From an uncultured Bacteroidales bacterium (GTDB lineage: Bacteria; Bacteroidota; Bacteroidia; Bacteroidales; Bacteroidaceae): DNA of 49,807 nucleotides. The stretch spans positions 1-49,807 of the forward strand of contig CACYQI010000012.1 of the NCBI GenBank assembly GCA_902776455.1. Direction: 5' to 3'. Below are positions 1 through 49,807 of the stretch, in pieces. The stretch's first letter is position 1, and every line of letters begins with the position of its first letter. The position numbers and the translations under genes are program-made. Under the pieces are notes generated by a model. The model worked only from the letters and a program-made list of their open reading frames with translations. It did not search any database and was not told the DNA's origin.

Positions 1-267
1 GAGGGAAGTAGGGCCATCTCCATGTACTCCATGTGCTCCGTAGAAATAAAAACTCTAAGGAGTCAAGGAGTCAAAGGAGAAGTGAAGCCCCCTCCCAGCG
101 TCTAAAACTCCTTTACTCCTATACTCCTTAGAGATCAAAAACTAAGGAGCCAAGGAGTAAAAGGAGGCATATATAATAATGTAACGCGCACGCGCGTACA
201 TAAGGTTTTTTCCCGAGAAAATCTGCCAATCTGCCACAGAGGGGCTTTATCGCGCTGAAGTACAAAA

Positions 268-337
268 GGATAAGCGTGTGGCAGATTTGTGGCAGATTGT
301 CGAAAATGTGGCAGATTGTGGCAGATTGTGGCGATTC
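268..337. repeat. tandem GTGGCAGATT words
   Basis: Five near-copies of a 10-12 base word, GTGGCAGATT(GT), stand in series. The reverse complement (AATCTGCCA) occurs twice at about 221-237, so the block can fold on itself. There is no coding potential. It may be a minisatellite or part of a larger hairpin. Confidence 0.65.
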
Positions 338-573
338 TTTTTGGGTGAAGGTACACTTTCCTTCCGGCATCATCCAATTACACGTGAGTCCACTTGAAAA
401 GTTCAGATGTCTGCTTTTGCTCTAACAGAGCGAAACATAACCGTTTGATTACTACCCAGGGCGATGCCCTGGGCTAAGAGCTTTTAGTCCTTACAGGACT
501 TTTTCAAATGGACTCACACGTTAAGTTAGCCAACATTACACGTTAAGTCATCCAACTTTACACGTTAAATCGA

Positions 574-727
574 AGCACGGAGCATTGGCTCACACTCCAC
601 GGAGTATTGGCTTACACTCCACGGAGTATCGGCTCACACTCCACGGAGTATTGGCTTACACTCCACGGAGTATCGGCTTACACTCTACGTTGTGTAAGCC
701 CACGCTCCACGTTGTGTTCTGTACGGC
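574..727. repeat. 22-bp minisatellite, seven units
   Basis: Units of exactly 22 bp start at 574, 596, 618, 640, 662, 684 and 706. The left units carry TCCACGGAGTAT, while the last two switch to TCCACGTTGTGT. That second form is the unit of the array at 23967-24054. Units are contiguous with no unique spacers, so this is not a CRISPR array. Confidence 0.8.
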
Positions 728-770
728 CCTTGGCTTAATGTATAAAACTCCTTCTATATAACTAAATATT

Positions 771-1129
771 GCTGTCCGGGGAAAAGCACCGGAGGTGCGA
801 AAGATCACAGACGGGGGGTACTCCGCCTGCGCTTGAGCGAAGGGAAGAACCCCCGGTACAGGAGCATCAACAAAACTAAGCCCTGAACCAAAGGCCGACG
901 AAGTCAATGGTCGACAGAATATCTAACTTGTTTAATTTCGACATGCATCTATCTCTGTCGTCCCTTCGGGACTTCTTTCGCTGTCGCACTAATACCGGGG
1001 GCTTGCGCCCCCGTCTGTGTTCTGTCGTCTCTTCGAGACTTTAGGGTAAGCCCACATTAGTTGCATTTTGTCAGGAAAGCCGATGGATAGGCACATAAAT
1101 AGAGTTACACATTATTTTCCCCGGACAGC
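771..1129. mobile_element. 359-bp element with perfect 15-bp terminal inverted repeats
   Basis: GCTGTCCGGGGAAAA at 771-785 is matched exactly in reverse complement at 1115-1129. The interior holds copy A of a multi-hairpin repeat seen again at 11021-11190 and 39841-39935: a CACCGG..GGTGC hairpin, a CAGACGGGGG / CCCCCGG hairpin, and a GTCCCTTCGGGAC hairpin. No transposase is encoded. It is best read as a non-autonomous element or the remnant of one. Copy A is longer than copy B because extra sequence interrupts it at about 820-850 and 870-900. Confidence 0.55.
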
Positions 1130-1190
1130 TATAATAACTCAACTTTCCCATGTGATTATTGCTAATCATATTCGCCTAATACTTAGTGAT

Positions 1191-1325
1191 ATAATCAAAC
1201 ACAAAGACACGAAGACAAGAAGAGCTACGCCGCGGAATTGAAGACACAAAGCTTTCAGCCAAGACCTTTGTGTCTTCTTCTGCAGGGAAATTACTTTGTG
1301 ACTTTGAGTCTTTGTGTTTGATTAT
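1191..1325. mobile_element. MITE-like element with 18-bp perfect inverted ends
   Basis: ATAATCAAACACAAAGAC (1191-1208) recurs exactly inverted at 1308-1325. The 99-bp centre is non-coding. A weaker outer inverted pair containing CAACTTT and CATGTG words lies at about 1137-1155 and 1350-1370, suggesting nesting. The length (135 bp) is almost the same as the neighbouring element at 1650-1785. Confidence 0.55.
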
Positions 1326-1529
1326 CATATTACAGACGGTATGCCAGCCCACATGCTAAAGTTGAATAATAACTAAACGTTATTTGTCCGCTTTGCAGTA
1401 GGAGCAAGGAAAGTTGAAAGTTGAAAATGGAAAGTGGAAAGTTGAAAGCGGCAAGCTAATGTGATTTTTTTTAAGCAAGTGATAGGCGGTCACGGATTTT
1501 TTTCCTAAATTTGCAGCAGGGAAATGAAA

Positions 1530-1620
1530 AAGGACCCCCTAACCCCCTTTAGGGGGAAGAAGGACCCCCTAACCCCCTTTAGGGGGAACAAAAGGACCCC
1601 TAACCCCATTTAGTGGGAAG
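1530..1620. repeat. three C-rich palindromic units
   Basis: Three units of the form CCCCCTAACCCCCTTTAGGGGG, separated by short A/G-rich spacers. This is the commonest repeat family of the window; relatives occur near 2693, 2790, 4580, 5810, 6040, 10430, 12571, 25010 and 43778, and inside several genes. Confidence 0.8.
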
Positions 1621-1649
1621 AAATTAGTAAATGATTAAATAGTAAATAA

Positions 1650-1785
1650 ACTCAACTTTAGCATTAGGATAATTACAGCAAATCAATATGTTCTATGAGT
1701 TATTTGCATCTTCGAATCAAGAAATCTGATTTACATGCAGGAAAATTTCCTGCTTATATTGATTCTCTAAATGCTAAAGTTGAGT
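1650..1785. mobile_element. MITE-like element with 16-bp inverted ends and 17-bp flanking direct repeats
   Basis: ACTCAACTTTAGCATT (1650-1665) is matched exactly in reverse complement at 1770-1785. Immediately outside both ends stands the same 17-bp direct repeat GATTAAATAGTAAATAA (1633-1649 and 1786-1802). This could be a target-site duplication or insertion into a pre-existing tandem repeat. The interior has a GCAGGAAA/TTTCCTGC hairpin at about 1737-1753. It carries no coding capacity and ends 55 bp before the sirtuin start. Confidence 0.6.
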
Positions 1786-1839
1786 GATTAAATAGTAAAT
1801 AAATAGTAAATAGTAAATAGTCAAATAGTAAATAAAAAG

Positions 1840-2541
1840 ATGCGTATCGTAGTATTAACAGGAGCAGGGATGAGTGCTGAGAGCGGCATCAGCACTTTCC
1901 GCGACAATGGCGGACTTTGGGAACAGTATAACGTTGAGGACGTGGCAACGCCCGAAGGGTGGATGCGCAATCCGAAACTTGTGACGGAGTTCTATAACAC
2001 GCGTCGCAAAGAACTGCTCGGGACGAAGCCTTGTCTGGGACATGAGCTTGTGGCAAAGTTGGAGGAGAAGCATGCCGTAACGGTTGTGACACAGAACGTT
2101 GACGACCTGCACGAGCGGGCTGGCAGCAGCTACGTCATTCATCTGCATGGCGAACTGATGAAGGTAACGAGCAGCAGGTCGCCTAACGACCCGCGCTACA
2201 TCAAGACGCTCGACGCGGAGCATCTCGAAGTGAAGATGGGCGACTTGGCTGATGATGGCAGTCAGCTTCGTCCCTTCATCGTTTGGTTTGGCGAAGCAGT
2301 TCCGGAGATAGAGAAAGCAGCCGAGGAATGCGCGAAAGCCGATATGATGATAGTCATCGGCACAAGCCTCAACGTCTATCCTGCTGCCGGACTGACCCGC
2401 TTGGTCCGTCCAGACACTCCCATCTATCTTATTGACCCGAAGCCTGTTGCCTGGAACAGCAACGTGCCTTTCCGTCACATCTTGAAGGGCGCGAGCGAAG
2501 GCATGAAGGAGCTGATGGGAAAGTTGAAAATTGAAAGTTGA
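1840..2541 (+). CDS. cobB: Sir2-family NAD-dependent protein deacylase
   Basis: A 233-residue sirtuin that would remove acyl groups from lysines in the cytoplasm, using NAD and releasing nicotinamide. Visible motifs are the NAD-binding GAGMSAESGI (8-17), TQNVD (84-88), the catalytic His in HLHGE (H103), and GTS (174-176). Y52 and R55 in FYNTRR match the Tyr-x-x-Arg pair that in CobB and SIRT5 binds succinyl and malonyl lysine, so desuccinylase activity is plausible. The four zinc cysteines of most sirtuins are missing; the only cysteines are C65 and C164. The last residues (KLKIES) and the stop codon are encoded by the start of a GTTGAAA-type repeat. Its upstream region is repeat-derived and no clear promoter is seen. 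Confidence 0.95.
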   Translation: MRIVVLTGAGMSAESGISTFRDNGGLWEQYNVEDVATPEGWMRNPKLVTEFYNTRRKELLGTKPCLGHELVAKLEEKHAVTVVTQNVDDLHERAGSSYVIHLHGELMKVTSSRSPNDPRYIKTLDAEHLEVKMGDLADDGSQLRPFIVWFGEAVPEIEKAAEECAKADMMIVIGTSLNVYPAAGLTRLVRPDTPIYLIDPKPVAWNSNVPFRHILKGASEGMKELMGKLKIES

Positions 2542-2912
2542 AAGTTGATAATTGAAAAGGAGGTTAGTGGTTAGTGGTAAGAGGTAAGAGAATACCTTTG
2601 CCCCCTCAGCATCCCCAACTATCCTCTAACCTCTAACCACTCAATTAAATAGCTAAATTACTAAATCGTACATAAATTGTAAAGGAGCCTCTCCCCAACC
2701 CTCTCCCGCGGGAGAGGGAGAAGGGCCGTGAGACAGAGATGTAAATGATTAAAATACTAAATAGTACATAAATCGTAAATTGTAAAGGAGCCTCTCCCCA
2801 ACCCTCTCCCGTGGGAGAGGGAGAAGGGCCGTGAGACAGAGATGTAAATGATTAAATTACTAAATCGTAAATAAATAGTAAATTGTAAATAGTTAAATTG
2901 TAAATCAATAAG
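2542..2912. repeat. mosaic repeat block between sirtuin and kinase
   Basis: No gene. In order it holds GTTGAAA words, GGTTAGTGG/CCTCTAACC words, AATTACTAAAT words, and a near-identical duplication of about 98 bp (about 2668-2762 and 2763-2862). Each duplicate carries a C-rich palindrome of the CTCTCCC..GGGAGAG type followed by GTGAGACAGAGATG. The same modules appear in reverse order and on the other strand at 24985-25268. Confidence 0.75.
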
Positions 2913-4568
2913 ATGTCTGAGCTTAGAATACGTTGTCGCAATACGGGAAAAAGGATAAGTGTGCCCTTTGGCTGCAATCTTTATGACGCCTTCGAGCAGG
3001 CAAATTTCCACATGGACTATGGGCCGGTGGCAGCTCGCGTCAACAATAAGGTGCAGGGCATGAACTATCGCTTCTACAACAACAAGGATGTGGAGTTCCT
3101 GTCGCTCTCTTCGCAAAGCGGAATGCGTACCTATACCCGTACACTCTTCCTTATCTTGGCTAAAGCCGTTGAGGACACTTTTCCCGAGACGCAACTGCTC
3201 ATCAGCGGCTCCGTCAGCCGAGGCTATTACTGCGAACTGCGCATGGAGCGTCCCATAGAGGACGAAGATGTCCTCCGCATCAAGCAGCGGATGCAGGAAA
3301 TCATCGATGCCGACATGCCCATCCATCGCATCCAGTGCCCCATCGAAGAAGCCATAGAGATGTTCCAGCAGCGGGGAATGAAGAGCAAGGTGCAACTCCT
3401 GGAAAGTCAGGACAGCCTTTATGCTGACTACTACAGGCTTGGCGACACCATCGACTACTTCTACAGTTGCCTGCTCACACGTACCAGCCAGGTTCACCTC
3501 TTCGACCTTATCCGCTTCTGCGACGGACTGCTCTTGCGTGTACCTTCAGAGAAGGAGCCTTGGCGACTGGACGATTTCGAGGAACAAACTAAGATGCTTG
3601 GTGTCATTCGCGAGCATCATCATTGGCAGGAAATACTCGGAGTCCGGACAGCAGGCGAGCTGAATCAGGCTGTTCAGTCAGGCTTTGCTTCCGACATCAT
3701 CAACGTCAGCGAGGCTTTGCAGGTGAAGAAGTTGAGCAACATTGCCGACGAGATAACCAAAAGAGGCTCGCGCATAGTCCTGCTGGCCGGACCGAGCAGT
3801 AGCGGCAAGACCACCACAGCCAAACGACTCGCTATCCTCTTGATGGCTTGTGGCTTACGACCTCATACGATAAGCACCGACGACTACTTCGTCAATCGCG
3901 TCGATACGCCGAAGGATGCCAACGGGGAGTACGACTTCGAGTGCATCGAGGCTGTCGATACGACTTTCTTCAACAGCCAGATGAATGCCTTGCTGCGAGG
4001 CGAGGAGGTTGAGCTTCCGCGCTTCGATTTTCCCAGTGGCGAGCGTGTCTTCGAGGGTCGCAAGCTTCGCATCGGTGCCGATGATGTCATCCTCCTTGAA
4101 GGCAATCATGCCCTCAACCCGATTCTGAGCAGACAGATTCCCGACGAAAAGAAGTTCCGCATATACGTCTCAACGCTGACCACCATTCAGCTGGACGACC
4201 ACAACCACGTCCCGACGGCCGACATCCGCCTGCTTCGCCGCATCATCCGCGACTATCGCTACCGTGGATTCTCTGCCGTAGAGACCATCAAGCGCTGTCC
4301 GAGCGTCAGGGCAGGCGAAGAGAAGTGGATTTTCCCCTTCCAAGACCTTGCCGATGCGACGTTCAATAGTGCCCTTCTCTACGAGATAGGAGTGATACGC
4401 GAGCAGGTGATGCCCATCCTTGAGCAAGTGCCGGAGCGGGCTGTGGAGTATGCTGAGGCAAGTCGCTTGCGCAAGTTCCTGGCTTACTTCCGCAGCATTC
4501 CAGGCGAACAGGTGCCGCCTACAAGCTTGCTCAGAGAGTTCGCAGGTGGAAGCTCCTTCAAGTACTGA
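2913..4568 (+). CDS. nucleoside (uridine-type) kinase with N-terminal TGS/ThrRS-like region
   Basis: A 551-residue cytoplasmic kinase of the phosphoribulokinase/uridine kinase superfamily. The C-terminal half carries the P-loop GPSSSGKT (293-300) and the DDYF motif (323-326) expected of uridine kinases, followed by the RLLRRIIRD region that forms part of the lid in this family. The N-terminal half resembles the TGS and second additional domains of threonyl-tRNA synthetase (LRIRCRNTGKRISVPFG at the start, H/D-rich YRLGDTIDYFYSCL near 175-188). This fused architecture is common to Bacteroidota and Firmicutes proteins annotated as nucleoside kinase. The role inferred is nucleoside salvage; the true substrate is not proven. 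It lies 88 bp before the DUF5009 gene, separated by a C-rich repeat. Confidence 0.9.
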   Translation: MSELRIRCRNTGKRISVPFGCNLYDAFEQANFHMDYGPVAARVNNKVQGMNYRFYNNKDVEFLSLSSQSGMRTYTRTLFLILAKAVEDTFPETQLLISGSVSRGYYCELRMERPIEDEDVLRIKQRMQEIIDADMPIHRIQCPIEEAIEMFQQRGMKSKVQLLESQDSLYADYYRLGDTIDYFYSCLLTRTSQVHLFDLIRFCDGLLLRVPSEKEPWRLDDFEEQTKMLGVIREHHHWQEILGVRTAGELNQAVQSGFASDIINVSEALQVKKLSNIADEITKRGSRIVLLAGPSSSGKTTTAKRLAILLMACGLRPHTISTDDYFVNRVDTPKDANGEYDFECIEAVDTTFFNSQMNALLRGEEVELPRFDFPSGERVFEGRKLRIGADDVILLEGNHALNPILSRQIPDEKKFRIYVSTLTTIQLDDHNHVPTADIRLLRRIIRDYRYRGFSAVETIKRCPSVRAGEEKWIFPFQDLADATFNSALLYEIGVIREQVMPILEQVPERAVEYAEASRLRKFLAYFRSIPGEQVPPTSLLREFAGGSSFKY

Positions 4569-4656
4569 AGCCTCGCCCCCAACCCCTCTCCGAAGAGAGG
4601 GGAGAAGGCGCGGGTGGAGGAAGGGAAAGTTGAAGAATCTAAACACATAAAAGATA

Positions 4657-5805
4657 ATGAAAGAAGTTTCTAAGACACAGAAATCCCCTTTCCTCGGAGA
4701 GGGGCAAGGGGGGAGGCTTTGCTCCATCGATGCCCTTCGTGGCTTCGATATGTTGTTCATCATGGGCGGAGCGGGCTTGCTTGCGTCGTTGGCACAATGG
4801 TTCCCTTGTGACTTTACCCAAGCTTTGGCCGAGCAGATGGAGCACGTCGAGTGGAACGGCCTTCGCCATCACGACACCATCTTCCCGCTGTTCCTTTTCA
4901 TCGCCGGCATCTCCTTCCCCTTCTCGCTACAGAAGCAGGTAGAGAAGGGTAAGTCCATGACGAGCATTTATCTGAAAATCTTGCGTCGAGGTCTGATGCT
5001 GATACTCTTGGGCATTATTTATGGTGGGCTACTGAAGTTCGAGTTCGCGACGCAGCGAATCCCTAGCGTCTTGGGACGTATCGGTCTTGCTTGGATGTTT
5101 GCGGCCCTCTTCTTTACGGCTACAGGCAAGAAGCTATGGCCCAAGGTGGCTGTCGTGCCGGTCATTCTGATAGCATACTGGCTGGTTTCCGCTTTCGTGC
5201 ATGCACCAGGTGTTGACCCCTCTATAGACCCGCTGACGCGCGAAGGCAATATAGCCTGCTACATCGACCGCACGTTGCTGGGTGCCCATTGCTACAAGCC
5301 CGACTACGACCCGGAGGGCCTTCTTTCCACCATCCCAGCCATATGTACGGCCATGCTGGGAATGCTTACCGGCCTCTTCGTGCAGCGTTTCAAAGCCACG
5401 ACAAAGACGGCTGTTGTTATTTTCGCCGCCGGTGTAGTCTTCGCCCTTTTGGGTGCGGCATGGAACGCCGTCTATCCCATCAACAAGGCATTGTGGAGCA
5501 GTTCCTTCGTGCTGGCAGTCGCCGGCTACTCCCTCGTGATGTTTGCTCTATTCTATTATATAATAGAAGTACTCGGTTGGCGGCGGTGGACGCTCTTCTT
5601 CACGGTCATCGGCATGAACTCCATCACCATTTATCTTGGGCAGAAGTTCATCAACTTCTCCTATACTTCGGAGAAGCTCTTTGGCGGTCTCGTCGGGATG
5701 ATGCCCGAGGCCTCACAGCCATTCTTCACCAGCGCAGCCTACATCGCTGTCTGCTGGCTCTTTCTCTACTTTCTCTACCGCAAACGCGTGTTCCTGAAAG
5801 TGTAG
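4657..5805 (+). CDS. DUF5009 / heparan-glucosaminide acetyltransferase-like membrane protein
   Basis: A 382-residue polytopic inner-membrane protein with about ten hydrophobic segments. The N-terminal SIDALRGFDM signature and the following HDTIFPLFLFIAG segment are those of the DUF5009/NagX acyltransferase-like family. Members are thought to move acetyl groups across the membrane to amino sugars, but the bacterial substrate is undetermined. Family members usually begin only a few residues before SIDALRG. Here residues 8-21 (KSPFLGEGQGG region) are encoded by a C-rich palindromic repeat at 4684-4713, so the N-terminus appears to be repeat-derived. An alternative downstream start is not obvious before the conserved motif. 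It is transcribed in the same direction as the nucleoside kinase. Confidence 0.88.
   Translation: MKEVSKTQKSPFLGEGQGGRLCSIDALRGFDMLFIMGGAGLLASLAQWFPCDFTQALAEQMEHVEWNGLRHHDTIFPLFLFIAGISFPFSLQKQVEKGKSMTSIYLKILRRGLMLILLGIIYGGLLKFEFATQRIPSVLGRIGLAWMFAALFFTATGKKLWPKVAVVPVILIAYWLVSAFVHAPGVDPSIDPLTREGNIACYIDRTLLGAHCYKPDYDPEGLLSTIPAICTAMLGMLTGLFVQRFKATTKTAVVIFAAGVVFALLGAAWNAVYPINKALWSSSFVLAVAGYSLVMFALFYYIIEVLGWRRWTLFFTVIGMNSITIYLGQKFINFSYTSEKLFGGLVGMMPEASQPFFTSAAYIAVCWLFLYFLYRKRVFLKV
4684..4713. repeat. C-rich palindromic repeat inside DUF5009 N-terminus
   Basis: CCCCTTTCCTCGGAGAGGGG followed by a G-run, the same palindrome family as intergenic copies nearby (4575-4610). It is translated in frame as the short segment before the conserved SIDALRG motif. 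Confidence 0.7.
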
Positions 5806-6107
5806 GACCCCACCCCTAACCCCTCCCCATCGAGGGGAGGGGAAAGGGAGCAGACATTTACCCCTCCCCTTAAAAGGATTCAAAGTAAGGGGAATAGGCG
5901 ACCACATGTAATAGAGCAAGCTGACATTTACCACACCCCTAACCCTTCCCTTCGAGGGGAGGGGAAAAGGCGACTACATGCAATAATAACGAAAGTGCGT
6001 TGGTCTGGTCTAATGGCCGATGCAGGTACAAACGACATCAGCCCCTTCTCTCCTTTTGGGGGAGGGAAGGGGCGTAGAGTTGATGTCTGAAGGGTGGGGA
6101 AAGGTCG
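5806..6107. repeat. intergenic C-rich palindrome cluster
   Basis: A 302-bp gap between convergent genes. It holds two related units (about 5808-5860 and 5935-5985), each a CCCCTAACCC(C/T)TCCC..GAGGGGAGGGGAAA palindrome accompanied by ACATTTACC and GGCGAC(C/T)ACATG words, plus a partial third near 6040-6075. Any transcription terminator for the two flanking genes could lie in these hairpins, but none has a clear U-tract. Confidence 0.7.
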
Positions 6108-8375
6108 TTAGAACTTCACCTTTAGGTACTTAACCCCGTGGGTAGGGATGAAGTAGCTGACGTTTGTGGTGCTGAGGTCCTGCTGACGCCAGAGGTCGCG
6201 CACGCTCTTCAGGGTCGTGATGCCCAGTTGTGGGAAGTACTTCTTGAAATCAACGCGGGCATCCGTCTTGCCTACGTTGAAGATGCCTACAGCATAGCTT
6301 CCGTCGCTGAGGGGGCGACTCCAGATCTGAATGCTGCCGTCCTCTACATCTCGCTTTGCCTGTTTGCCCAGAATGTCCTGGTTGACGGCGTTCACTTCGT
6401 TGTTGCATAGCAAGTTGATGGTAAAGTCGTCCATCTGCGCGATGTCGCATCCGATGAGCATATTGCTGGCAAGGAGTGTCCAGAGGCTAATGTGGGTGTA
6501 CTGTTCGTCGGGTGTCAGACGGCTGTCGCGCAGGTTGTTGCTCCATCCCACCTTGCCTACGATGAGCATGTCGGGGTCGTTCCAATGGCCAGGCTTTGCG
6601 TAGGGATAGAGTTCGGGCTGTAGTTCGAAGCCGATGTTGTAGAGGCTTGCCCAGGTATCGACAATGTCGCCTGTGGTGCGCCAGGAGTTGGCATCGACGG
6701 CTTCACCCCATTTCCAAACGTCGGCCATGCCGTATTGGCAGAGGCTGTAGAAGATGTCGCGAGGCTGTTGGCGCAGGCAGCGTTCCATGAGCAGGTAGGG
6801 GCGGACGTAGCTGGCAACGGTCTGATTGTCAGGCTCTGTCCTGTGCTTTCGGCCGTAGCCGCACCAGTCGTACTTCAGATAGTCGATGCCCCAGCTGTTG
6901 TAGCTCTCGGCATCCTGCAGCTCGTGGTCGATGGAGCCGAGGTATCCGCCGCAGGTGAGGTCGCCGGGCGAAGAGTAGATGCCGAACTTGAGGCCTTCCG
7001 AGTGGAGCCAGTCGCCGAGGTCTTTCATGCTGGGGAACTTCTCGTTCACGGCAATCGTGCCGTCGGCATTTCGCTCCTTTGCTTCCCATCCGTCGTCGAT
7101 GTTCATGTAGCAATAGCCGTAGTCGGCCAGTCCCTTCTCTATGAGAGCCTTAGCGCTACTGATGACTTTATCTTGTGTGACGCTCAAGCCCCAGCAGTTC
7201 CAGCTGTTCCATCCCATGGGAGGTGTCAGCGCGATGGTGCTGCCGCAGCGGATTGTGAAGCGTTGAGTCTGCTCGCCCTTCGCATTCTTGGCCTTCACGG
7301 TAAACGTGTAGGAACCGGCCTTTTCGAGGGAGCCGCTCAAGGCACCGTTGTCGGGGTTGAGGGAGAGGCCTTGGGGCAAGTCGGCCGAAGAGAACTTCAT
7401 GGGCTTGTCGCCGCTTACGCCGAAGCGGAAGTGGATGGGCGAGCCGGGACGTACGCCATAGAGGGGAGCGGTGTTGAAACGAGGCTCGGCGGGTGCGGCG
7501 GGTGTCAGGATGTACTTCGGAATGTACTGTGTGGTGGTACGCAGCCCTGACTTGTTCTCGGTGAAGGTGGCTACGATGCGGACCATGCGACGATTGTCGT
7601 AGGGCACAGCAATGGTGCTGTTCTTCTTCTCATTTACAGAGACTTTCACCGACTTCTCGCTGAGCGTTTCTCCCGTCTCGGGGTCTTCCACCTTGACGGA
7701 GAAGACACCGCTCTTCGTGGCCTGCATCTTGCTGGTGAGTATGGCCTCCCCCAACCCCTCCAAAGGTGGGGTGAACCGTCCGTCTGCCTTGCCGTTGTCC
7801 TTTGTATTCTTCACTTCTTTTACCTCGATGCTCAGATTATCAATAGTATTAGATACGCGCACGCGGATGGGGCCTTCAAACATGCCTCCCGGGTCGCCGC
7901 CGTTATAGACTCTCACAGCCAGCACGTTGTCTGCATCCCACTTGATGAGGCTGCTGTTTGCTTTGACGCGGTAGTTGCGCTTCGTGCTCCACTGGCTCGC
8001 ATAACCCTTCTCGTCGGAGGGGAAGCGGCCGGTCTTGCCGATGAGCTTGCCGTTGAGGTACGTCTCGTCGGCATCGTCGATGCCGCCCAGCACGAAATCG
8101 ACCGTCTCCTTGAGGTCGGACTTCTCGAGCAACGACTTAGGTATCGTCACATGATAGCGGTACCAGCCGAAGCCGTTCTCTACCTTTACGCCCTGCGACG
8201 TCCATGTGGCGGAGTTCTTGATGTCGCGCCACGACGACTCATCGACGTTCACACCAGCCCACGAGGCATCGTCGCCAACGCGAAACTTAGCATTTTCTAA
8301 CACGACATCCTGTGCAATGGATGATAGGGAAAGCGTGCCGGCAAAAGCCAACAGGAATAGGAACTGTTTCTTCAT
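6108..8375 (-). CDS. secreted GH27 alpha-galactosidase with N-terminal sugar-binding and Ig-like domains
   Basis: A 755-residue glycoside hydrolase with a signal peptide (MKKQFLFLLAFAGTLSLSS, cleavage near AQD). Residues about 25-175 form a galactose-binding-like jelly roll, and about 300-376 look like a putative Ig domain (LPQGLSLNPDNGALSG). From 383 the GH27 barrel begins (TPPMGWNSWNCWG). The expected nucleophile is D503 in YLKYDWC and the acid/base D570 in WRTTGD. It should release terminal alpha-galactose from oligosaccharides or plant galactans in the periplasm or at the surface. The linker at about 199-213 (FTPPLEGLGEA) is encoded by a C-rich repeat at 7746-7771. A Bacteroidota-type promoter stands just upstream. 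It is divergent from the MFS transporter, which might carry a product of the enzyme (inference only). Confidence 0.93.
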   Translation of the reverse strand: MKKQFLFLLAFAGTLSLSSIAQDVVLENAKFRVGDDASWAGVNVDESSWRDIKNSATWTSQGVKVENGFGWYRYHVTIPKSLLEKSDLKETVDFVLGGIDDADETYLNGKLIGKTGRFPSDEKGYASQWSTKRNYRVKANSSLIKWDADNVLAVRVYNGGDPGGMFEGPIRVRVSNTIDNLSIEVKEVKNTKDNGKADGRFTPPLEGLGEAILTSKMQATKSGVFSVKVEDPETGETLSEKSVKVSVNEKKNSTIAVPYDNRRMVRIVATFTENKSGLRTTTQYIPKYILTPAAPAEPRFNTAPLYGVRPGSPIHFRFGVSGDKPMKFSSADLPQGLSLNPDNGALSGSLEKAGSYTFTVKAKNAKGEQTQRFTIRCGSTIALTPPMGWNSWNCWGLSVTQDKVISSAKALIEKGLADYGYCYMNIDDGWEAKERNADGTIAVNEKFPSMKDLGDWLHSEGLKFGIYSSPGDLTCGGYLGSIDHELQDAESYNSWGIDYLKYDWCGYGRKHRTEPDNQTVASYVRPYLLMERCLRQQPRDIFYSLCQYGMADVWKWGEAVDANSWRTTGDIVDTWASLYNIGFELQPELYPYAKPGHWNDPDMLIVGKVGWSNNLRDSRLTPDEQYTHISLWTLLASNMLIGCDIAQMDDFTINLLCNNEVNAVNQDILGKQAKRDVEDGSIQIWSRPLSDGSYAVGIFNVGKTDARVDFKKYFPQLGITTLKSVRDLWRQQDLSTTNVSYFIPTHGVKYLKVKF
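7746..7771. repeat. C-rich palindrome inside alpha-galactosidase
   Basis: CTCCCCCAACCCCTCCAAAG followed by GTGGGG, a member of the C-rich family, translated in frame as PPLEGLGE between two folded regions of the enzyme. Confidence 0.6.
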
Positions 8376-8407
8376 AATAGTTAGTTTTAGGTTACGATAT
8401 GTGGGGA

Positions 8408-8439
8408 CAAAGATAAAGGTTTTTGGGGAGATTTACAAG
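8408..8439 (-). promoter_or_regulatory. Bacteroidota-type promoter for alpha-galactosidase
   Basis: Read on the minus strand: TATCTTTG (-7 element, 8408-8415) with CTTG at 8436-8439 about 20 bases upstream as a weak -33 element. The start codon is 33 bases downstream of the -7 box. Confidence 0.6.
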
Positions 8440-8466
8440 AAATAACGCATAAAATATGGGGATACC

Positions 8467-8498
8467 TTGTGTTATTTCCATTCTTTTCATTAACTTTG
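8467..8498 (+). promoter_or_regulatory. Bacteroidota-type promoter for the MFS gene, short leader
   Basis: TAACTTTG at 8491-8498 with TTG at 8467-8469, 21 bases apart. The chosen ATG (8517) is only 18 bases beyond the -7 box. This rules out the upstream in-frame start at 8469, which would precede transcription. Confidence 0.65.
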
Positions 8499-8516
8499 TG
8501 TCCGAATAGCACGGAT

Positions 8517-9863
8517 ATGGCACAACAATTCTGCATAAAATGGATGCCGATAGGCATTGCCACAGTCCTTCACTTCCTGGTGGACGGGCTTTGTGTGTGC
8601 ATGCTGTTTCTGATGGCTCCAAGGCAGTACGGCGCCATGGACGTGACGGCGATGTTCCTCACCTATAACGTGCTGGCTTTCATGACACAGCCTTTCACGG
8701 GCTGGTGGGTTGACCGTCTGCGCAAACGACATACGGCCCTCGTCGTTGCTGCTGGCTTTCTGACCTTGGCTGTATTGCTGCAGGCGGCCGTTGTTCCCTT
8801 TTCCTACTCTTCACCCCTTCTTGCCTTTGCCTCTGCAATACTGCTGGGCATGGGGAACTCGCTGTTCCATGTGTGGGGAGGCAAGCTGACGGCCACGCTG
8901 TCGGCCAACGACATGAGGGCTTTGGGCATCTTCGTTTCGACAGGTGTCCTCGGGCTGACGCTCGGAGTGCTCTACGCTTCGTGGTGGATGTCGGCTGGGA
9001 TGCTGACGCTCATCATCCTGCTGAGTTGCATATTACCAGAAGTTTGGAGTGAAGAACGAAGAGTGAAGAGTGAAGAATCAGAGTTACATTCTGGTCGGTT
9101 GCTATTATTCTTCACTCTTCGTTCTTCACTCTTCACTCTCCTCGCCATCCTTATCTTCGTCTTTCTGAGGTCGTTTGTGGGCGAAGTGGCTCAGGTAGGA
9201 ATCGACAAGACGTCGCAGGTGCTTCTCCTCTTGGCCATCACGGCGATGCTGGGGAAAGCCTTTGGCGGCTGGGTGGCCCGCTGGTGGGGCATAGGGCCGT
9301 CTATCGTAGTCTGCTTGGGCATCGCTGCCGCGTGTCTGATGTGGAGAGGGGAGGAATGCGTTCCCCTGCTGCCCGTAGTGGCGGGCGTGTTTGCCATCAA
9401 TTGCACCATGCCCATGACTCTTTGCCTGGCTAACCGTCTCTTTCCTTGTCGCGAAGGACTTTCCTTTGGCCTCTTGGCCGCGGTACTCGTGCCCGGCTAC
9501 CTGTTGGCAAAGAACGTGCCCTTCACTTCCGACCACAGCTTCATGCTCTCCGCCCTGCTGCTCACCATTGCCGTAGAGGTGGGGATGCTCCTGTTTATTG
9601 GCGAAAGGAGGCGGAAAGTGCTCATGGGAGCCGTAGCAGTCAACATACTCACCAACGTGCCGCTGAACTACTTCCTGCTGACCTATGACGGCGGCACCGG
9701 GCATCTCATCGCTGGCGAACTGCTGGTGCTGGTGGCGGAAGCGGTGTGGTACTACTTCTTCGTCCGCCAGTGGCAGAAGGCCATCATCTACAGTTTATTA
9801 TGCAACGCCACAAGTTTCCTCTTTGGCGTTCTCCTGCAATACATTATTATTTACTCACTTTAA
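8517..9863 (+). CDS. MFS transporter
   Basis: A 448-residue inner-membrane protein with about twelve hydrophobic segments and the short charged loop VDRLRKRHT (65-73) typical of the loop between helices 2 and 3 in the major facilitator superfamily. The start at 8517 was chosen because the promoter lies just upstream and MAQQFCIKWMP leads directly into helix 1. The substrate is unknown; position next to an alpha-galactosidase hints at sugar but proves nothing. The central cytoplasmic loop between helices 6 and 7 (residues about 176-205) is encoded by an inverted GAGTGAAGA-type repeat (9047-9138), inserted in frame. Usual family length is near 400-420, so the insert explains the excess. Confidence 0.85.
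   Translation: MAQQFCIKWMPIGIATVLHFLVDGLCVCMLFLMAPRQYGAMDVTAMFLTYNVLAFMTQPFTGWWVDRLRKRHTALVVAAGFLTLAVLLQAAVVPFSYSSPLLAFASAILLGMGNSLFHVWGGKLTATLSANDMRALGIFVSTGVLGLTLGVLYASWWMSAGMLTLIILLSCILPEVWSEERRVKSEESELHSGRLLLFFTLRSSLFTLLAILIFVFLRSFVGEVAQVGIDKTSQVLLLLAITAMLGKAFGGWVARWWGIGPSIVVCLGIAAACLMWRGEECVPLLPVVAGVFAINCTMPMTLCLANRLFPCREGLSFGLLAAVLVPGYLLAKNVPFTSDHSFMLSALLLTIAVEVGMLLFIGERRRKVLMGAVAVNILTNVPLNYFLLTYDGGTGHLIAGELLVLVAEAVWYYFFVRQWQKAIIYSLLCNATSFLFGVLLQYIIIYSL
9047..9138. repeat. GTGAAGA inverted repeat inside MFS gene
   Basis: GAGTGAAGAACGAAGAGTGA and following GAGTGAAGAAT words (9047-9078) are mirrored by ATTCTTCACTCTTCGTTCTT and following words (about 9106-9137). Similar GTGAAGAGTGAAGAG words occur in intergenic DNA at about 25185-25200. 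The insert is translated without interrupting the frame. Confidence 0.8.
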
Positions 9864-9876
9864 TTCAAGTTAACCT

Positions 9877-10383
9877 ATGACTATTAATTCATTAGACGTT
9901 GCCCCCATCAGCCGCCGCGAGCGAGAGCAATGGGAACAGTACTACAGGCAACAACAGGAACAACAGCAAGGGCAGCAGTTGGAAGTGCAGCAGCTGGACG
10001 AGAAGACGCTGAAGAAAAAGGCCAAAGCCGAAAAGAACGTGGCCAAAACCCAAAAGAAGGCCGAAAAGGCACAGCTGAAGGCCGAGAAGGCAAAGAAGCA
10101 GGTGGAGAAGGCACAGCAGAAGTCGGAGAAGGCACAGAAGCAGGCTCAAAAAGCTCAGAAGGACGTGGAAAAGGCTCAGAAGGAACTGGAGAAGTTCATG
10201 CAGCCGATAGCGAAAGAGGCATCTGCCACGTCCGTCCAGACCGTCGCCACCGTTCAGGTGCCCGAAGGTCCTGCCGTCGAGACCGCAAGCATGCCCACAG
10301 GCATCGTCCTGAGCGTCTGCGCTTCTCTCTTGGTATGCTTCGGCTCAGCATGGCTCTATCGCCGCACAGTCAGCATGAAGTAA
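9877..10383 (+). CDS. coiled-coil protein with C-terminal membrane anchor
   Basis: A 168-residue protein of unknown function. Residues about 17-38 are Gln-rich. Residues about 42-110 are an uninterrupted Lys/Glu/Ala/Gln coiled coil built from about nine near-repeats of the heptad-like unit KAEKAQ(K/Q)Q. Residues about 143-160 (GIVLSVCASLLVCFGSAWLY) form one transmembrane helix followed by RRTVSMK, so the coil would face the cytoplasm with a tail anchor. There is no signal peptide. It begins 14 bases after the MFS stop, so the two are probably co-transcribed. It could act as a scaffold or spacer, but no family is recognised. Low sequence complexity means similarity searches will be noisy. Confidence 0.75.
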   Translation: MTINSLDVAPISRREREQWEQYYRQQQEQQQGQQLEVQQLDEKTLKKKAKAEKNVAKTQKKAEKAQLKAEKAKKQVEKAQQKSEKAQKQAQKAQKDVEKAQKELEKFMQPIAKEASATSVQTVATVQVPEGPAVETASMPTGIVLSVCASLLVCFGSAWLYRRTVSMK

Positions 10384-10398
10384 AAGGCTCGTCGAAAC

Positions 10399-10545
10399 CC
10401 GATGCCAGCCTCTCCAAAATTTCCTCCAGCCTCTCCCCAACCCTCTCCGAAGCCTCTCCCCAATCCTCTCCGAAGGAGAGGGGGAAGTCCTTCCCTTTAG
10501 GGGAGGATTTAGGAGAGGCTGGGGGGACGTTGGGGAGAGGTTTGT
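10399..10545. repeat. C-rich palindrome cluster
   Basis: Four to five CTCTCC/GGAGAGG words in both orientations (CTCTCCCCAACCCTCTCCGA, CTCTCCGAAGGAGAGGGGGA, TTTAGGGGAGGATTTAGGAG) able to form nested hairpins. It lies immediately after the coiled-coil gene and might terminate it. Confidence 0.7.
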
Positions 10546-10629
10546 GCGTTCTTTTGTGTGTGGTGTTCTCCCGAAAACTCTTGACAGGATTTTGTGCCTC
10601 TTCACGCTGAAATCCTTGTCGCTCTATGC

Positions 10630-10935
10630 CGTCTTTTTCAACACTCCACGGAGAGTTGGCCAATTCAACGTGGAGTGTTGACTTTTCCTCCACGTTAACT
10701 TTCAATTCTCCATTTTCAATTTTCAACTTTAATCTTTGTTCTGTTTAACGGCACTATGTGCCGTCCTGACACTTTTTTAACTCTCCTTCGCCAAATGCCC
10801 CTTTGTAATCCGTTGATTATCAGTGGCGATTAAAAATAAGCCCTTTTTCTGCTCTCGGTGGACCAAAGTGCCACAGAAGCAAAAAAAGCCCGTCAAATCG
10901 CGTCGCAATGCGAAAAGTTTTGACAAATCACTTTG
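10630..10935. repeat. 300-bp dispersed repeat, copy 1
   Basis: This block aligns along its length with 40040-40340 in the same orientation (about three quarters identical by eye). Shared landmarks in order are CAACACTCCACG, TCCTCCACGTTAACTTTC, TTGTTCTGT, a GCCGTC-closing hairpin, CCTTTGTAA, TTGATTATCA, CCAAAGTGCCAC, and CGCGTCGCA followed by GAAAAG. A perfect 12-bp inverted repeat (CAACACTCCACG at 10639-10650, CGTGGAGTGTTG at 10669-10680) opens it. The hairpin at 10748-10764 differs from its counterpart by a compensatory change. Confidence 0.7.
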
Positions 10936-11020
10936 CCTCTTTTCGTCTTCTCTTCAAGTGGAAAGGGTAGGGGAGGAGTGCCGTCGGGCTTCATTCCATT
11001 TTATGTCGTCCTGTATATAA

Positions 11021-11190
11021 GCACCGACGGTGCGAGAGAACACAGACGGGGGTGCAACCCCCGGAACAGGTTCGTCAAACAATCCTAAGCCCTGGAAGGG
11101 CGACAGAATATATAAAAAGTTCAGTAACAACTTGCTTATGTCTCTGTCGTCCCCTTCGGGACTTTCGTTGTCGTTGCGCAATTACCGGGG
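11021..11190. repeat. multi-hairpin repeat, copy B
   Basis: Contains GCACCGACGGTGC, CAGACGGGGGTGCAACCCCC, CCCTGGAAGGG and GTCCCCTTCGGGAC hairpins in series, then CAATTACCGGGG. The same order is seen at 786-1040 (copy A, interrupted) and 39841-39935 (copy C, 5' part only). It ends about 50 bp before the rarA promoter. Confidence 0.75.
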
Positions 11191-11240
11191 AATCCTATTT
11201 GCGCAACTGCCACTTATCCTACACAAAATGCGAAGGTTTC

Positions 11241-11271
11241 TTTGCAGTTAGCGATTCTTTTCGTAACTTTG
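11241..11271 (+). promoter_or_regulatory. rarA promoter, almost leaderless
   Basis: TTTG (11241-11244), 19 bases, then TAACTTTG (11264-11271): an exact Bacteroidota promoter. The ATG at 11280 follows the -7 box by 8 bases, so the transcript should start at or within a base or two of the start codon. Confidence 0.75.
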
Positions 11272-11279
11272 CAGGCGAT

Positions 11280-12560
11280 ATGCAGCCATTAGCAGAAAGA
11301 ATGCGTCCGTTGACGCTGGACAACTACATCGGGCAGCAGCATCTGGTGGGGCCGGGTGCTGTGCTGCGAAGGATGGTGGAGAGCGGCCACATCAGCAGCT
11401 TCATCCTCTGGGGACCGCCAGGGGTGGGGAAGACTACGCTTGCCAGCATCATCGCCCGCAAGCTGGACGTGCCATTCTTTACCCTCAGCGCCGTGACAAG
11501 CGGCGTGAAGGACGTGCGCGACATCATCGAGAAGGCCCGCTCCTCGCGCTTCTTCAGTCAGAACAGCCCCATACTCTTCATCGACGAAATACACCGCTTC
11601 TCCAAGTCGCAGCAGGACTCGCTGCTCGGTGCCGTGGAGCAGGGAGTCGTCACCCTCATCGGCGCAACGACGGAGAACCCCTCCTTCGAAGTGATTCGTC
11701 CCCTGCTCTCCCGATGCCAAGTCTATACGCTTCAGCCCTTGGGACAGGAGGACCTCATGCACCTCGCCCACTATGCCGTGGAGCACGACGTCGAGCTCAA
11801 CAAGCGCACTTTCCTCTTCAAGGAGACAGGTGCCCTGATGCGTTTCAGCGGCGGCGACGCACGGAAGTTGCTCAACATCCTGGAGCTTGTCTTTGAGTCG
11901 GCCGCCGAAGAGGGCGACATCGAAGTGACGGATGCCGTCGTGACGGAGCTTCTTCAGCAGAACCCTCTGGCCTACGACAAGGACGGCGAAATGCACTACG
12001 ACATCATCTCGGCCTTCATCAAGAGCATCCGCGGCAGCGACCCCGACGCCGCCATCTATTGGCTTGCCCGCATGATCGAGGGAGGAGAGGACCCTGCCTT
12101 CATCGCCCGCAGGCTCGTCATCAGCGCAAGCGAGGACATCGGACTTGCCAATCCCAACGCCCTCCTGTTGGCCAACGCCGCTTTCGACGCTGTGATGAAA
12201 ATCGGTTGGCCAGAAGGTCGAATCCCCTTGGCTGAGGCCGCCGTCTATCTCGCCGCAAGTCCGAAGAGCAACTCGGCTTATATGGCCATCAACAACGCCT
12301 TGCAGAATGTTCAGCAGACTGGCAATCAGCCCGTTCCGCTCCACCTTCGCAACGCTCCGACAGGACTGATGAAGGAACTCGGCTACGGCAAGGAATACAA
12401 GTATGCGCACGACTTCGAAGGACACTTCGTGCGCCAGCAGTACCTCCCCGACGAGCTTCAGGGACAGCACTTCTGGCAGCCGCAGAGCAATCCAGCTGAG
12501 GACAAGCTTCGTGCCCAAATGGAGAAGTGCTGGGGGAAAAGGGGAGAAATTGAAAATTGA
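11280..12560 (+). CDS. rarA: replication-associated recombination protein A (AAA+ ATPase)
   Basis: A 426-residue cytoplasmic ATPase of the RarA/MgsA/WRNIP1 family, acting on stalled replication forks. Visible motifs are Walker A GPPGVGKT (45-52), Walker B LFIDEIH (99-105), sensor 1 GATTENP (128-134) and an arginine-finger SRC (144-146). The remainder covers the lid and tetramerisation domain (IKSIRGSDPDAAIYWLARMI region near 240-260). The start at 11280 gives the canonical MQPLAERMRP opening; longer frames start upstream of the promoter and read a repeat. The final residues (RGEIEN) and the stop codon lie in a GTTGAAA-type repeat, as in the sirtuin gene. Confidence 0.96.
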   Translation: MQPLAERMRPLTLDNYIGQQHLVGPGAVLRRMVESGHISSFILWGPPGVGKTTLASIIARKLDVPFFTLSAVTSGVKDVRDIIEKARSSRFFSQNSPILFIDEIHRFSKSQQDSLLGAVEQGVVTLIGATTENPSFEVIRPLLSRCQVYTLQPLGQEDLMHLAHYAVEHDVELNKRTFLFKETGALMRFSGGDARKLLNILELVFESAAEEGDIEVTDAVVTELLQQNPLAYDKDGEMHYDIISAFIKSIRGSDPDAAIYWLARMIEGGEDPAFIARRLVISASEDIGLANPNALLLANAAFDAVMKIGWPEGRIPLAEAAVYLAASPKSNSAYMAINNALQNVQQTGNQPVPLHLRNAPTGLMKELGYGKEYKYAHDFEGHFVRQQYLPDELQGQHFWQPQSNPAEDKLRAQMEKCWGKRGEIEN

Positions 12561-12655
12561 AAGTTGAAAAGACCCCCTAACCCCCTTTAGGGGGAATAGC
12601 TCCCTCTCCCACGGGAGAGGGTTGGTGAGAGGCTGAAAATTGAAAATTGAAAGGA
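12561..12655. repeat. short mosaic of C-rich and GTTGAAA repeats
   Basis: Holds GTTGAAAATTGAAAG words, one CCCCCTAACCCCCTTTAGGGGG palindrome (about 12573-12595), one CTCTCCCACGGGAGAGG palindrome (about 12603-12620), then GAAAATTGAAAATTGAAAGG. The last word also supplies a purine-rich stretch directly ahead of the next start codon. Confidence 0.7.
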
Positions 12656-12856
12656 ATGAGCGACGGGAATTTCAACAGGGCATTGCTTCCATCCACGCCC
12701 TACAGAAGCGGCTACAGGATGGGCCTCCTGCAAGCGAAAAGCAAGGCTGTCAAGGCTCTGCAACTTGCCTTGGAACAGGCACAGCCCCCTTTGCCGAAAG
12801 GACAAAGGGAGACGATAGCGGCAGACTTCGAACGGATGCTTAACCTTGAAGGTTGA
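12656..12856 (+). CDS. small conserved-looking protein (66 residues)
   Basis: A 66-residue protein beginning MSDGNFNRALLPSTPYRSGY. The FNRALLP..YxSG opening followed by a helical, Lys/Ala-rich region resembles small hypothetical proteins common in Bacteroidales; this is recollection, not a search. No signal peptide or membrane segment is seen. AAAGGA ends two bases before the ATG. Its 3' end overlaps the convergent lipid kinase gene by 17 bp. Function is unknown. Confidence 0.6.
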   Translation: MSDGNFNRALLPSTPYRSGYRMGLLQAKSKAVKALQLALEQAQPPLPKGQRETIAADFERMLNLEG

Positions 12857-13730
12857 CCACGACGCGGATTCCCTTCGGGACAATTCTTATGTCCAGCTCT
12901 TTGCCTGCTTCCTTCGGGTCGCCGTCGAAATGAATCACTCCAGGGGCCGACCTCTTGATGTGCAGATGTCTGCAACGGAAAGAGCGCACATGGCAGTTGC
13001 GCGTAATGGTCTTCTTGAAGAGCTGCAGCGCAATCTTCGGCGAAGCAAGCAACGGAAAGGGTTCCAGCAACGTCACGTCCAACAGGCCGTCACTCATGCT
13101 GGCATGCGGAGCAATATAGGCATTGTTGCCATATTGGCTGGCATTGGCACAGGCTATGAGGAATGCCTTGTAGGTCATGCTCTTGCCGTCTGCCGTTATT
13201 TCGTAAGTGTCGGACTTGTACTTCAGCCCCACCTCGATGGTGTTCTTGATGTAAGTGCGCAGGCCTCTGCGTCCAGCTCTGGCAAAGCGGTCGCTGATGA
13301 TAGCATCAAAGCCTACACCGCATACACAGAAGAAAGGCTGCTCGTCAACCATGCCGTAATCGAGCTGTTCGAGGTGGCAGTCAGACAGAACTTTCAGCGC
13401 ACCATTGGGATTCATCGGGATATGAAGGTGCCGGGCTAGGCCGTTGCCGCTGCCGCAGGGAATGATGCCGAGTGCCGTCTCTGTATGCAACAAGCCTCGA
13501 GCCACCTCGTTGACCGTGCCGTCGCCACCTACAGCCACAACGATGTCCACACCCTCCTTTGCCGCTCTCTTTGCAATCTCCATTGCATGGCCGCGATGCT
13601 CCGTCTGGCAAATTGACCATTCGAAGCGTCGCTCGTCAAGATACTTTGGGATAAGGTCTAAGATGCGCTTCTTGTTCGACGTCCCCGAAATAGGGTTTAC
13701 GATGAATCGTATATTTGTCCGGTTTTCCAT
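12840..13730 (-). CDS. diacylglycerol/sphingoid lipid kinase family protein
   Basis: A 296-residue enzyme of the DAGK catalytic family (YegS/BmrU/DgkB-like), which phosphorylates lipid hydroxyls with ATP at the inner membrane face. Motifs are the N-terminal NPISG (12-16), the nucleotide-binding GGDGT (68-72) and GSGNGLAR (93-100), and the C-terminal DGLLDV and FDGDP segments that shape the active site. Members act on diacylglycerol, phosphatidylglycerol or sphingoid bases. Because the divergent neighbour is serine palmitoyltransferase, a sphingoid or ceramide substrate is a reasonable inference. A TACCTTTG box lies 11 bases upstream of the start. Confidence 0.92.
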   Translation of the reverse strand: MENRTNIRFIVNPISGTSNKKRILDLIPKYLDERRFEWSICQTEHRGHAMEIAKRAAKEGVDIVVAVGGDGTVNEVARGLLHTETALGIIPCGSGNGLARHLHIPMNPNGALKVLSDCHLEQLDYGMVDEQPFFCVCGVGFDAIISDRFARAGRRGLRTYIKNTIEVGLKYKSDTYEITADGKSMTYKAFLIACANASQYGNNAYIAPHASMSDGLLDVTLLEPFPLLASPKIALQLFKKTITRNCHVRSFRCRHLHIKRSAPGVIHFDGDPKEAGKELDIRIVPKGIRVVVNLQG

Positions 13731-13741
13731 AATTCCGCGTG

Positions 13742-13749
13742 CAAAGGTA
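13742..13749 (-). promoter_or_regulatory. -7 box of the lipid kinase promoter
   Basis: TACCTTTG on the minus strand, 11 bases from the ATG, giving a near-leaderless transcript. No convincing -33 element is seen. A run of alternating AT (13776-13798) lies further upstream, between this promoter and that of the divergent spt gene. Confidence 0.55.
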
Positions 13750-13830
13750 TGGAAAAAAGTTCATTTTACCCACATATTATATATATATATATATATATTT
13801 AGACGTGTAAGGGCAAAAAAAACGTTTCCT

Positions 13831-13864
13831 TTTGTGGTTAATTCCAATTTTCTTTGTACCTTTG
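13831..13864 (+). promoter_or_regulatory. spt promoter
   Basis: TTTG (13831-13834) and TACCTTTG (13857-13864), 22 bases apart. The ATG at 13886 is 21 bases beyond the -7 box, which excludes the upstream in-frame start. Confidence 0.65.
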
Positions 13865-13885
13865 CACAACTTTTTTATAAACAAT

Positions 13886-15070
13886 ATGGGATTATTACAA
13901 GAGAAATGTGCGCAGTACACCCTCCCACAGGAGTTCATGCGTCAGGGTATTTACCCTTATTTTCGTGAAATTGAAGGTAAGCAGGGCACCGAAGTGATAA
14001 TGGAAGGTCGCAGGGTGTTGATGTTCGGTTCAAACGCATATACCGGCTTGACTGGCGACCAGCGTATCATCGATGCAGGTTGTGCAGCCATGCAGAAATA
14101 TGGCAGCGGATGCGCAGGCAGCCGCTTCCTCAACGGTACACTCGACATTCATGTCCAGCTCGAAAAGGAACTCGCCGAATTTGTCGGCAAGGACGAAGCC
14201 CTCTGCTTTGCTACAGGCTTCACCGTTAACAGCGGTGTCATCAGTCAGGTGGTTGACCGCAATGACTACGTCATCTGCGACGACCGCGACCATGCAAGTA
14301 TCGTGGACGGACGTCGTCTTAGCTTCGCCACGCAGCTCAAGTTCAAGCACAACGACATGGAAGACCTCGAGAGGCAGCTCCAGAGGTGCGAGCCAGACCG
14401 TATCAAGCTCATCGTGGTCGATGGCGTGTTCAGCATGGAAGGCGACCTCTGCAAACTGCCCGAGATTATCGAACTGAAGAAGAAGTACAATGCCACTGTC
14501 ATGGTCGACGAAGCACATGGTATCGGCGTGTTCGGCAGGCAGGGTCGCGGCGTTTGCGACCACTTCGGCCTGACCAAGGACGTTGACCTCATTATGGGCA
14601 CCTTCTCGAAGAGCCTCGCCTCTATCGGAGGCTTCATTGCTGCCGACAGTTGCGTCATCAACTGGCTTCGCCACACTGTCCGCACCTATATCTTCAGTGC
14701 CAGCTGCACGCCTGCGGCTACGGCTGCGGCCCGCGAGGCACTGCATATCATCCAGCAAGAACCGGAGCGTTTGGAGGCACTTTGGAACGTCACCAACTAC
14801 GCGCTGAAACGCTTCCGCGAAGAAGGCTTCGAGATTGGCGACACCGAAAGCCCCATTATCCCCCTCTATGTGCGCGACACAGACAAGACCTTCCAGGCTG
14901 TAGCCAAGGCATTCAACGAGGGCGTCTTCATCAATCCCGTCATTCCGCCCGCTTGTGCCCCGCAGGACACGCTCGTCCGCTACGCGCTCATGGCTAATCA
15001 TACACGCGAACAGGTTGACGAGTCAGTAGAGAAGCTCAAGAAGGTATTCAAAGAACTGGAGATACTCTAA
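13886..15070 (+). CDS. spt: serine palmitoyltransferase (PLP-dependent)
   Basis: A 394-residue PLP enzyme of the alpha-oxoamine synthase family. It condenses L-serine with a fatty acyl-CoA, the first step of sphingolipid synthesis. The N-terminus (MGLLQEKCAQYTLP) and the blocks MFGSNAYTGLTGD, YGSGCAGSRFLNGTLDIH, DEAHG (208-212) and GTFSKSLASIGG closely follow remembered Bacteroides and Prevotella Spt sequences. The Schiff-base lysine should be K242, with D208 and H211 contacting the cofactor. 8-amino-7-oxononanoate synthase (BioF) and 2-amino-3-oxobutyrate CoA ligase are the main alternatives; the N-terminal sequence favours Spt. It is divergent from the lipid kinase, consistent with a shared role in membrane sphingolipids. 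Confidence 0.93.
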   Translation: MGLLQEKCAQYTLPQEFMRQGIYPYFREIEGKQGTEVIMEGRRVLMFGSNAYTGLTGDQRIIDAGCAAMQKYGSGCAGSRFLNGTLDIHVQLEKELAEFVGKDEALCFATGFTVNSGVISQVVDRNDYVICDDRDHASIVDGRRLSFATQLKFKHNDMEDLERQLQRCEPDRIKLIVVDGVFSMEGDLCKLPEIIELKKKYNATVMVDEAHGIGVFGRQGRGVCDHFGLTKDVDLIMGTFSKSLASIGGFIAADSCVINWLRHTVRTYIFSASCTPAATAAAREALHIIQQEPERLEALWNVTNYALKRFREEGFEIGDTESPIIPLYVRDTDKTFQAVAKAFNEGVFINPVIPPACAPQDTLVRYALMANHTREQVDESVEKLKKVFKELEIL

Positions 15071-15104
15071 GCCTGCAGACGCAGTCATAACAATAAAGCG
15101 AACC

Positions 15105-15176
15105 AGCACGAGCTGCACGTTTTTGCCTTTGTCATTAAGATGGAAGTCAATTCGTGAGTTCGTGCTTTCTTTTTAT
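15105..15176 (+). terminator. possible terminator of spt
   Basis: AGCACGA (15105-15111) pairs with TCGTGCT (15160-15166), followed by TTCTTTTTA. The loop is long (48 bases), so this may instead be a member of the ACGAATT/TTCGTG inverted repeat family seen at 27148-27232. Confidence 0.35.
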
Positions 15177-15215
15177 AATATGTAGAACAAACTGTTGAAC
15201 AATTATTTTTAAACC

Positions 15216-16082
15216 ATGAACAGGTATTCCTTCATCCCCAATGCCGCCCTGGCGCTTTGCATGCTTATAGGTCTTGGCGGTTGTGACAAGTCCGCTCCCA
15301 ACAAGCAGGAAACGAAAGTAGTCGTGGAGCAAGAAGCTGTAGCAGAGGCTCCTACAAGCGACATCTTCTTCTACACAAGCCAGCATCGTGCCGACAAGTA
15401 CGTGCCCACCGAAGAGAAAATGGGCTTCGGGTCGCACGTGCAGAGCATCAATCCCAGCGAGTTCAAGGACAACAAGAGCCTGCGCGAAGTGTGGGTCGGT
15501 CCGCAGATTAAGCACATAGCAGAAGGAGCCTTTGCCGGTTGCTCTTCGCTGGAAAAGGTTCACTTCCAGGGAGAAGTGGCTGTCATCAACGACGAAGCAT
15601 TCAGGGACTGCTCCTCGCTTAAGAACCTCCGAGTGGATGTCTATACCATCGGCCTCGATGCCTTCCGCGGTTGCACTTCGCTCGAAACGGCTCGTTTCGG
15701 CGAACACATCTGGTGGATTCGCGACGGAGCCTTTGGCGATTGCCGCAAACTGCGGAGTGTGCTCATGGGCATCACCATGCAGAAGATAGAGGACGGAGCC
15801 TTCGAGGGCTGCACAAGCATCGAGGAGTTCTCCATCCCCAACGACTTCAAGAACCGCATGTTTGGCCTCGTTCCCTCTGCCTCAAAGTGGAAGAAGGTCT
15901 ATCTGCTTAGTACCGAGTACTATGCGATGCCTAAGAACTGTACGCCCCAAAAAGGTTGCACGCTCTATGTCCCCGATGCTTTCCTTGCTCAATATCAGGC
16001 TGATGCCGATTGGATGCAGTTCGGTAGTATCGAGCCGCTCAGTAAGAGCAAGTACTTTACAGCCGAAGGCTTTTGGAAGTAA
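15216..16082 (+). CDS. BspA-type leucine-rich repeat lipoprotein
   Basis: A 288-residue lipoprotein: signal sequence with lipobox LGGC (lipidated C23), a low-complexity stalk (about 24-50), then about five repeats built on the pattern I-x-x-x-A-F-x-x-C-x-S-L (between about 105 and 220). This is the LRR_5/BspA class found in secreted proteins of oral and gut Bacteroidota. The end (YVPDAFLAQYQADADW) is the usual cap of the family. It is probably on the outer membrane; binding partners cannot be read from sequence. A hairpin terminator follows at 16252. Confidence 0.85.
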   Translation: MNRYSFIPNAALALCMLIGLGGCDKSAPNKQETKVVVEQEAVAEAPTSDIFFYTSQHRADKYVPTEEKMGFGSHVQSINPSEFKDNKSLREVWVGPQIKHIAEGAFAGCSSLEKVHFQGEVAVINDEAFRDCSSLKNLRVDVYTIGLDAFRGCTSLETARFGEHIWWIRDGAFGDCRKLRSVLMGITMQKIEDGAFEGCTSIEEFSIPNDFKNRMFGLVPSASKWKKVYLLSTEYYAMPKNCTPQKGCTLYVPDAFLAQYQADADWMQFGSIEPLSKSKYFTAEGFWK

Positions 16083-16251
16083 ATGACGGAGAGGGAGGCA
16101 CAATGCTCTCTTGTGACCTCCCCCTTCGTTCTGACACGCATAAAGGCTCTGCTTGGTCAACAGAGAATCCCTTACCTGAAAGATGACTGGAACGTGATGT
16201 TGAAAGTCTTCCTGCGAGGAACGTCCTCCAACACGACCATAAAAACAAAGT

Positions 16252-16294
16252 CACGATGCATTGGGCTATACTGCTCTATGCATCGTGCTTTTTA
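16252..16294. terminator. bidirectional hairpin terminator
   Basis: CACGATGCA (16252-16260) pairs perfectly with TGCATCGTG (16279-16287), with a CTTTTTAG tract on the right and AAAAACAAAG on the left. It sits between convergent genes (leucine-rich repeat lipoprotein and GtrA) and could serve both. Confidence 0.7.
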
Positions 16295-16319
16295 GTTCTA
16301 TGCTTCTGGATATGAAGAA

Positions 16320-16784
16320 CTAAGCTTCGTGCTTTGCTTCACTAAGCTTTGCGTTTTGCTTCGCCATGCGTTTCTTCTTGGAGTATCTCACCACGGTTCG
16401 GATGACGAGGTAGTTGGTGACGGCACTAATGACGGCCATCGGGATGTAGGCTATAGAGTCGCGCAAGCCAAGCAGCTCGACAAAGAGAAGCATGAGGCCC
16501 ATGCGGACGATGAAGAGGTTGAACATGTGTGCTCCCACGATGCCTACAAGGTTTATGACGGAAGAACCCGTCTTGAAAGTCCAGTAAACGGTAAGGAGAT
16601 AGTTGACACAGAGCGAGATAAGGTAGCCCGAGACAAGGGCAACCTGATAGGGAGCAAAGAGGCGGACAACATAGAAGATGGCAGCATCAATCATCGCACA
16701 CGTTCCGCCAACGATGCAGAACCTGATGAATTGCTGCGTTTCCTTCTTGCTGAGGATGTCTCTTATCTTTTCTCCTCCGAACAT
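16320..16784 (-). CDS. GtrA-family membrane protein
   Basis: A 154-residue protein with four hydrophobic helices and the GtrA/DPMS opening (FIRFCIVGGTCAMIDAAIFY). GtrA proteins are thought to help polyprenyl-phosphate-linked sugars cross the inner membrane for glycan modification. It starts three bases after the stop of the upstream glycosyltransferase, so the two form a unit that makes and translocates a lipid-linked sugar. The C-terminal tail (KKKRMAKQNAKLSEAKHEA) is strongly basic. The DNA encoding it contains repeated AAGCTT(T/C)G words. Confidence 0.88.
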   Translation of the reverse strand: MFGGEKIRDILSKKETQQFIRFCIVGGTCAMIDAAIFYVVRLFAPYQVALVSGYLISLCVNYLLTVYWTFKTGSSVINLVGIVGAHMFNLFIVRMGLMLLFVELLGLRDSIAYIPMAVISAVTNYLVIRTVVRYSKKKRMAKQNAKLSEAKHEA

Positions 16785-16787
16785 TTC

Positions 16788-17519
16788 CTATTTGTTTCTT
16801 TTGAATTTCGTGAAGCGCAAGCGTATGACGCCAAAGAGGGCTTCGCCGAAGATGCCGCCCGACATCTTGCTTGTGCCCAGTTCGCGGTTCACAAAGACTA
16901 CGGGCACTTCTTTAATCTTGAAGCCGAGACGCAGGGCCGTGTATTTCATTTCAATCTGGAAGGCATAGCCTTTGAAGCGGATGTCGTCCAGGGATATGGT
17001 TTCCAGCACCTTGCGCGACCAGCAGACAAAGCCGGCGGTGGTGTCGCGAAGCTTGATGCCAAGCACGGTGCGGACGTATGCCGAAGCATAATACGACATG
17101 AGGACGCGACCGATGGGCCAGTTCACGACGTTCACTCCGGTGATGTACCTGCTGCCGACCGACACGTCGTAGCCCTCGTCGTGGCAAGCCGCATAGAGTC
17201 GCGGCAAGTCGTTGGGCGAGTGACTGAAGTCGGCATCCATTTCGATGACGTAGTCGTAGCCTTGTGCCAGCGCCCACTTGAAGCCGCAGATGTATGCGGT
17301 GCCAAGCCCCAGTTTGCCGGTTCTTTCTATCAGATGGACACGTCCGGCCAGTTCACCCTCCATGAGTCGTTTCACGATGCCGGCTGTTCCGTCGGGACTT
17401 CCATCGTCGATGACGAGGACGTCAAACGTTTTCTCCAACGAAGTGACGGCTCGGATGATGGCCTCGATGTTCTCTTTTTCGTTGTAAGTAGGAATGATGA
17501 CTACGCTGTCGCTTTTCAT
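16788..17519 (-). CDS. polyprenol-phosphate glycosyltransferase (GT2, DPM1-like)
   Basis: A 243-residue GT-A fold enzyme: IPTYNEKENI (9-18), VIDDGSPDGT (35-44) and the DXD-type EMDADFSHSP block near 92-101. The length and lack of C-terminal membrane helices match the soluble dolichol-phosphate mannosyltransferase (DPM1) subgroup. It should transfer a hexose from a nucleotide sugar to undecaprenyl phosphate. It is coupled to gtrA downstream. A TATATTTG box (17543-17550, minus strand) lies 23 bases before the start. Confidence 0.92.
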   Translation of the reverse strand: MKSDSVVIIPTYNEKENIEAIIRAVTSLEKTFDVLVIDDGSPDGTAGIVKRLMEGELAGRVHLIERTGKLGLGTAYICGFKWALAQGYDYVIEMDADFSHSPNDLPRLYAACHDEGYDVSVGSRYITGVNVVNWPIGRVLMSYYASAYVRTVLGIKLRDTTAGFVCWSRKVLETISLDDIRFKGYAFQIEMKYTALRLGFKIKEVPVVFVNRELGTSKMSGGIFGEALFGVIRLRFTKFKRNK

Positions 17520-17542
17520 TACTTTTGTTGTCTGTTCGTTTG

Positions 17543-17550
17543 CAAATATA
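17543..17550 (-). promoter_or_regulatory. -7 box for the GT2-gtrA pair
   Basis: TATATTTG on the minus strand, 23 bases before the glycosyltransferase ATG. No clear -33 element is visible at the expected distance. Confidence 0.5.
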
Positions 17551-17656
17551 GCATATTTCTTGCTAATTCGCTAAGATAAATGAGTTTTTTTGGCTTTCCA
17601 AGAGCATTCTGTCACTTCCTAATGTCAGAATCCTCTGTTGGCGGAGCGTGTTAATT

Positions 17657-17677
17657 ACGGTATTGTACCGTTTTTTT
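17657..17677 (+). terminator. hairpin with T-tract at the murI 3' end
   Basis: ACGGTA-TTG-TACCGT followed by seven Ts on the plus strand. The gene ending here (murI) is on the minus strand, where the tract would precede the hairpin. It therefore looks like a terminator facing the wrong way, perhaps blocking antisense transcription into murI. Confidence 0.35.
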
Positions 17678-18506
17678 ATCCCAGACTCACCCTTTCGGCG
17701 CAGAGCGTTTCGCCCATGAAAGTGGTTGCTTTCTGCCGGAACGTCTCGGCCTGTTCTGTGGTCAGGAATCGTGCTGTGCCGCCTGTGGTGATGCGTTCTG
17801 CCATTTCGGGATGGCGGAAGAGATAGTCCTTCAGGCTTTCGGCCACATAGCCTCCCTGTTCTATGACGTGGATGCCTGCTGGCATGTACTGGTGAATCTT
17901 GCCGAGCAGCAAGGGATAGTGTGTGCATCCGAGGATGATGCTGTCGATGAGCGGGTCGCGACGGAGCAGGTTGTCGATGCGTTGGCGGACGAAATAGTCT
18001 GCTCCCGGCTTGTCGTACTCCTCGTTTTCTACCAGCGGCACCCACATGGGACAGGCTTCTCCGGTGACTTGTATGTCGGGGCTAAGCTTTGCTATCTCAA
18101 GCTCGTAGGTACGGCTGCGGATGGTTCCCGGCGTGGCCATGATGCCTACATGGCGGGTCTTGGAGATGTTGCCGACGACTTCGACCGTTGGACGTATCAC
18201 GCCCAGGACGCGTCTCCTTGGGTCGAGCTGAGGGAGGTCTTTCTGCTGGATGTTGCGTAACGCCTTGGCTGAAGCCGTGTTGCAGGCCAGTATCACCAGT
18301 TGGCAGCCTTGGCTGAAGAGGTAGCGCACGGCTTGGAGGGTGAACTCATAGACAACGTCGAAGGAGCGTGTCCCGTAGGGCGCTCTGGCGTTGTCGCCGA
18401 GGTAGAGGTAATCGTACTGCGGCATCGTCTTGCGTATCTGCCGCAGGATAGTCAGCCCTCCGTAGCCGGAATCGAAGACTCCGACAGGGCCTTTTGCTTT
18501 AGTCAT
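17676..18506 (-). CDS. murI: glutamate racemase
   Basis: A 276-residue cytoplasmic enzyme supplying D-glutamate for peptidoglycan. It shows VGVFDSGYGGLT (8-19) with general-acid region D12, the first catalytic cysteine in ACNTASA (C75) and the second in LGCTHYPLL (C194). The start at 18506 gives MTKAKGPVGVFDSG; alternative in-frame ATGs at 18521 and 18530 would add short N-terminal tails. It is the last gene of the leftward envelope cluster, 170 bp after the third Skp-like gene. That gap holds paired 13-bp repeats (18566-18600). Confidence 0.95.
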   Translation of the reverse strand: MTKAKGPVGVFDSGYGGLTILRQIRKTMPQYDYLYLGDNARAPYGTRSFDVVYEFTLQAVRYLFSQGCQLVILACNTASAKALRNIQQKDLPQLDPRRRVLGVIRPTVEVVGNISKTRHVGIMATPGTIRSRTYELEIAKLSPDIQVTGEACPMWVPLVENEEYDKPGADYFVRQRIDNLLRRDPLIDSIILGCTHYPLLLGKIHQYMPAGIHVIEQGGYVAESLKDYLFRHPEMAERITTGGTARFLTTEQAETFRQKATTFMGETLCAERVSLG

Positions 18507-18565
18507 TTGACTTTCTACCATACGTACCATTCCCCATGAGAATTTGCTCCACGGAGTTTCTTCTT

Positions 18566-18600
18566 TTCTCACGTGTGATAAATTGATTTCTCACGTGTGA
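18566..18600. promoter_or_regulatory. paired 13-bp repeats upstream of murI
   Basis: TTCTCACGTGTGA occurs at 18566-18578 and 18588-18600, centres 22 bp apart, i.e. two helical turns. Each contains the palindromic core CACGTG. The arrangement is typical of a pair of protein-binding sites, but no regulator is known. It lies 60-95 bp upstream of the murI start. Confidence 0.45.
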
Positions 18601-18676
18601 GAAAAGGGAACACGACGTGCTGTGTTTTCCCTCTCTCCGTTTCGGCTCATTCTCCAAAGGGCGGAGTAGCTCAGTT

Positions 18677-19243
18677 TCAGTTGTTTCCCCCTTCCTTTTC
18701 CGGGGCGGGTGAGGCTGGTGCTTCCTCTGCCGTAGCGGTGGCAAGTCCGAGTTTCCTGCGGACGAGGTCCGTGACATCGACGCCCACTACGGGATTGATG
18801 TAAGGGCAGTTGTTGCCATCGATGTTGAGGATGTAGCCGTAGCCGAACTCCACGCCGACTTCGAGCAAGGCGCGGTTCAGGCGTTTGTGGGCTTCCTGCA
18901 TCAACTCCTTTTCGGCCTGTGCCACCAGCTCCTGCGACTTCTTCCGGAAGGCGACGCCATTGTCCATGAGCGTCTGCAGTTCTGCTTGCCGCTTCTGCAT
19001 GATGGCCTGCGGGAAGTCCTTCTGGCCTTGAAGGAAGTCAACGAACTTGCGTTGGAACTCCTCTTCGCCCTTCTGTGCCTCTGCCTCGTACTTTGCTTTC
19101 AGCGTGTCCAGGTCCTGAATAGCCTTGGCATACTCGGGCATCTCCTTGAGCACTTGTTCGTAGCTGATGTAGCCGAACTGTATTTGTGCCGAGGCGGCGA
19201 TGCACAGCAGCAGCGATGGGAGAAATGTTAACAAGCGTCTCAT
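18677..19243 (-). CDS. ompH: OmpH/Skp-family periplasmic chaperone, paralogue 3
   Basis: A 188-residue exported protein: signal peptide (MRRLLTFLPSLLLCIAASAQ), then IQFGYISYEQVLKEMPEY, a central charged helical hairpin (about 45-115) and a beta-rich end that repeats the ending of paralogue 2 (VTDLVRRKLGL). Skp-type chaperones hold unfolded outer-membrane proteins for the Bam complex. It differs from its neighbours in a C-terminal Ala/Pro/Glu-rich tail (ATATAEEAPASPAPEKEGGNN). Gap to paralogue 2 is 20 bp. Confidence 0.9.
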   Translation of the reverse strand: MRRLLTFLPSLLLCIAASAQIQFGYISYEQVLKEMPEYAKAIQDLDTLKAKYEAEAQKGEEEFQRKFVDFLQGQKDFPQAIMQKRQAELQTLMDNGVAFRKKSQELVAQAEKELMQEAHKRLNRALLEVGVEFGYGYILNIDGNNCPYINPVVGVDVTDLVRRKLGLATATAEEAPASPAPEKEGGNN

Positions 19244-19263
19244 GTGCTTCTGCTCTGTTTAGT

Positions 19264-19764
19264 TTATTGAATGCCTAATTCTTTCTTCACCTGGTCTGTG
19301 ATGTCTGTGCTAAGCGTAGAGCTGACGAAAGGAATGACGCCTGAGCTTGTATCGACGATATAGACGTAGCCGCCTTCTTCGCCAATCTTCTTGACCACGG
19401 CCAGCACCTTCTCGCTGATGGTGCTCATCTTCTCTGTTTGGGCCTTCTGAAGGGCTGTCTGGTTGTCCTGATAGGACTGCTGCAGGCGGTTGTAAAGGTC
19501 GTTCAGTTCCTGTTCGCGACGCTGGCGGACGTTCTCAAGCAGGTTGGCCTGCTCCTTCTGGTACTCTTCGCTCTTCTTCTGCAGCTCGTCCTGCATGAGC
19601 TTCATGTCGTCCTCGTACTGCTTCTGCATGGTTTGCATCTCCTCCATGGCGGTGGTGTATTCCTTCATGTTGGGGATGATGTCGGCTGTGTTGAAGTGTG
19701 CGAACTTCTGAGCGCAAAGGCTCAGGGGAGCCATCGCAAGGATGGCAATCAGAATCCTTTTCAT
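19264..19764 (-). CDS. ompH: OmpH/Skp-family periplasmic chaperone, paralogue 2
   Basis: A 166-residue exported protein: signal peptide ending SLCAQ, KFAHFNTADIIPNMKEY, a long Glu/Gln/Lys coiled coil (about 40-115), and the C-terminal strand region GYVYIVDTSSGVIPFVSS..STDITDQVKKELGI. It belongs to the bamA-linked set that chaperones outer-membrane proteins. It is separated from paralogue 1 by 163 bp containing an 8-bp tandem array. Confidence 0.93.
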   Translation of the reverse strand: MKRILIAILAMAPLSLCAQKFAHFNTADIIPNMKEYTTAMEEMQTMQKQYEDDMKLMQDELQKKSEEYQKEQANLLENVRQRREQELNDLYNRLQQSYQDNQTALQKAQTEKMSTISEKVLAVVKKIGEEGGYVYIVDTSSGVIPFVSSTLSTDITDQVKKELGIQ

Positions 19765-19806
19765 AATGCTTTATTGTTTTTTGATTGTTTATGTTCTTTG
19801 TTGCTT

Positions 19807-19878
19807 CGTTGTATTGTTATTTCGTTATAACGTTATAACGTTCTCTCGTTGTTGCGTTATCACGTTATTACGTTATAT
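19807..19878. repeat. 8-bp tandem array CGTTNNNN, nine units
   Basis: Nine contiguous 8-bp units, nearly all beginning CGTT and most CGTTAT, fill the gap between two Skp-like genes. An array of the same unit, also nine units long (72 bp), lies at 43692-43763. Confidence 0.8.
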
Positions 19879-19927
19879 CGACATTAATCTTTTTACTTTT
19901 TCACCTTTTCAATTTTTCATCTTTTCC

Positions 19928-20437
19928 TCAGTTGTATCCCAGCTTTGTGAGCACTTCGTTGGAGATGTCTATCTTAGGGCTTGCGAAGATGATGCCGGCA
20001 TCGCTGGCGCGGTCGAGGACAAGGCTGTAGCCTTTCAGGTCGCAGATGTCTTTGACGGCGTTGTAGATCTCTTCCTGAATGGGAGCCATCAGGCTTTCGC
20101 GCTTCTTGAAGAGTTCGCCTTCGGGACCGAAGTACTTCTTTTTCAGTTCGGCAGCCTCCTTTTCCTTGGCCACGATAGCCTCTTCGCGTTTCGTCTTCTG
20201 CTCTTCGCTCAGGAAGACGGCTTCCGACTGATAGTTCTTGTAGAGCGTTTGTGCCTCGGTGGTCAGCACTTCTACTTCTGCCTGCCACTTCTTGCTTACC
20301 TGGTTGAGCTGTTCGTTGGCACGCTCGTATGCAGGTATGTTCTTCAGGATGTAGTCCATATCAACAAGGACAAACTTCTGTGCCCATGCCGATGTGCTTC
20401 CAAGCATCACCAGCAATACAATCATAATCTTCTTCAT
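19928..20437 (-). CDS. ompH: OmpH/Skp-family periplasmic chaperone, paralogue 1
   Basis: A 169-residue exported protein with signal peptide MKKIMIVLLVMLGSTSAWA, then QKFVLVDMDYILKNIPAYERA, a coiled-coil hairpin (about 40-110) and the strand pair YSLVLDRASDAGIIFASPKIDISNEVL. It directly follows bamA (42 bp), as is usual in Bacteroidota. Its sequence is the most typical Skp/OmpH of the three. Confidence 0.95.
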   Translation of the reverse strand: MKKIMIVLLVMLGSTSAWAQKFVLVDMDYILKNIPAYERANEQLNQVSKKWQAEVEVLTTEAQTLYKNYQSEAVFLSEEQKTKREEAIVAKEKEAAELKKKYFGPEGELFKKRESLMAPIQEEIYNAVKDICDLKGYSLVLDRASDAGIIFASPKIDISNEVLTKLGYN

Positions 20438-20479
20438 GTTCTTTGTTTCTTTTATATATAATATATAATGTATAAGGGT

Positions 20480-23104
20480 TTAGAATTCTTGGCCGAGAAT
20501 GAAATGGAAATGGCTTCCGGAGTACGACCTGCTGCCGAAGACATCGTCGAAGCCGTATGCCCAGTCGATACCCAGCAGGCCGACCATGGGCAGGAAGATG
20601 CGTGCGCCGACGCCTACCGACCGTTTCATGTCGAGCGGATTGAAGTTCTTGATGTCGCTCCAAGCGTTGCCTCCTTCGGCGAATATCATGCCGAAGACGT
20701 TTGTACTGTTGCTCAGCACGAAGGGGTAACGCAGTTCTATGGTGAAGCGGTCGTAGGCGTAGCCGGATTCGCCTCTTGGCGTGAGCGAGCCGTTGTCGTA
20801 GCCACGCATGCCGATGGTCTCGGTCGCGTAGGTCGTGCTGTAGCCGCTTGTGCCGTCGCCGCCGACGTAGAACGTCTCGAAGGGCGAGCGCTTGTGCCGG
20901 TTGTAGTGTCCCAGGATGCCGAATTCTACGCGGGTTGACAGCACGAAGCATTTTTGTGCTCCGCTCAGGGCCGTATATGTGCGGCTCTTGAACTTCCATT
21001 TGTGGTATTCTATCCAGCTGTACTTCTCCTGCATCTCCTTGTTGTACGTAGCGCTGTTGCTATTGGTGGCAAGGTTTGCGTAGTCTTTCTTGCTGAAGAG
21101 GCTATAAGGGGGAGTGAGCGTGACGCTCATAGTGATGTCGGAACCTTTTCGGGGATAGATGGGGTTGTCGATATTGTTGCGGCTCAAGGTCAGGCCGAGG
21201 TTAATGTTGTTGCAGTTGCCGTTGGACATGAGGAAGTACTGCCAGTTCTTGAGCATGTAGCGGGTGTAGCTCAGTTCGGCATAGAGTTGGAAGAAGTCGT
21301 CGGGCCAGCGCAAACGCTTACCCCATCCTATCGACATGCCGAAGAGCATCACGTATTTGTCCGGGTCGTAGTAGTTCTCGTAGTAGTTGTAACTGCTGTT
21401 CCCCATGCCGTAGAGGTAGCTGTTGTAGTAGTTGTTGTAGTATGCTGAGTTGTAGTAGTTGTCGCTCACGTCGGTTTGCTTGGAGAAGAATGCGCTCAGA
21501 CTGAAGGTGTTCGGTCGTTTTCCGCCGAACCAGGGATTCAGGTAGCTGACGCTGTAGGCCTGATAGTATCGTCCGTTGGTCTGTCCGCTGATGCTGAAGC
21601 TTTCGCTGTTGCCCATCGGCATTACGCCCCTTCGCAGTCCTTTCTTGCTGAAGAGGTTTGCCATGCAGAAGTTGCTGAACTTAAGTCCGATGCGTCCGAT
21701 GACGCCTGTTTGTCCGTAACCGAGCGAGAACTCGATTTGGTCGTTGCTCTTGCTGGTGAGTCCCATGTTGATGTCCACGGTTCCGTTCACGCGGTCGGGT
21801 TCCACTTTGGGGTCGATGTTCTCGTCGAAGTGCCCGAGCGAAACGATTTCGCGATAGGAGCGCATGAGGGCATCGCGGGAGAAGAGGTCGCCCGGCTTGT
21901 TGCGGAGTTCTCGGCGTATCACGTTCTCATAGACGCGGTCGTTGCCGCTGATGCGCACATGGCTGATGTGTGCCTGCTGTCCTTCGAAGATGCGAATCTC
22001 CAGGTCAACGGAGTCTCCTACGATGTTTGTCTCTACGGGGTCGATTCGGGAGAACACGTATCCGTTGTTGTAGTAGAGGTTGCTGACGGCATCCTCGTCG
22101 CTCGACAGACGCTCGTTGAGCAGTTTCTGGTTATAGACGTCGCCTTTCTTCAGGCGAAGCACTTGGCTCAGTCCTTCGGTGGGATAGAGTGTGTTGCCCA
22201 CCCATTCGATGTTGCGGATGAAGTACTTCTGTCCTTCTTCGATGTGGATGTAGATGTTTACGTCCTGGTCGTTATAGGGCACGACGCTGTCTGCCACGAT
22301 GATGGCGTCGCGATAGCCCAGTTCGCCGTACTTTGCGAGCAGGTTTTCCTTGGCTTCCTTGTATTTGGTATCGACGAACTTCCTGCTTCTGAACCATCCG
22401 GCCATGGAGTTCTTCTCGAATATCTTCTTGAGTACGCCGGGCTTGATGATGTTGCCTTTGATTTTCTTTGTGCTGAGGTGTTCGTTGCCGGTGATGTAGA
22501 TGTGGTTGATTTTCACCTTGTCTTTCTTCTCGACGTTGACGTCCACTATCATCTTGTCGGGTGCTCCGGCATCGTCTCTTTGCAGGATGTTTATCACGGC
22601 GTTCTTGTAGCCTTTTTCGGAGAAGTACCTTTGTGCGAGGATTTTAGCACGGTCTATCATGTTGGGCGTCAGCTGGCTGTCCTTTATCAGGCCCATCTTT
22701 TCCTTGAGGTCGTCGCGCTCGTTTTTTCTTACGCCATTGAAGTTGATTTGCGAGATGCGCGGACGTTGGGTGAGCTGGATGTGGAGGTAGGCAGAGTCTC
22801 CCACGAGGCTGTCCACGCTGATGGCTACGTTGCTGAAGAGTCCGTTGCGCCAGTAGCGTTTCACGGCTTTGGTTATTTCCTCGCCGGGAATCTCTATCTT
22901 CTCTCCTTCGGCCAGTCCGCTCAGTCCGATGAGAAGGCGCTCGTCGTAGTTTTTCACGCCATCGACGGTGATCTGACCGATGTAGTATTGCTTTGGTGTG
23001 CGGTTATAGTCGATTTCGGGTGCTACTTCGCGCTTCACCACTTGCGGGAGAAGGGGGAGGAGCAGCCCGAAGAGGCCTAATATAATAAGGTATGTCCTTT
23101 TCAC
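20480..23104 (-). CDS. bamA: outer-membrane protein assembly factor BamA
   Basis: An 874-residue outer-membrane protein that inserts beta-barrel proteins. It has a short signal sequence (MKRTYLIILGLFGLLLPLLP), then five POTRA domains between about 38 and 440 (for example VDGVKNYDERLLIGLSGL, ISQINFNGVRKNERDDL, YITGNEHLSTKKIKG, IRNIEWVGNTLYPTEGL, HVRISGNDRVYENVIRREL). The 16-strand barrel closes with a terminal aromatic (HFHFILGQEF). The barrel carries a Tyr/Asn-rich extracellular loop near 540-575 (YYNSAYYNNYYNSYLYG). It lies 25 bp after uppS and 42 bp before the first Skp gene, so the group is probably one operon for envelope biogenesis. Confidence 0.96.
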   Translation of the reverse strand: MKRTYLIILGLFGLLLPLLPQVVKREVAPEIDYNRTPKQYYIGQITVDGVKNYDERLLIGLSGLAEGEKIEIPGEEITKAVKRYWRNGLFSNVAISVDSLVGDSAYLHIQLTQRPRISQINFNGVRKNERDDLKEKMGLIKDSQLTPNMIDRAKILAQRYFSEKGYKNAVINILQRDDAGAPDKMIVDVNVEKKDKVKINHIYITGNEHLSTKKIKGNIIKPGVLKKIFEKNSMAGWFRSRKFVDTKYKEAKENLLAKYGELGYRDAIIVADSVVPYNDQDVNIYIHIEEGQKYFIRNIEWVGNTLYPTEGLSQVLRLKKGDVYNQKLLNERLSSDEDAVSNLYYNNGYVFSRIDPVETNIVGDSVDLEIRIFEGQQAHISHVRISGNDRVYENVIRRELRNKPGDLFSRDALMRSYREIVSLGHFDENIDPKVEPDRVNGTVDINMGLTSKSNDQIEFSLGYGQTGVIGRIGLKFSNFCMANLFSKKGLRRGVMPMGNSESFSISGQTNGRYYQAYSVSYLNPWFGGKRPNTFSLSAFFSKQTDVSDNYYNSAYYNNYYNSYLYGMGNSSYNYYENYYDPDKYVMLFGMSIGWGKRLRWPDDFFQLYAELSYTRYMLKNWQYFLMSNGNCNNINLGLTLSRNNIDNPIYPRKGSDITMSVTLTPPYSLFSKKDYANLATNSNSATYNKEMQEKYSWIEYHKWKFKSRTYTALSGAQKCFVLSTRVEFGILGHYNRHKRSPFETFYVGGDGTSGYSTTYATETIGMRGYDNGSLTPRGESGYAYDRFTIELRYPFVLSNSTNVFGMIFAEGGNAWSDIKNFNPLDMKRSVGVGARIFLPMVGLLGIDWAYGFDDVFGSRSYSGSHFHFILGQEF

Positions 23105-23129
23105 TTTTGTTTGCCGTAGTTTCTGTTGT

Positions 23130-23864
23130 TCAGCCCTTGGTCACTTGTTCCCCTGTCATTCCGAAGCGTCTTTGCCTGTGCTGATAGGCGGCGATGGCTT
23201 TGTGGAGGTCTTCTTCCTTGAAGTCGGGCCAGTAGGTGTCGCAGAAGTAGAACTCGCTGTAGGCACATTGCCAAAGGAGATAGTTGCTGATGCGTAGTTC
23301 TCCGCCGGTGCGTATGAGCAGGTCGGGGTCTGTCATGAAGTGTGTTTCGAGGTGTTGGGAGACGTATTCCTCGGTGATGTCTTCGGGGTTGAGCCTTCCG
23401 GCTTGCACTTCGATGGCTGCGTCGCGCATGGCTTTGGTCAGTTCCCAGCGGCTGCTGTAGTTGAGGGCTGTGCTGACGGTCATGCGCTTGTTGTTCTTCG
23501 TGTTCTCCATGCATTCGAGCATTCGCTTTCGCGACGATGGGGGCAGCTTCTCGATGTCGCCGATGTTGCGGTAGCGTATGTCGTTCTTCATGAATATCTC
23601 GTCTTCGAGTTTGTCGGCTATGAGCTGCATGAGCACTTCCACTTCTGCTTCGGGTCGGTTCCAGTTTTCGGTGGAGAAGGCATACATGGTCAAGTACTTG
23701 ACGCCCAGCCTTGCGCATTCCGAGGTGATGCGGGTTACGTTCTCTACGCCTTGTATGTGTCCGCTCGAGCGGGGCAGTCCTCTCTCTTGTGCCCAGCGGC
23801 CGTTGCCGTCCATGATGATGGCGATGGAGGCGGGGATGTTGTTTCTGTCGAGTTCGAAGTCCAT
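23130..23864 (-). CDS. uppS: isoprenyl transferase (undecaprenyl diphosphate synthase)
   Basis: A 244-residue cis-prenyltransferase making the C55 lipid carrier for peptidoglycan and surface glycans. The family signature IIMDGNGRWA (16-25) carries the catalytic Asp (D19). Further motifs are SSGHIQGVE, YAFSTENWNRP, ALNYSSRWEL and the C-terminal DLLIRTGGELRISNYLLWQ and EFYFCDTYWPDF. Length is normal. It is first of the tightly spaced uppS-bamA-Skp series. Confidence 0.97.
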   Translation of the reverse strand: MDFELDRNNIPASIAIIMDGNGRWAQERGLPRSSGHIQGVENVTRITSECARLGVKYLTMYAFSTENWNRPEAEVEVLMQLIADKLEDEIFMKNDIRYRNIGDIEKLPPSSRKRMLECMENTKNNKRMTVSTALNYSSRWELTKAMRDAAIEVQAGRLNPEDITEEYVSQHLETHFMTDPDLLIRTGGELRISNYLLWQCAYSEFYFCDTYWPDFKEEDLHKAIAAYQHRQRRFGMTGEQVTKG

Positions 23865-23966
23865 ATTTCTTAGTGTGTTATGTTGCCGTTTCGGGTCAGT
23901 CCGCTGTCCTTTCCGGTGCTTGCCTCAAAGGGGTGTCGTTTCAGTCCTGCAGGAGGGTCGTTTTAT

Positions 23967-24054
23967 GCTCCACGTTGTGTCGGCCGATTCTCCACGTTGT
24001 GTCGGCCGATTCTCCACGTTGTGTAAGCCGATTCTCCACGTTGTGTTTTCCTGC
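23967..24054. repeat. 22-bp minisatellite, four units
   Basis: Units TCTCCACGTTGTGTCGGCCGAT start at 23967 (first base changed), 23989, 24011 (AA for CG) and 24033 (end diverged). This is the same unit as at the right end of the 574-727 array. It sits between uppS and the upstream DUF6089 gene. Confidence 0.8.
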
Positions 24055-24117
24055 CCTCCTTGCGGCTGAGGTCTGAGGCACTTTCCGATGGTATGGTAGC
24101 GTACTGTCATGGTGTCG

Positions 24118-24951
24118 TTAATTGTTGCATTTCCGCAGTTTCGGGAACATGTCGTAGGTGATGAAGAACATGGCGAAGCTGTAGGTGTCTTTGTTCTTGA
24201 ACATGCCGCTATGCACGCCGAAGGGGTCGCTCAGCTGTGTTCCTTCGGGAGTGGCGTCGAGCTTGTCGGTCGTGCTGAAGCGCATGGTCCACTCGAAACC
24301 TATGTTGACGCGGGGCTTGAGCTTGTACTTCACGCCCAGTCCCACCGGTATGTTCATGCCGGCACATGCTTTGGCACCGCCTCCCATGCCGACGGTGATG
24401 CCCAGTCCCGCCAGTATGTATGGGGTGATGCGGCTGTTGCCTTTATAGCCTACTCCTGTGCCGAAGCCCCAGAAGTTCAGTTCGAACTGAGCGCCCAGGT
24501 CGAGGATGTTCCGCGAGAACTTCACCTTTGTGGGCAGTCCGCCTTCGGGAGTCTTGTCCCAAGCATTGGTAGGGATGAAGCCGTCGGTAGAGCCGTGGAT
24601 GTGTCCGAAGGCAAGGTTCGCCTTGACAGCCATGCGGGCATTCAGGATGCGTCGCGCAGAAAAAGCCCCCATGCCGCTGAGGTTGGCAAACGGCACTCCG
24701 TTGGCATCGCCCAAATAGAAGCAACCGCCTGCTCCCACTCCCATGTCCATCTTGTATTCCACCTCTTCCTCTGCCAAACAAGTGAAAGGGAGTAAAAGTA
24801 GGAATAGAAATGGGAGGAAAGCACTTCGAGCAGGGAGTAAAGCGCCAAAGCGCCGGTGGGCGCCAAAGGCAGCTTCTAAAGCCTTCGTCCACGAGCGTAG
24901 CGAATTTACTTCCATGAGCGTAGCGAATTTACTTCCTCTTATTGCTTCCAT
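24118..24951 (-). CDS. DUF6089-type outer-membrane beta-barrel protein
   Basis: A 277-residue protein. Residues about 44-61 (AFLPFLFLLLLPFTCLAE) are a signal peptide core, and the mature part (YKMDMGVGAGGCFYLGDANG, KPRVNIGFEWTMRFSTTDKLD) alternates as a small barrel with glycine turns. The family is regularly found just upstream of uppS-bamA in Bacteroidota, which supports an envelope role; the exact function is unknown. The region before the signal core is unusually long (about 43 residues). Its first part is encoded by two copies of a 21-bp direct repeat (24893-24913, 24916-24936), so the gene start may have been altered by repeat insertion. Confidence 0.8.
   Translation of the reverse strand: MEAIRGSKFATLMEVNSLRSWTKALEAAFGAHRRFGALLPARSAFLPFLFLLLLPFTCLAEEEVEYKMDMGVGAGGCFYLGDANGVPFANLSGMGAFSARRILNARMAVKANLAFGHIHGSTDGFIPTNAWDKTPEGGLPTKVKFSRNILDLGAQFELNFWGFGTGVGYKGNSRITPYILAGLGITVGMGGGAKACAGMNIPVGLGVKYKLKPRVNIGFEWTMRFSTTDKLDATPEGTQLSDPFGVHSGMFKNKDTYSFAMFFITYDMFPKLRKCNN
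24893..24936. repeat. 21-bp direct repeat in the DUF6089 5' end
   Basis: GAGCGTAGCGAATTTACTTCC occurs twice, 23 bases apart, within the first codons of the gene and ahead of its signal peptide. Confidence 0.75.
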
Positions 24952-25268
24952 CTCTTTTATCTACTTCTATCCTAATTAATTTACGCTTTAGAGCCTCCTC
25001 TAAATCTCCCCCTAAAGGGAGAGACTCCCCCCCTCTCCTTAGGAGAGGGATGGGGAGAGGCCATTTAATTTACGATTTGACGATTTACGATTTATTTACG
25101 ATTTAGTAATTTAGCTATTTAATAGAGGTTAGAGGTTAGGGGTTAGAGGATTGCTTGGGATGCTGAGGGGACGCCTTCGGCGAAGTGAAGAGTGAAGAGT
25201 TTGCTACCGCCCTAACTTTCAACTTTCAACTTTCAATTTTCAATTTTCAATTTTCAACTTTCAACTTT
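24952..25268. repeat. mosaic repeat block, mirror of 2542-2912
   Basis: A 317-bp gap without a gene. Reading left to right: C-rich palindromes (25005-25062), CGATTTA/TAATTTAGC words, a GAGGTTAGAGGTTAGGGGTT block, GGGATGCTGAGGGG, GTGAAGAGTGAAGAG, then CAACTTTC/CAATTTTC words (25211-25270). These are the modules of 2530-2900 in reverse order and reverse complement. The final words run up to the stop codon of the DUF6242 gene. Confidence 0.75.
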
Positions 25269-26696
25269 CTACTGTTGTGCGAATCCAAGTCTGTTAAGTC
25301 TTCCGCGCCATACTTGTGCGTTGGTGATTATCCATATGAAGTTGTCCTCATCCACAGCGCTTGCCACGCAGCCTTCGGTGCCTTCCAGCTCGAAGGGCAA
25401 GTGGAGTTCGGTGCTGGGTCGCCATGTGATGCCGTAGTCCTGGCTGATGTAGAGGGCGTCGAGGGCCTTGTGGCTTTGGTCGGCCGACGCTCCGCCAAAG
25501 GCGATGCACTTGCCGTCATAGGCCAGCAGGTTGAAGTGTTCGAGCTTCGGGCACGGAATGGTGTTGTCTTGGCTCCACGGGAAGAAGACCCACATGGCCT
25601 TGTCTTCCTTTTCGCTCTCGTTCCACATCTTGTTCCAGACAACCGCGCCAAGGGAGCTTTCGCTCTTGCCGACCATGACGATGCGGCTGTTGCCGTTGGC
25701 CTGCTGGAGCGTCAAAGCTCGGATGTCGGCTGCGGGAAGGAGGAGCGGGTCGGAGTCGAGCTGGTCCTCTTCCCACGTCGAAGCGTCGGTCGAGCGGAGC
25801 ATCTTGCCTTCCGAGATGGCGTAGAAGAAGTCGTCCGTCTTCTCTACGAGCGTGAGGGGTCCCAGATAGGCAGAACCCACTTGCTGCCAAGTCGTTGCGT
25901 CGGAGGAAGAGAGGATTCGCCCGTCGCTCGTGCTGAGATAGAGCATTCCGTCGTGCTGCCGAAGGGACTGCACGTCAACCTCAGACCCCTCAACCCCCGT
26001 TAGGGGAAAAGCCTCTCCCCAACCCTCTCCCGTGGGAGAGGGAGAAGGGCCTCTCCCCAACCCTCTCCTAAAGGAGAGGGAGAACAGCCTCTCATCTAGA
26101 CCTTTCCCTATCACCATCAGCTGGTCGTCGAGGAAGAAGGCCTTCATGTCGGTCAAGTCTGCCAGCGGCTCCACCTCGTCCTGCTGTAGCTCCCAGTAGA
26201 GGGAGTCGCCTTCCTGCTGATGAACGTTCACCTTGAAGGTATAGGTGCGGCTGCTTTGGTTGTCGTTGCTTGTGAGGAGGAGTTCGAGCGGTCGTGTCAG
26301 GTCGAGGCTGTCGGTAGCGTTGTAGGCCGTCCAAGCCTCCGAGCCTTTCTGCCGATAGGTGAGCACCGAGCCGTCGAAAGCGATGGTGGCAAGGACGGCA
26401 TCGAGCTGGCTGCCGAAGGGCAACGAGTCGCGGTTCTCGATGATGCCATTGCGATGGTCGATGGTCATGGCGTAGCTGCTGCCGGTGAAGGTAGAGTTCG
26501 TAGTCCTGATGAGGCCGCCCTGGCGGTCGCGTATGTCGAGCTTGCGCTTCACCGTTCCCAGCGTGACGGACTTGATGTAGCAGTAGTCGTTACTTTCCAC
26601 CACGGCATCGCTGCTGCCCGAACACGACGAAGCCAGCATGGTCAGCGCCGGAAGAAGCAGAAGCCAGCAATTCCTCATTATTTTCTCTGTGCGCAT
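25269..26696 (-). CDS. DUF6242-type lipoprotein with propeller-like repeats
   Basis: A 475-residue exported lipoprotein; lipobox LASSC (C25, or C19 if translation begins at the second Met). The N-terminal third resembles a DUF6242 Ig-like region, followed by repeated DGRILSSSDATTWQQV / GKMLRSTDASTWEEDQ / YISQDYGITWRPS blocks like those of sialidase or photosystem assembly-type beta propellers. Function is unknown; it is likely displayed on the outer membrane. Residues about 201-237 (from LFSLSFRRGLGRG to EAFPLTG) are encoded by three C-rich palindromes (25985-26095) inserted in frame between conserved regions. A TACCTTTG box lies 23 bases upstream of the ATG. Confidence 0.8.
   Translation of the reverse strand: MRTEKIMRNCWLLLLPALTMLASSCSGSSDAVVESNDYCYIKSVTLGTVKRKLDIRDRQGGLIRTTNSTFTGSSYAMTIDHRNGIIENRDSLPFGSQLDAVLATIAFDGSVLTYRQKGSEAWTAYNATDSLDLTRPLELLLTSNDNQSSRTYTFKVNVHQQEGDSLYWELQQDEVEPLADLTDMKAFFLDDQLMVIGKGLDERLFSLSFRRGLGRGPSPSPTGEGWGEAFPLTGVEGSEVDVQSLRQHDGMLYLSTSDGRILSSSDATTWQQVGSAYLGPLTLVEKTDDFFYAISEGKMLRSTDASTWEEDQLDSDPLLLPAADIRALTLQQANGNSRIVMVGKSESSLGAVVWNKMWNESEKEDKAMWVFFPWSQDNTIPCPKLEHFNLLAYDGKCIAFGGASADQSHKALDALYISQDYGITWRPSTELHLPFELEGTEGCVASAVDEDNFIWIITNAQVWRGRLNRLGFAQQ
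25985..26095. repeat. three C-rich palindromes inside the DUF6242 gene
   Basis: CCCCTCAACCCCCGTTAGGGG, CTCTCCCCAACCCTCTCCCG with GGGAGAGGGAGAAGGG, and CTCTCCTAAAGGAGAGGG stand in series. The second is virtually identical to the intergenic copies at 2695-2730 and 2790-2828. The block is translated as about 37 Gly/Pro/Arg-rich residues with no stop. Confidence 0.85.
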
Positions 26697-26719
26697 TGCG
26701 TGATATTTAATTCAGGCTG

Positions 26720-26727
26720 CAAAGGTA
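26720..26727 (-). promoter_or_regulatory. -7 box of the DUF6242 promoter
   Basis: TACCTTTG on the minus strand, 23 bases before the ATG at 26696. The upstream side is repeat (GTTGAAA words) and no clear -33 element is seen. Confidence 0.55.
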
Positions 26728-27147
26728 CAAAGAAAAGTTGAAAGATGAAAGTTGAAAGTTGAAAAATGAACAAAGAATTAAGAATTAAGTGAAGGTTTAG
26801 CCCTTATTTTAAGTTTATTTGTAAATTCGCTTAAGTTTCGCAACTATTCAGCGAATCGTCTTTCCAGAGTCGCCTGCGGCGAGAAACCCTGCAAATCAGA
26901 GCAAATCAAACAAATCCCTATACCAATAATTATAAAGACTTGACAGATTTGAATCGATTTGTTGGATTTCTGCCCGATAGGGCACTCCTTAATCATATCC
27001 GCTGAATAGTTACCGCAAAATTCGTGCAATTCGTAGTGAAAGAAAACCTTATAATGCTGTCTGCTAAAAGGATGCAGTTCATCAGATGAAAGCCCAACCC
27101 GCCTTGTAGGGACGCACCGTGGCGCGTCCGTCTTAATAAAACTCACC

Positions 27148-27232
27148 ACGAATTACACGAATTGCACGAATTTTGCCATCCGACAATCATCAGCTTGGCT
27201 TTAATTCGTGAAATTCGTGCTGGTTCGTGGTG
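27148..27232. repeat. ACGAATT inverted repeat
   Basis: CACCACGAATTACACGAATT and GCACGAATT words on the left are mirrored by AATTCGTGAAATTCGTGC and GGTTCGTGGTG on the right, around a loop of about 25 bp. A half copy lies at about 27018-27040, and a weaker one at 15101-15167. Confidence 0.7.
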
Positions 27233-27277
27233 AAAGAAGACCTTACGGTATTACGACAGGCCTGCGCATTCCGGGCC

Positions 27278-27469
27278 TCACCATTCGTTGTCCCAGATGC
27301 TGGTGAAGTTTTCCTTTGCGCGGCCGCCGTCGTCGTAACCTTCATCGCTGCCGCCGCCTGTGATGCCGACGTTGCTGTTGATGTCCTTGTTGAACAAGCT
27401 TGCGGCAAGCAGCATCTCGCACTGTGCCTGCTCCACCATCGTCTGGGGTTGAATATATGTACGTTTCAT
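27278..27469 (-). CDS. 63-residue protein coupled to the large surface protein
   Basis: A small protein (MKRTYIQPQTMVEQAQCEML...) of a type often seen in Prevotella and Bacteroides: a short opening MK(R/K)TYI.P, a middle LLAAS, and an acidic/glycine-rich end with GGGSDEGYDDGG. It has no signal peptide or membrane segment. Its start lies one base after the stop of the giant gene upstream, so translation is likely coupled. Function is unknown. A peptide precursor or secreted factor is conceivable but unsupported beyond size and composition. Confidence 0.65.
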   Translation of the reverse strand: MKRTYIQPQTMVEQAQCEMLLAASLFNKDINSNVGITGGGSDEGYDDGGRAKENFTSIWDNEW

Positions 27470-27470
27470 A

Positions 27471-30400
27471 TTACTTGAGAATCTTTTTGCCGTTAATAAT
27501 GTTGATGCCCTTTTGAGCCTTGTTCAGACGCTGACCTGCCAGATTGTAAATTGAATGGTCAATGGTCAATGAAGAATGGTCAATGGCATCAATGCCTGTT
27601 GCATCATCGTCAATGCTGAGCACAAAACCCTTCACAGGAAGCGACGGGTCGTTCAGGTGGAAGTAGCAACGGAAGGCGCGGAGCTGGAAGTTCTCGCGGC
27701 TTGGATAGTAGAGCTTGTTGTCTGCCCCGAGGTAATAGTTCGCGTGGTCGGTCGTGAAGAGCGATGCCGGAGAATAGATGCCCGCGAAGCTCACTGTGCC
27801 GTCATTGCTGATGATGCTGTTGTCGGCAGGCACTTCATTCTCGATGGTGACGCTTTCGAAGACTGGATTGTCGAGATTGCTACCCACCTCGGGCCACTTC
27901 ACGATGTATGGCACACCGGCTTCTATTTGGTTGGCCTCCACGAAGTAAAGGCTCAGCACACCGGTGTTGCTGTCGAAGCCTGTGTTGCTACCGGCGCTGT
28001 TGGCGAGGGTCATGACAGAGGCTCCTTCGAGAGGCGTGTCGTCGAACCAATGTCCTAAGGAAGCATCAGGGTCGCCCACACTGAATGGCAGGCAAAGTGT
28101 GTTCCAGCTTCCATCCTTGTAGAGGGTGCGACCTACGAGCTGGACGGTAAGGCCAGTCGTTCCGTTGTTGGCGGCTATGATGTCGGCGTTCTTGCTTCCC
28201 TCGGGCTGAGCACTGTCATCATCGAACAGAATCAGCGCATCCCTCCAGTAGGCCGTCACTGTGATGGTTTGCACATCGTACTCACTCCAGATGTACGGCG
28301 CGGTGAAGTAGTCGCCGGGCTGCTTCTCTGCGTCAGGCTCGCAACTGGCCACCCAATGGTCGAACACCTTGCCGAGGGGAGCGGTGAAGCCGCACGCGGG
28401 CAGATAGTATCTACCAGCATAGCCATCATCGTTGGCCACGGTGTCATCGTCCATCGTGCCTGTGCCACCGTTGGCATCGAACACGATGGTATGGTGCAGC
28501 GCTACGAAGGTGAACGTGAAGGTCTTCTTGCCGCCCCAGTCGCCTGTGCCTTTGATAGTGGCCTGATATTGCTCTCCAACAACATAGTCGTAGATGCCAA
28601 CGTTGGGGTCGAGTTCAATTGTATAGTCCGTTTCGAACGTCAGCTGCGTATCGCCATTCCACACCTCCACGTTGTTGCCGAGTGGATAGTAGGGGCCATA
28701 GCCGTCGTCGTAGGCTTCCAGCGTGCCCTTGATGTCGCAGGTGGCGATGTCCCAGCCCCATTGTGCATAGAGCACGACATTGCCGTTTACCTCGTCGGTC
28801 AGGTTATATACCTCTTCTTCGTCATAGTAGTTTGTTCCGCTGCCATCGGGTTCGGTATTCCATTCTTTGAAGCCATAGCCCGAGCGGGTGAACGTGTTGG
28901 CGGTCAGCGCAGTCCCTTCGCCGTCGTAGGTCAACAGCATCGGTTCCATCGTGCCTTCGCCGCCATTGGCATCAAAGGTAACGGTGTAGGTACGGGGCGC
29001 GATGGTCACCTCGACCGTCTGCACATCTACCGCATTCCAGTTGTCGCTGGCTTCTACCGTATAATATATAATGTAGGTTCCGGCATTCTTTGCCGTGGGA
29101 ATGTCAGTGGAATAGTTCGTGCCGTCGAGGCTGTAGGTCATTGTGCCGAAGTCGGTTGTGCCTGCTGATACGAGTGCCTGTTTCGAACCGTTATAGATGA
29201 GATCGGTTACAGCTACCGGGGCTGTGATGGTCGGTGTGGCCTTAGCGATGGTGAATGTCATTATCACCGTGCCGAAATAGAAGCCCTTGCCCGCGATGGT
29301 CACGGTGGCAGTTCCTGCATTTGTATTGTCGGAATAGCTTACTGTATAGTCCGTATCTGCCGTCATATTGCTGACTGTGACTGCCGGCTCGATGGCATTG
29401 CCCGTATAGGTTTGTGCGTCGATGTCGGCAATCTCTGGCGTCACGTCGGAAAGACTGACCGTCACATCGCTTGCGGGCATTGTCAGCGACACCGTTCCTG
29501 CTGTCGAAGTTCCTGCAAGAGTTCCTGCCGTCGTGGTGAACTTCTTGATTCCCGTGGTAGGAGCCTCTGAAGTGAATGTGATGTTATCGCCCTGCCTGCC
29601 GAAGTGGTAGGTGTTAGCCGCCGTGCGTCCGACGGTGTGGATGTTGCCCGTCATGATGATGCCGTCGGCGAGCGTGATGTTATAGACGGTGACCTTCGTG
29701 CCGCCCGAGTAATACTTGTTTGCTGGCTCGATGGTATAGTAGCAATTCGTGATATTGCCACTGCCTCCCGCGATTGCACCTATGTATGCACTTGTTCCAA
29801 CCATGCTGACTGTAGCCGTCGTAAAACAATCTTGTATTGTACCTGAGTAGAAATTTCCAGCAATTGCGCCAGCTTGTCCGCCGTAAGCGCAAGTGACCGT
29901 GCCGCCAATGACTGCGCAGTTGACAATACTGCCACTTGGCATACTACCTGCAATACCGCCTGCTCTTGTTCCAGTGAAGCTGCAATCCTTCAGATTGACA
30001 TTTCTTACCGTTCCTCTCAGATTTCCGATTAAGCCAGACTCGTAGTTTCCTACTCCCGAAGCATAATAGTTGAGATTCAGGATTACATATCCATCGCCGT
30101 CGAATGTGCCGTTAAATGAATTGTCGTTGCCTATTGTCGTGTAGCTCACGCCACTCATATCGATGTCAGCGGTCTGCTTGAACAGCATATCCTCTGTTCT
30201 GCCCCCGCCGTTGACGTAAGAAGCAAGGGCGTTGAGAGCATTGGCTCCGTCAATAGCATAATAGCCTGGATTGTCTCCATCTCGGGGAACATAAGTCAGA
30301 CCGCTGATATTGAGGCCTCCGTCGGCATTGGCTTGTTCCACCACGGGCGTTACGGTCACATTGGCATAAGGCATCGTGAACGAGAAACTTCCCGTCCACC

Positions 30401-32174
30401 AGCCGCCACTGACGCTGATGTTCTTGTCTGTATCGTAGGTCACGGCAACGCTTTTTATCAAGTATCCGCTATTAGGAGCAGCGGTCAGAGTTACCACCTC
30501 TCCAGCCTTAGCACTCGTTTTGGATGGATTCACTGTGCCATTTGGCGTGTCCGCGATTGTCACGGAAAACTCCTGATTGGCGTCAACAAGCGACACTGTG
30601 AGGTCAACGCCTTCGCGTGTGGTCAGCGTTTGGTTGTCTCCGATAAACTCAAACGTCAATTGTCTGCCTGTGATCATTGTTGGTGGAATGGTCACGTCTG
30701 GGCCATTGTATCCTGTAGAATATACATTACTCAAAACACTCCCGTTTTCATCAGAGACATTGAGTATTCCACAATGATACCATGTCTTCACCGTTCCTTC
30801 GATTACAAAAGCATATCCCGATGGGGCTGTCAGTGTGATTTTCCCATTGCAGTTGTTGGAATAGTTGCCGTTGGCACCACCATTGTCATAAAGCTTGAAT
30901 GACTTTACGCCGCTTGGTATCGTTCCTGTCTCCGTCCCCGTTGCTGGTATGTTGACAGAAAACTCGTTGTTGGTATTCGCAATTGCTGTAAAAGTCGGCG
31001 TGACGGTAACGTCGGCATTGGGCATGGTAAATGTGGCTGTATTCACTTGCTTGTACCATGGCTGATAACTGATGCTGACGGGATTGGTCCCGTCGGATGC
31101 CGTTACTCCGTTCAGCAAGTAGCCGCTGGCAGGCGATGCTGTTAGGGTAATCTCTTGGTAAGCTGTCGCGCTTGGCGGATTGGCCGACATTGTGCCGCCG
31201 GAGACACTTGCAATGTTGATGCTCCGAGTAGGCAACGACTCCTTTGTCTGCACCTTTATGTCCTCGGCGGTGACGGTGTATGTATAAGCGCCGCCCGCTC
31301 CCCTATTGACCGCTGTTCCGTTGCAAAATATCGGGTCGACGGTTTTTCCTGACTCAACTGTCACGGCGAAGGTAACCTCCGTTCCTGCGGTATAGTATTT
31401 ATTGTCGCTGAAAGTTCCGATTGCTTCGGTGGAAGGCGTAATGGATGTCACGCCGCCGTTTTCTACCGCCACAAACTTGTAGATTCGAGTGCCTTGCTCC
31501 CAGCCTTGGCTGTCGGAAGTGGTATAAACATTGGTGATGGCGCCGCTACCAGCGCTATTTATCATGCCACCGGTAGGGTTGATAATGTTCACAACGCAGT
31601 TGCGGATAGCTCCGGCATTATTATAAACCACACCGCCGGTGTTGTTGTAATTTCCACTCATCCTATTTACTCTTCCCGAAATGGTGCAGTCTTCGATAGT
31701 TCCCTTGTTTTCTTTTGCTACGATGGCAGTATAACTACCTTGGCCGTTAACGGTGATATTCTCGAAATGGGTGTTCTTGATTGTACCCTCGTTAATCCAG
31801 AAGATGGCACCGAGACAGTTGAAGTTATATATCATCTTAATGTCTGTGATGGTAGCGTTTTTGATGGTGTGTCCGCAGCCATCGAAAGTGCCTTTGAAAG
31901 GTTTTGACTGCTGTCCCCAACCACTTTCTAAATTGAAGCCAACCGAGTAGTCTCCATTGAAGGTTGTACTTGTGAAGTCGAGGTCGGCACCCAGCGCTAC
32001 GGTCATACCGCTGTAGTCTGTGCCGCCTGCAACAGCGCGTGCAAAAGTTTTCCAACCGTCAATCGTGGTGATGGTCAAGTCTGCTGCCCTCGCCGTCTGC
32101 GTGGTGAGCAGGACGAGGAGCAGCACGGTGGCTGCCCTCGCGGTGTGTCGGATGATGTGAATGATGTTGTTCAT
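27471..32174 (-). CDS. large secreted repeat protein (GLUG, InlB-type repeats, sorting tail)
   Basis: A 1567-residue exported protein. The start at 32174 gives a signal peptide (MNNIIHIIRHTARAATVLLLVLL...ARA). Two beta-helical stretches of GLUG type (about 85-210 and 700-820; for example GGIAGSMPSGSIVNCAV, GAIAGNFYSGTIQDC) alternate with divergent InlB-like B repeats (SGGTMSANPPSATAYQEITL, NGTVNPSKTSAKAGEVVTL). These are followed by MBG-like modules (ITAPVAVTDLIYNGS) and two FDANGG repeats. The extreme C-terminus IYNLAGQRL..GINIINGKKILK resembles the short sorting tails of Prevotella surface proteins. It is probably an adhesin or surface scaffold. Just before the tail, IDHSSLTIDHS is encoded by a CAATGGTCAATGG repeat (27552-27586). 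Confidence 0.85.
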   Translation of the reverse strand: MNNIIHIIRHTARAATVLLLVLLTTQTARAADLTITTIDGWKTFARAVAGGTDYSGMTVALGADLDFTSTTFNGDYSVGFNLESGWGQQSKPFKGTFDGCGHTIKNATITDIKMIYNFNCLGAIFWINEGTIKNTHFENITVNGQGSYTAIVAKENKGTIEDCTISGRVNRMSGNYNNTGGVVYNNAGAIRNCVVNIINPTGGMINSAGSGAITNVYTTSDSQGWEQGTRIYKFVAVENGGVTSITPSTEAIGTFSDNKYYTAGTEVTFAVTVESGKTVDPIFCNGTAVNRGAGGAYTYTVTAEDIKVQTKESLPTRSINIASVSGGTMSANPPSATAYQEITLTASPASGYLLNGVTASDGTNPVSISYQPWYKQVNTATFTMPNADVTVTPTFTAIANTNNEFSVNIPATGTETGTIPSGVKSFKLYDNGGANGNYSNNCNGKITLTAPSGYAFVIEGTVKTWYHCGILNVSDENGSVLSNVYSTGYNGPDVTIPPTMITGRQLTFEFIGDNQTLTTREGVDLTVSLVDANQEFSVTIADTPNGTVNPSKTSAKAGEVVTLTAAPNSGYLIKSVAVTYDTDKNISVSGGWWTGSFSFTMPYANVTVTPVVEQANADGGLNISGLTYVPRDGDNPGYYAIDGANALNALASYVNGGGRTEDMLFKQTADIDMSGVSYTTIGNDNSFNGTFDGDGYVILNLNYYASGVGNYESGLIGNLRGTVRNVNLKDCSFTGTRAGGIAGSMPSGSIVNCAVIGGTVTCAYGGQAGAIAGNFYSGTIQDCFTTATVSMVGTSAYIGAIAGGSGNITNCYYTIEPANKYYSGGTKVTVYNITLADGIIMTGNIHTVGRTAANTYHFGRQGDNITFTSEAPTTGIKKFTTTAGTLAGTSTAGTVSLTMPASDVTVSLSDVTPEIADIDAQTYTGNAIEPAVTVSNMTADTDYTVSYSDNTNAGTATVTIAGKGFYFGTVIMTFTIAKATPTITAPVAVTDLIYNGSKQALVSAGTTDFGTMTYSLDGTNYSTDIPTAKNAGTYIIYYTVEASDNWNAVDVQTVEVTIAPRTYTVTFDANGGEGTMEPMLLTYDGEGTALTANTFTRSGYGFKEWNTEPDGSGTNYYDEEEVYNLTDEVNGNVVLYAQWGWDIATCDIKGTLEAYDDGYGPYYPLGNNVEVWNGDTQLTFETDYTIELDPNVGIYDYVVGEQYQATIKGTGDWGGKKTFTFTFVALHHTIVFDANGGTGTMDDDTVANDDGYAGRYYLPACGFTAPLGKVFDHWVASCEPDAEKQPGDYFTAPYIWSEYDVQTITVTAYWRDALILFDDDSAQPEGSKNADIIAANNGTTGLTVQLVGRTLYKDGSWNTLCLPFSVGDPDASLGHWFDDTPLEGASVMTLANSAGSNTGFDSNTGVLSLYFVEANQIEAGVPYIVKWPEVGSNLDNPVFESVTIENEVPADNSIISNDGTVSFAGIYSPASLFTTDHANYYLGADNKLYYPSRENFQLRAFRCYFHLNDPSLPVKGFVLSIDDDATGIDAIDHSSLTIDHSIYNLAGQRLNKAQKGINIINGKKILK
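27552..27586. repeat. CAATGGTCAATGG repeat inside the surface-protein gene
   Basis: TGAATGGTCAATGGTCAATG followed by AAGAATGGTCAATGG: three near-copies of a 9-10 base word, read in frame as the linker before the sorting tail. Confidence 0.65.
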
Positions 32175-32206
32175 TGCTTGATAAGTTTTTATGTTTATAT
32201 TAATGT

Positions 32207-32413
32207 TTAATTCGGTTGATTTTGGCGCAAAGTCCTGTCTGCTTCCTCCTTTCGTCGGCGCAGGTAGTTTTCTATGCGGGCGTTGCGCCCCCAGTAGTAG
32301 GCGGCGAAGCCGAATCCGATGGCACTGGCCACGATGACGACGAGGGGGAAGCACCACGCCAGGATGTCGGCAGATAAGAATGCGGCGGTGGCCGCGAGAA
32401 TGTTGATGTTCAT
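32207..32413 (-). CDS. small membrane protein (68 residues)
   Basis: The start at 32413 gives MNINILAATAAFLSADILAWCFPLVVIVASAIGFGFAAYYWGRN, one or two membrane helices, then a basic cytoplasmic tail (NARIENYLRRRKEEADRTLRQNQPN). A longer in-frame start at 32512 would add 33 residues read from TTTTTTGGCC-type sequence and looks less likely. It is divergent from the membrane-bound AraC-type regulator and lies just ahead of the large surface-protein gene. Function is unknown. Confidence 0.6.
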   Translation of the reverse strand: MNINILAATAAFLSADILAWCFPLVVIVASAIGFGFAAYYWGRNARIENYLRRRKEEADRTLRQNQPN

Positions 32414-32593
32414 ATTGCTTGCGATTTTGGGTGCGAAATTACGACTTTTCGGGCTTTGGTTTGTGTCCAATCGTAAATTTTTTGTGGCCAAAAGTAAATT
32501 TTTTGCATCCATGAGACATACGCGAAAGTGGAATTTACATGCGCAAAAGTAAATTTTTATGGGGCATTATGCCGATGGAATGGGGATTTTTTG

Positions 32594-32601
32594 TAACTTT
32601 A
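32594..32601 (+). promoter_or_regulatory. -7 box of the AraC-type regulator
   Basis: TAACTTTA, 8 bases before the ATG at 32610, so the leader would be only a few bases. It excludes the in-frame start at 32559. Confidence 0.5.
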
Positions 32602-32609
32602 CACCCCGT

Positions 32610-33668
32610 ATGGACAGTCTTGACTATATTTTCGGCCTCGCAGCACTGGCGTACATCGTGACGAGCACGATGTTTGCCGCCGTGCGCTGGTGGCATACGT
32701 GTCCTACTGCGGACAAGGGTTATGCCTACCCGGACCGCCGGATGCAGGCGTTGCTCTACCTCGTGCCGGCGGTGGTGCTCGCGCCGTGCGTGGCTTTTCC
32801 CATGCGACCGTCGGCACAGGCGCTGGCCGCCCACTACTTCGTGCTCTGCCACAGTTTCTTCTGCGCACTGTTGCTGATGATCTACTTCGGGCAGGTGAAA
32901 GGCTGGCAGCGGTGGAAGCCGTGGTCTGTCGCCCTGGGGGTTCCCGTCGGCGTGATGGTGGCGGCGAAGGCCGTAGAGGCCTGGACGGACGTGGCGGTGA
33001 TGCCGGAGCGGATGGGATGGTGGCTGACGGCTACGGTGGGAGCGGTCTGTCTGTGCTATTGCATCGAAGCCATGCACCGCGTGTGGCTGTGGATGAAGCC
33101 GCTCAGCGAAGACTACTACTCCAACCCCGACGACCTGCCACTGGAATACGCCCGTCAGGTGCTGCCCATCCCCGTGGTGCACGGCGTGGCGGCGTGGGCG
33201 GCATTCCTCATTGGGAATGCGACGGTGACGGCCGTCGTCATGGCGCTGCTCTCGGTGTTCAACGTGTGGTTTCTCATCCTCGTGCTGCCAGCCCATCGGC
33301 ATCGGGAAGACCCGGTGGCAGAGGTGCCGAGATCAGCCCAGAAGCCACTGCCCCGCGAGATTGTCAGCCGCATCAAACAGCAGCTGCAGCAGTATGTGGA
33401 AACGGAAGAGCACTTCCTGGACCCTCACCTCACGCTCAGCGACGTAATCACGGGCGGCTGCACCTACAACCGCAGTTATGTGTCGCGTGTGCTCAACGAG
33501 GAGATGGGCTGCACCTTTTCTGCCTACGTCAACCGCCTGCGCCTGCAGCGTGCCGACGAGCTGCACCGCCAGGAGCCGCAGGCACCCATCGGCGACATCA
33601 TCGACCGCTCCGGCTTCGACTCTCCATCGAACTACTACAAGGCGAAGCGGAAGTATGGTGAGGCGTGA
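32610..33668 (+). CDS. membrane-anchored AraC-type transcriptional regulator
   Basis: A 352-residue protein. Residues 1-220 hold about six hydrophobic helices. Residues about 250-350 form an AraC-type DNA-binding region: LTLSDVITGGCTYNRSYVSRVLNEEMGCTFSAYVNRLRLQRADELH is the first helix-turn-helix, and IGDIIDRSGFDSPSNYYKAKRKYG the second. This domain pairing (integral membrane sensor, HTH at the C-terminus) is common in Bacteroidales. The signal sensed is unknown. Likely targets are neighbouring surface-protein genes, by position only. Confidence 0.88.
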   Translation: MDSLDYIFGLAALAYIVTSTMFAAVRWWHTCPTADKGYAYPDRRMQALLYLVPAVVLAPCVAFPMRPSAQALAAHYFVLCHSFFCALLLMIYFGQVKGWQRWKPWSVALGVPVGVMVAAKAVEAWTDVAVMPERMGWWLTATVGAVCLCYCIEAMHRVWLWMKPLSEDYYSNPDDLPLEYARQVLPIPVVHGVAAWAAFLIGNATVTAVVMALLSVFNVWFLILVLPAHRHREDPVAEVPRSAQKPLPREIVSRIKQQLQQYVETEEHFLDPHLTLSDVITGGCTYNRSYVSRVLNEEMGCTFSAYVNRLRLQRADELHRQEPQAPIGDIIDRSGFDSPSNYYKAKRKYGEA

Positions 33669-33831
33669 ATGAAAATGGAAGCGTTCAGATGGCGGCAACT
33701 TCTTTTTCTGTAACAGCCATCTGCATTCCTTCGGTGATGCCATGCGCCCCCGGCTCCCTATTTTGATAGAGGGGTGGGGGGCTGCAATCTTCTCGGTCGC
33801 GGCTTTTCTGTGCCCCAATCCGGCATCTGCA

Positions 33832-35007
33832 TCATGGGGCGGGCAAGAAGGTTGCGATTGAGCGGCCGCAGTATGTGTGTTTTCCCTGCTCTGTGCAGCG
33901 GGGGAGGGTGGGTGCCTTTACGCCTTCGGCGAGCTGGATGGGTGCGGTCTCGATGCGTGCTTCGTCCCAAAGACCTGCATCGATGAAGCTTTGCAGCAGT
34001 TCCCTTCCGCCTTCCACGAGGAGGCTCTGTATGCCCCGATTGTAGAGGTCGGTCAGTATCTCCTGGATGCTTTCGTGACTATAGATGACGGTTGGCGTGC
34101 TGCCGTCCATGAGGTGAAGGCTGGAGGGCAGTATGCCGTGGCGGTCGATAGTGAGCCGCAGCGGATTGGCTCCCGTCCAGTATCTTGTGGTGAGGGAAGG
34201 GTTGTCGATGAGGGCAGTTCGAGTGCCGACGAGTATAGCTCCGCTCCTTGCTCTCAGCCGATGAACAAGAGTTTGCGTCAAGGCGTTGGAGAAGAAGACT
34301 GACCCCCAAGACCCCCTCCAAACCTCCCCGAGGGGATGGTTCCTGCCGCGAAAGGCTCTCCCCCTCGGGGGAGATGGAGAGGGGTCTTGCCCTCCCCTCG
34401 GGGAGGTTTGGAGGGGGTCGAGGGGGCTTATATACCCGTCTTCGCTTTGTGCCCATTTCAAGGTAATCCAGGGGCGTTGCTTCTGGTGGAAGGTGAAGAA
34501 GCGGCGGTTCAGCTGGCGGCATTCGTCTTCCAGTACGCCTACGAGGACTTCGCATCCGGCATCCTTCAGCTTCTTGATGCCCAAGCCGTTGACCTTAGCG
34601 AAAGGGTCTGTGCAGCCGATGACGACACGCGGTATGCCGCTCCTGACGATGAGGTCGGCACAAGGGGGCGTCTTGCCGTAATGGGCACAAGGCTCCAAGC
34701 TGACGTATATGGTGCTACGGCAGAGAAGATGCTTGTCCTTCACGCTCTTGATGGCGTTCACCTCGGCATGCGGCCCGCCACAGCGGCGATGATAGCCCTC
34801 GCCGATGATGCGTCCGTCGCAGACCACCACGGCTCCGACCATCGGATTGGGCGCTGCTCCAGCCTCGCCGCAACGAGCCAATTGCAGACATCGCTGCATA
34901 TAGAATTCGGCCCCCTCCCTATCCTCCGTCGCAAGCTCCCCAATTGCTCCGCTACCAACGGGCAATTGCCCCCTTTGGGGGAGAGCCTTATGTTGCATCT
35001 CGGTCAT
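33832..35007 (-). CDS. ribD: bifunctional riboflavin deaminase/reductase RibD, with two repeat-derived segments
   Basis: A 391-residue riboflavin enzyme. The deaminase domain has zinc ligands in HAEVNAI (H80, E82) and PCAHYGKTPPC (C107, C116). The reductase domain starts near ITLKWAQSEDGYI (181-193) and continues LVHRLRARSGAILVGTRTALIDNPSLTTR. Between them, residues about 195-236 (PLDPLQTSPRGG to SWGSV) replace a short loop of normal RibD and are encoded by a palindromic element (34301-34427). The N-terminus is also long: the usual start corresponds to M37 (MQRCLQLARCGE), and residues 6-33 read a second repeat (34908-34990). The last residues KLPAP-type tail is normal. It is divergent from prmC with only 58 bp between starts. 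Confidence 0.93.
   Translation of the reverse strand: MTEMQHKALPQRGQLPVGSGAIGELATEDREGAEFYMQRCLQLARCGEAGAAPNPMVGAVVVCDGRIIGEGYHRRCGGPHAEVNAIKSVKDKHLLCRSTIYVSLEPCAHYGKTPPCADLIVRSGIPRVVIGCTDPFAKVNGLGIKKLKDAGCEVLVGVLEDECRQLNRRFFTFHQKQRPWITLKWAQSEDGYISPLDPLQTSPRGGQDPSPSPPRGRAFRGRNHPLGEVWRGSWGSVFFSNALTQTLVHRLRARSGAILVGTRTALIDNPSLTTRYWTGANPLRLTIDRHGILPSSLHLMDGSTPTVIYSHESIQEILTDLYNRGIQSLLVEGGRELLQSFIDAGLWDEARIETAPIQLAEGVKAPTLPRCTEQGKHTYCGRSIATFLPAP
34301..34427. repeat. palindromic element inside ribD with perfect 26-bp arms
   Basis: Left arm 34310-34335 (begins GACCCCCTCCAAACC) and right arm 34394-34419 (ends GGTTTGGAGGGGGTC) are perfect reverse complements over 26 bp. The centre includes TTCCTGCCGCGAAAGG and a nested CTCCCCCTCGGGGGAG palindrome. 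The segment 34341-34386, reverse complemented, matches 36665-36711 inside the DUF6057 gene at about 90 percent by eye. It is read through in frame. Confidence 0.85.
34908..34990. repeat. repeat-derived 5' segment of ribD
   Basis: Contains CCCCCTCCCTATCCTCCGTC, an AATTGCTCC / GGGCAATTG inverted pair and CCCCCTTTGGGGGAG. It encodes residues 6-33, which have no counterpart in typical RibD. Confidence 0.6.
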
Positions 35008-35053
35008 TACAAAAAAACTTTATTCTTTATTCTTTAATCTTTAATCTTTTTTG

Positions 35054-35061
35054 TATCTTTG
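35054..35061 (+). promoter_or_regulatory. -7 box of prmC, leaderless
   Basis: TATCTTTG ends 4 bases before the ATG at 35066, so transcription probably starts at the start codon itself. Upstream lie CTTTATTCTTTAATC words. The box decides the start against the in-frame codon at 35051. Confidence 0.65.
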
Positions 35062-35065
35062 CAGC

Positions 35066-35968
35066 ATGAATGCATTGCAGATACTTCGGCAGAGATATGG
35101 TTTGGGCGAAGCTCGTGCACTCTATGAACTCATCATGGAGCGTCGCTTCGGGCTTTCGCGAACAGACATTCTCCTCGGCAAAGATACGACTTTATCGGCA
35201 GAGGACAAAGCCGAACTCGAAATAATTGTTGATAGAGTGGCAAAAGGCGAACCGGTGCAGTACGTTTTGGGCTGTGCCGACTTCTGCGGACGCGAGTTTC
35301 TTGTCGGTCCGGGCGTACTTATCCCCAGACCTGAAACGCAGGAACTTGTTCGTCTCGTAGAGCAGCATCTTGCCCTCGGCAGCACGGTTCTCGACATCGG
35401 AACAGGTAGCGGCTGCATCGCCATTACGTTGGCTTTGGCAGGCTACGAAGTGACGGCTCTTGATGTCTCGGACGTGGCTCTCTCGTTTGCCCGAAGGAAT
35501 GCCGAGCGACTTGGCGCAGAAGTGGAGTTCGTGAAGGGGGATATATTAAAAGAGAAAAGTGAAAAGTTAAAAGTGAAAAATAATAGTAACCTGCCAAAGG
35601 AGACAGAGAACGAAAGTAACTCTGATTATTCACTTTTCACTTTTCACTTTTCACTCGATGCTATCGTCAGCAACCCTCCATACATCTGCGAAAGCGAGGC
35701 TTCGGCGATGGACGGGAACGTGCTCGACCACGAGCCGCATCTCGCGCTCTTTGTGCCCGACCATGATCCCCTGCTCTTCTACAGGGCAATCAGCGAGTTC
35801 GGACTGGAACATCTTGCTGCTGATGGACTGCTCTTCTTCGAGGTGAACAGGGCATACGCTGAGCAGGTTGCTGAACTCCTTTTGCAGAAGGGCTACAGAG
35901 AGACAAAGATAGTGAAAGACCAATACGATAACAATCGGTTTGTATGGGCAAGAAAGATTCAGGACTAA
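35066..35968 (+). CDS. prmC: peptide chain release factor N5-glutamine methyltransferase, with insertion
   Basis: A 300-residue SAM-dependent enzyme that methylates the GGQ glutamine of release factors. It has an N-terminal helical domain (1-75, ending GEPVQYVLGCADFCGREFLVGPGVLIPRPETQEL), SAM-binding LDIGTGSGCIAI (109-120) and the catalytic NPPY (203-206). Between FVKGDIL and LDAIVSNPPY, where the family normally has a few residues, lie about 35 extra residues (162-196). They are encoded by an inverted GTGAAAA-type repeat (35550-35654). The reading frame stays open and both flanks are conserved, so the protein is probably functional with a long surface loop. The stop overlaps the recX start (TAATG). 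Confidence 0.93.
   Translation: MNALQILRQRYGLGEARALYELIMERRFGLSRTDILLGKDTTLSAEDKAELEIIVDRVAKGEPVQYVLGCADFCGREFLVGPGVLIPRPETQELVRLVEQHLALGSTVLDIGTGSGCIAITLALAGYEVTALDVSDVALSFARRNAERLGAEVEFVKGDILKEKSEKLKVKNNSNLPKETENESNSDYSLFTFHFSLDAIVSNPPYICESEASAMDGNVLDHEPHLALFVPDHDPLLFYRAISEFGLEHLAADGLLFFEVNRAYAEQVAELLLQKGYRETKIVKDQYDNNRFVWARKIQD
35550..35654. repeat. GTGAAAA inverted repeat inside prmC
   Basis: AGAAAAGTGAAAAGTTAAAA followed by GTGAAAAATAATAG on the left mirrors TGATTATTCACTTTTCACTT followed by TTCACTTTTCAC on the right, with a loop of about 37 bp. The insert is close to 105 bp, a multiple of three. Confidence 0.85.
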
Positions 35969-36435
35969 TGTCGAAGGAAGTGGCTCTCGGAAAAGCTACA
36001 GCCCTTTGCAGTCAGAGCGAACATTGCGAGTCTCAGATTATGGAGAAGCTTTCGTCGTGGAACGTGTCGGTTCAGGACGCCTACAACATCATGGACTATC
36101 TCCTGAAAGAGAAGTACATCGACAACAAGCGCTTTGCCCGTGCCTACTGCCACGACAAACTCTGCTACAACCATTGGGGCCGCGTCAAGATAAGGCAGAT
36201 GCTCCGTCACCTACGGCTCAGCGACGAGGAGATAGCGGAGGGAATGGAGGCGATTCAAGAAGACGCTTATCTCGAAACGTTGCAAAACGTCCTTCAGGCC
36301 AAGGACCGAACCCTGAAGGACAAAGATAAGTATCTGCGCAAAGCCAAGCTCGCGCGTCACCTCCTCTCCCGCGGATTCGAGACGGAACTCGTTGTCGATG
36401 CCGTCGATGCGTACCTCTCCATAAATTCCCTGTAG
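35968..36435 (+). CDS. recX: regulatory protein RecX
   Basis: A 155-residue all-helical inhibitor of RecA filaments. The three-helix repeats are visible: CSQSEHCESQIMEKLSSWNV / YNIMDYLLKEKYIDNKRFARAYCHDKLCYNHWGRVKIRQMLR / YLRKAKLARHLLSRGFETELVVDAV. The start at 35968 shares bases with the prmC stop (TAATG), a translational coupling. An earlier in-frame ATG at 35944 would overlap prmC by 25 bp. The 3' end overlaps the convergent DUF6057 gene by 79 bp. Confidence 0.92.
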   Translation: MSKEVALGKATALCSQSEHCESQIMEKLSSWNVSVQDAYNIMDYLLKEKYIDNKRFARAYCHDKLCYNHWGRVKIRQMLRHLRLSDEEIAEGMEAIQEDAYLETLQNVLQAKDRTLKDKDKYLRKAKLARHLLSRGFETELVVDAVDAYLSINSL

Positions 36436-37961
36436 GCTTTGGGCAGCTCTCTGTTCTTGTAGATGTCGAAGGCCTTGGTGGCAATGAGGAAACGCTCTGT
36501 GTCGCCTCGGAGCATATAGGAGCAAATGGCGTAGTCGAGCATCTTCTTTTGCTGCGGACAGTTCCCGTAGTAGCGAGCCAGCCGAAGCATTTCGATGGGC
36601 AATGGGAAACCGCCTACGAAGTTGTCGGCACGGAGGGGAACCGACTTGATCAATTTACTATTTAAGACCCCTCTCCATCTCCCCCGAGGTGGAGAGCTTT
36701 TCGCGGCAGCAAGTCTCCCCTCGGGGAGATTTAGAGGGGGGCTCCCTCCCCCTCGGGGGAAATGGAGGGGGGGCTTATCAGTCAATTTCTTCCTTCGCTC
36801 CTCGACGAAAGTCTTGTGGCAGCAGGACTTGGAGAGGACTTCGAGAAGCTTCTTCGCCGTCTCGAAGTCGCCTTCTTCGATGCTGTAGTCTGCCATTTGT
36901 CTGAGGCTCGCGAAGCAGTTGCCGCTCGATTGCAGCAAGCCGTATTCCTGAGCATGATGGTAGGCTTCGTCGTAGATGCCGAGGTTCAGGTAGAAGAGGC
37001 GGTTGAACTGCGAGGCAACGTACTCTGTCTCATGCTGATAGTAGAACTGGTTCTCTTCCCGAATCGGGTAGTCGAAGAGGTTTTCGGGCAGGGTTCCGAG
37101 CGCACTTTCTGCCAATAGGGCATATCTTAGGGCAACGGAATTGCCTCGGCGGGCATCGCCTTTGATGTGTTCCTTGTAGAGGATGTCTTCCCAACGCTCT
37201 TCGTTTGCGAGGCAGACCAGCTTCTTGACGTATTCGCCGTCGCTGTTGTAGTGGCTTGTCAGCGGGTCGAAGTAGGTGCCGAAGGCTGTGTATCGTTCCT
37301 CGAAGGGGATGAAGGCGACTTGCTGACTATAGACGAGCGGTGCCACTCCGAGCAAAGCAAGGGGCGCAAGCCAGCAGGCACATTTCTTTGCGCCGAAGTC
37401 CTTGAAAGCCAAGGCTGCTTGGACCACGACAAGCAGGGCCAGCAGGGGCGTTCTCATCAGGAAGAAGCCCATCGGGATGCAAAGCAGGCTCCAGAGCAGT
37501 CTTTCCTTGAAGCCTTTGATGACGAAGGGGTTAAGGAGCAGGAAGAAGAAGAGCCATTGCAGCTGGAAAGAGAGGCTGAAGGTACAGAAGAAGCCTAAGA
37601 CGACGGGCGGCAGAAGCGCGAGCCAAGAGAGCGTCTGCTTGGCCAGCAGACCGATCGCCCCTAGTACGAAGGCTCCGACAGAAGCGGCTACGAAGGGCGA
37701 GCCGTAGAACTGCATCAGGAAGTCGGCCAGCCATTGGGCTACGGCCGGCAGCGTGGCAAGCTTCAGCTGCCAGAAGTCTTGGGTCGGAAGCCAGAAGTCG
37801 TCGCCCTCCATTGTTATATAGGTATAGGGGAACTTCGTGGCTGTGTAGATGGCAAAGAGCAGCATCAGAGCCACAAGCACCGAATAGAAAGCCCATCCAG
37901 CCGTCTTGAAGGGGATGGCTTTATGCACCTGATTTTGATTATGTTTGCTTTTCTTGTTCAT
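36357..37961 (-). CDS. DUF6057-type membrane protein
   Basis: A 534-residue protein. Residues about 20-215 hold six or more membrane helices. Residues about 240-530 are a soluble helical, TPR-like region (RLFYLNLGIYDEAYHHAQEYGLL, EEGDFETAKKLLEVLSKS). It matches remembered DUF6057 proteins of Bacteroidales; function is unknown. Residues about 396-434 (PPLHFPRGGG to RGRWRGVLNS) are encoded by a palindromic element (36665-36775) related to the one in ribD but in the opposite orientation. The last 25 or so residues (from about YASTASTTSSV) are antisense to recX, so the true C-terminus may differ from close homologues. Confidence 0.8.
   Translation of the reverse strand: MNKKSKHNQNQVHKAIPFKTAGWAFYSVLVALMLLFAIYTATKFPYTYITMEGDDFWLPTQDFWQLKLATLPAVAQWLADFLMQFYGSPFVAASVGAFVLGAIGLLAKQTLSWLALLPPVVLGFFCTFSLSFQLQWLFFFLLLNPFVIKGFKERLLWSLLCIPMGFFLMRTPLLALLVVVQAALAFKDFGAKKCACWLAPLALLGVAPLVYSQQVAFIPFEERYTAFGTYFDPLTSHYNSDGEYVKKLVCLANEERWEDILYKEHIKGDARRGNSVALRYALLAESALGTLPENLFDYPIREENQFYYQHETEYVASQFNRLFYLNLGIYDEAYHHAQEYGLLQSSGNCFASLRQMADYSIEEGDFETAKKLLEVLSKSCCHKTFVEERRKKLTDKPPLHFPRGGGSPPLNLPEGRLAAAKSSPPRGRWRGVLNSKLIKSVPLRADNFVGGFPLPIEMLRLARYYGNCPQQKKMLDYAICSYMLRGDTERFLIATKAFDIYKNRELPKAYREFMERYASTASTTSSVSNPRERR
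36665..36775. repeat. palindromic element inside the DUF6057 gene
   Basis: GACCCCTCTCCATCTCCCCC, GAGGTGGAGAGCTTTTCGCG and GCAGCAAG reproduce the reverse complement of 34341-34386 in ribD. They are followed by TCTCCCCTCGGGGAGATTTA and CCCCCTCGGGGGAAATGG palindromes. The whole block is open in the gene's frame. Confidence 0.85.
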
Positions 37962-38239
37962 TTATAAGCAGTTCGTTTTGGCTCACTCTAAAGGGCTTCA
38001 GGGGTTCTGGAAGAACCTTGCCAGCCCCGTTCTGGCGGATTTGTAATCCGCCAGATGCGAATATAGGCATTTGTAATGCCGACATATAAGGGTGTTGCGG
38101 GATTGCAAATCCCTATACCCTTTGCGGTCGGATTGCAAATCCGACCGAACATGGAGTCAGATTCTACACTTGGCTTTATTTGCGGTTTGCTAATCTTGAA
38201 TCATTCATAAACAGCTCATTCGTTTTCCCCTAAAGGGCG
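37962..38239. repeat. duplicated gene-end segment with palindromes
   Basis: CTAAAGGG(C)TTCAGGGGTT CTGGAAGAACCTTGCCAGC-type sequence at about 37989-38025 repeats, nearly unchanged, at 38231-38267, where it encodes the last residues and stop of the next gene. The similarity extends back over TTCAT(T/A)(T/A)ATAA(G/A)CAG. Between the copies lie palindromes GGCGGATTTGTAATCCGCC, GGGATTGCAAATCCC and CGGTCGGATTGCAAATCCGACCG. No gene is seen. Confidence 0.75.
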
Positions 38240-39655
38240 TCAGGGGTTCTGGAAGAACCTTGCCAGCTCGTCTTTGCTGACGACGACGGGTGCCTTGATG
38301 AACTCCGGCACGTTGTAGGCCATGAGCAGCAGCAGGTTCTCCTCGGGGTCCTTCTGCGGCAGGAGGAAGGGCTTGTGGAACCGCTTGCCGTCCCAATGGG
38401 CGAGCATCAGTCGGGTGTAGCGTCCGTCGAAGCGCTTCGTGACGTACATCATCCACCTGCCATTCGAACTCCATGCGTGGAAGCTCTCGGCTCGGTCGCT
38501 GTTCAAGATGTCCGTCGGCACCATTTCGCCCGTCTCGAGGTCCATCATCTTGAGGTCCGATTCTGAGTGGTAGAGGTTGTAGCCACCGCATTCGCCGAGC
38601 GAGAAGAGCATGTAGCGGCCGTCGGGTGTCAGCCTCGGCATCATGGCCGTGCCGCCTTGCCTGTAGGCGCTATAGACGGTATCGACGGCTCCCAGCTCTC
38701 CTGTCTCCACGTCGAACGGCACGCGCACGATGCTGTAGTGCAGCTTGTCGGTCTCCATAGGCATGTTCACGGGCTTGGCCGTGCTGAAGTAGAGCCATCG
38801 GCCGTCGGGCGAGAAGGAGGGGAACATCTCGAGGTTCAGGCTGTCGGTGAAGCGCTCGTCTTGCAGGACTTGCTCTTTGTCAATGTCATAGACAATGAGG
38901 TCCGACCACAAGTCATACACCTCTATCTTGTTGCGGCTCTGCCCGTAGAAGGCCTGATGGGTGGAGTTGCTGGAGAAGGCGATGTATCGTTTCGACGGAT
39001 GCCAAATGTTGTAGGAGCCGTGTCTGCCGCCGCTCATCTCCTTGATGTCCACCTTCTTCATCTTTCCGTCGCGCATCACGATGGTTCCGCCGTTCTTCCC
39101 TCGGGCATGGAAGGTGAAGTCGCGCGGACTGTAGCCCGCAAAGGAGTGGCAGTTCACACAGCCGTTGTTGTTCTGCGAGTTCTCGATGATGGGTTCCTCG
39201 TCGAAGCAGGTGAGGTCTCGCTGATAGATGCCCATGCGGTTCCAACTCTCGTAGCCTGGCGGAATGAGCCGGTAGGCAATCCAGGGGTCGATGTCGTCCG
39301 TGCTGACATAGATAGGGAAGGGCTTGTAGGTGACGCCTTCGGGGTGCTTCTTGTCCCAGACGGAAACGGTGACGGAGAGAGACCCGGCCGCGAGTGATTT
39401 CCACGCCTTTTCGGGTATCTCCACATGGTCTGTTCCGCCTACGCTTAGGCTCTCTCCCTTCTCGTTTACGATGTCGGCCTGAATATGTTCTGCATCGGGC
39501 ACGGAGAAGTTCAGGGGGCAGATGTTCTTAGGCACCGTCACCCCGATGTAGTCGGGGTAAATCTCGGGCAGAGCATCCACCTTTTCCTTGGCTTCCCGTC
39601 GCGAGCAGGACGAGAGCAAAACAAGCAGCATGAGCAGAAGTGAACGGGTCTTCAT
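38240..39655 (-). CDS. PD40/TolB-like beta-propeller lipoprotein with a CxxCH motif
   Basis: A 471-residue exported lipoprotein: the start at 39655 gives MKTRSLLLMLLVLLSSC with lipidated C17. Residues about 165-180 contain CVNCHSFAG (CVNCH 166-170), a c-type heme motif, although a single motif in a propeller protein may not bind heme. From about 195 onward are WD40-like PD40 blades (SPDGRWLYFSTA, TPDGRYMLFSLG, SSNGRWMMYVTKR). Similar Bacteroidota proteins are often labelled cytochrome c biogenesis or TolB-like; function is unproven. Two tandem promoters lie in a duplicated 55-bp segment upstream. Confidence 0.82.
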   Translation of the reverse strand: MKTRSLLLMLLVLLSSCSRREAKEKVDALPEIYPDYIGVTVPKNICPLNFSVPDAEHIQADIVNEKGESLSVGGTDHVEIPEKAWKSLAAGSLSVTVSVWDKKHPEGVTYKPFPIYVSTDDIDPWIAYRLIPPGYESWNRMGIYQRDLTCFDEEPIIENSQNNNGCVNCHSFAGYSPRDFTFHARGKNGGTIVMRDGKMKKVDIKEMSGGRHGSYNIWHPSKRYIAFSSNSTHQAFYGQSRNKIEVYDLWSDLIVYDIDKEQVLQDERFTDSLNLEMFPSFSPDGRWLYFSTAKPVNMPMETDKLHYSIVRVPFDVETGELGAVDTVYSAYRQGGTAMMPRLTPDGRYMLFSLGECGGYNLYHSESDLKMMDLETGEMVPTDILNSDRAESFHAWSSNGRWMMYVTKRFDGRYTRLMLAHWDGKRFHKPFLLPQKDPEENLLLLMAYNVPEFIKAPVVVSKDELARFFQNP

Positions 39656-39681
39656 CTCGTTGTAAATAGTGTTTCGTGATG

Positions 39682-39712
39682 CAAAGTTACGAATAAGCGA
39701 GCGAAAAGCAAA
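39682..39712 (-). promoter_or_regulatory. proximal promoter of the PD40 lipoprotein gene
   Basis: On the minus strand TTTG (39709-39712), 19 bases, TAACTTTG (39682-39689): an exact Bacteroidota promoter, 26 bases from the ATG. Confidence 0.75.
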
Positions 39713-39828
39713 GAAAAGAAGGAAAAATCTTTGCTTTGCTATTCCGAGCGGAAGTAAGTTCGACGAAGTCAAGGTTACGAATAAGCGAGCGAAAAGCAAA
39801 GAAAAGAAGGAAAATTCTTTGCTTTGCT
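39686..39828. repeat. 55-bp direct repeat carrying a promoter
   Basis: 39686-39740 and 39774-39828 are identical apart from one or two bases, 88 bp apart. Each begins GTTACGAATAAGCGAGCGAA and ends CTTTGCTTTGCT. The distal copy retains TTTG (39797-39800), 19 bases, TAACCTTG (39770-39777), so it is a second possible promoter. Confidence 0.85.
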
Positions 39829-39840
39829 GGCTGGAAATCA

Positions 39841-39935
39841 AGCACCGGAGGTGCGACAGACCACAGACGGGGGTGAAACCCCCGGAACAGGGTGAGCAAC
39901 AAAACAAAACCCTGAAAGGGTGACAGCATATGCAA
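39841..39935. repeat. multi-hairpin repeat, copy C (5' part)
   Basis: AGCACCGGAGGTGCGACAGA, CACAGACGGGGGTGAAACCC CCGGAACAGG-type sequence and CCCTGAAAGGGTGACAG reproduce the first half of copies A (786 onward) and B (11021 onward). Confidence 0.75.
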
Positions 39936-40039
39936 TCGCTGTCATATCATCCTGCATATTCCCTCGCACACCGCCTGCTTTCCGCTGAAAAATTCTTTAC
40001 ATCAAAACATCACTCAAAACGCTGTTTCGGGCAACGTCG

Positions 40040-40340
40040 CGTGCCATCTCTTTCAACACTCCACGTTAAGTCGGCCGATTCTCCACGTTGTGTTGCTTTT
40101 TCCTCCACGTTAACTTTCCCCTTCCTCCTTTCCATTTTCAGCCTCAAAATTTGTTCTGTATGACGGCATTCCATGCCGTCCTGATACTTTCTTAACACAC
40201 CTCCTCAAAATGTCCCTTTGTAACCCATTGATTATCACTGCAAGTTCGTTTTAAGCCCATTTCTTGCGTTTTAGGCTCCAAAGTGCCACCGCATCGAAAA
40301 AACGCCGCCAGAGCGCGTCGCATTGAGAAAAGTCTTTACA
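40040..40340. repeat. 300-bp dispersed repeat, copy 2
   Basis: Same orientation and landmark order as 10630-10935: CAACACTCCACG, TCCTCCACGTTAACTTTC, TTGTTCTGT, hairpin GACGGCAT-TCC-ATGCCGTC (40162-40180), CCTTTGTAA, TTGATTATCA, CCAAAGTGCCAC, CGCGTCGCA then GAAAAG. It stands ahead of the fucosidase 3' end. Confidence 0.7.
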
Positions 40341-40360
40341 AACCCCGCACAGAATGCAGC

Positions 40361-40400
40361 AAGGCCGCTCTGCCCATTTCGGGGCGAAGCGGCCTTTTGC
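40361..40400. terminator. strong hairpin after the fucosidase gene
   Basis: AAGGCCGCT (40361-40369) pairs perfectly with AGCGGCCTT (40388-40396), with an inner GCCC/GGGC pairing. TTTT follows on the plus strand only, so on the fucosidase strand it lacks a good U-tract. Confidence 0.45.
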
Positions 40401-40423
40401 GTGCATGATGTAACGGCAGCGGG

Positions 40424-41818
40424 TCAGCGTCTCTCGCAGTAAACACCCACCTCGGCAATGGAGGCCGTGCCCTTGCACTCCAGGACGGTGAGGCGGACTT
40501 GACTGCCCCAAACGGTCGGGAAGCGATGAATCTTGACCCGCTCCTCGCAGGGGGACTGTCCCTCGAAGAGTGTCTTCCAGCCTTGACTGTCGCGGTACTC
40601 CAGACGATAACGCTGCAGGCGGTTGTCGTCGCTGTCGGTGATAACCACCATGTTGAAGGGCTTTTCCCGTTCGAAGCTGACGCTCCACCAGGGTTCCTTC
40701 ACTTCGCTGTTCGCGTTCCAACAGCTGTTGAAGTCGTCGTCGTTGGCGAAGTCGAAGATGGCATAGTCGTCGCTCCACGAGCCTTCGGACGGGCAGTTCT
40801 TTGCCAGATTGCTGCTGATGATGGGCGCTTCGGCCTGCGGCACGTCGGCCACATGGCCGCGCTTCTTCCATAGCTCGCCTATCTTCTTCAAGGAAGCCAA
40901 AGCGTTGTCGTCCATGAGACCCTCGCGGTTGGGGGCCACGTTCAAGATGAAGGTGCAGTAGGCTTCGCCGTAGGGTTCGATGTTCTTGCGCACCATCTCC
41001 TCGGGGTCCTTCAGCTTGTCCGTCGGGAACGACGTCTTCCAGAACCAACTGCTCTGCAAGGGCAGACAGGCCAGGGCGGGCAGGCGGTTCTGCTGCGTGC
41101 TGATGCGCTGGCCGGCACCCTGTTCGTAGCTCTTGATGTCGGTGTAGAAGAGGGCTTCGCGTGGGTACTTGGCCGCGTTCAAGTCCATCACTAAACATTC
41201 GGGCTGCAACGCCTTGATGTGGCGATAGATGTCTTCGAAGGGAATCTCATCGTAGGAGATGCGGCTCCACGGAGCATCCCATCCGTCGATGATGATAGCG
41301 CCGATGCGTCCGTAGCCCGTGAGAAGCTCGGTCAGCTGGTCCTTTATCATCTGTATGTGCTGCGGGCGAATCATGTGCGGACGCAAGCGGTGGTGCGTGT
41401 CGAGAATGGAGTAGTAGATATAGACCTCCAGCCCTTCGGCACGGAAGGCGTCGGCATATTCGCGCACCACGTCGCGCCGGAGCGGACTGTTCATCACGTT
41501 GTAGTCGGTCGTCTTCGTGTCCCAGATGCAGAAACCGCTGTGGTGCTTGGTCGTCAGACAGCCGTAGGACATGCCTGCAGACTTGGCTGCACGTGCCCAT
41601 TGGCTGCAGTCCAGACGCGTTGGATTGAAGCGCTCGGCGGGTGCATCGGGGTCGGGCCAGTCCTGGTCGCAGAACGTCGGCATGTTGAAATGAATGAACA
41701 TGCCGAACCTGCGGTCTATGAACTCCTGCTGCAACTGGTGGAGCGTCTTCTGCTGGGCACCGATGGCCAAAGCCACAGACACAAGCATCAGGCTCAGGAT
41801 GATTCTGTGTTTCCTCAT
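40424..41818 (-). CDS. GH29 alpha-L-fucosidase with C-terminal discoidin-like domain
   Basis: A 464-residue exported hydrolase: signal peptide MRKHRIILSLMLVSVALAIGA, then the GH29 barrel (FGMFIHFNMPTF 38-49, CLTTKHHSGFCIWDTKTTDYN 87-107, IIIDGW with probable nucleophile D178). A C-terminal F5/8 type C-like region begins near 345 (ISSNLAKNCPSEGSWSDDYAIFDFANDDDFNSCWNANSE). It removes alpha-linked fucose from glycans such as mucins or plant polymers. It follows the GGGtGRT operon terminator, so it needs its own promoter; no TAnnTTTG box is evident in the 22 bases between. Confidence 0.92.
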   Translation of the reverse strand: MRKHRIILSLMLVSVALAIGAQQKTLHQLQQEFIDRRFGMFIHFNMPTFCDQDWPDPDAPAERFNPTRLDCSQWARAAKSAGMSYGCLTTKHHSGFCIWDTKTTDYNVMNSPLRRDVVREYADAFRAEGLEVYIYYSILDTHHRLRPHMIRPQHIQMIKDQLTELLTGYGRIGAIIIDGWDAPWSRISYDEIPFEDIYRHIKALQPECLVMDLNAAKYPREALFYTDIKSYEQGAGQRISTQQNRLPALACLPLQSSWFWKTSFPTDKLKDPEEMVRKNIEPYGEAYCTFILNVAPNREGLMDDNALASLKKIGELWKKRGHVADVPQAEAPIISSNLAKNCPSEGSWSDDYAIFDFANDDDFNSCWNANSEVKEPWWSVSFEREKPFNMVVITDSDDNRLQRYRLEYRDSQGWKTLFEGQSPCEERVKIHRFPTVWGSQVRLTVLECKGTASIAEVGVYCERR

Positions 41819-41840
41819 AATATATATAATGTATCTATTC

Positions 41841-41878
41841 TAAAAGAGGGTGTGCCTTCTGATGGAGACACACCCTCT
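41841..41878 (-). terminator. intrinsic terminator of the GGGtGRT operon
   Basis: AGAGGGTGTG (41845-41854) pairs perfectly with CACACCCTCT (41869-41878). On the minus strand the hairpin is followed by TTTTAG. It lies 23 bases after the GGGtGRT stop. Confidence 0.8.
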
Positions 41879-41900
41879 CGCTCGTTTTTGCAAGATGTGA

Positions 41901-42920
41901 TTACTTCTTGTTCAGGTAGAGATCGGCCTGTACTGCACAAGCAACGGAGCAGCCTACCATCGGGTTGTTGCCGATGCCCAGGAAGCCCATCATCTCCACG
42001 TGAGCGGGAACGGAGCTTGAACCTGCAAACTGAGCGTCAGAGTGCATGCGGCCCAGCGTGTCGGTCATGCCGTAGCTGGCAGGACCTGCAGCCATGTTGT
42101 CGGGATGAAGCGTACGACCTGTGCCGCCGCCGCTGGCTACGCTGAAGTAAGCCTTACCTGCACGGATACGCTCCTTCTTGTAGGTGCCTGCAACGGGGTG
42201 CTGGAAGCGGGTCGGGTTCGTAGAGTTACCTGTGATGCTCACGTCAACGTCTTCCTTCCAAAGGATAGCTACGCCTTCGCGAACGTCGTCGGCTCCATAG
42301 CAGTTGACGGCAGCACGAGGACCGTTGCTGTAAGGAATGCGCTTCACTTCCTTCAGCTCGCCTGTGAAGTAGTCGAACTGTGTCTGCACGTAGGTGAAGC
42401 CGTTGATGCGGCTGATAATCATGGCTGCGTCCTTGCCCAGACCGTTGAGGATGCAACGCAGGGGCTTGTCGGCTGGTCTTGACTTGTTGGCCATCTGAGC
42501 AATCTTGATGGCACCTTCGGCAGCTGCGAAGCTCTCGTGACCAGCCAGGAAAGCAAAGCACTTCGTCTCGGGGCTGAGCAGACGGGCTGCCAGCTCGCCG
42601 TGGCCAATGCCGACCTTGCGGTCGTCGGCAACGGAGCCGGGGATGCAGAAGCTCTGCAGACCTTCACCAATATAGTTGGCGGCCTCTACGGCATCCTTTG
42701 CCTTCTCCTTCAGAGCGATAGCGGTGCCTACAACGTAAGCCCACTTAGCGTTCTCGAAGCATATCATCTGTGTCTCCTCACAAGTCTTGTAAGGGTCGAG
42801 GCCTGCAGCCTCACATATCTGGTTGGCCTCTTCGATAGAAGCAATACCATGTTTGTTCAAGCAAGCAAGAATCTGCTTGATTCGACGGTCTTGTGACTCG
42901 AATTTAACTTCTCTAATCAT
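41901..42920 (-). CDS. GGGtGRT protein
   Basis: A 339-residue protein carrying the name-giving GGGTGRT (264-270), within a region conserved in this family (YFSVASGGGTGRTLHPDNMAAGPASYGMTDTLGRMHSD). Its function is unknown; it has many cysteines (C20, C36, C47, C54, C92, C121, C156, C207, plus a C-terminal pair near VGCSVACAV). No signal peptide. It follows the NifU-like gene by 20 bp, and this pairing is the usual one, suggesting an iron-sulphur or metal-linked enzyme. A strong terminator ends the operon. Confidence 0.9.
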   Translation of the reverse strand: MIREVKFESQDRRIKQILACLNKHGIASIEEANQICEAAGLDPYKTCEETQMICFENAKWAYVVGTAIALKEKAKDAVEAANYIGEGLQSFCIPGSVADDRKVGIGHGELAARLLSPETKCFAFLAGHESFAAAEGAIKIAQMANKSRPADKPLRCILNGLGKDAAMIISRINGFTYVQTQFDYFTGELKEVKRIPYSNGPRAAVNCYGADDVREGVAILWKEDVDVSITGNSTNPTRFQHPVAGTYKKERIRAGKAYFSVASGGGTGRTLHPDNMAAGPASYGMTDTLGRMHSDAQFAGSSSVPAHVEMMGFLGIGNNPMVGCSVACAVQADLYLNKK

Positions 42921-42940
42921 AATGTATTCCTCCTATTCTT

Positions 42941-43642
42941 TTATTCCTTGCGGGGATCGATTGATTTAACTGCACCGTCCTCGGCCTTTGTGCGACCGTA
43001 AGTGCCAGTGACACTCTTCAGGGCCTCGTCGGCAGGAACGCCTTTCTTGATGGCATCCATGAACTTGCCCATGTGAACGAACTCGTAACCGCAGACCTGG
43101 TCATCCTTGTCGAGGAACATCTTGGTGATGTAGCCCTCGGTGAGCTGCAGGTAGCGTGTGCCCTTGACCTTCGTACCATAGAGGGTACCGGTCTGGCTGA
43201 TGAGGCCCTTGCCGAGGTCTTCGAGGCCGGCACCAATCATCAGGCCACCTTCCGAGAAGGCGCTCTGTGTGCGACCATAGACAATCTGGAGGAAAAGCTC
43301 GCGCATAGCGGTGTTGATAGCGTCGCAAACCAGGTCGGTGTTCAGCGCCTCGAGGATGGTCTTGCCGGGGAGAATCTCACTTGCCATAGCAGCAGAATGA
43401 GTCATGCCGGAGCAACCGATAGTCTCTACGAGAGCTTCTTCGATAACGCCGTCCTTCACGTTGAGCGTCAGCTTGCAAGCACCCTGCTGAGGAGCGCACC
43501 AGCCAATGCCGTGAGTCAGACCGCTGATGTCCTTGATTTCTTTTGCCTGAACCCACTTGCCCTCTTCAGGGATGGGAGCAGGACCATGGTTGGGACCCTT
43601 GGCCACACAACACATGTTCTGTACTTCGTGTGAATAAACCAT
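42941..43642 (-). CDS. NifU-like iron-sulphur cluster scaffold-type protein
   Basis: A 233-residue protein whose first 120 residues follow the NifU/IscU fold: GIGWCAPQQGACKL (C49, C56), VETIGCSGMTHSAAMASEIL (C77) and DLVCDAI (C106) correspond to the cluster-ligand regions. The C-terminal half (120-233) is specific to the partners of GGGtGRT proteins (YGTKVKGTRYLQLTEGYITKMFLDKDDQVCGYEFVHMGKFMDAIKKG). It differs from housekeeping IscU in lacking a standard NPxCGD motif, so assembly of a special cluster, or binding to the partner, is an inference. It is first gene of a two-gene operon. Confidence 0.85.
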   Translation of the reverse strand: MVYSHEVQNMCCVAKGPNHGPAPIPEEGKWVQAKEIKDISGLTHGIGWCAPQQGACKLTLNVKDGVIEEALVETIGCSGMTHSAAMASEILPGKTILEALNTDLVCDAINTAMRELFLQIVYGRTQSAFSEGGLMIGAGLEDLGKGLISQTGTLYGTKVKGTRYLQLTEGYITKMFLDKDDQVCGYEFVHMGKFMDAIKKGVPADEALKSVTGTYGRTKAEDGAVKSIDPRKE

Positions 43643-43691
43643 AGATAAATAAAGTTTAAAAATTATAAAGTTTAAAAGTTAAATATGTTTT

Positions 43692-43763
43692 CGTTGTTTC
43701 GTTATGACGTTATTTCGTTATTACGTTGTTTCGTTATCACGTTATATCGTTATTCCGTTATGA
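43692..43763. repeat. 8-bp tandem array CGTTNNNN, nine units
   Basis: Nine contiguous 8-bp units (CGTTGTTT, CGTTATGA, CGTTATTT, CGTTATTA and so on) between dapA and the NifU-like gene, the same unit and the same unit number as at 19807-19878. Confidence 0.8.
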
Positions 43764-43796
43764 CGATATGTTCTCCCCCTAAAGGGGGCCGGGGGG

Positions 43797-44684
43797 TCAA
43801 TATCCCAACTCCTTCACTATCTGGCTTATCTTCTCCATCGTGGTGAGTCGAGTGGGGACGAGGGGCAGACGGAGTACGTTCTGTATCATTCCCATCTCGC
43901 TGAGCATGGCCTTCACGCCGGCTGGGTTGCCATCGACGAAGAGCAGTTTGAACAGCTCCGTGAACTTGTGGTGAATGGTCAGCGACGAACTGTACTCTCC
44001 TCTGAGAGCAAGTCGAACCATGCGACTGAACTCGGCTGGCAAGGCGTTGCCAATCACGCTGATGACGCCTACTGCCCCAAGGGTGATGAGGGGGAAGGTG
44101 ATGCCATCGTCGCCGCTGATGACGTCGAAGTGCTGCGGCTTGTTCTTGATGATGTCGTCCATCTGCGTGATGTTGCCGCTTGCCTCCTTGATGGCCACGA
44201 TGTTCTCGAACTCGCGGGCCAGTCGGAGCGTCGTCTCAGCCGTCATGTTCACACCCGTTCTGCCGGGCACGTTGTAGAGCACGACAGGTACAGGGCTGAC
44301 CTTTGCTATGGCTGCGAAGTGTTGGTAGAGGCCTTCTTGCGAGGGCTTGTTGTAGTATGGACAGACGCTCAGCACGCCGTCGATACCCTTCCAATCTTCG
44401 TTTTGTAACTCATCTAAGATGGCAGCCGTGTTGTTGCCGCCGCACCCCATCAGCAGGGGCACACGACCGGCCACACGTTCCACCAAATGTTCCTTCAACA
44501 ATCTTTTCTCTTCGCGGCTCAGCGTAGGCGTCTCAGCTGTGGTGCCCATGATGCAGAGGAAGTCAGCCCTCCCCTTTATCTGGTACTCCACCAGTCGGTC
44601 GAGTGCGTCGAAATCGATGCTCCCGTCCGTCTTGAAGGGAGTGATGAGGGCAATGCCGAGGCCGCGGAACTTATTTTGTGCCAT
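43797..44684 (-). CDS. dapA: 4-hydroxy-tetrahydrodipicolinate synthase
   Basis: A 295-residue cytoplasmic lyase joining pyruvate and aspartate semialdehyde on the route to lysine and diaminopimelate. Conserved parts are GTTAETPTL (48-56), the catalytic Tyr in LYNVPGRTG (Y137) and the Schiff-base Lys in IVAIKEASG (K166). Length is normal. A Bacteroidota promoter lies about 170 bp upstream, leaving a long A/T-rich leader. A CCCCCTAAAGGGGG repeat lies a few bases after the stop. Confidence 0.96.
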   Translation of the reverse strand: MAQNKFRGLGIALITPFKTDGSIDFDALDRLVEYQIKGRADFLCIMGTTAETPTLSREEKRLLKEHLVERVAGRVPLLMGCGGNNTAAILDELQNEDWKGIDGVLSVCPYYNKPSQEGLYQHFAAIAKVSPVPVVLYNVPGRTGVNMTAETTLRLAREFENIVAIKEASGNITQMDDIIKNKPQHFDVISGDDGITFPLITLGAVGVISVIGNALPAEFSRMVRLALRGEYSSSLTIHHKFTELFKLLFVDGNPAGVKAMLSEMGMIQNVLRLPLVPTRLTTMEKISQIVKELGY

Positions 44685-44854
44685 ACAGTTTGCATCGAAT
44701 TAGAAAATAAGATATTTAGAGAATTAGATATTGTAAGATTCAAAGAATTAGAAAAGCCTATAGCCTTCCCGTTCTTATTTCCTACATTTCTTATTTCCTT
44801 ATTTTCTCAGTATCTGCATTTCTAATTGTCTTATTCTTTATTTTATTCGCGCTG

Positions 44855-44885
44855 CAAAGATACGAAAAAACTGGCGAATCACAAA
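44855..44885 (-). promoter_or_regulatory. dapA promoter
   Basis: Minus strand: TTTG (44882-44885), 19 bases, TATCTTTG (44855-44862). It precedes the ATG by about 170 bases of A/T-rich leader. A 20-bp element shared with the serine hydrolase promoter region lies just upstream (44898-44917). Confidence 0.75.
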
Positions 44886-44897
44886 ATGAAAAACCAA

Positions 44898-44917
44898 AAA
44901 GTTTTACTTTTTTATTT
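44898..44917. repeat. 20-bp element shared with 49694-49713
   Basis: AAAGTTTTACTTTTTTATTT is identical at both sites, and the similarity extends about 15-20 bases to the left in each. Each stands upstream of a minus-strand promoter (dapA, serine hydrolase). Confidence 0.7.
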
Positions 44918-44951
44918 CCGCGTGCAAAGGTCGTTGTTTTTATGGATAATA

Positions 44952-47000
44952 CTATAACTTAAACCTCATCGGCCTATATTCATACTCTGCACACTCCCAT
45001 ACCCATTGCACAACTTGTCTAGTAAGGTTCAGTCGATTAACAGGGTCTTTAATCAGACTTATTTCAAACGTATCTTTGTTTTGATAAACTAAAGCAAGAT
45101 AGTAGTTTCCTGGTTTATATTGTGCAGCCGCAAATTCGTTGTTTGTCATTCGGAACTTTTGCCCAACATAGTCAATGGATTTCACCTCTATATAAATGTT
45201 TTTACCGTTAGGATCACTTCCTTCCAAGTCGAATCCGAGGTTTTGCTTACTTACATCCTTAAGCCTGAATCCATTAGCATTTAATGCAGCTAATGTGTTT
45301 TCTTCGGCACTTCTCCATTTTTGAATGCCTTCATTATTCGCAATCTGTTTTGAAGAGGATTCTGCATCGTTAAACCACTGAGAAACACTTGTTGGATTAT
45401 AAGATTCCTCATTATCATAGTTATCGATGCCATCGCCTTGAAAGCTATCTTCATCTTCACAGAACTGTATCTCATTTATTTTGTTCAACCCCATCTTTTT
45501 TAAGAACTGGCTTATGTCATTTTGGGAAATACCATTGTCTGCCAACAGTTGTATATAACTCTCGTCAATTTCGTCTTTAGTCTCATTTATTTCCTTTAGT
45601 GAACATAGCCTTCCATTCGACATAACCAACTCGATTGTAGTTAAAGAAGTCAATTTACGGTTCATTAAGACTTCCTTTATACCGGCAGCTAATATCTGAG
45701 CATGTCCCAATACTGATATGTCGGAGTGACTAACTTTATTAATCAGCGTTTCTAAAACTTCTGGTTTGTTTCCCAAATATCTTAAGAAATCATTCAATCC
45801 TAAAACTTCACTACATTCTGGGGCAATATACGGCAAATTTGAATTTGCCATAATCTTGGCAAAATCTTCTGCATTTAACCAAGACGGAGCCAATTTGATA
45901 TCTGAAAGTTCTTTGCCAAAAGCATCTTTGATGTTTTTAGCAAATTCTTTTTCAAATGATTGTTTCGATAATTGAATTAATTTCAAATCAAAATAAGGCA
46001 TCAATGCATCAGCAATAGCCCTATCCTTATTGTCTAATGCATGTTTTAACAAGGAAGCATAAAGCTTACAGAAATTAGAGATGACCTGTATTGTGGTCTC
46101 ATCCATTATCAAATGCCTGCGGGATGGATCTGTACTGAAATCACCATTTACCACAATACCCAATCCACAACTATCTTCTGTTGGAAGGAAAGCATGGATA
46201 ATCGCTTCGTTTTTAGATAGTCTCAATATCTTTCCGTTATTCATCGAGAAAGCTATGCTACAATTTGAGTCTGAACACACAAACCAATTTGATATAGCTT
46301 CAGTTGTAGAAACTCTTAAATAACGTCCCTTTTCATTTTCGTCTATTTGAGCAATGTTTGCAGTTACGCTTTTGCTTAAGTGTATGGTAATAGTCTGAAT
46401 GCTATTCAAGAATAGTAGTGTTGTACTGGCAAACGATGTGTATTCTTCATCTATTTGATTAGCCAATACACCCGTGAAAATAAAGATAGTTTCAAATCCC
46501 TCATCCTGCATTCTTTTTATTTCATCAGACAATTTCTGTCTTAATGACTTATCCAATTCGTGAGGAATCCTTATCAAGGGAACCTTTGGTGCCTGTGGAA
46601 CGATTTGTTTGGACAATTCTTTTGAGAATGTAATTTCAAAGCCGCCACTTATCAGGTGTACCTCTTTTGCGAAACTGACTACAGACTTGAAGCCGATTCC
46701 TCTATATCCAATTGTTGTTCCTCTAACCTTGTTAGATGAAGCACTACGGCAAAGACTTTCCAAATCATTTATGTTAAATGGCCGTCCATTATTGGCTACG
46801 AACAAATAATCTCCAGAGCGCTTAACATAAAACTTTGTTGCTTTAGCGTCATCTGCATTCTGCAGTAGCTCAATAAATGAACGGCTATTATAACTCTCTG
46901 ATACGTATGCTTCCAAACCTGCCAAGTCTGACAATAGCATAGGAGAACTCTTTGCTTCAGCAATAAGCGATTCTCTCAATTTAGATAGTTCTTTGTTCAT
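44952..47000 (-). CDS. sacsin/Hsp90-like ATPase with C-terminal DUF3883 nuclease-like domain
   Basis: A 682-residue protein. The N-terminus is a GHKL-type ATPase of the sacsin kind: N-box ELLQNADDA (44-52), VANNGRPF (68-75), and IGYRGIGFKSV (97-107) as the glycine-rich lid. The middle (about 130-550) is unrecognised. The C-terminus is DUF3883 (about 556-650) with LGFDLEG and IYIEVKS (D591, E605, K607), the D...ExK pattern of restriction-type nucleases. This pairing occurs in proteins from defence islands, and plant NO VEIN protein has a similar layout. DNA is markedly A/T-rich compared with neighbours. Its start overlaps the preceding gene by four bases (ATGA). It probably senses or opens a substrate with ATP and cuts nucleic acid; this is inferred. 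Confidence 0.85.
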   Translation of the reverse strand: MNKELSKLRESLIAEAKSSPMLLSDLAGLEAYVSESYNSRSFIELLQNADDAKATKFYVKRSGDYLFVANNGRPFNINDLESLCRSASSNKVRGTTIGYRGIGFKSVVSFAKEVHLISGGFEITFSKELSKQIVPQAPKVPLIRIPHELDKSLRQKLSDEIKRMQDEGFETIFIFTGVLANQIDEEYTSFASTTLLFLNSIQTITIHLSKSVTANIAQIDENEKGRYLRVSTTEAISNWFVCSDSNCSIAFSMNNGKILRLSKNEAIIHAFLPTEDSCGLGIVVNGDFSTDPSRRHLIMDETTIQVISNFCKLYASLLKHALDNKDRAIADALMPYFDLKLIQLSKQSFEKEFAKNIKDAFGKELSDIKLAPSWLNAEDFAKIMANSNLPYIAPECSEVLGLNDFLRYLGNKPEVLETLINKVSHSDISVLGHAQILAAGIKEVLMNRKLTSLTTIELVMSNGRLCSLKEINETKDEIDESYIQLLADNGISQNDISQFLKKMGLNKINEIQFCEDEDSFQGDGIDNYDNEESYNPTSVSQWFNDAESSSKQIANNEGIQKWRSAEENTLAALNANGFRLKDVSKQNLGFDLEGSDPNGKNIYIEVKSIDYVGQKFRMTNNEFAAAQYKPGNYYLALVYQNKDTFEISLIKDPVNRLNLTRQVVQWVWECAEYEYRPMRFKL

Positions 47001-47689
47001 CGCGTAGGATATATTCTTATTTTACTGATCTCGTCTACAGTAATATCAAGTTTCATAGTTCCAAAATGAAAAACTTCAAATCCTTTAAAATCACTTGAGG
47101 ATAGGCTTCTAAAAAATACAATATCATTATCTGAGTCATATATGGCGACCTCAATAGTAATTCTACTTTCTTTTACTTTCCCATCTAAGGATAAAACCTC
47201 GCAAAACAAGTCCAAAGAATTCTCATCCTCCACCTTAACCGAAAAGTTTTGAAGAGTAATTCCTGATTGCTCCTCTATTGCCTCAAAATGTTCGATTTTA
47301 CTCTTTAGACTCCTATTGTAAGTACTTCTTTCTTTAGATTCTGTTATCCACCATTGGCCACGTTCTCTAATTAATCTTATTGAAGCAAATCTTCCTTCAT
47401 TTATTTCTAATTCTATTCTATCACCATCGTATGCTTGGGTAATCTCTTCATAAGTATAATCAAAATCGAAGAAAGTATTATCTGGTATAATTTCTTGTGG
47501 AGCCCATACTTTTTTTAATCCATATTTTATAGAAATATAGTCAAGCCTGACCTGAATTTTTTTCTTCTGGTCATTGAAGTTTGTAACACGAAGAAGCAAT
47601 CTAAAAGGGGAAGAATATCCTGCCCTATACTCTTCTTTAATTATCTCAAAAGAGATTCCATTATATAATTTGTCTTTTAACAGTTCCAT
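46997..47689 (-). CDS. unrecognised protein in the sacsin/DUF3883 cassette (230 residues)
   Basis: No family is recognised. The protein is soluble with no signal peptide or membrane helix. Predicted strands alternate (FRLLLRVTNFNDQKKKIQVRLDYISIKYG; ITLQNFSVKVEDENSLDLFCEVLSLDG; FEVFHFGTMKLDITVDEISKIRIYP), suggesting two beta-sandwich domains separated by a charged helix (KERSTYNRSLKSKIEHFEAIEEQSG, about 119-143). Its stop overlaps the ATPase start (ATGA), so the two should be made in fixed ratio and may form a complex, perhaps as a target-recognition subunit. A/T-rich like its neighbours. Confidence 0.8.
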   Translation of the reverse strand: MELLKDKLYNGISFEIIKEEYRAGYSSPFRLLLRVTNFNDQKKKIQVRLDYISIKYGLKKVWAPQEIIPDNTFFDFDYTYEEITQAYDGDRIELEINEGRFASIRLIRERGQWWITESKERSTYNRSLKSKIEHFEAIEEQSGITLQNFSVKVEDENSLDLFCEVLSLDGKVKESRITIEVAIYDSDNDIVFFRSLSSSDFKGFEVFHFGTMKLDITVDEISKIRIYPTR

Positions 47690-47704
47690 AACAACATATT
47701 TTTG

Positions 47705-48145
47705 TTATCTATAATATTTGCTAATTTCTTTGCTAACATAGTTTTTAATCTGTTCTATATCTTCATCTTGTGGAATAACATCATATTGAAATGTCTTTTC
47801 AATCATGTCTATTTTGTATGAATCTTTTCCAAAACTAATTTTGAAAGAGTAGAGTTCTCCAGTATTATCACAGATACAATATTCAATGTGTTTGGCATTA
47901 GTTATGTAATCAAATAACATTTGGGTGTTTTTATTATAAGGTGTTTGAGGCGTAATCTCTAAAACTTGTTCGTTAATGGTGCGTCCTCTCATTATACCAT
48001 TATGCTTTTGTATTAATATGCAGATATACAGAGATGGATTAATTGTTGTTAATATCCCTTCCAGCGTTGACTTTAAAGGAAATATAACATTTTGAATGAT
48101 ACTCCAATTCTCCGAATGAAGAACGTTATAGTCTAAATATTCCAT
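47705..48145 (-). CDS. unrecognised first gene of the sacsin/DUF3883 cassette (146 residues)
   Basis: No family is recognised. A soluble, acidic protein with a mixed alpha/beta pattern (STLEGILTTINPSLYICILIQ, AKHIEYCICDNTGELYSFKISFG) and a helical end (EDIEQIKNYVSKEISKYYR). No signal peptide or membrane helix. It starts the operon, 57 bases after a good promoter box, and ends 15 bp before the next gene. Being first and small, it may be a regulator, inhibitor or recognition subunit; nothing in the sequence decides this. Confidence 0.75.
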   Translation of the reverse strand: MEYLDYNVLHSENWSIIQNVIFPLKSTLEGILTTINPSLYICILIQKHNGIMRGRTINEQVLEITPQTPYNKNTQMLFDYITNAKHIEYCICDNTGELYSFKISFGKDSYKIDMIEKTFQYDVIPQDEDIEQIKNYVSKEISKYYR

Positions 48146-48201
48146 GCTCTAATAATTCATAAATGAATCACTATTGTTCAATATATATATTAATTCCCTT
48201 G

Positions 48202-48232
48202 CAAATATACAAAGTTTTCCCTTAGGTACAAA
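48202..48232 (-). promoter_or_regulatory. promoter of the sacsin/DUF3883 cassette
   Basis: Minus strand: TTTG (48229-48232), 19 bases, TATATTTG (48202-48209): consensus Bacteroidota promoter, 57 bases before the first ATG. It indicates that the three genes are an active, self-contained operon. Confidence 0.8.
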
Positions 48233-48300
48233 AGATATCCCCTACTTTTTTGATGAAAACTCACTAATCCCTCGGAAACGAGAAGAAATGAAAACACTCG

Positions 48301-48390
48301 TCACTCGTCACCAAGGCTGTGTAATTCGTTATAAGACAATGAGATCAAAGGGTGACGAGTGGGTGACGAGTGGGTGACAGTACTGTCACC
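48301..48390. repeat. GTGACGAGT inverted repeat and 18-bp palindrome
   Basis: ACTCGTCACTCGTCACC (about 48297-48313) and GGGTGACGAGTGGGTGACGA (48351 onward) are complementary words; GGTGACAGTACTGTCACC (48373-48390) is a perfect palindrome. It lies 70-180 bp upstream of the cassette promoter. Confidence 0.7.
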
Positions 48391-48462
48391 TCGAGGAGAT
48401 TTTCTCCTAATGTTCTCTTCAGACTTTTGTGGTTGAATTATACCCATCCGATGCTTCAGTAA

Positions 48463-49539
48463 CTACTTCAAGGCCGGCAGGATGTAGTCCCAGATGAGGT
48501 TCTGCTCGGCCTGCATGTCGTTCAGGTCGGCTGTGTTGACCACTACGGCATCCTTCTCGGGGATGACGATGATGTACTGACCGCCTGCTCCGTCGGCTCG
48601 GAAAGCGTTGTGGCGGCAACGCCATACCTGATAGCCGTAGCCCTGCACCCAGTCGCTGTTCTCTGGGGTCAGTCCGCTCTCATCCACCTTGTCGGCCCTG
48701 ATCCATGATGGCTGGCAAGGAACCTGCCGGCGGGTCATCTCCGTGACATACTTCTTGGGCAGCACCTGCTTCCCCTTCCATTTGCCTTTCTGCAGGAGCA
48801 GTTGTCCCATCTTTGCCAAGTCCTCGGTCTTCAGGTAAAGCCCCCATCCGCCGCAGTTGATGCCCTGCGGACTCTCGTCCCAACGCGGTGCCTCGATGCC
48901 GAGCGGGTCGAAGAGACGCGGTTGCAGGTACTCGACTACCTTCTGCCCCGTCACCTTCTGCACGATGGCCGAGAGCATGTACGTCCCCATGCTGTTGTAG
49001 CAAAAGTAAGTGCCCGGCTCATGCTCCACAGGCCAATCGAGGAACGTCTTCACCCATGTGCTTCCCTCCTTCTTGCGCGACGGCTCGGAATCGTGTCCGC
49101 AGTTCATTGTCAGCAGGTTGTGAATCGTCACCTTCTTCAGGTTCTCTGAGGGAGAGGCAGGCAAGTCTTCGGGGAAGAAGGACACCAGCTTGTCGTCGAG
49201 CGACAGGAGTCCTTCCTCGATGGCCAGGCCAACGGCAGCCGACGTGAACGTCTTGCTCACGCTGTTCAGGACGTGCGGCTTCAGAGCCTCGCCGCCGTTC
49301 AGCCATTTCTCGTACTTCACTTTGCCGTGCTGCAACACCATGACACTCTGGATGTTGAGCTTCTGGTCCTTTGCCGCTTGCAGATAGTTCTCCATAGCAG
49401 CATTCAGCCGGCTGTCGGGCTTGGCGTGCTTCAGAGAGGTTGTTCCCTTGCCGGTTGATTTAGCCGACGCATTTGTCAAAGCAACGCCGCACAGACAGAA
49501 TAATACGGTAAGACCGTAACGAAAGATGAAGTGTTTCAT
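48463..49539 (-). CDS. exported serine hydrolase of the beta-lactamase/DD-peptidase family
   Basis: A 358-residue class C-like serine hydrolase. The start at 49539 gives a signal peptide (MKHFIFRYGLTVLFCLCGVALTNA). Catalytic motifs are S-x-x-K in SVSK (S93, K96) and YNS (Y181-S183); the third motif is not a clear KTG, but a DGAGGQYIIV strand stands in its usual place. Such proteins are mostly peptidases or esterases in the periplasm, and a true beta-lactamase role is less likely. GC content returns to the level of the rest of the window. Promoter box TACTTTTG lies 112 bases upstream. Confidence 0.85.
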   Translation of the reverse strand: MKHFIFRYGLTVLFCLCGVALTNASAKSTGKGTTSLKHAKPDSRLNAAMENYLQAAKDQKLNIQSVMVLQHGKVKYEKWLNGGEALKPHVLNSVSKTFTSAAVGLAIEEGLLSLDDKLVSFFPEDLPASPSENLKKVTIHNLLTMNCGHDSEPSRKKEGSTWVKTFLDWPVEHEPGTYFCYNSMGTYMLSAIVQKVTGQKVVEYLQPRLFDPLGIEAPRWDESPQGINCGGWGLYLKTEDLAKMGQLLLQKGKWKGKQVLPKKYVTEMTRRQVPCQPSWIRADKVDESGLTPENSDWVQGYGYQVWRCRHNAFRADGAGGQYIIVIPEKDAVVVNTADLNDMQAEQNLIWDYILPALK

Positions 49540-49651
49540 AAGTGTAACTGTTTTTATGTGAGTTCGATGAGTGATTAAATTCAAGCACGGATTAAGCAGA
49601 TGATGCGGATTTGTGCCGCTGGTCATTTGCCTGTTTGCGTTTCCCTTGCTG

Positions 49652-49659
49652 CAAAAGTA
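49652..49659 (-). promoter_or_regulatory. -7 box of the serine hydrolase promoter
   Basis: TACTTTTG on the minus strand, about 112 bases before the chosen ATG. The upstream 20-bp element (49694-49713) matches the one upstream of the dapA promoter. Confidence 0.5.
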
Positions 49660-49693
49660 CAAAATAATTGTGAATTACGAAAAGAAAACCATA

Positions 49694-49713
49694 AAGTTTT
49701 ACTTTTTTATTTA
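49694..49713. repeat. 20-bp element shared with 44898-44917
   Basis: AAAGTTTTACTTTTTTATTT, identical to the dapA-upstream copy, 35 bases beyond the serine hydrolase -7 box. Confidence 0.7.
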
Positions 49714-49807
49714 AGTTTCGGGAGTTATAAGATGAAGTTAAAAAGGGAGTTAAGCCTGCTTCGCAGGCAGGAAGTTAAGCACTGCGTGCTGGACGATAGT
49801 TTTGGAT

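Follow-up and report, generated by a model that had tools for sequence, protein, structure and literature searches.

Known defence proteins that combine a GHKL ATPase with a nuclease include Tiamat (presumably the same as PADLOC's TmtA), VcSduA and the paraMORC proteins, and to our knowledge the trigger that makes them fire is mostly open. According to excerpts of PMC12137116, VcSduA, a paraMORC3-like GHKL-Shedu protein, consists of a GHKL ATPase, a middle region and a C-terminal PD-(D/E)XK nuclease, and variants in either the ATPase or the nuclease site lose anti-phage activity. The paraMORC GHKL proteins of restriction-modification (R-M) systems, as described in excerpts of PMC2292703, link the ATPase to an E-D-ExK nuclease and are sporadic in distribution, and AriB of the PARIS system is a Toprim tRNase (PMC12409363, in part). 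The cassette described here belongs to a Prevotella-like bacterium and lies in a stretch of 49,807 nucleotides that was analysed as a whole (the window). We hold with moderate confidence that it is an anti-phage system in which a small protein, P230, acts as a variable sensor or adaptor licensing the predicted ATP-gated nuclease of a larger one, SacD. The features are as follows.

44952 to 47000, minus strand: SacD, 682 aa, with a sacsin-type GHKL ATPase and a C-terminal NOV_C/DUF3883 nuclease-like domain (ORF, profile matches, alignment).
46431 to 47000, minus strand: SacD residues 1-190, GHKL ATPase domain (NCBIfam match, invariant residues, Foldseek on a low-confidence model).
44955 to 45320, minus strand: SacD residues 561-682, PD-(D/E)XK-like domain (NOV_C match, invariant residues, Foldseek).
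46997 to 47689, minus strand: P230, 230 aa, SacD partner with two predicted beta-sandwich domains (ORF, pairing, prediction).
47345 to 47689, minus strand: P230 residues 1-115, variable N-domain (alignment, locus comparison, predicted structure).
47000 to 47314, minus strand: P230 residues 126-230, C-domain, the proposed SacD dock (alignment, locus comparison, predicted structure).
47705 to 48145, minus strand: P146, 146-aa orphan protein, probably accessory (ORF; relatives not found).
48202 to 48232, minus strand: Bacteroidetes-type promoter TTTG-N19-TATATTTG (pattern match).
48295 to 48399, no strand assigned: dispersed, REP-like repeat at the cassette's right edge, carrying GGGTGACGAGT units in inverted and direct orientation (flank, no cassette gene).

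This layout agrees with the first-pass annotation, which had described three minus-strand genes (ORFs 48145-47705, 47689-46997 and 47000-44952) with a 15-bp gap between P146 and P230 and a four-base ATGA overlap of P230 with SacD at 46997-47000. The one consensus promoter it had placed upstream was found again, reading from 48232 to 48202, and the broader pattern TTTG-N19-21-TANNTTTG, which we take to be the Bacteroidetes promoter consensus, had six occurrences across the window where 0.40 would be expected, a count reached by none of 100 shuffles. The reported shift to A/T-rich sequence was equally evident, with GC contents of 28.8% for P146, 31.9% for P230 and 36.3% for SacD against 56.4% for the flanking dapA and 55.9% for the flanking serine hydrolase gene, and the seven lowest-GC 1-kb windows of the whole stretch fell between 44501 and 48500 (0.307-0.386; next lowest 0.399).

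SacD residues 40-116 matched the sacsin N-terminal ATP-binding domain (NCBIfam NF047352, 1.5e-21; 76.7 bits vs a cut-off of 50), the Pfam SACS match being below cut-off (29.6 vs 32.8), and residues 571-644 matched NOV_C/DUF3883 (Pfam, 3.2e-13; 50 bits vs a cut-off of 22.1). The GHKL residues E44, N48, D51, G98, G101 and G103 and the nuclease-type residues E566, D591, E605 and K607 (E-D-ExK) were invariant in all six aligned SacDs, the most distant of which was 29% identical, so that the GHKL N-terminus and the D591, E605 and K607 residues picked out earlier from the sequence stand confirmed. Foldseek matched the ATPase domain to human sacsin SR1 (5v46, E 1.3e-4) and to MORC2, the model being of low confidence overall (mean pLDDT 53; C-domain blocks 53-85). 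For the C-domain, the same poor model matched Hjc resolvases (TMt 0.54-0.66, prob 1.00) with E-values of 0.004-0.012, all above 0.001, and with the aligned range absent from the Foldseek output; its profile searched against PDB sequences returned nothing convincing (a single match, E 0.79). We read SacD as a GHKL ATPase with a candidate PD-(D/E)XK-like nuclease that resembles the Hjc type in a low-confidence model, and as a probably ATP-driven, DNA-cutting protein.

The three genes had been proposed to form a unit, and here the evidence divided, with the P230-SacD pair recurring elsewhere and P146 missing from every other genome and locus tested. P230 directly precedes SacD in nine of nine distinct loci (the window, L005, L006, L007, L008, L009, L010, L011 and L017), overlapping it by 4 nt in eight of them, and the conserved unit is thus P230 plus SacD, without P146. 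Tandem copies of P230 were present in L007 and L008. As to the bookkeeping of loci, L003 and L016 lie on the same contig as L006 and have the same P230, L004 lies within L017, and A2 comprises 12 rows, one a duplicate.

Sacsin-type ATPases and DUF3883 proteins had been expected near defence genes, and several of the loci indeed have defence-type neighbours. In L018 (genome G066), the gene for a diverged SacD runs into that for AriB (PADLOC, 3e-97) with an overlap, and AriB is preceded by AriA (6e-61); this linkage of SacD to PARIS comes from one locus, and an L018-type SacD was carried by one of 13 genomes of that genus. A DUF1016 nuclease and a TIR-like protein neighbour L007, Fic and RhuM neighbour L010, and Schlafen/AlbA_2 neighbours L006, with DUF1016, RhuM and Fic themselves counting as candidate defence genes. 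For L017 the sole such neighbour was a TIR-like protein, recognised by eye and 7 kb off, and the vicinity of L005 contained no clear defence gene.

P230 is predicted to fold into two beta-sandwiches, a likeness at the level of fold class with TM below 0.3 among the 50 matches listed; weak matches to CARF_m1 (0.0016) and Csm3 (0.018) in PADLOC, and Pfam matches such as Ribosomal_L36e and TusA, were set aside as chance. The C-domain was better conserved than the N-domain in 19 of 21 locus pairs, while being variable itself (55-89%) and exceeding the N-domain in variation in the other two. The SacDs of L005 and L009 were 96% identical and their P230 N-domains 51%; for the window and L005 the corresponding values were 83% and 86%. 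L005 and L009 share a 3.3-kb block at 91.6% as well as the first 57 nt of P230, and codons from about 20 to 91 did not align, placing the exchange in P230 chiefly, though not exclusively, within those codons. Across 21 pairs of seven loci, identities of the N-domain and of SacD were uncorrelated (rho 0.03, reached by 41% of 5040 permutations), a non-significant result that does not amount to proof of exchange; the SacD identity table omits L008 (whose contig ends inside SacD), L011 (whose SacD frame is interrupted) and L018 (diverged and lacking P230). The N-domain of P230 therefore varies independently of SacD in the seven loci compared. A front half that differs strongly between copies would fit a sensor that can be swapped, and rapid divergence could mimic the mosaic, which is known from one pair.

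Variation of this kind also recalls HsdS proteins, which exchange their target domains, and the similarity speaks for a restriction-like system in which P230 or P146 would read DNA sequence or modification and SacD would cleave DNA entering the cell, either as a type IV-like enzyme that works without a methylase or as an R-M fragment. The PD-(D/E)XK-like model of the SacD C-domain points the same way, as do excerpts of three papers in which DUF3883 is a novel restriction endonuclease domain (PMC3710099) or a presumed type II restriction endonuclease group (PMC10609329) and in which GHKL proteins with nucleases occur in R-M operons (PMC2292703). Against it, there was no DNA methylase among the three cassette proteins or the scanned neighbours, the predicted beta-sandwiches of P230 found no DNA-binding family in profile searches or by predicted structure, and the PARIS neighbour in L018 suggests protein sensing; we consider this reading unlikely.

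Of 201 family genomes, none but its own had a relative of P146, nor did the viral contigs or plasmids searched; it was absent from loci L003-L011, and hhalign detected no resemblance to the partners encoded in L007/L017, L009/L010, L018 and L012 (best probability 0.3%). We reject it as a conserved part of the system; its PADLOC match to NsnC (0.01) was attributed to chance. Other loci have different genes in its place, among them an Rx4H-motif pair (L007, L017), a weakly DUF5677-like pair and one of FtsK type, and in four loci an Xre regulator lies upstream. The first-pass annotation had cast the two small proteins as recognition and control parts, of which recognition by P230 remains plausible, the likelier controller being the Xre protein of the four other loci. 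As a lead, a 206/208-aa partner has a HEPN-like motif, seen by eye only (RDITTHG, RDIATHG), and no Pfam family. A small partner gene tightly overlapping that of the nuclease-like SacD, the upstream Xre genes and the varying accessory genes would also suit a module of toxin-antitoxin or maintenance type, with SacD held in check by P230 or P146 and its nuclease set free once that protein is lost, but restraint alone needs neither an ATPase nor a variable N-domain on a near-constant SacD, and the tandem P230 copies likewise count against it, leaving it distinctly improbable.

P230 was present in three of 301 family genomes and one of 393 order genomes, its own included in both counts, and the SacD profile found its own genome alone among 395 phylum genomes (E 1e-50) and among 198 order genomes (1e-40), with SacD in two of 45 genomes in the genus of G113. 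A relative, G1087, retains dapA and the serine hydrolase gene with no cassette between them, in line with a low-GC cassette at a variable position; it is the one among six relatives examined that retains both neighbours, the nearest by dapA being G292. The cassette was probably acquired, is patchily distributed and is not a fixed core locus. Two outcomes that would have spoken against the first-pass proposal thus did not come about, since P230 and SacD recur together in other genomes and are not fixed at a core position. The viral contigs searched held no relatives of P230 or SacD, the window SacD had no match in the phages searched, and the L018 SacD had one (22.8% over 49%). In the plasmids searched P230 had no match and the window SacD matched 34 records, of which a single one, from Planococcus (29.5%), reached a coverage of 80% or more. 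Two side observations concern the surroundings: a 405-aa ORF of G1087 looks RAYT-like by eye only and has no Pfam family, and an element common upstream of L005, L009 and L017 has three, one and one matches in the respective genomes. A phage-unrelated stress or chaperone-type housekeeping role, sacsin- or Hsp90-like, finds its precedent in animal sacsin, a chaperone (PMC3710099, in part), and is very doubtful given a rare cassette at a variable site, conserved nuclease residues and adjoining defence-type genes.

Under the anti-phage reading that we prefer, the sacsin/GHKL domain of SacD would close as a dimer upon ATP binding, a movement that would activate the C-terminal PD-(D/E)XK-like (NOV_C) domain or bring it into place. 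The P230 C-domain would dock SacD and the variable N-domain would recognise an infection cue, either a protein of the phage or nucleic acid that has been altered, whereupon cue-bound P230 may license SacD to cut the DNA of the phage or of the infected cell; what we infer here are the direction in which the signal runs, the docking, the trigger, the choice of DNA as substrate and the outcome for the cell. P146, or the genes at its place in other loci, would be accessory, and the Xre protein may control some cassettes. More tentatively, P230 might be an exchangeable subunit of an antibody-like immune receptor, an adaptor of two beta-sandwiches that swaps its recognition domain by recombination, and is at times duplicated in tandem, on a near-constant SacD, which would be a shared effector that PARIS could use as well.

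We recognised no description of the P230-SacD pair in the open-access literature searched, subscription papers being mostly outside the scope of that search. With Tiamat, SacD shares a sacsin-type GHKL N-terminus (PDLC03964, 1.9e-55), and residues 562-654 of the L018 SacD (NOV_C region) match positions 1394-1490 of the 1563 of PDLC03969. It differs in length, the nine TmtA models matched having 1063-1782 positions, in that the better of two stretches matched in the best model spans 11-402 of 1538 and not the full length, and in having P230 as a dedicated partner. VcSduA has the order predicted for SacD, an N-terminal GHKL ATPase, a middle region and a C-terminal PD-(D/E)XK domain, but it carries DUF4263 where SacD has NOV_C/DUF3883, and excerpts of PMC12137116 name no partner protein comparable to P230; no cassette protein matched the Shedu DUF4263 in Pfam at E up to 1. 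Like the paraMORC proteins, SacD combines a GHKL ATPase with E-D-ExK residues and is sporadic, whereas their operons often include helicases and methylases (PMC2292703, excerpts), none of which occur in the window cassette. PARIS is approached through the SacD-ariB overlap in L018, yet the three window proteins matched neither the ATPase AriA nor the DUF4435 Toprim protein AriB in PADLOC, and the Toprim tRNase AriB contrasts with the PD-(D/E)XK-like domain of SacD. We regard P230 plus SacD as a new form of the GHKL-plus-nuclease defence already known from Tiamat and VcSduA/paraMORC. The candidate sensor, P230, is small and encoded apart from the nuclease, and its most variable part corresponds to a single domain. 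The specificity of the trigger can therefore be tested with natural P230 alleles on near-identical SacDs, and, if true, our reading would link ATPases of the sacsin type with nuclease effectors and with PARIS.

The window sequence bore out the first-pass annotation's description of the cassette as three reading frames with a 15-bp gap and an ATGA overlap in DNA of low GC content. The cassette and the repeat at its right edge are as follows:

48145-47705, minus strand: P146, 146 aa, orphan
47689-46997, minus strand: P230, 230 aa, small partner of SacD
47000-44952, minus strand: SacD, 682 aa, GHKL ATPase with C-terminal NOV_C/DUF3883 domain
48225-48395: REP-like dispersed repeat

The cassette promoter fits the Bacteroidetes-type pattern (six occurrences in the window vs 0.40 expected); by eye, no Xre regulator was seen upstream. 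Relatives of P230 defined nine distinct loci (the window, L005 to L011, and L017), and in all nine SacD directly follows P230, with an identical 4-nt overlap in eight and a short gap with an interrupted SacD frame in L011. That Butyricimonas locus (L011:6709-7583) carries a diverged P230, and its SacD frame breaks after about 150 residues; the L008 contig stops within SacD. P146 was not found in L003-L011. The slot before P230 holds a 206/208-aa protein in L007 and L017 and a 274/276-aa protein with weak DUF5677 likeness in L009 and L010, while in L005 an Xre gene adjoins P230 with nothing in between; related Xre regulators lie upstream in L005, L007, L009, and L017. P230 is present as two tandem copies in L007 and L008 and is continuous with an upstream protein in L007:4735-6690, L017:1472-3484, and L008:698-2074. 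In L007 and L017 this upstream protein contains two repeats of ~205 aa, about 35% identical, and the continuous L007 protein matched no Pfam or PADLOC family. Within the L009 cassette, upstream of P230, DUF4236 is fused to an FtsK alpha/motor/gamma translocase (2641-5169). Three cassettes share a 57-95-nt upstream element (L005:4678-4772, L009:1796-1889, L017:427-483), with 3, 1, and 1 matches in their respective genomes, which is possibly a boundary or regulatory sequence. A gene directly 3' of SacD in L005 (8884-9627) and L009 (8905-9654) appears membrane-protein-like by eye.

The cassette is flanked by dapA (DHDPS, Pfam, 5.1e-82) and a beta-lactamase-fold serine hydrolase (Pfam, 2.5e-32). 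The empty-site comparison suggested in the first-pass annotation covered six relatives, one of which, G1087, has both neighbours (serine hydrolase 94% and dapA about 85% DNA identity) without the cassette; in its place lies a 405-aa ORF, transposase-like or RAYT-like by eye, with no Pfam match. The other five had no serine hydrolase match near dapA, and the genes adjoining dapA vary among relatives (L050-L055). In L050, a PDC-S02 (DUF1016-type) protein and an HATPase protein lie a few kb from dapA. The REP-like repeat has 36 matches in its own genome, the query itself counted. From the cassette-free G1087, the differing dapA neighbours, and this repeat at the edge, we concluded that the cassette was inserted at a site whose content varies; the dapA-adjacent position is a possible insertion hotspot. 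Distribution was sparse: among 301 family genomes, P230 was present in three, counting its own genome, and SacD in four (E 1e-30), of which the one lacking a P230 match, G066, has a diverged SacD. Among 393 order genomes P230 was found in its own alone, and among 395 phylum genomes SacD (E 1e-50) was likewise found in its own alone (3.39 Mb, 94 contigs, one SacD match). Named records with P230 relatives were Prevotella, Prevotellaceae, Segatella albensis, Bacteroidales, and Butyricimonas, along with one short contig in a bin labelled Bacillota; viral contigs contained no relative of either protein.

SacD combines an N-terminal sacsin-type ATP-binding domain (NCBIfam, 1.5e-21) with a C-terminal NOV_C/DUF3883 domain (Pfam, 3.2e-13), and its top PADLOC match was TmtA (1.9e-55, best over residues 3-374). 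In all six aligned SacDs, down to 29% identity, E44, N48, D51, G98, G101, and G103 are invariant, as are E566, D591, E605, and K607. The AlphaFold2 model was poor overall (mean pLDDT 53), with ten-residue blocks of 45-87 over residues 1-190 and 53-85 over 561-682, and a middle (about 190-560) that is not interpretable. Foldseek with this model matched human sacsin SR1 (E 1.3e-4) and MORC2. It also matched Holliday-junction resolvases of the Hjc type, which have the PD-(D/E)XK fold, with E 0.004-0.012 and TM scores by target of 0.54-0.66; judging from match length, as no aligned range was printed, the Hjc match probably falls on the C-domain.

P230 had only weak matches in Pfam, NCBIfam, PHROGs, and PADLOC. 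Its model, built on 12 alignment rows including one duplicate (mean pLDDT 81.7, pTM 0.49), predicts two beta-sandwiches (7-115 and 132-229) joined by a helix (116-129), and the 50 Foldseek matches listed were at fold-class level only (TM < 0.3; transglutaminase barrels, fibronectin III, RbmA, and others), a class that would be typical of binding, not catalysis. Across 21 pairs from seven loci, identity was 55-89% for the C-domain (126-230) and 26-86% for the N-domain (1-115), the former being better conserved in 19 pairs. N-domain identity was uncorrelated with that of SacD (rho 0.03, reached by 40.7% of 5040 permutations; rho 0.17 and 23.3% with the other L007 copy). Between L005 and L009, SacD is 95.9% identical, the N-domain 50.8%, and the C-domain 75.2%. 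Their DNA shares a 3.3-kb block (91.6%) from about P230 codon 92 through SacD and the downstream gene (89.8% aa identity), as well as the first 57 nt of P230, and codons about 20-91 do not align; the divergence is therefore concentrated in, though not confined to, this stretch, as the C-domain part also holds stretches of 65-73%. Conversely, the window and L005 are 85.6% identical in the N-domain and 83.4% in SacD. This pattern from seven loci is suggestive of an exchangeable recognition module, but fast diversification could mimic it.

Several SacD loci lie near defence-type genes, an association rather than a measured enrichment. In L007 the neighbours include a TIR-like protein and a DUF1016/YhcG nuclease, in L010 Fic and RhuM, in L006 Schlafen/AlbA_2, and in L009, by eye, AlbA_2-like and DUF4062-like proteins. 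A weakly AbiJ-like gene lies upstream in a Planococcus plasmid relative. L017 has, by eye, a lone TIR-like protein about 7 kb away, and L005 had no clear defence gene nearby. In G066 (L018:3114-6866), an ariA-ariB pair directly precedes the diverged 679-aa SacD, whose ORF overlaps a DUF4435 gene; PADLOC identified this gene as AriB (3e-97) and the one before it as AriA (6e-61), together a PARIS pair. This may be a three-gene PARIS variant; no second case was found among 13 genomes of the genus.

By analogy with VcSduA, reported to lose anti-phage activity on a change in either its GHKL or its PD-(D/E)XK site (PMC12137116), and with GHKL proteins found with nucleases in R-M operons (PMC2292703), SacD would be an ATP-gated nuclease. 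P230 would most simply be its sensor or adaptor, given the tight operon coupling, the mostly better conserved C-domain, and the variable N-domain. We consider this combination the probable one. A restriction-type system seems rather unlikely, and toxin-antitoxin-like and housekeeping roles share the remaining likelihood. GHKL-nuclease defence is already known; we recognised no description of a short SacD with a dedicated variable beta-sandwich partner in the open-access literature searched. The cassette differs from Tiamat in length, from Shedu in nuclease family, and from PARIS in having neither AriA nor AriB.
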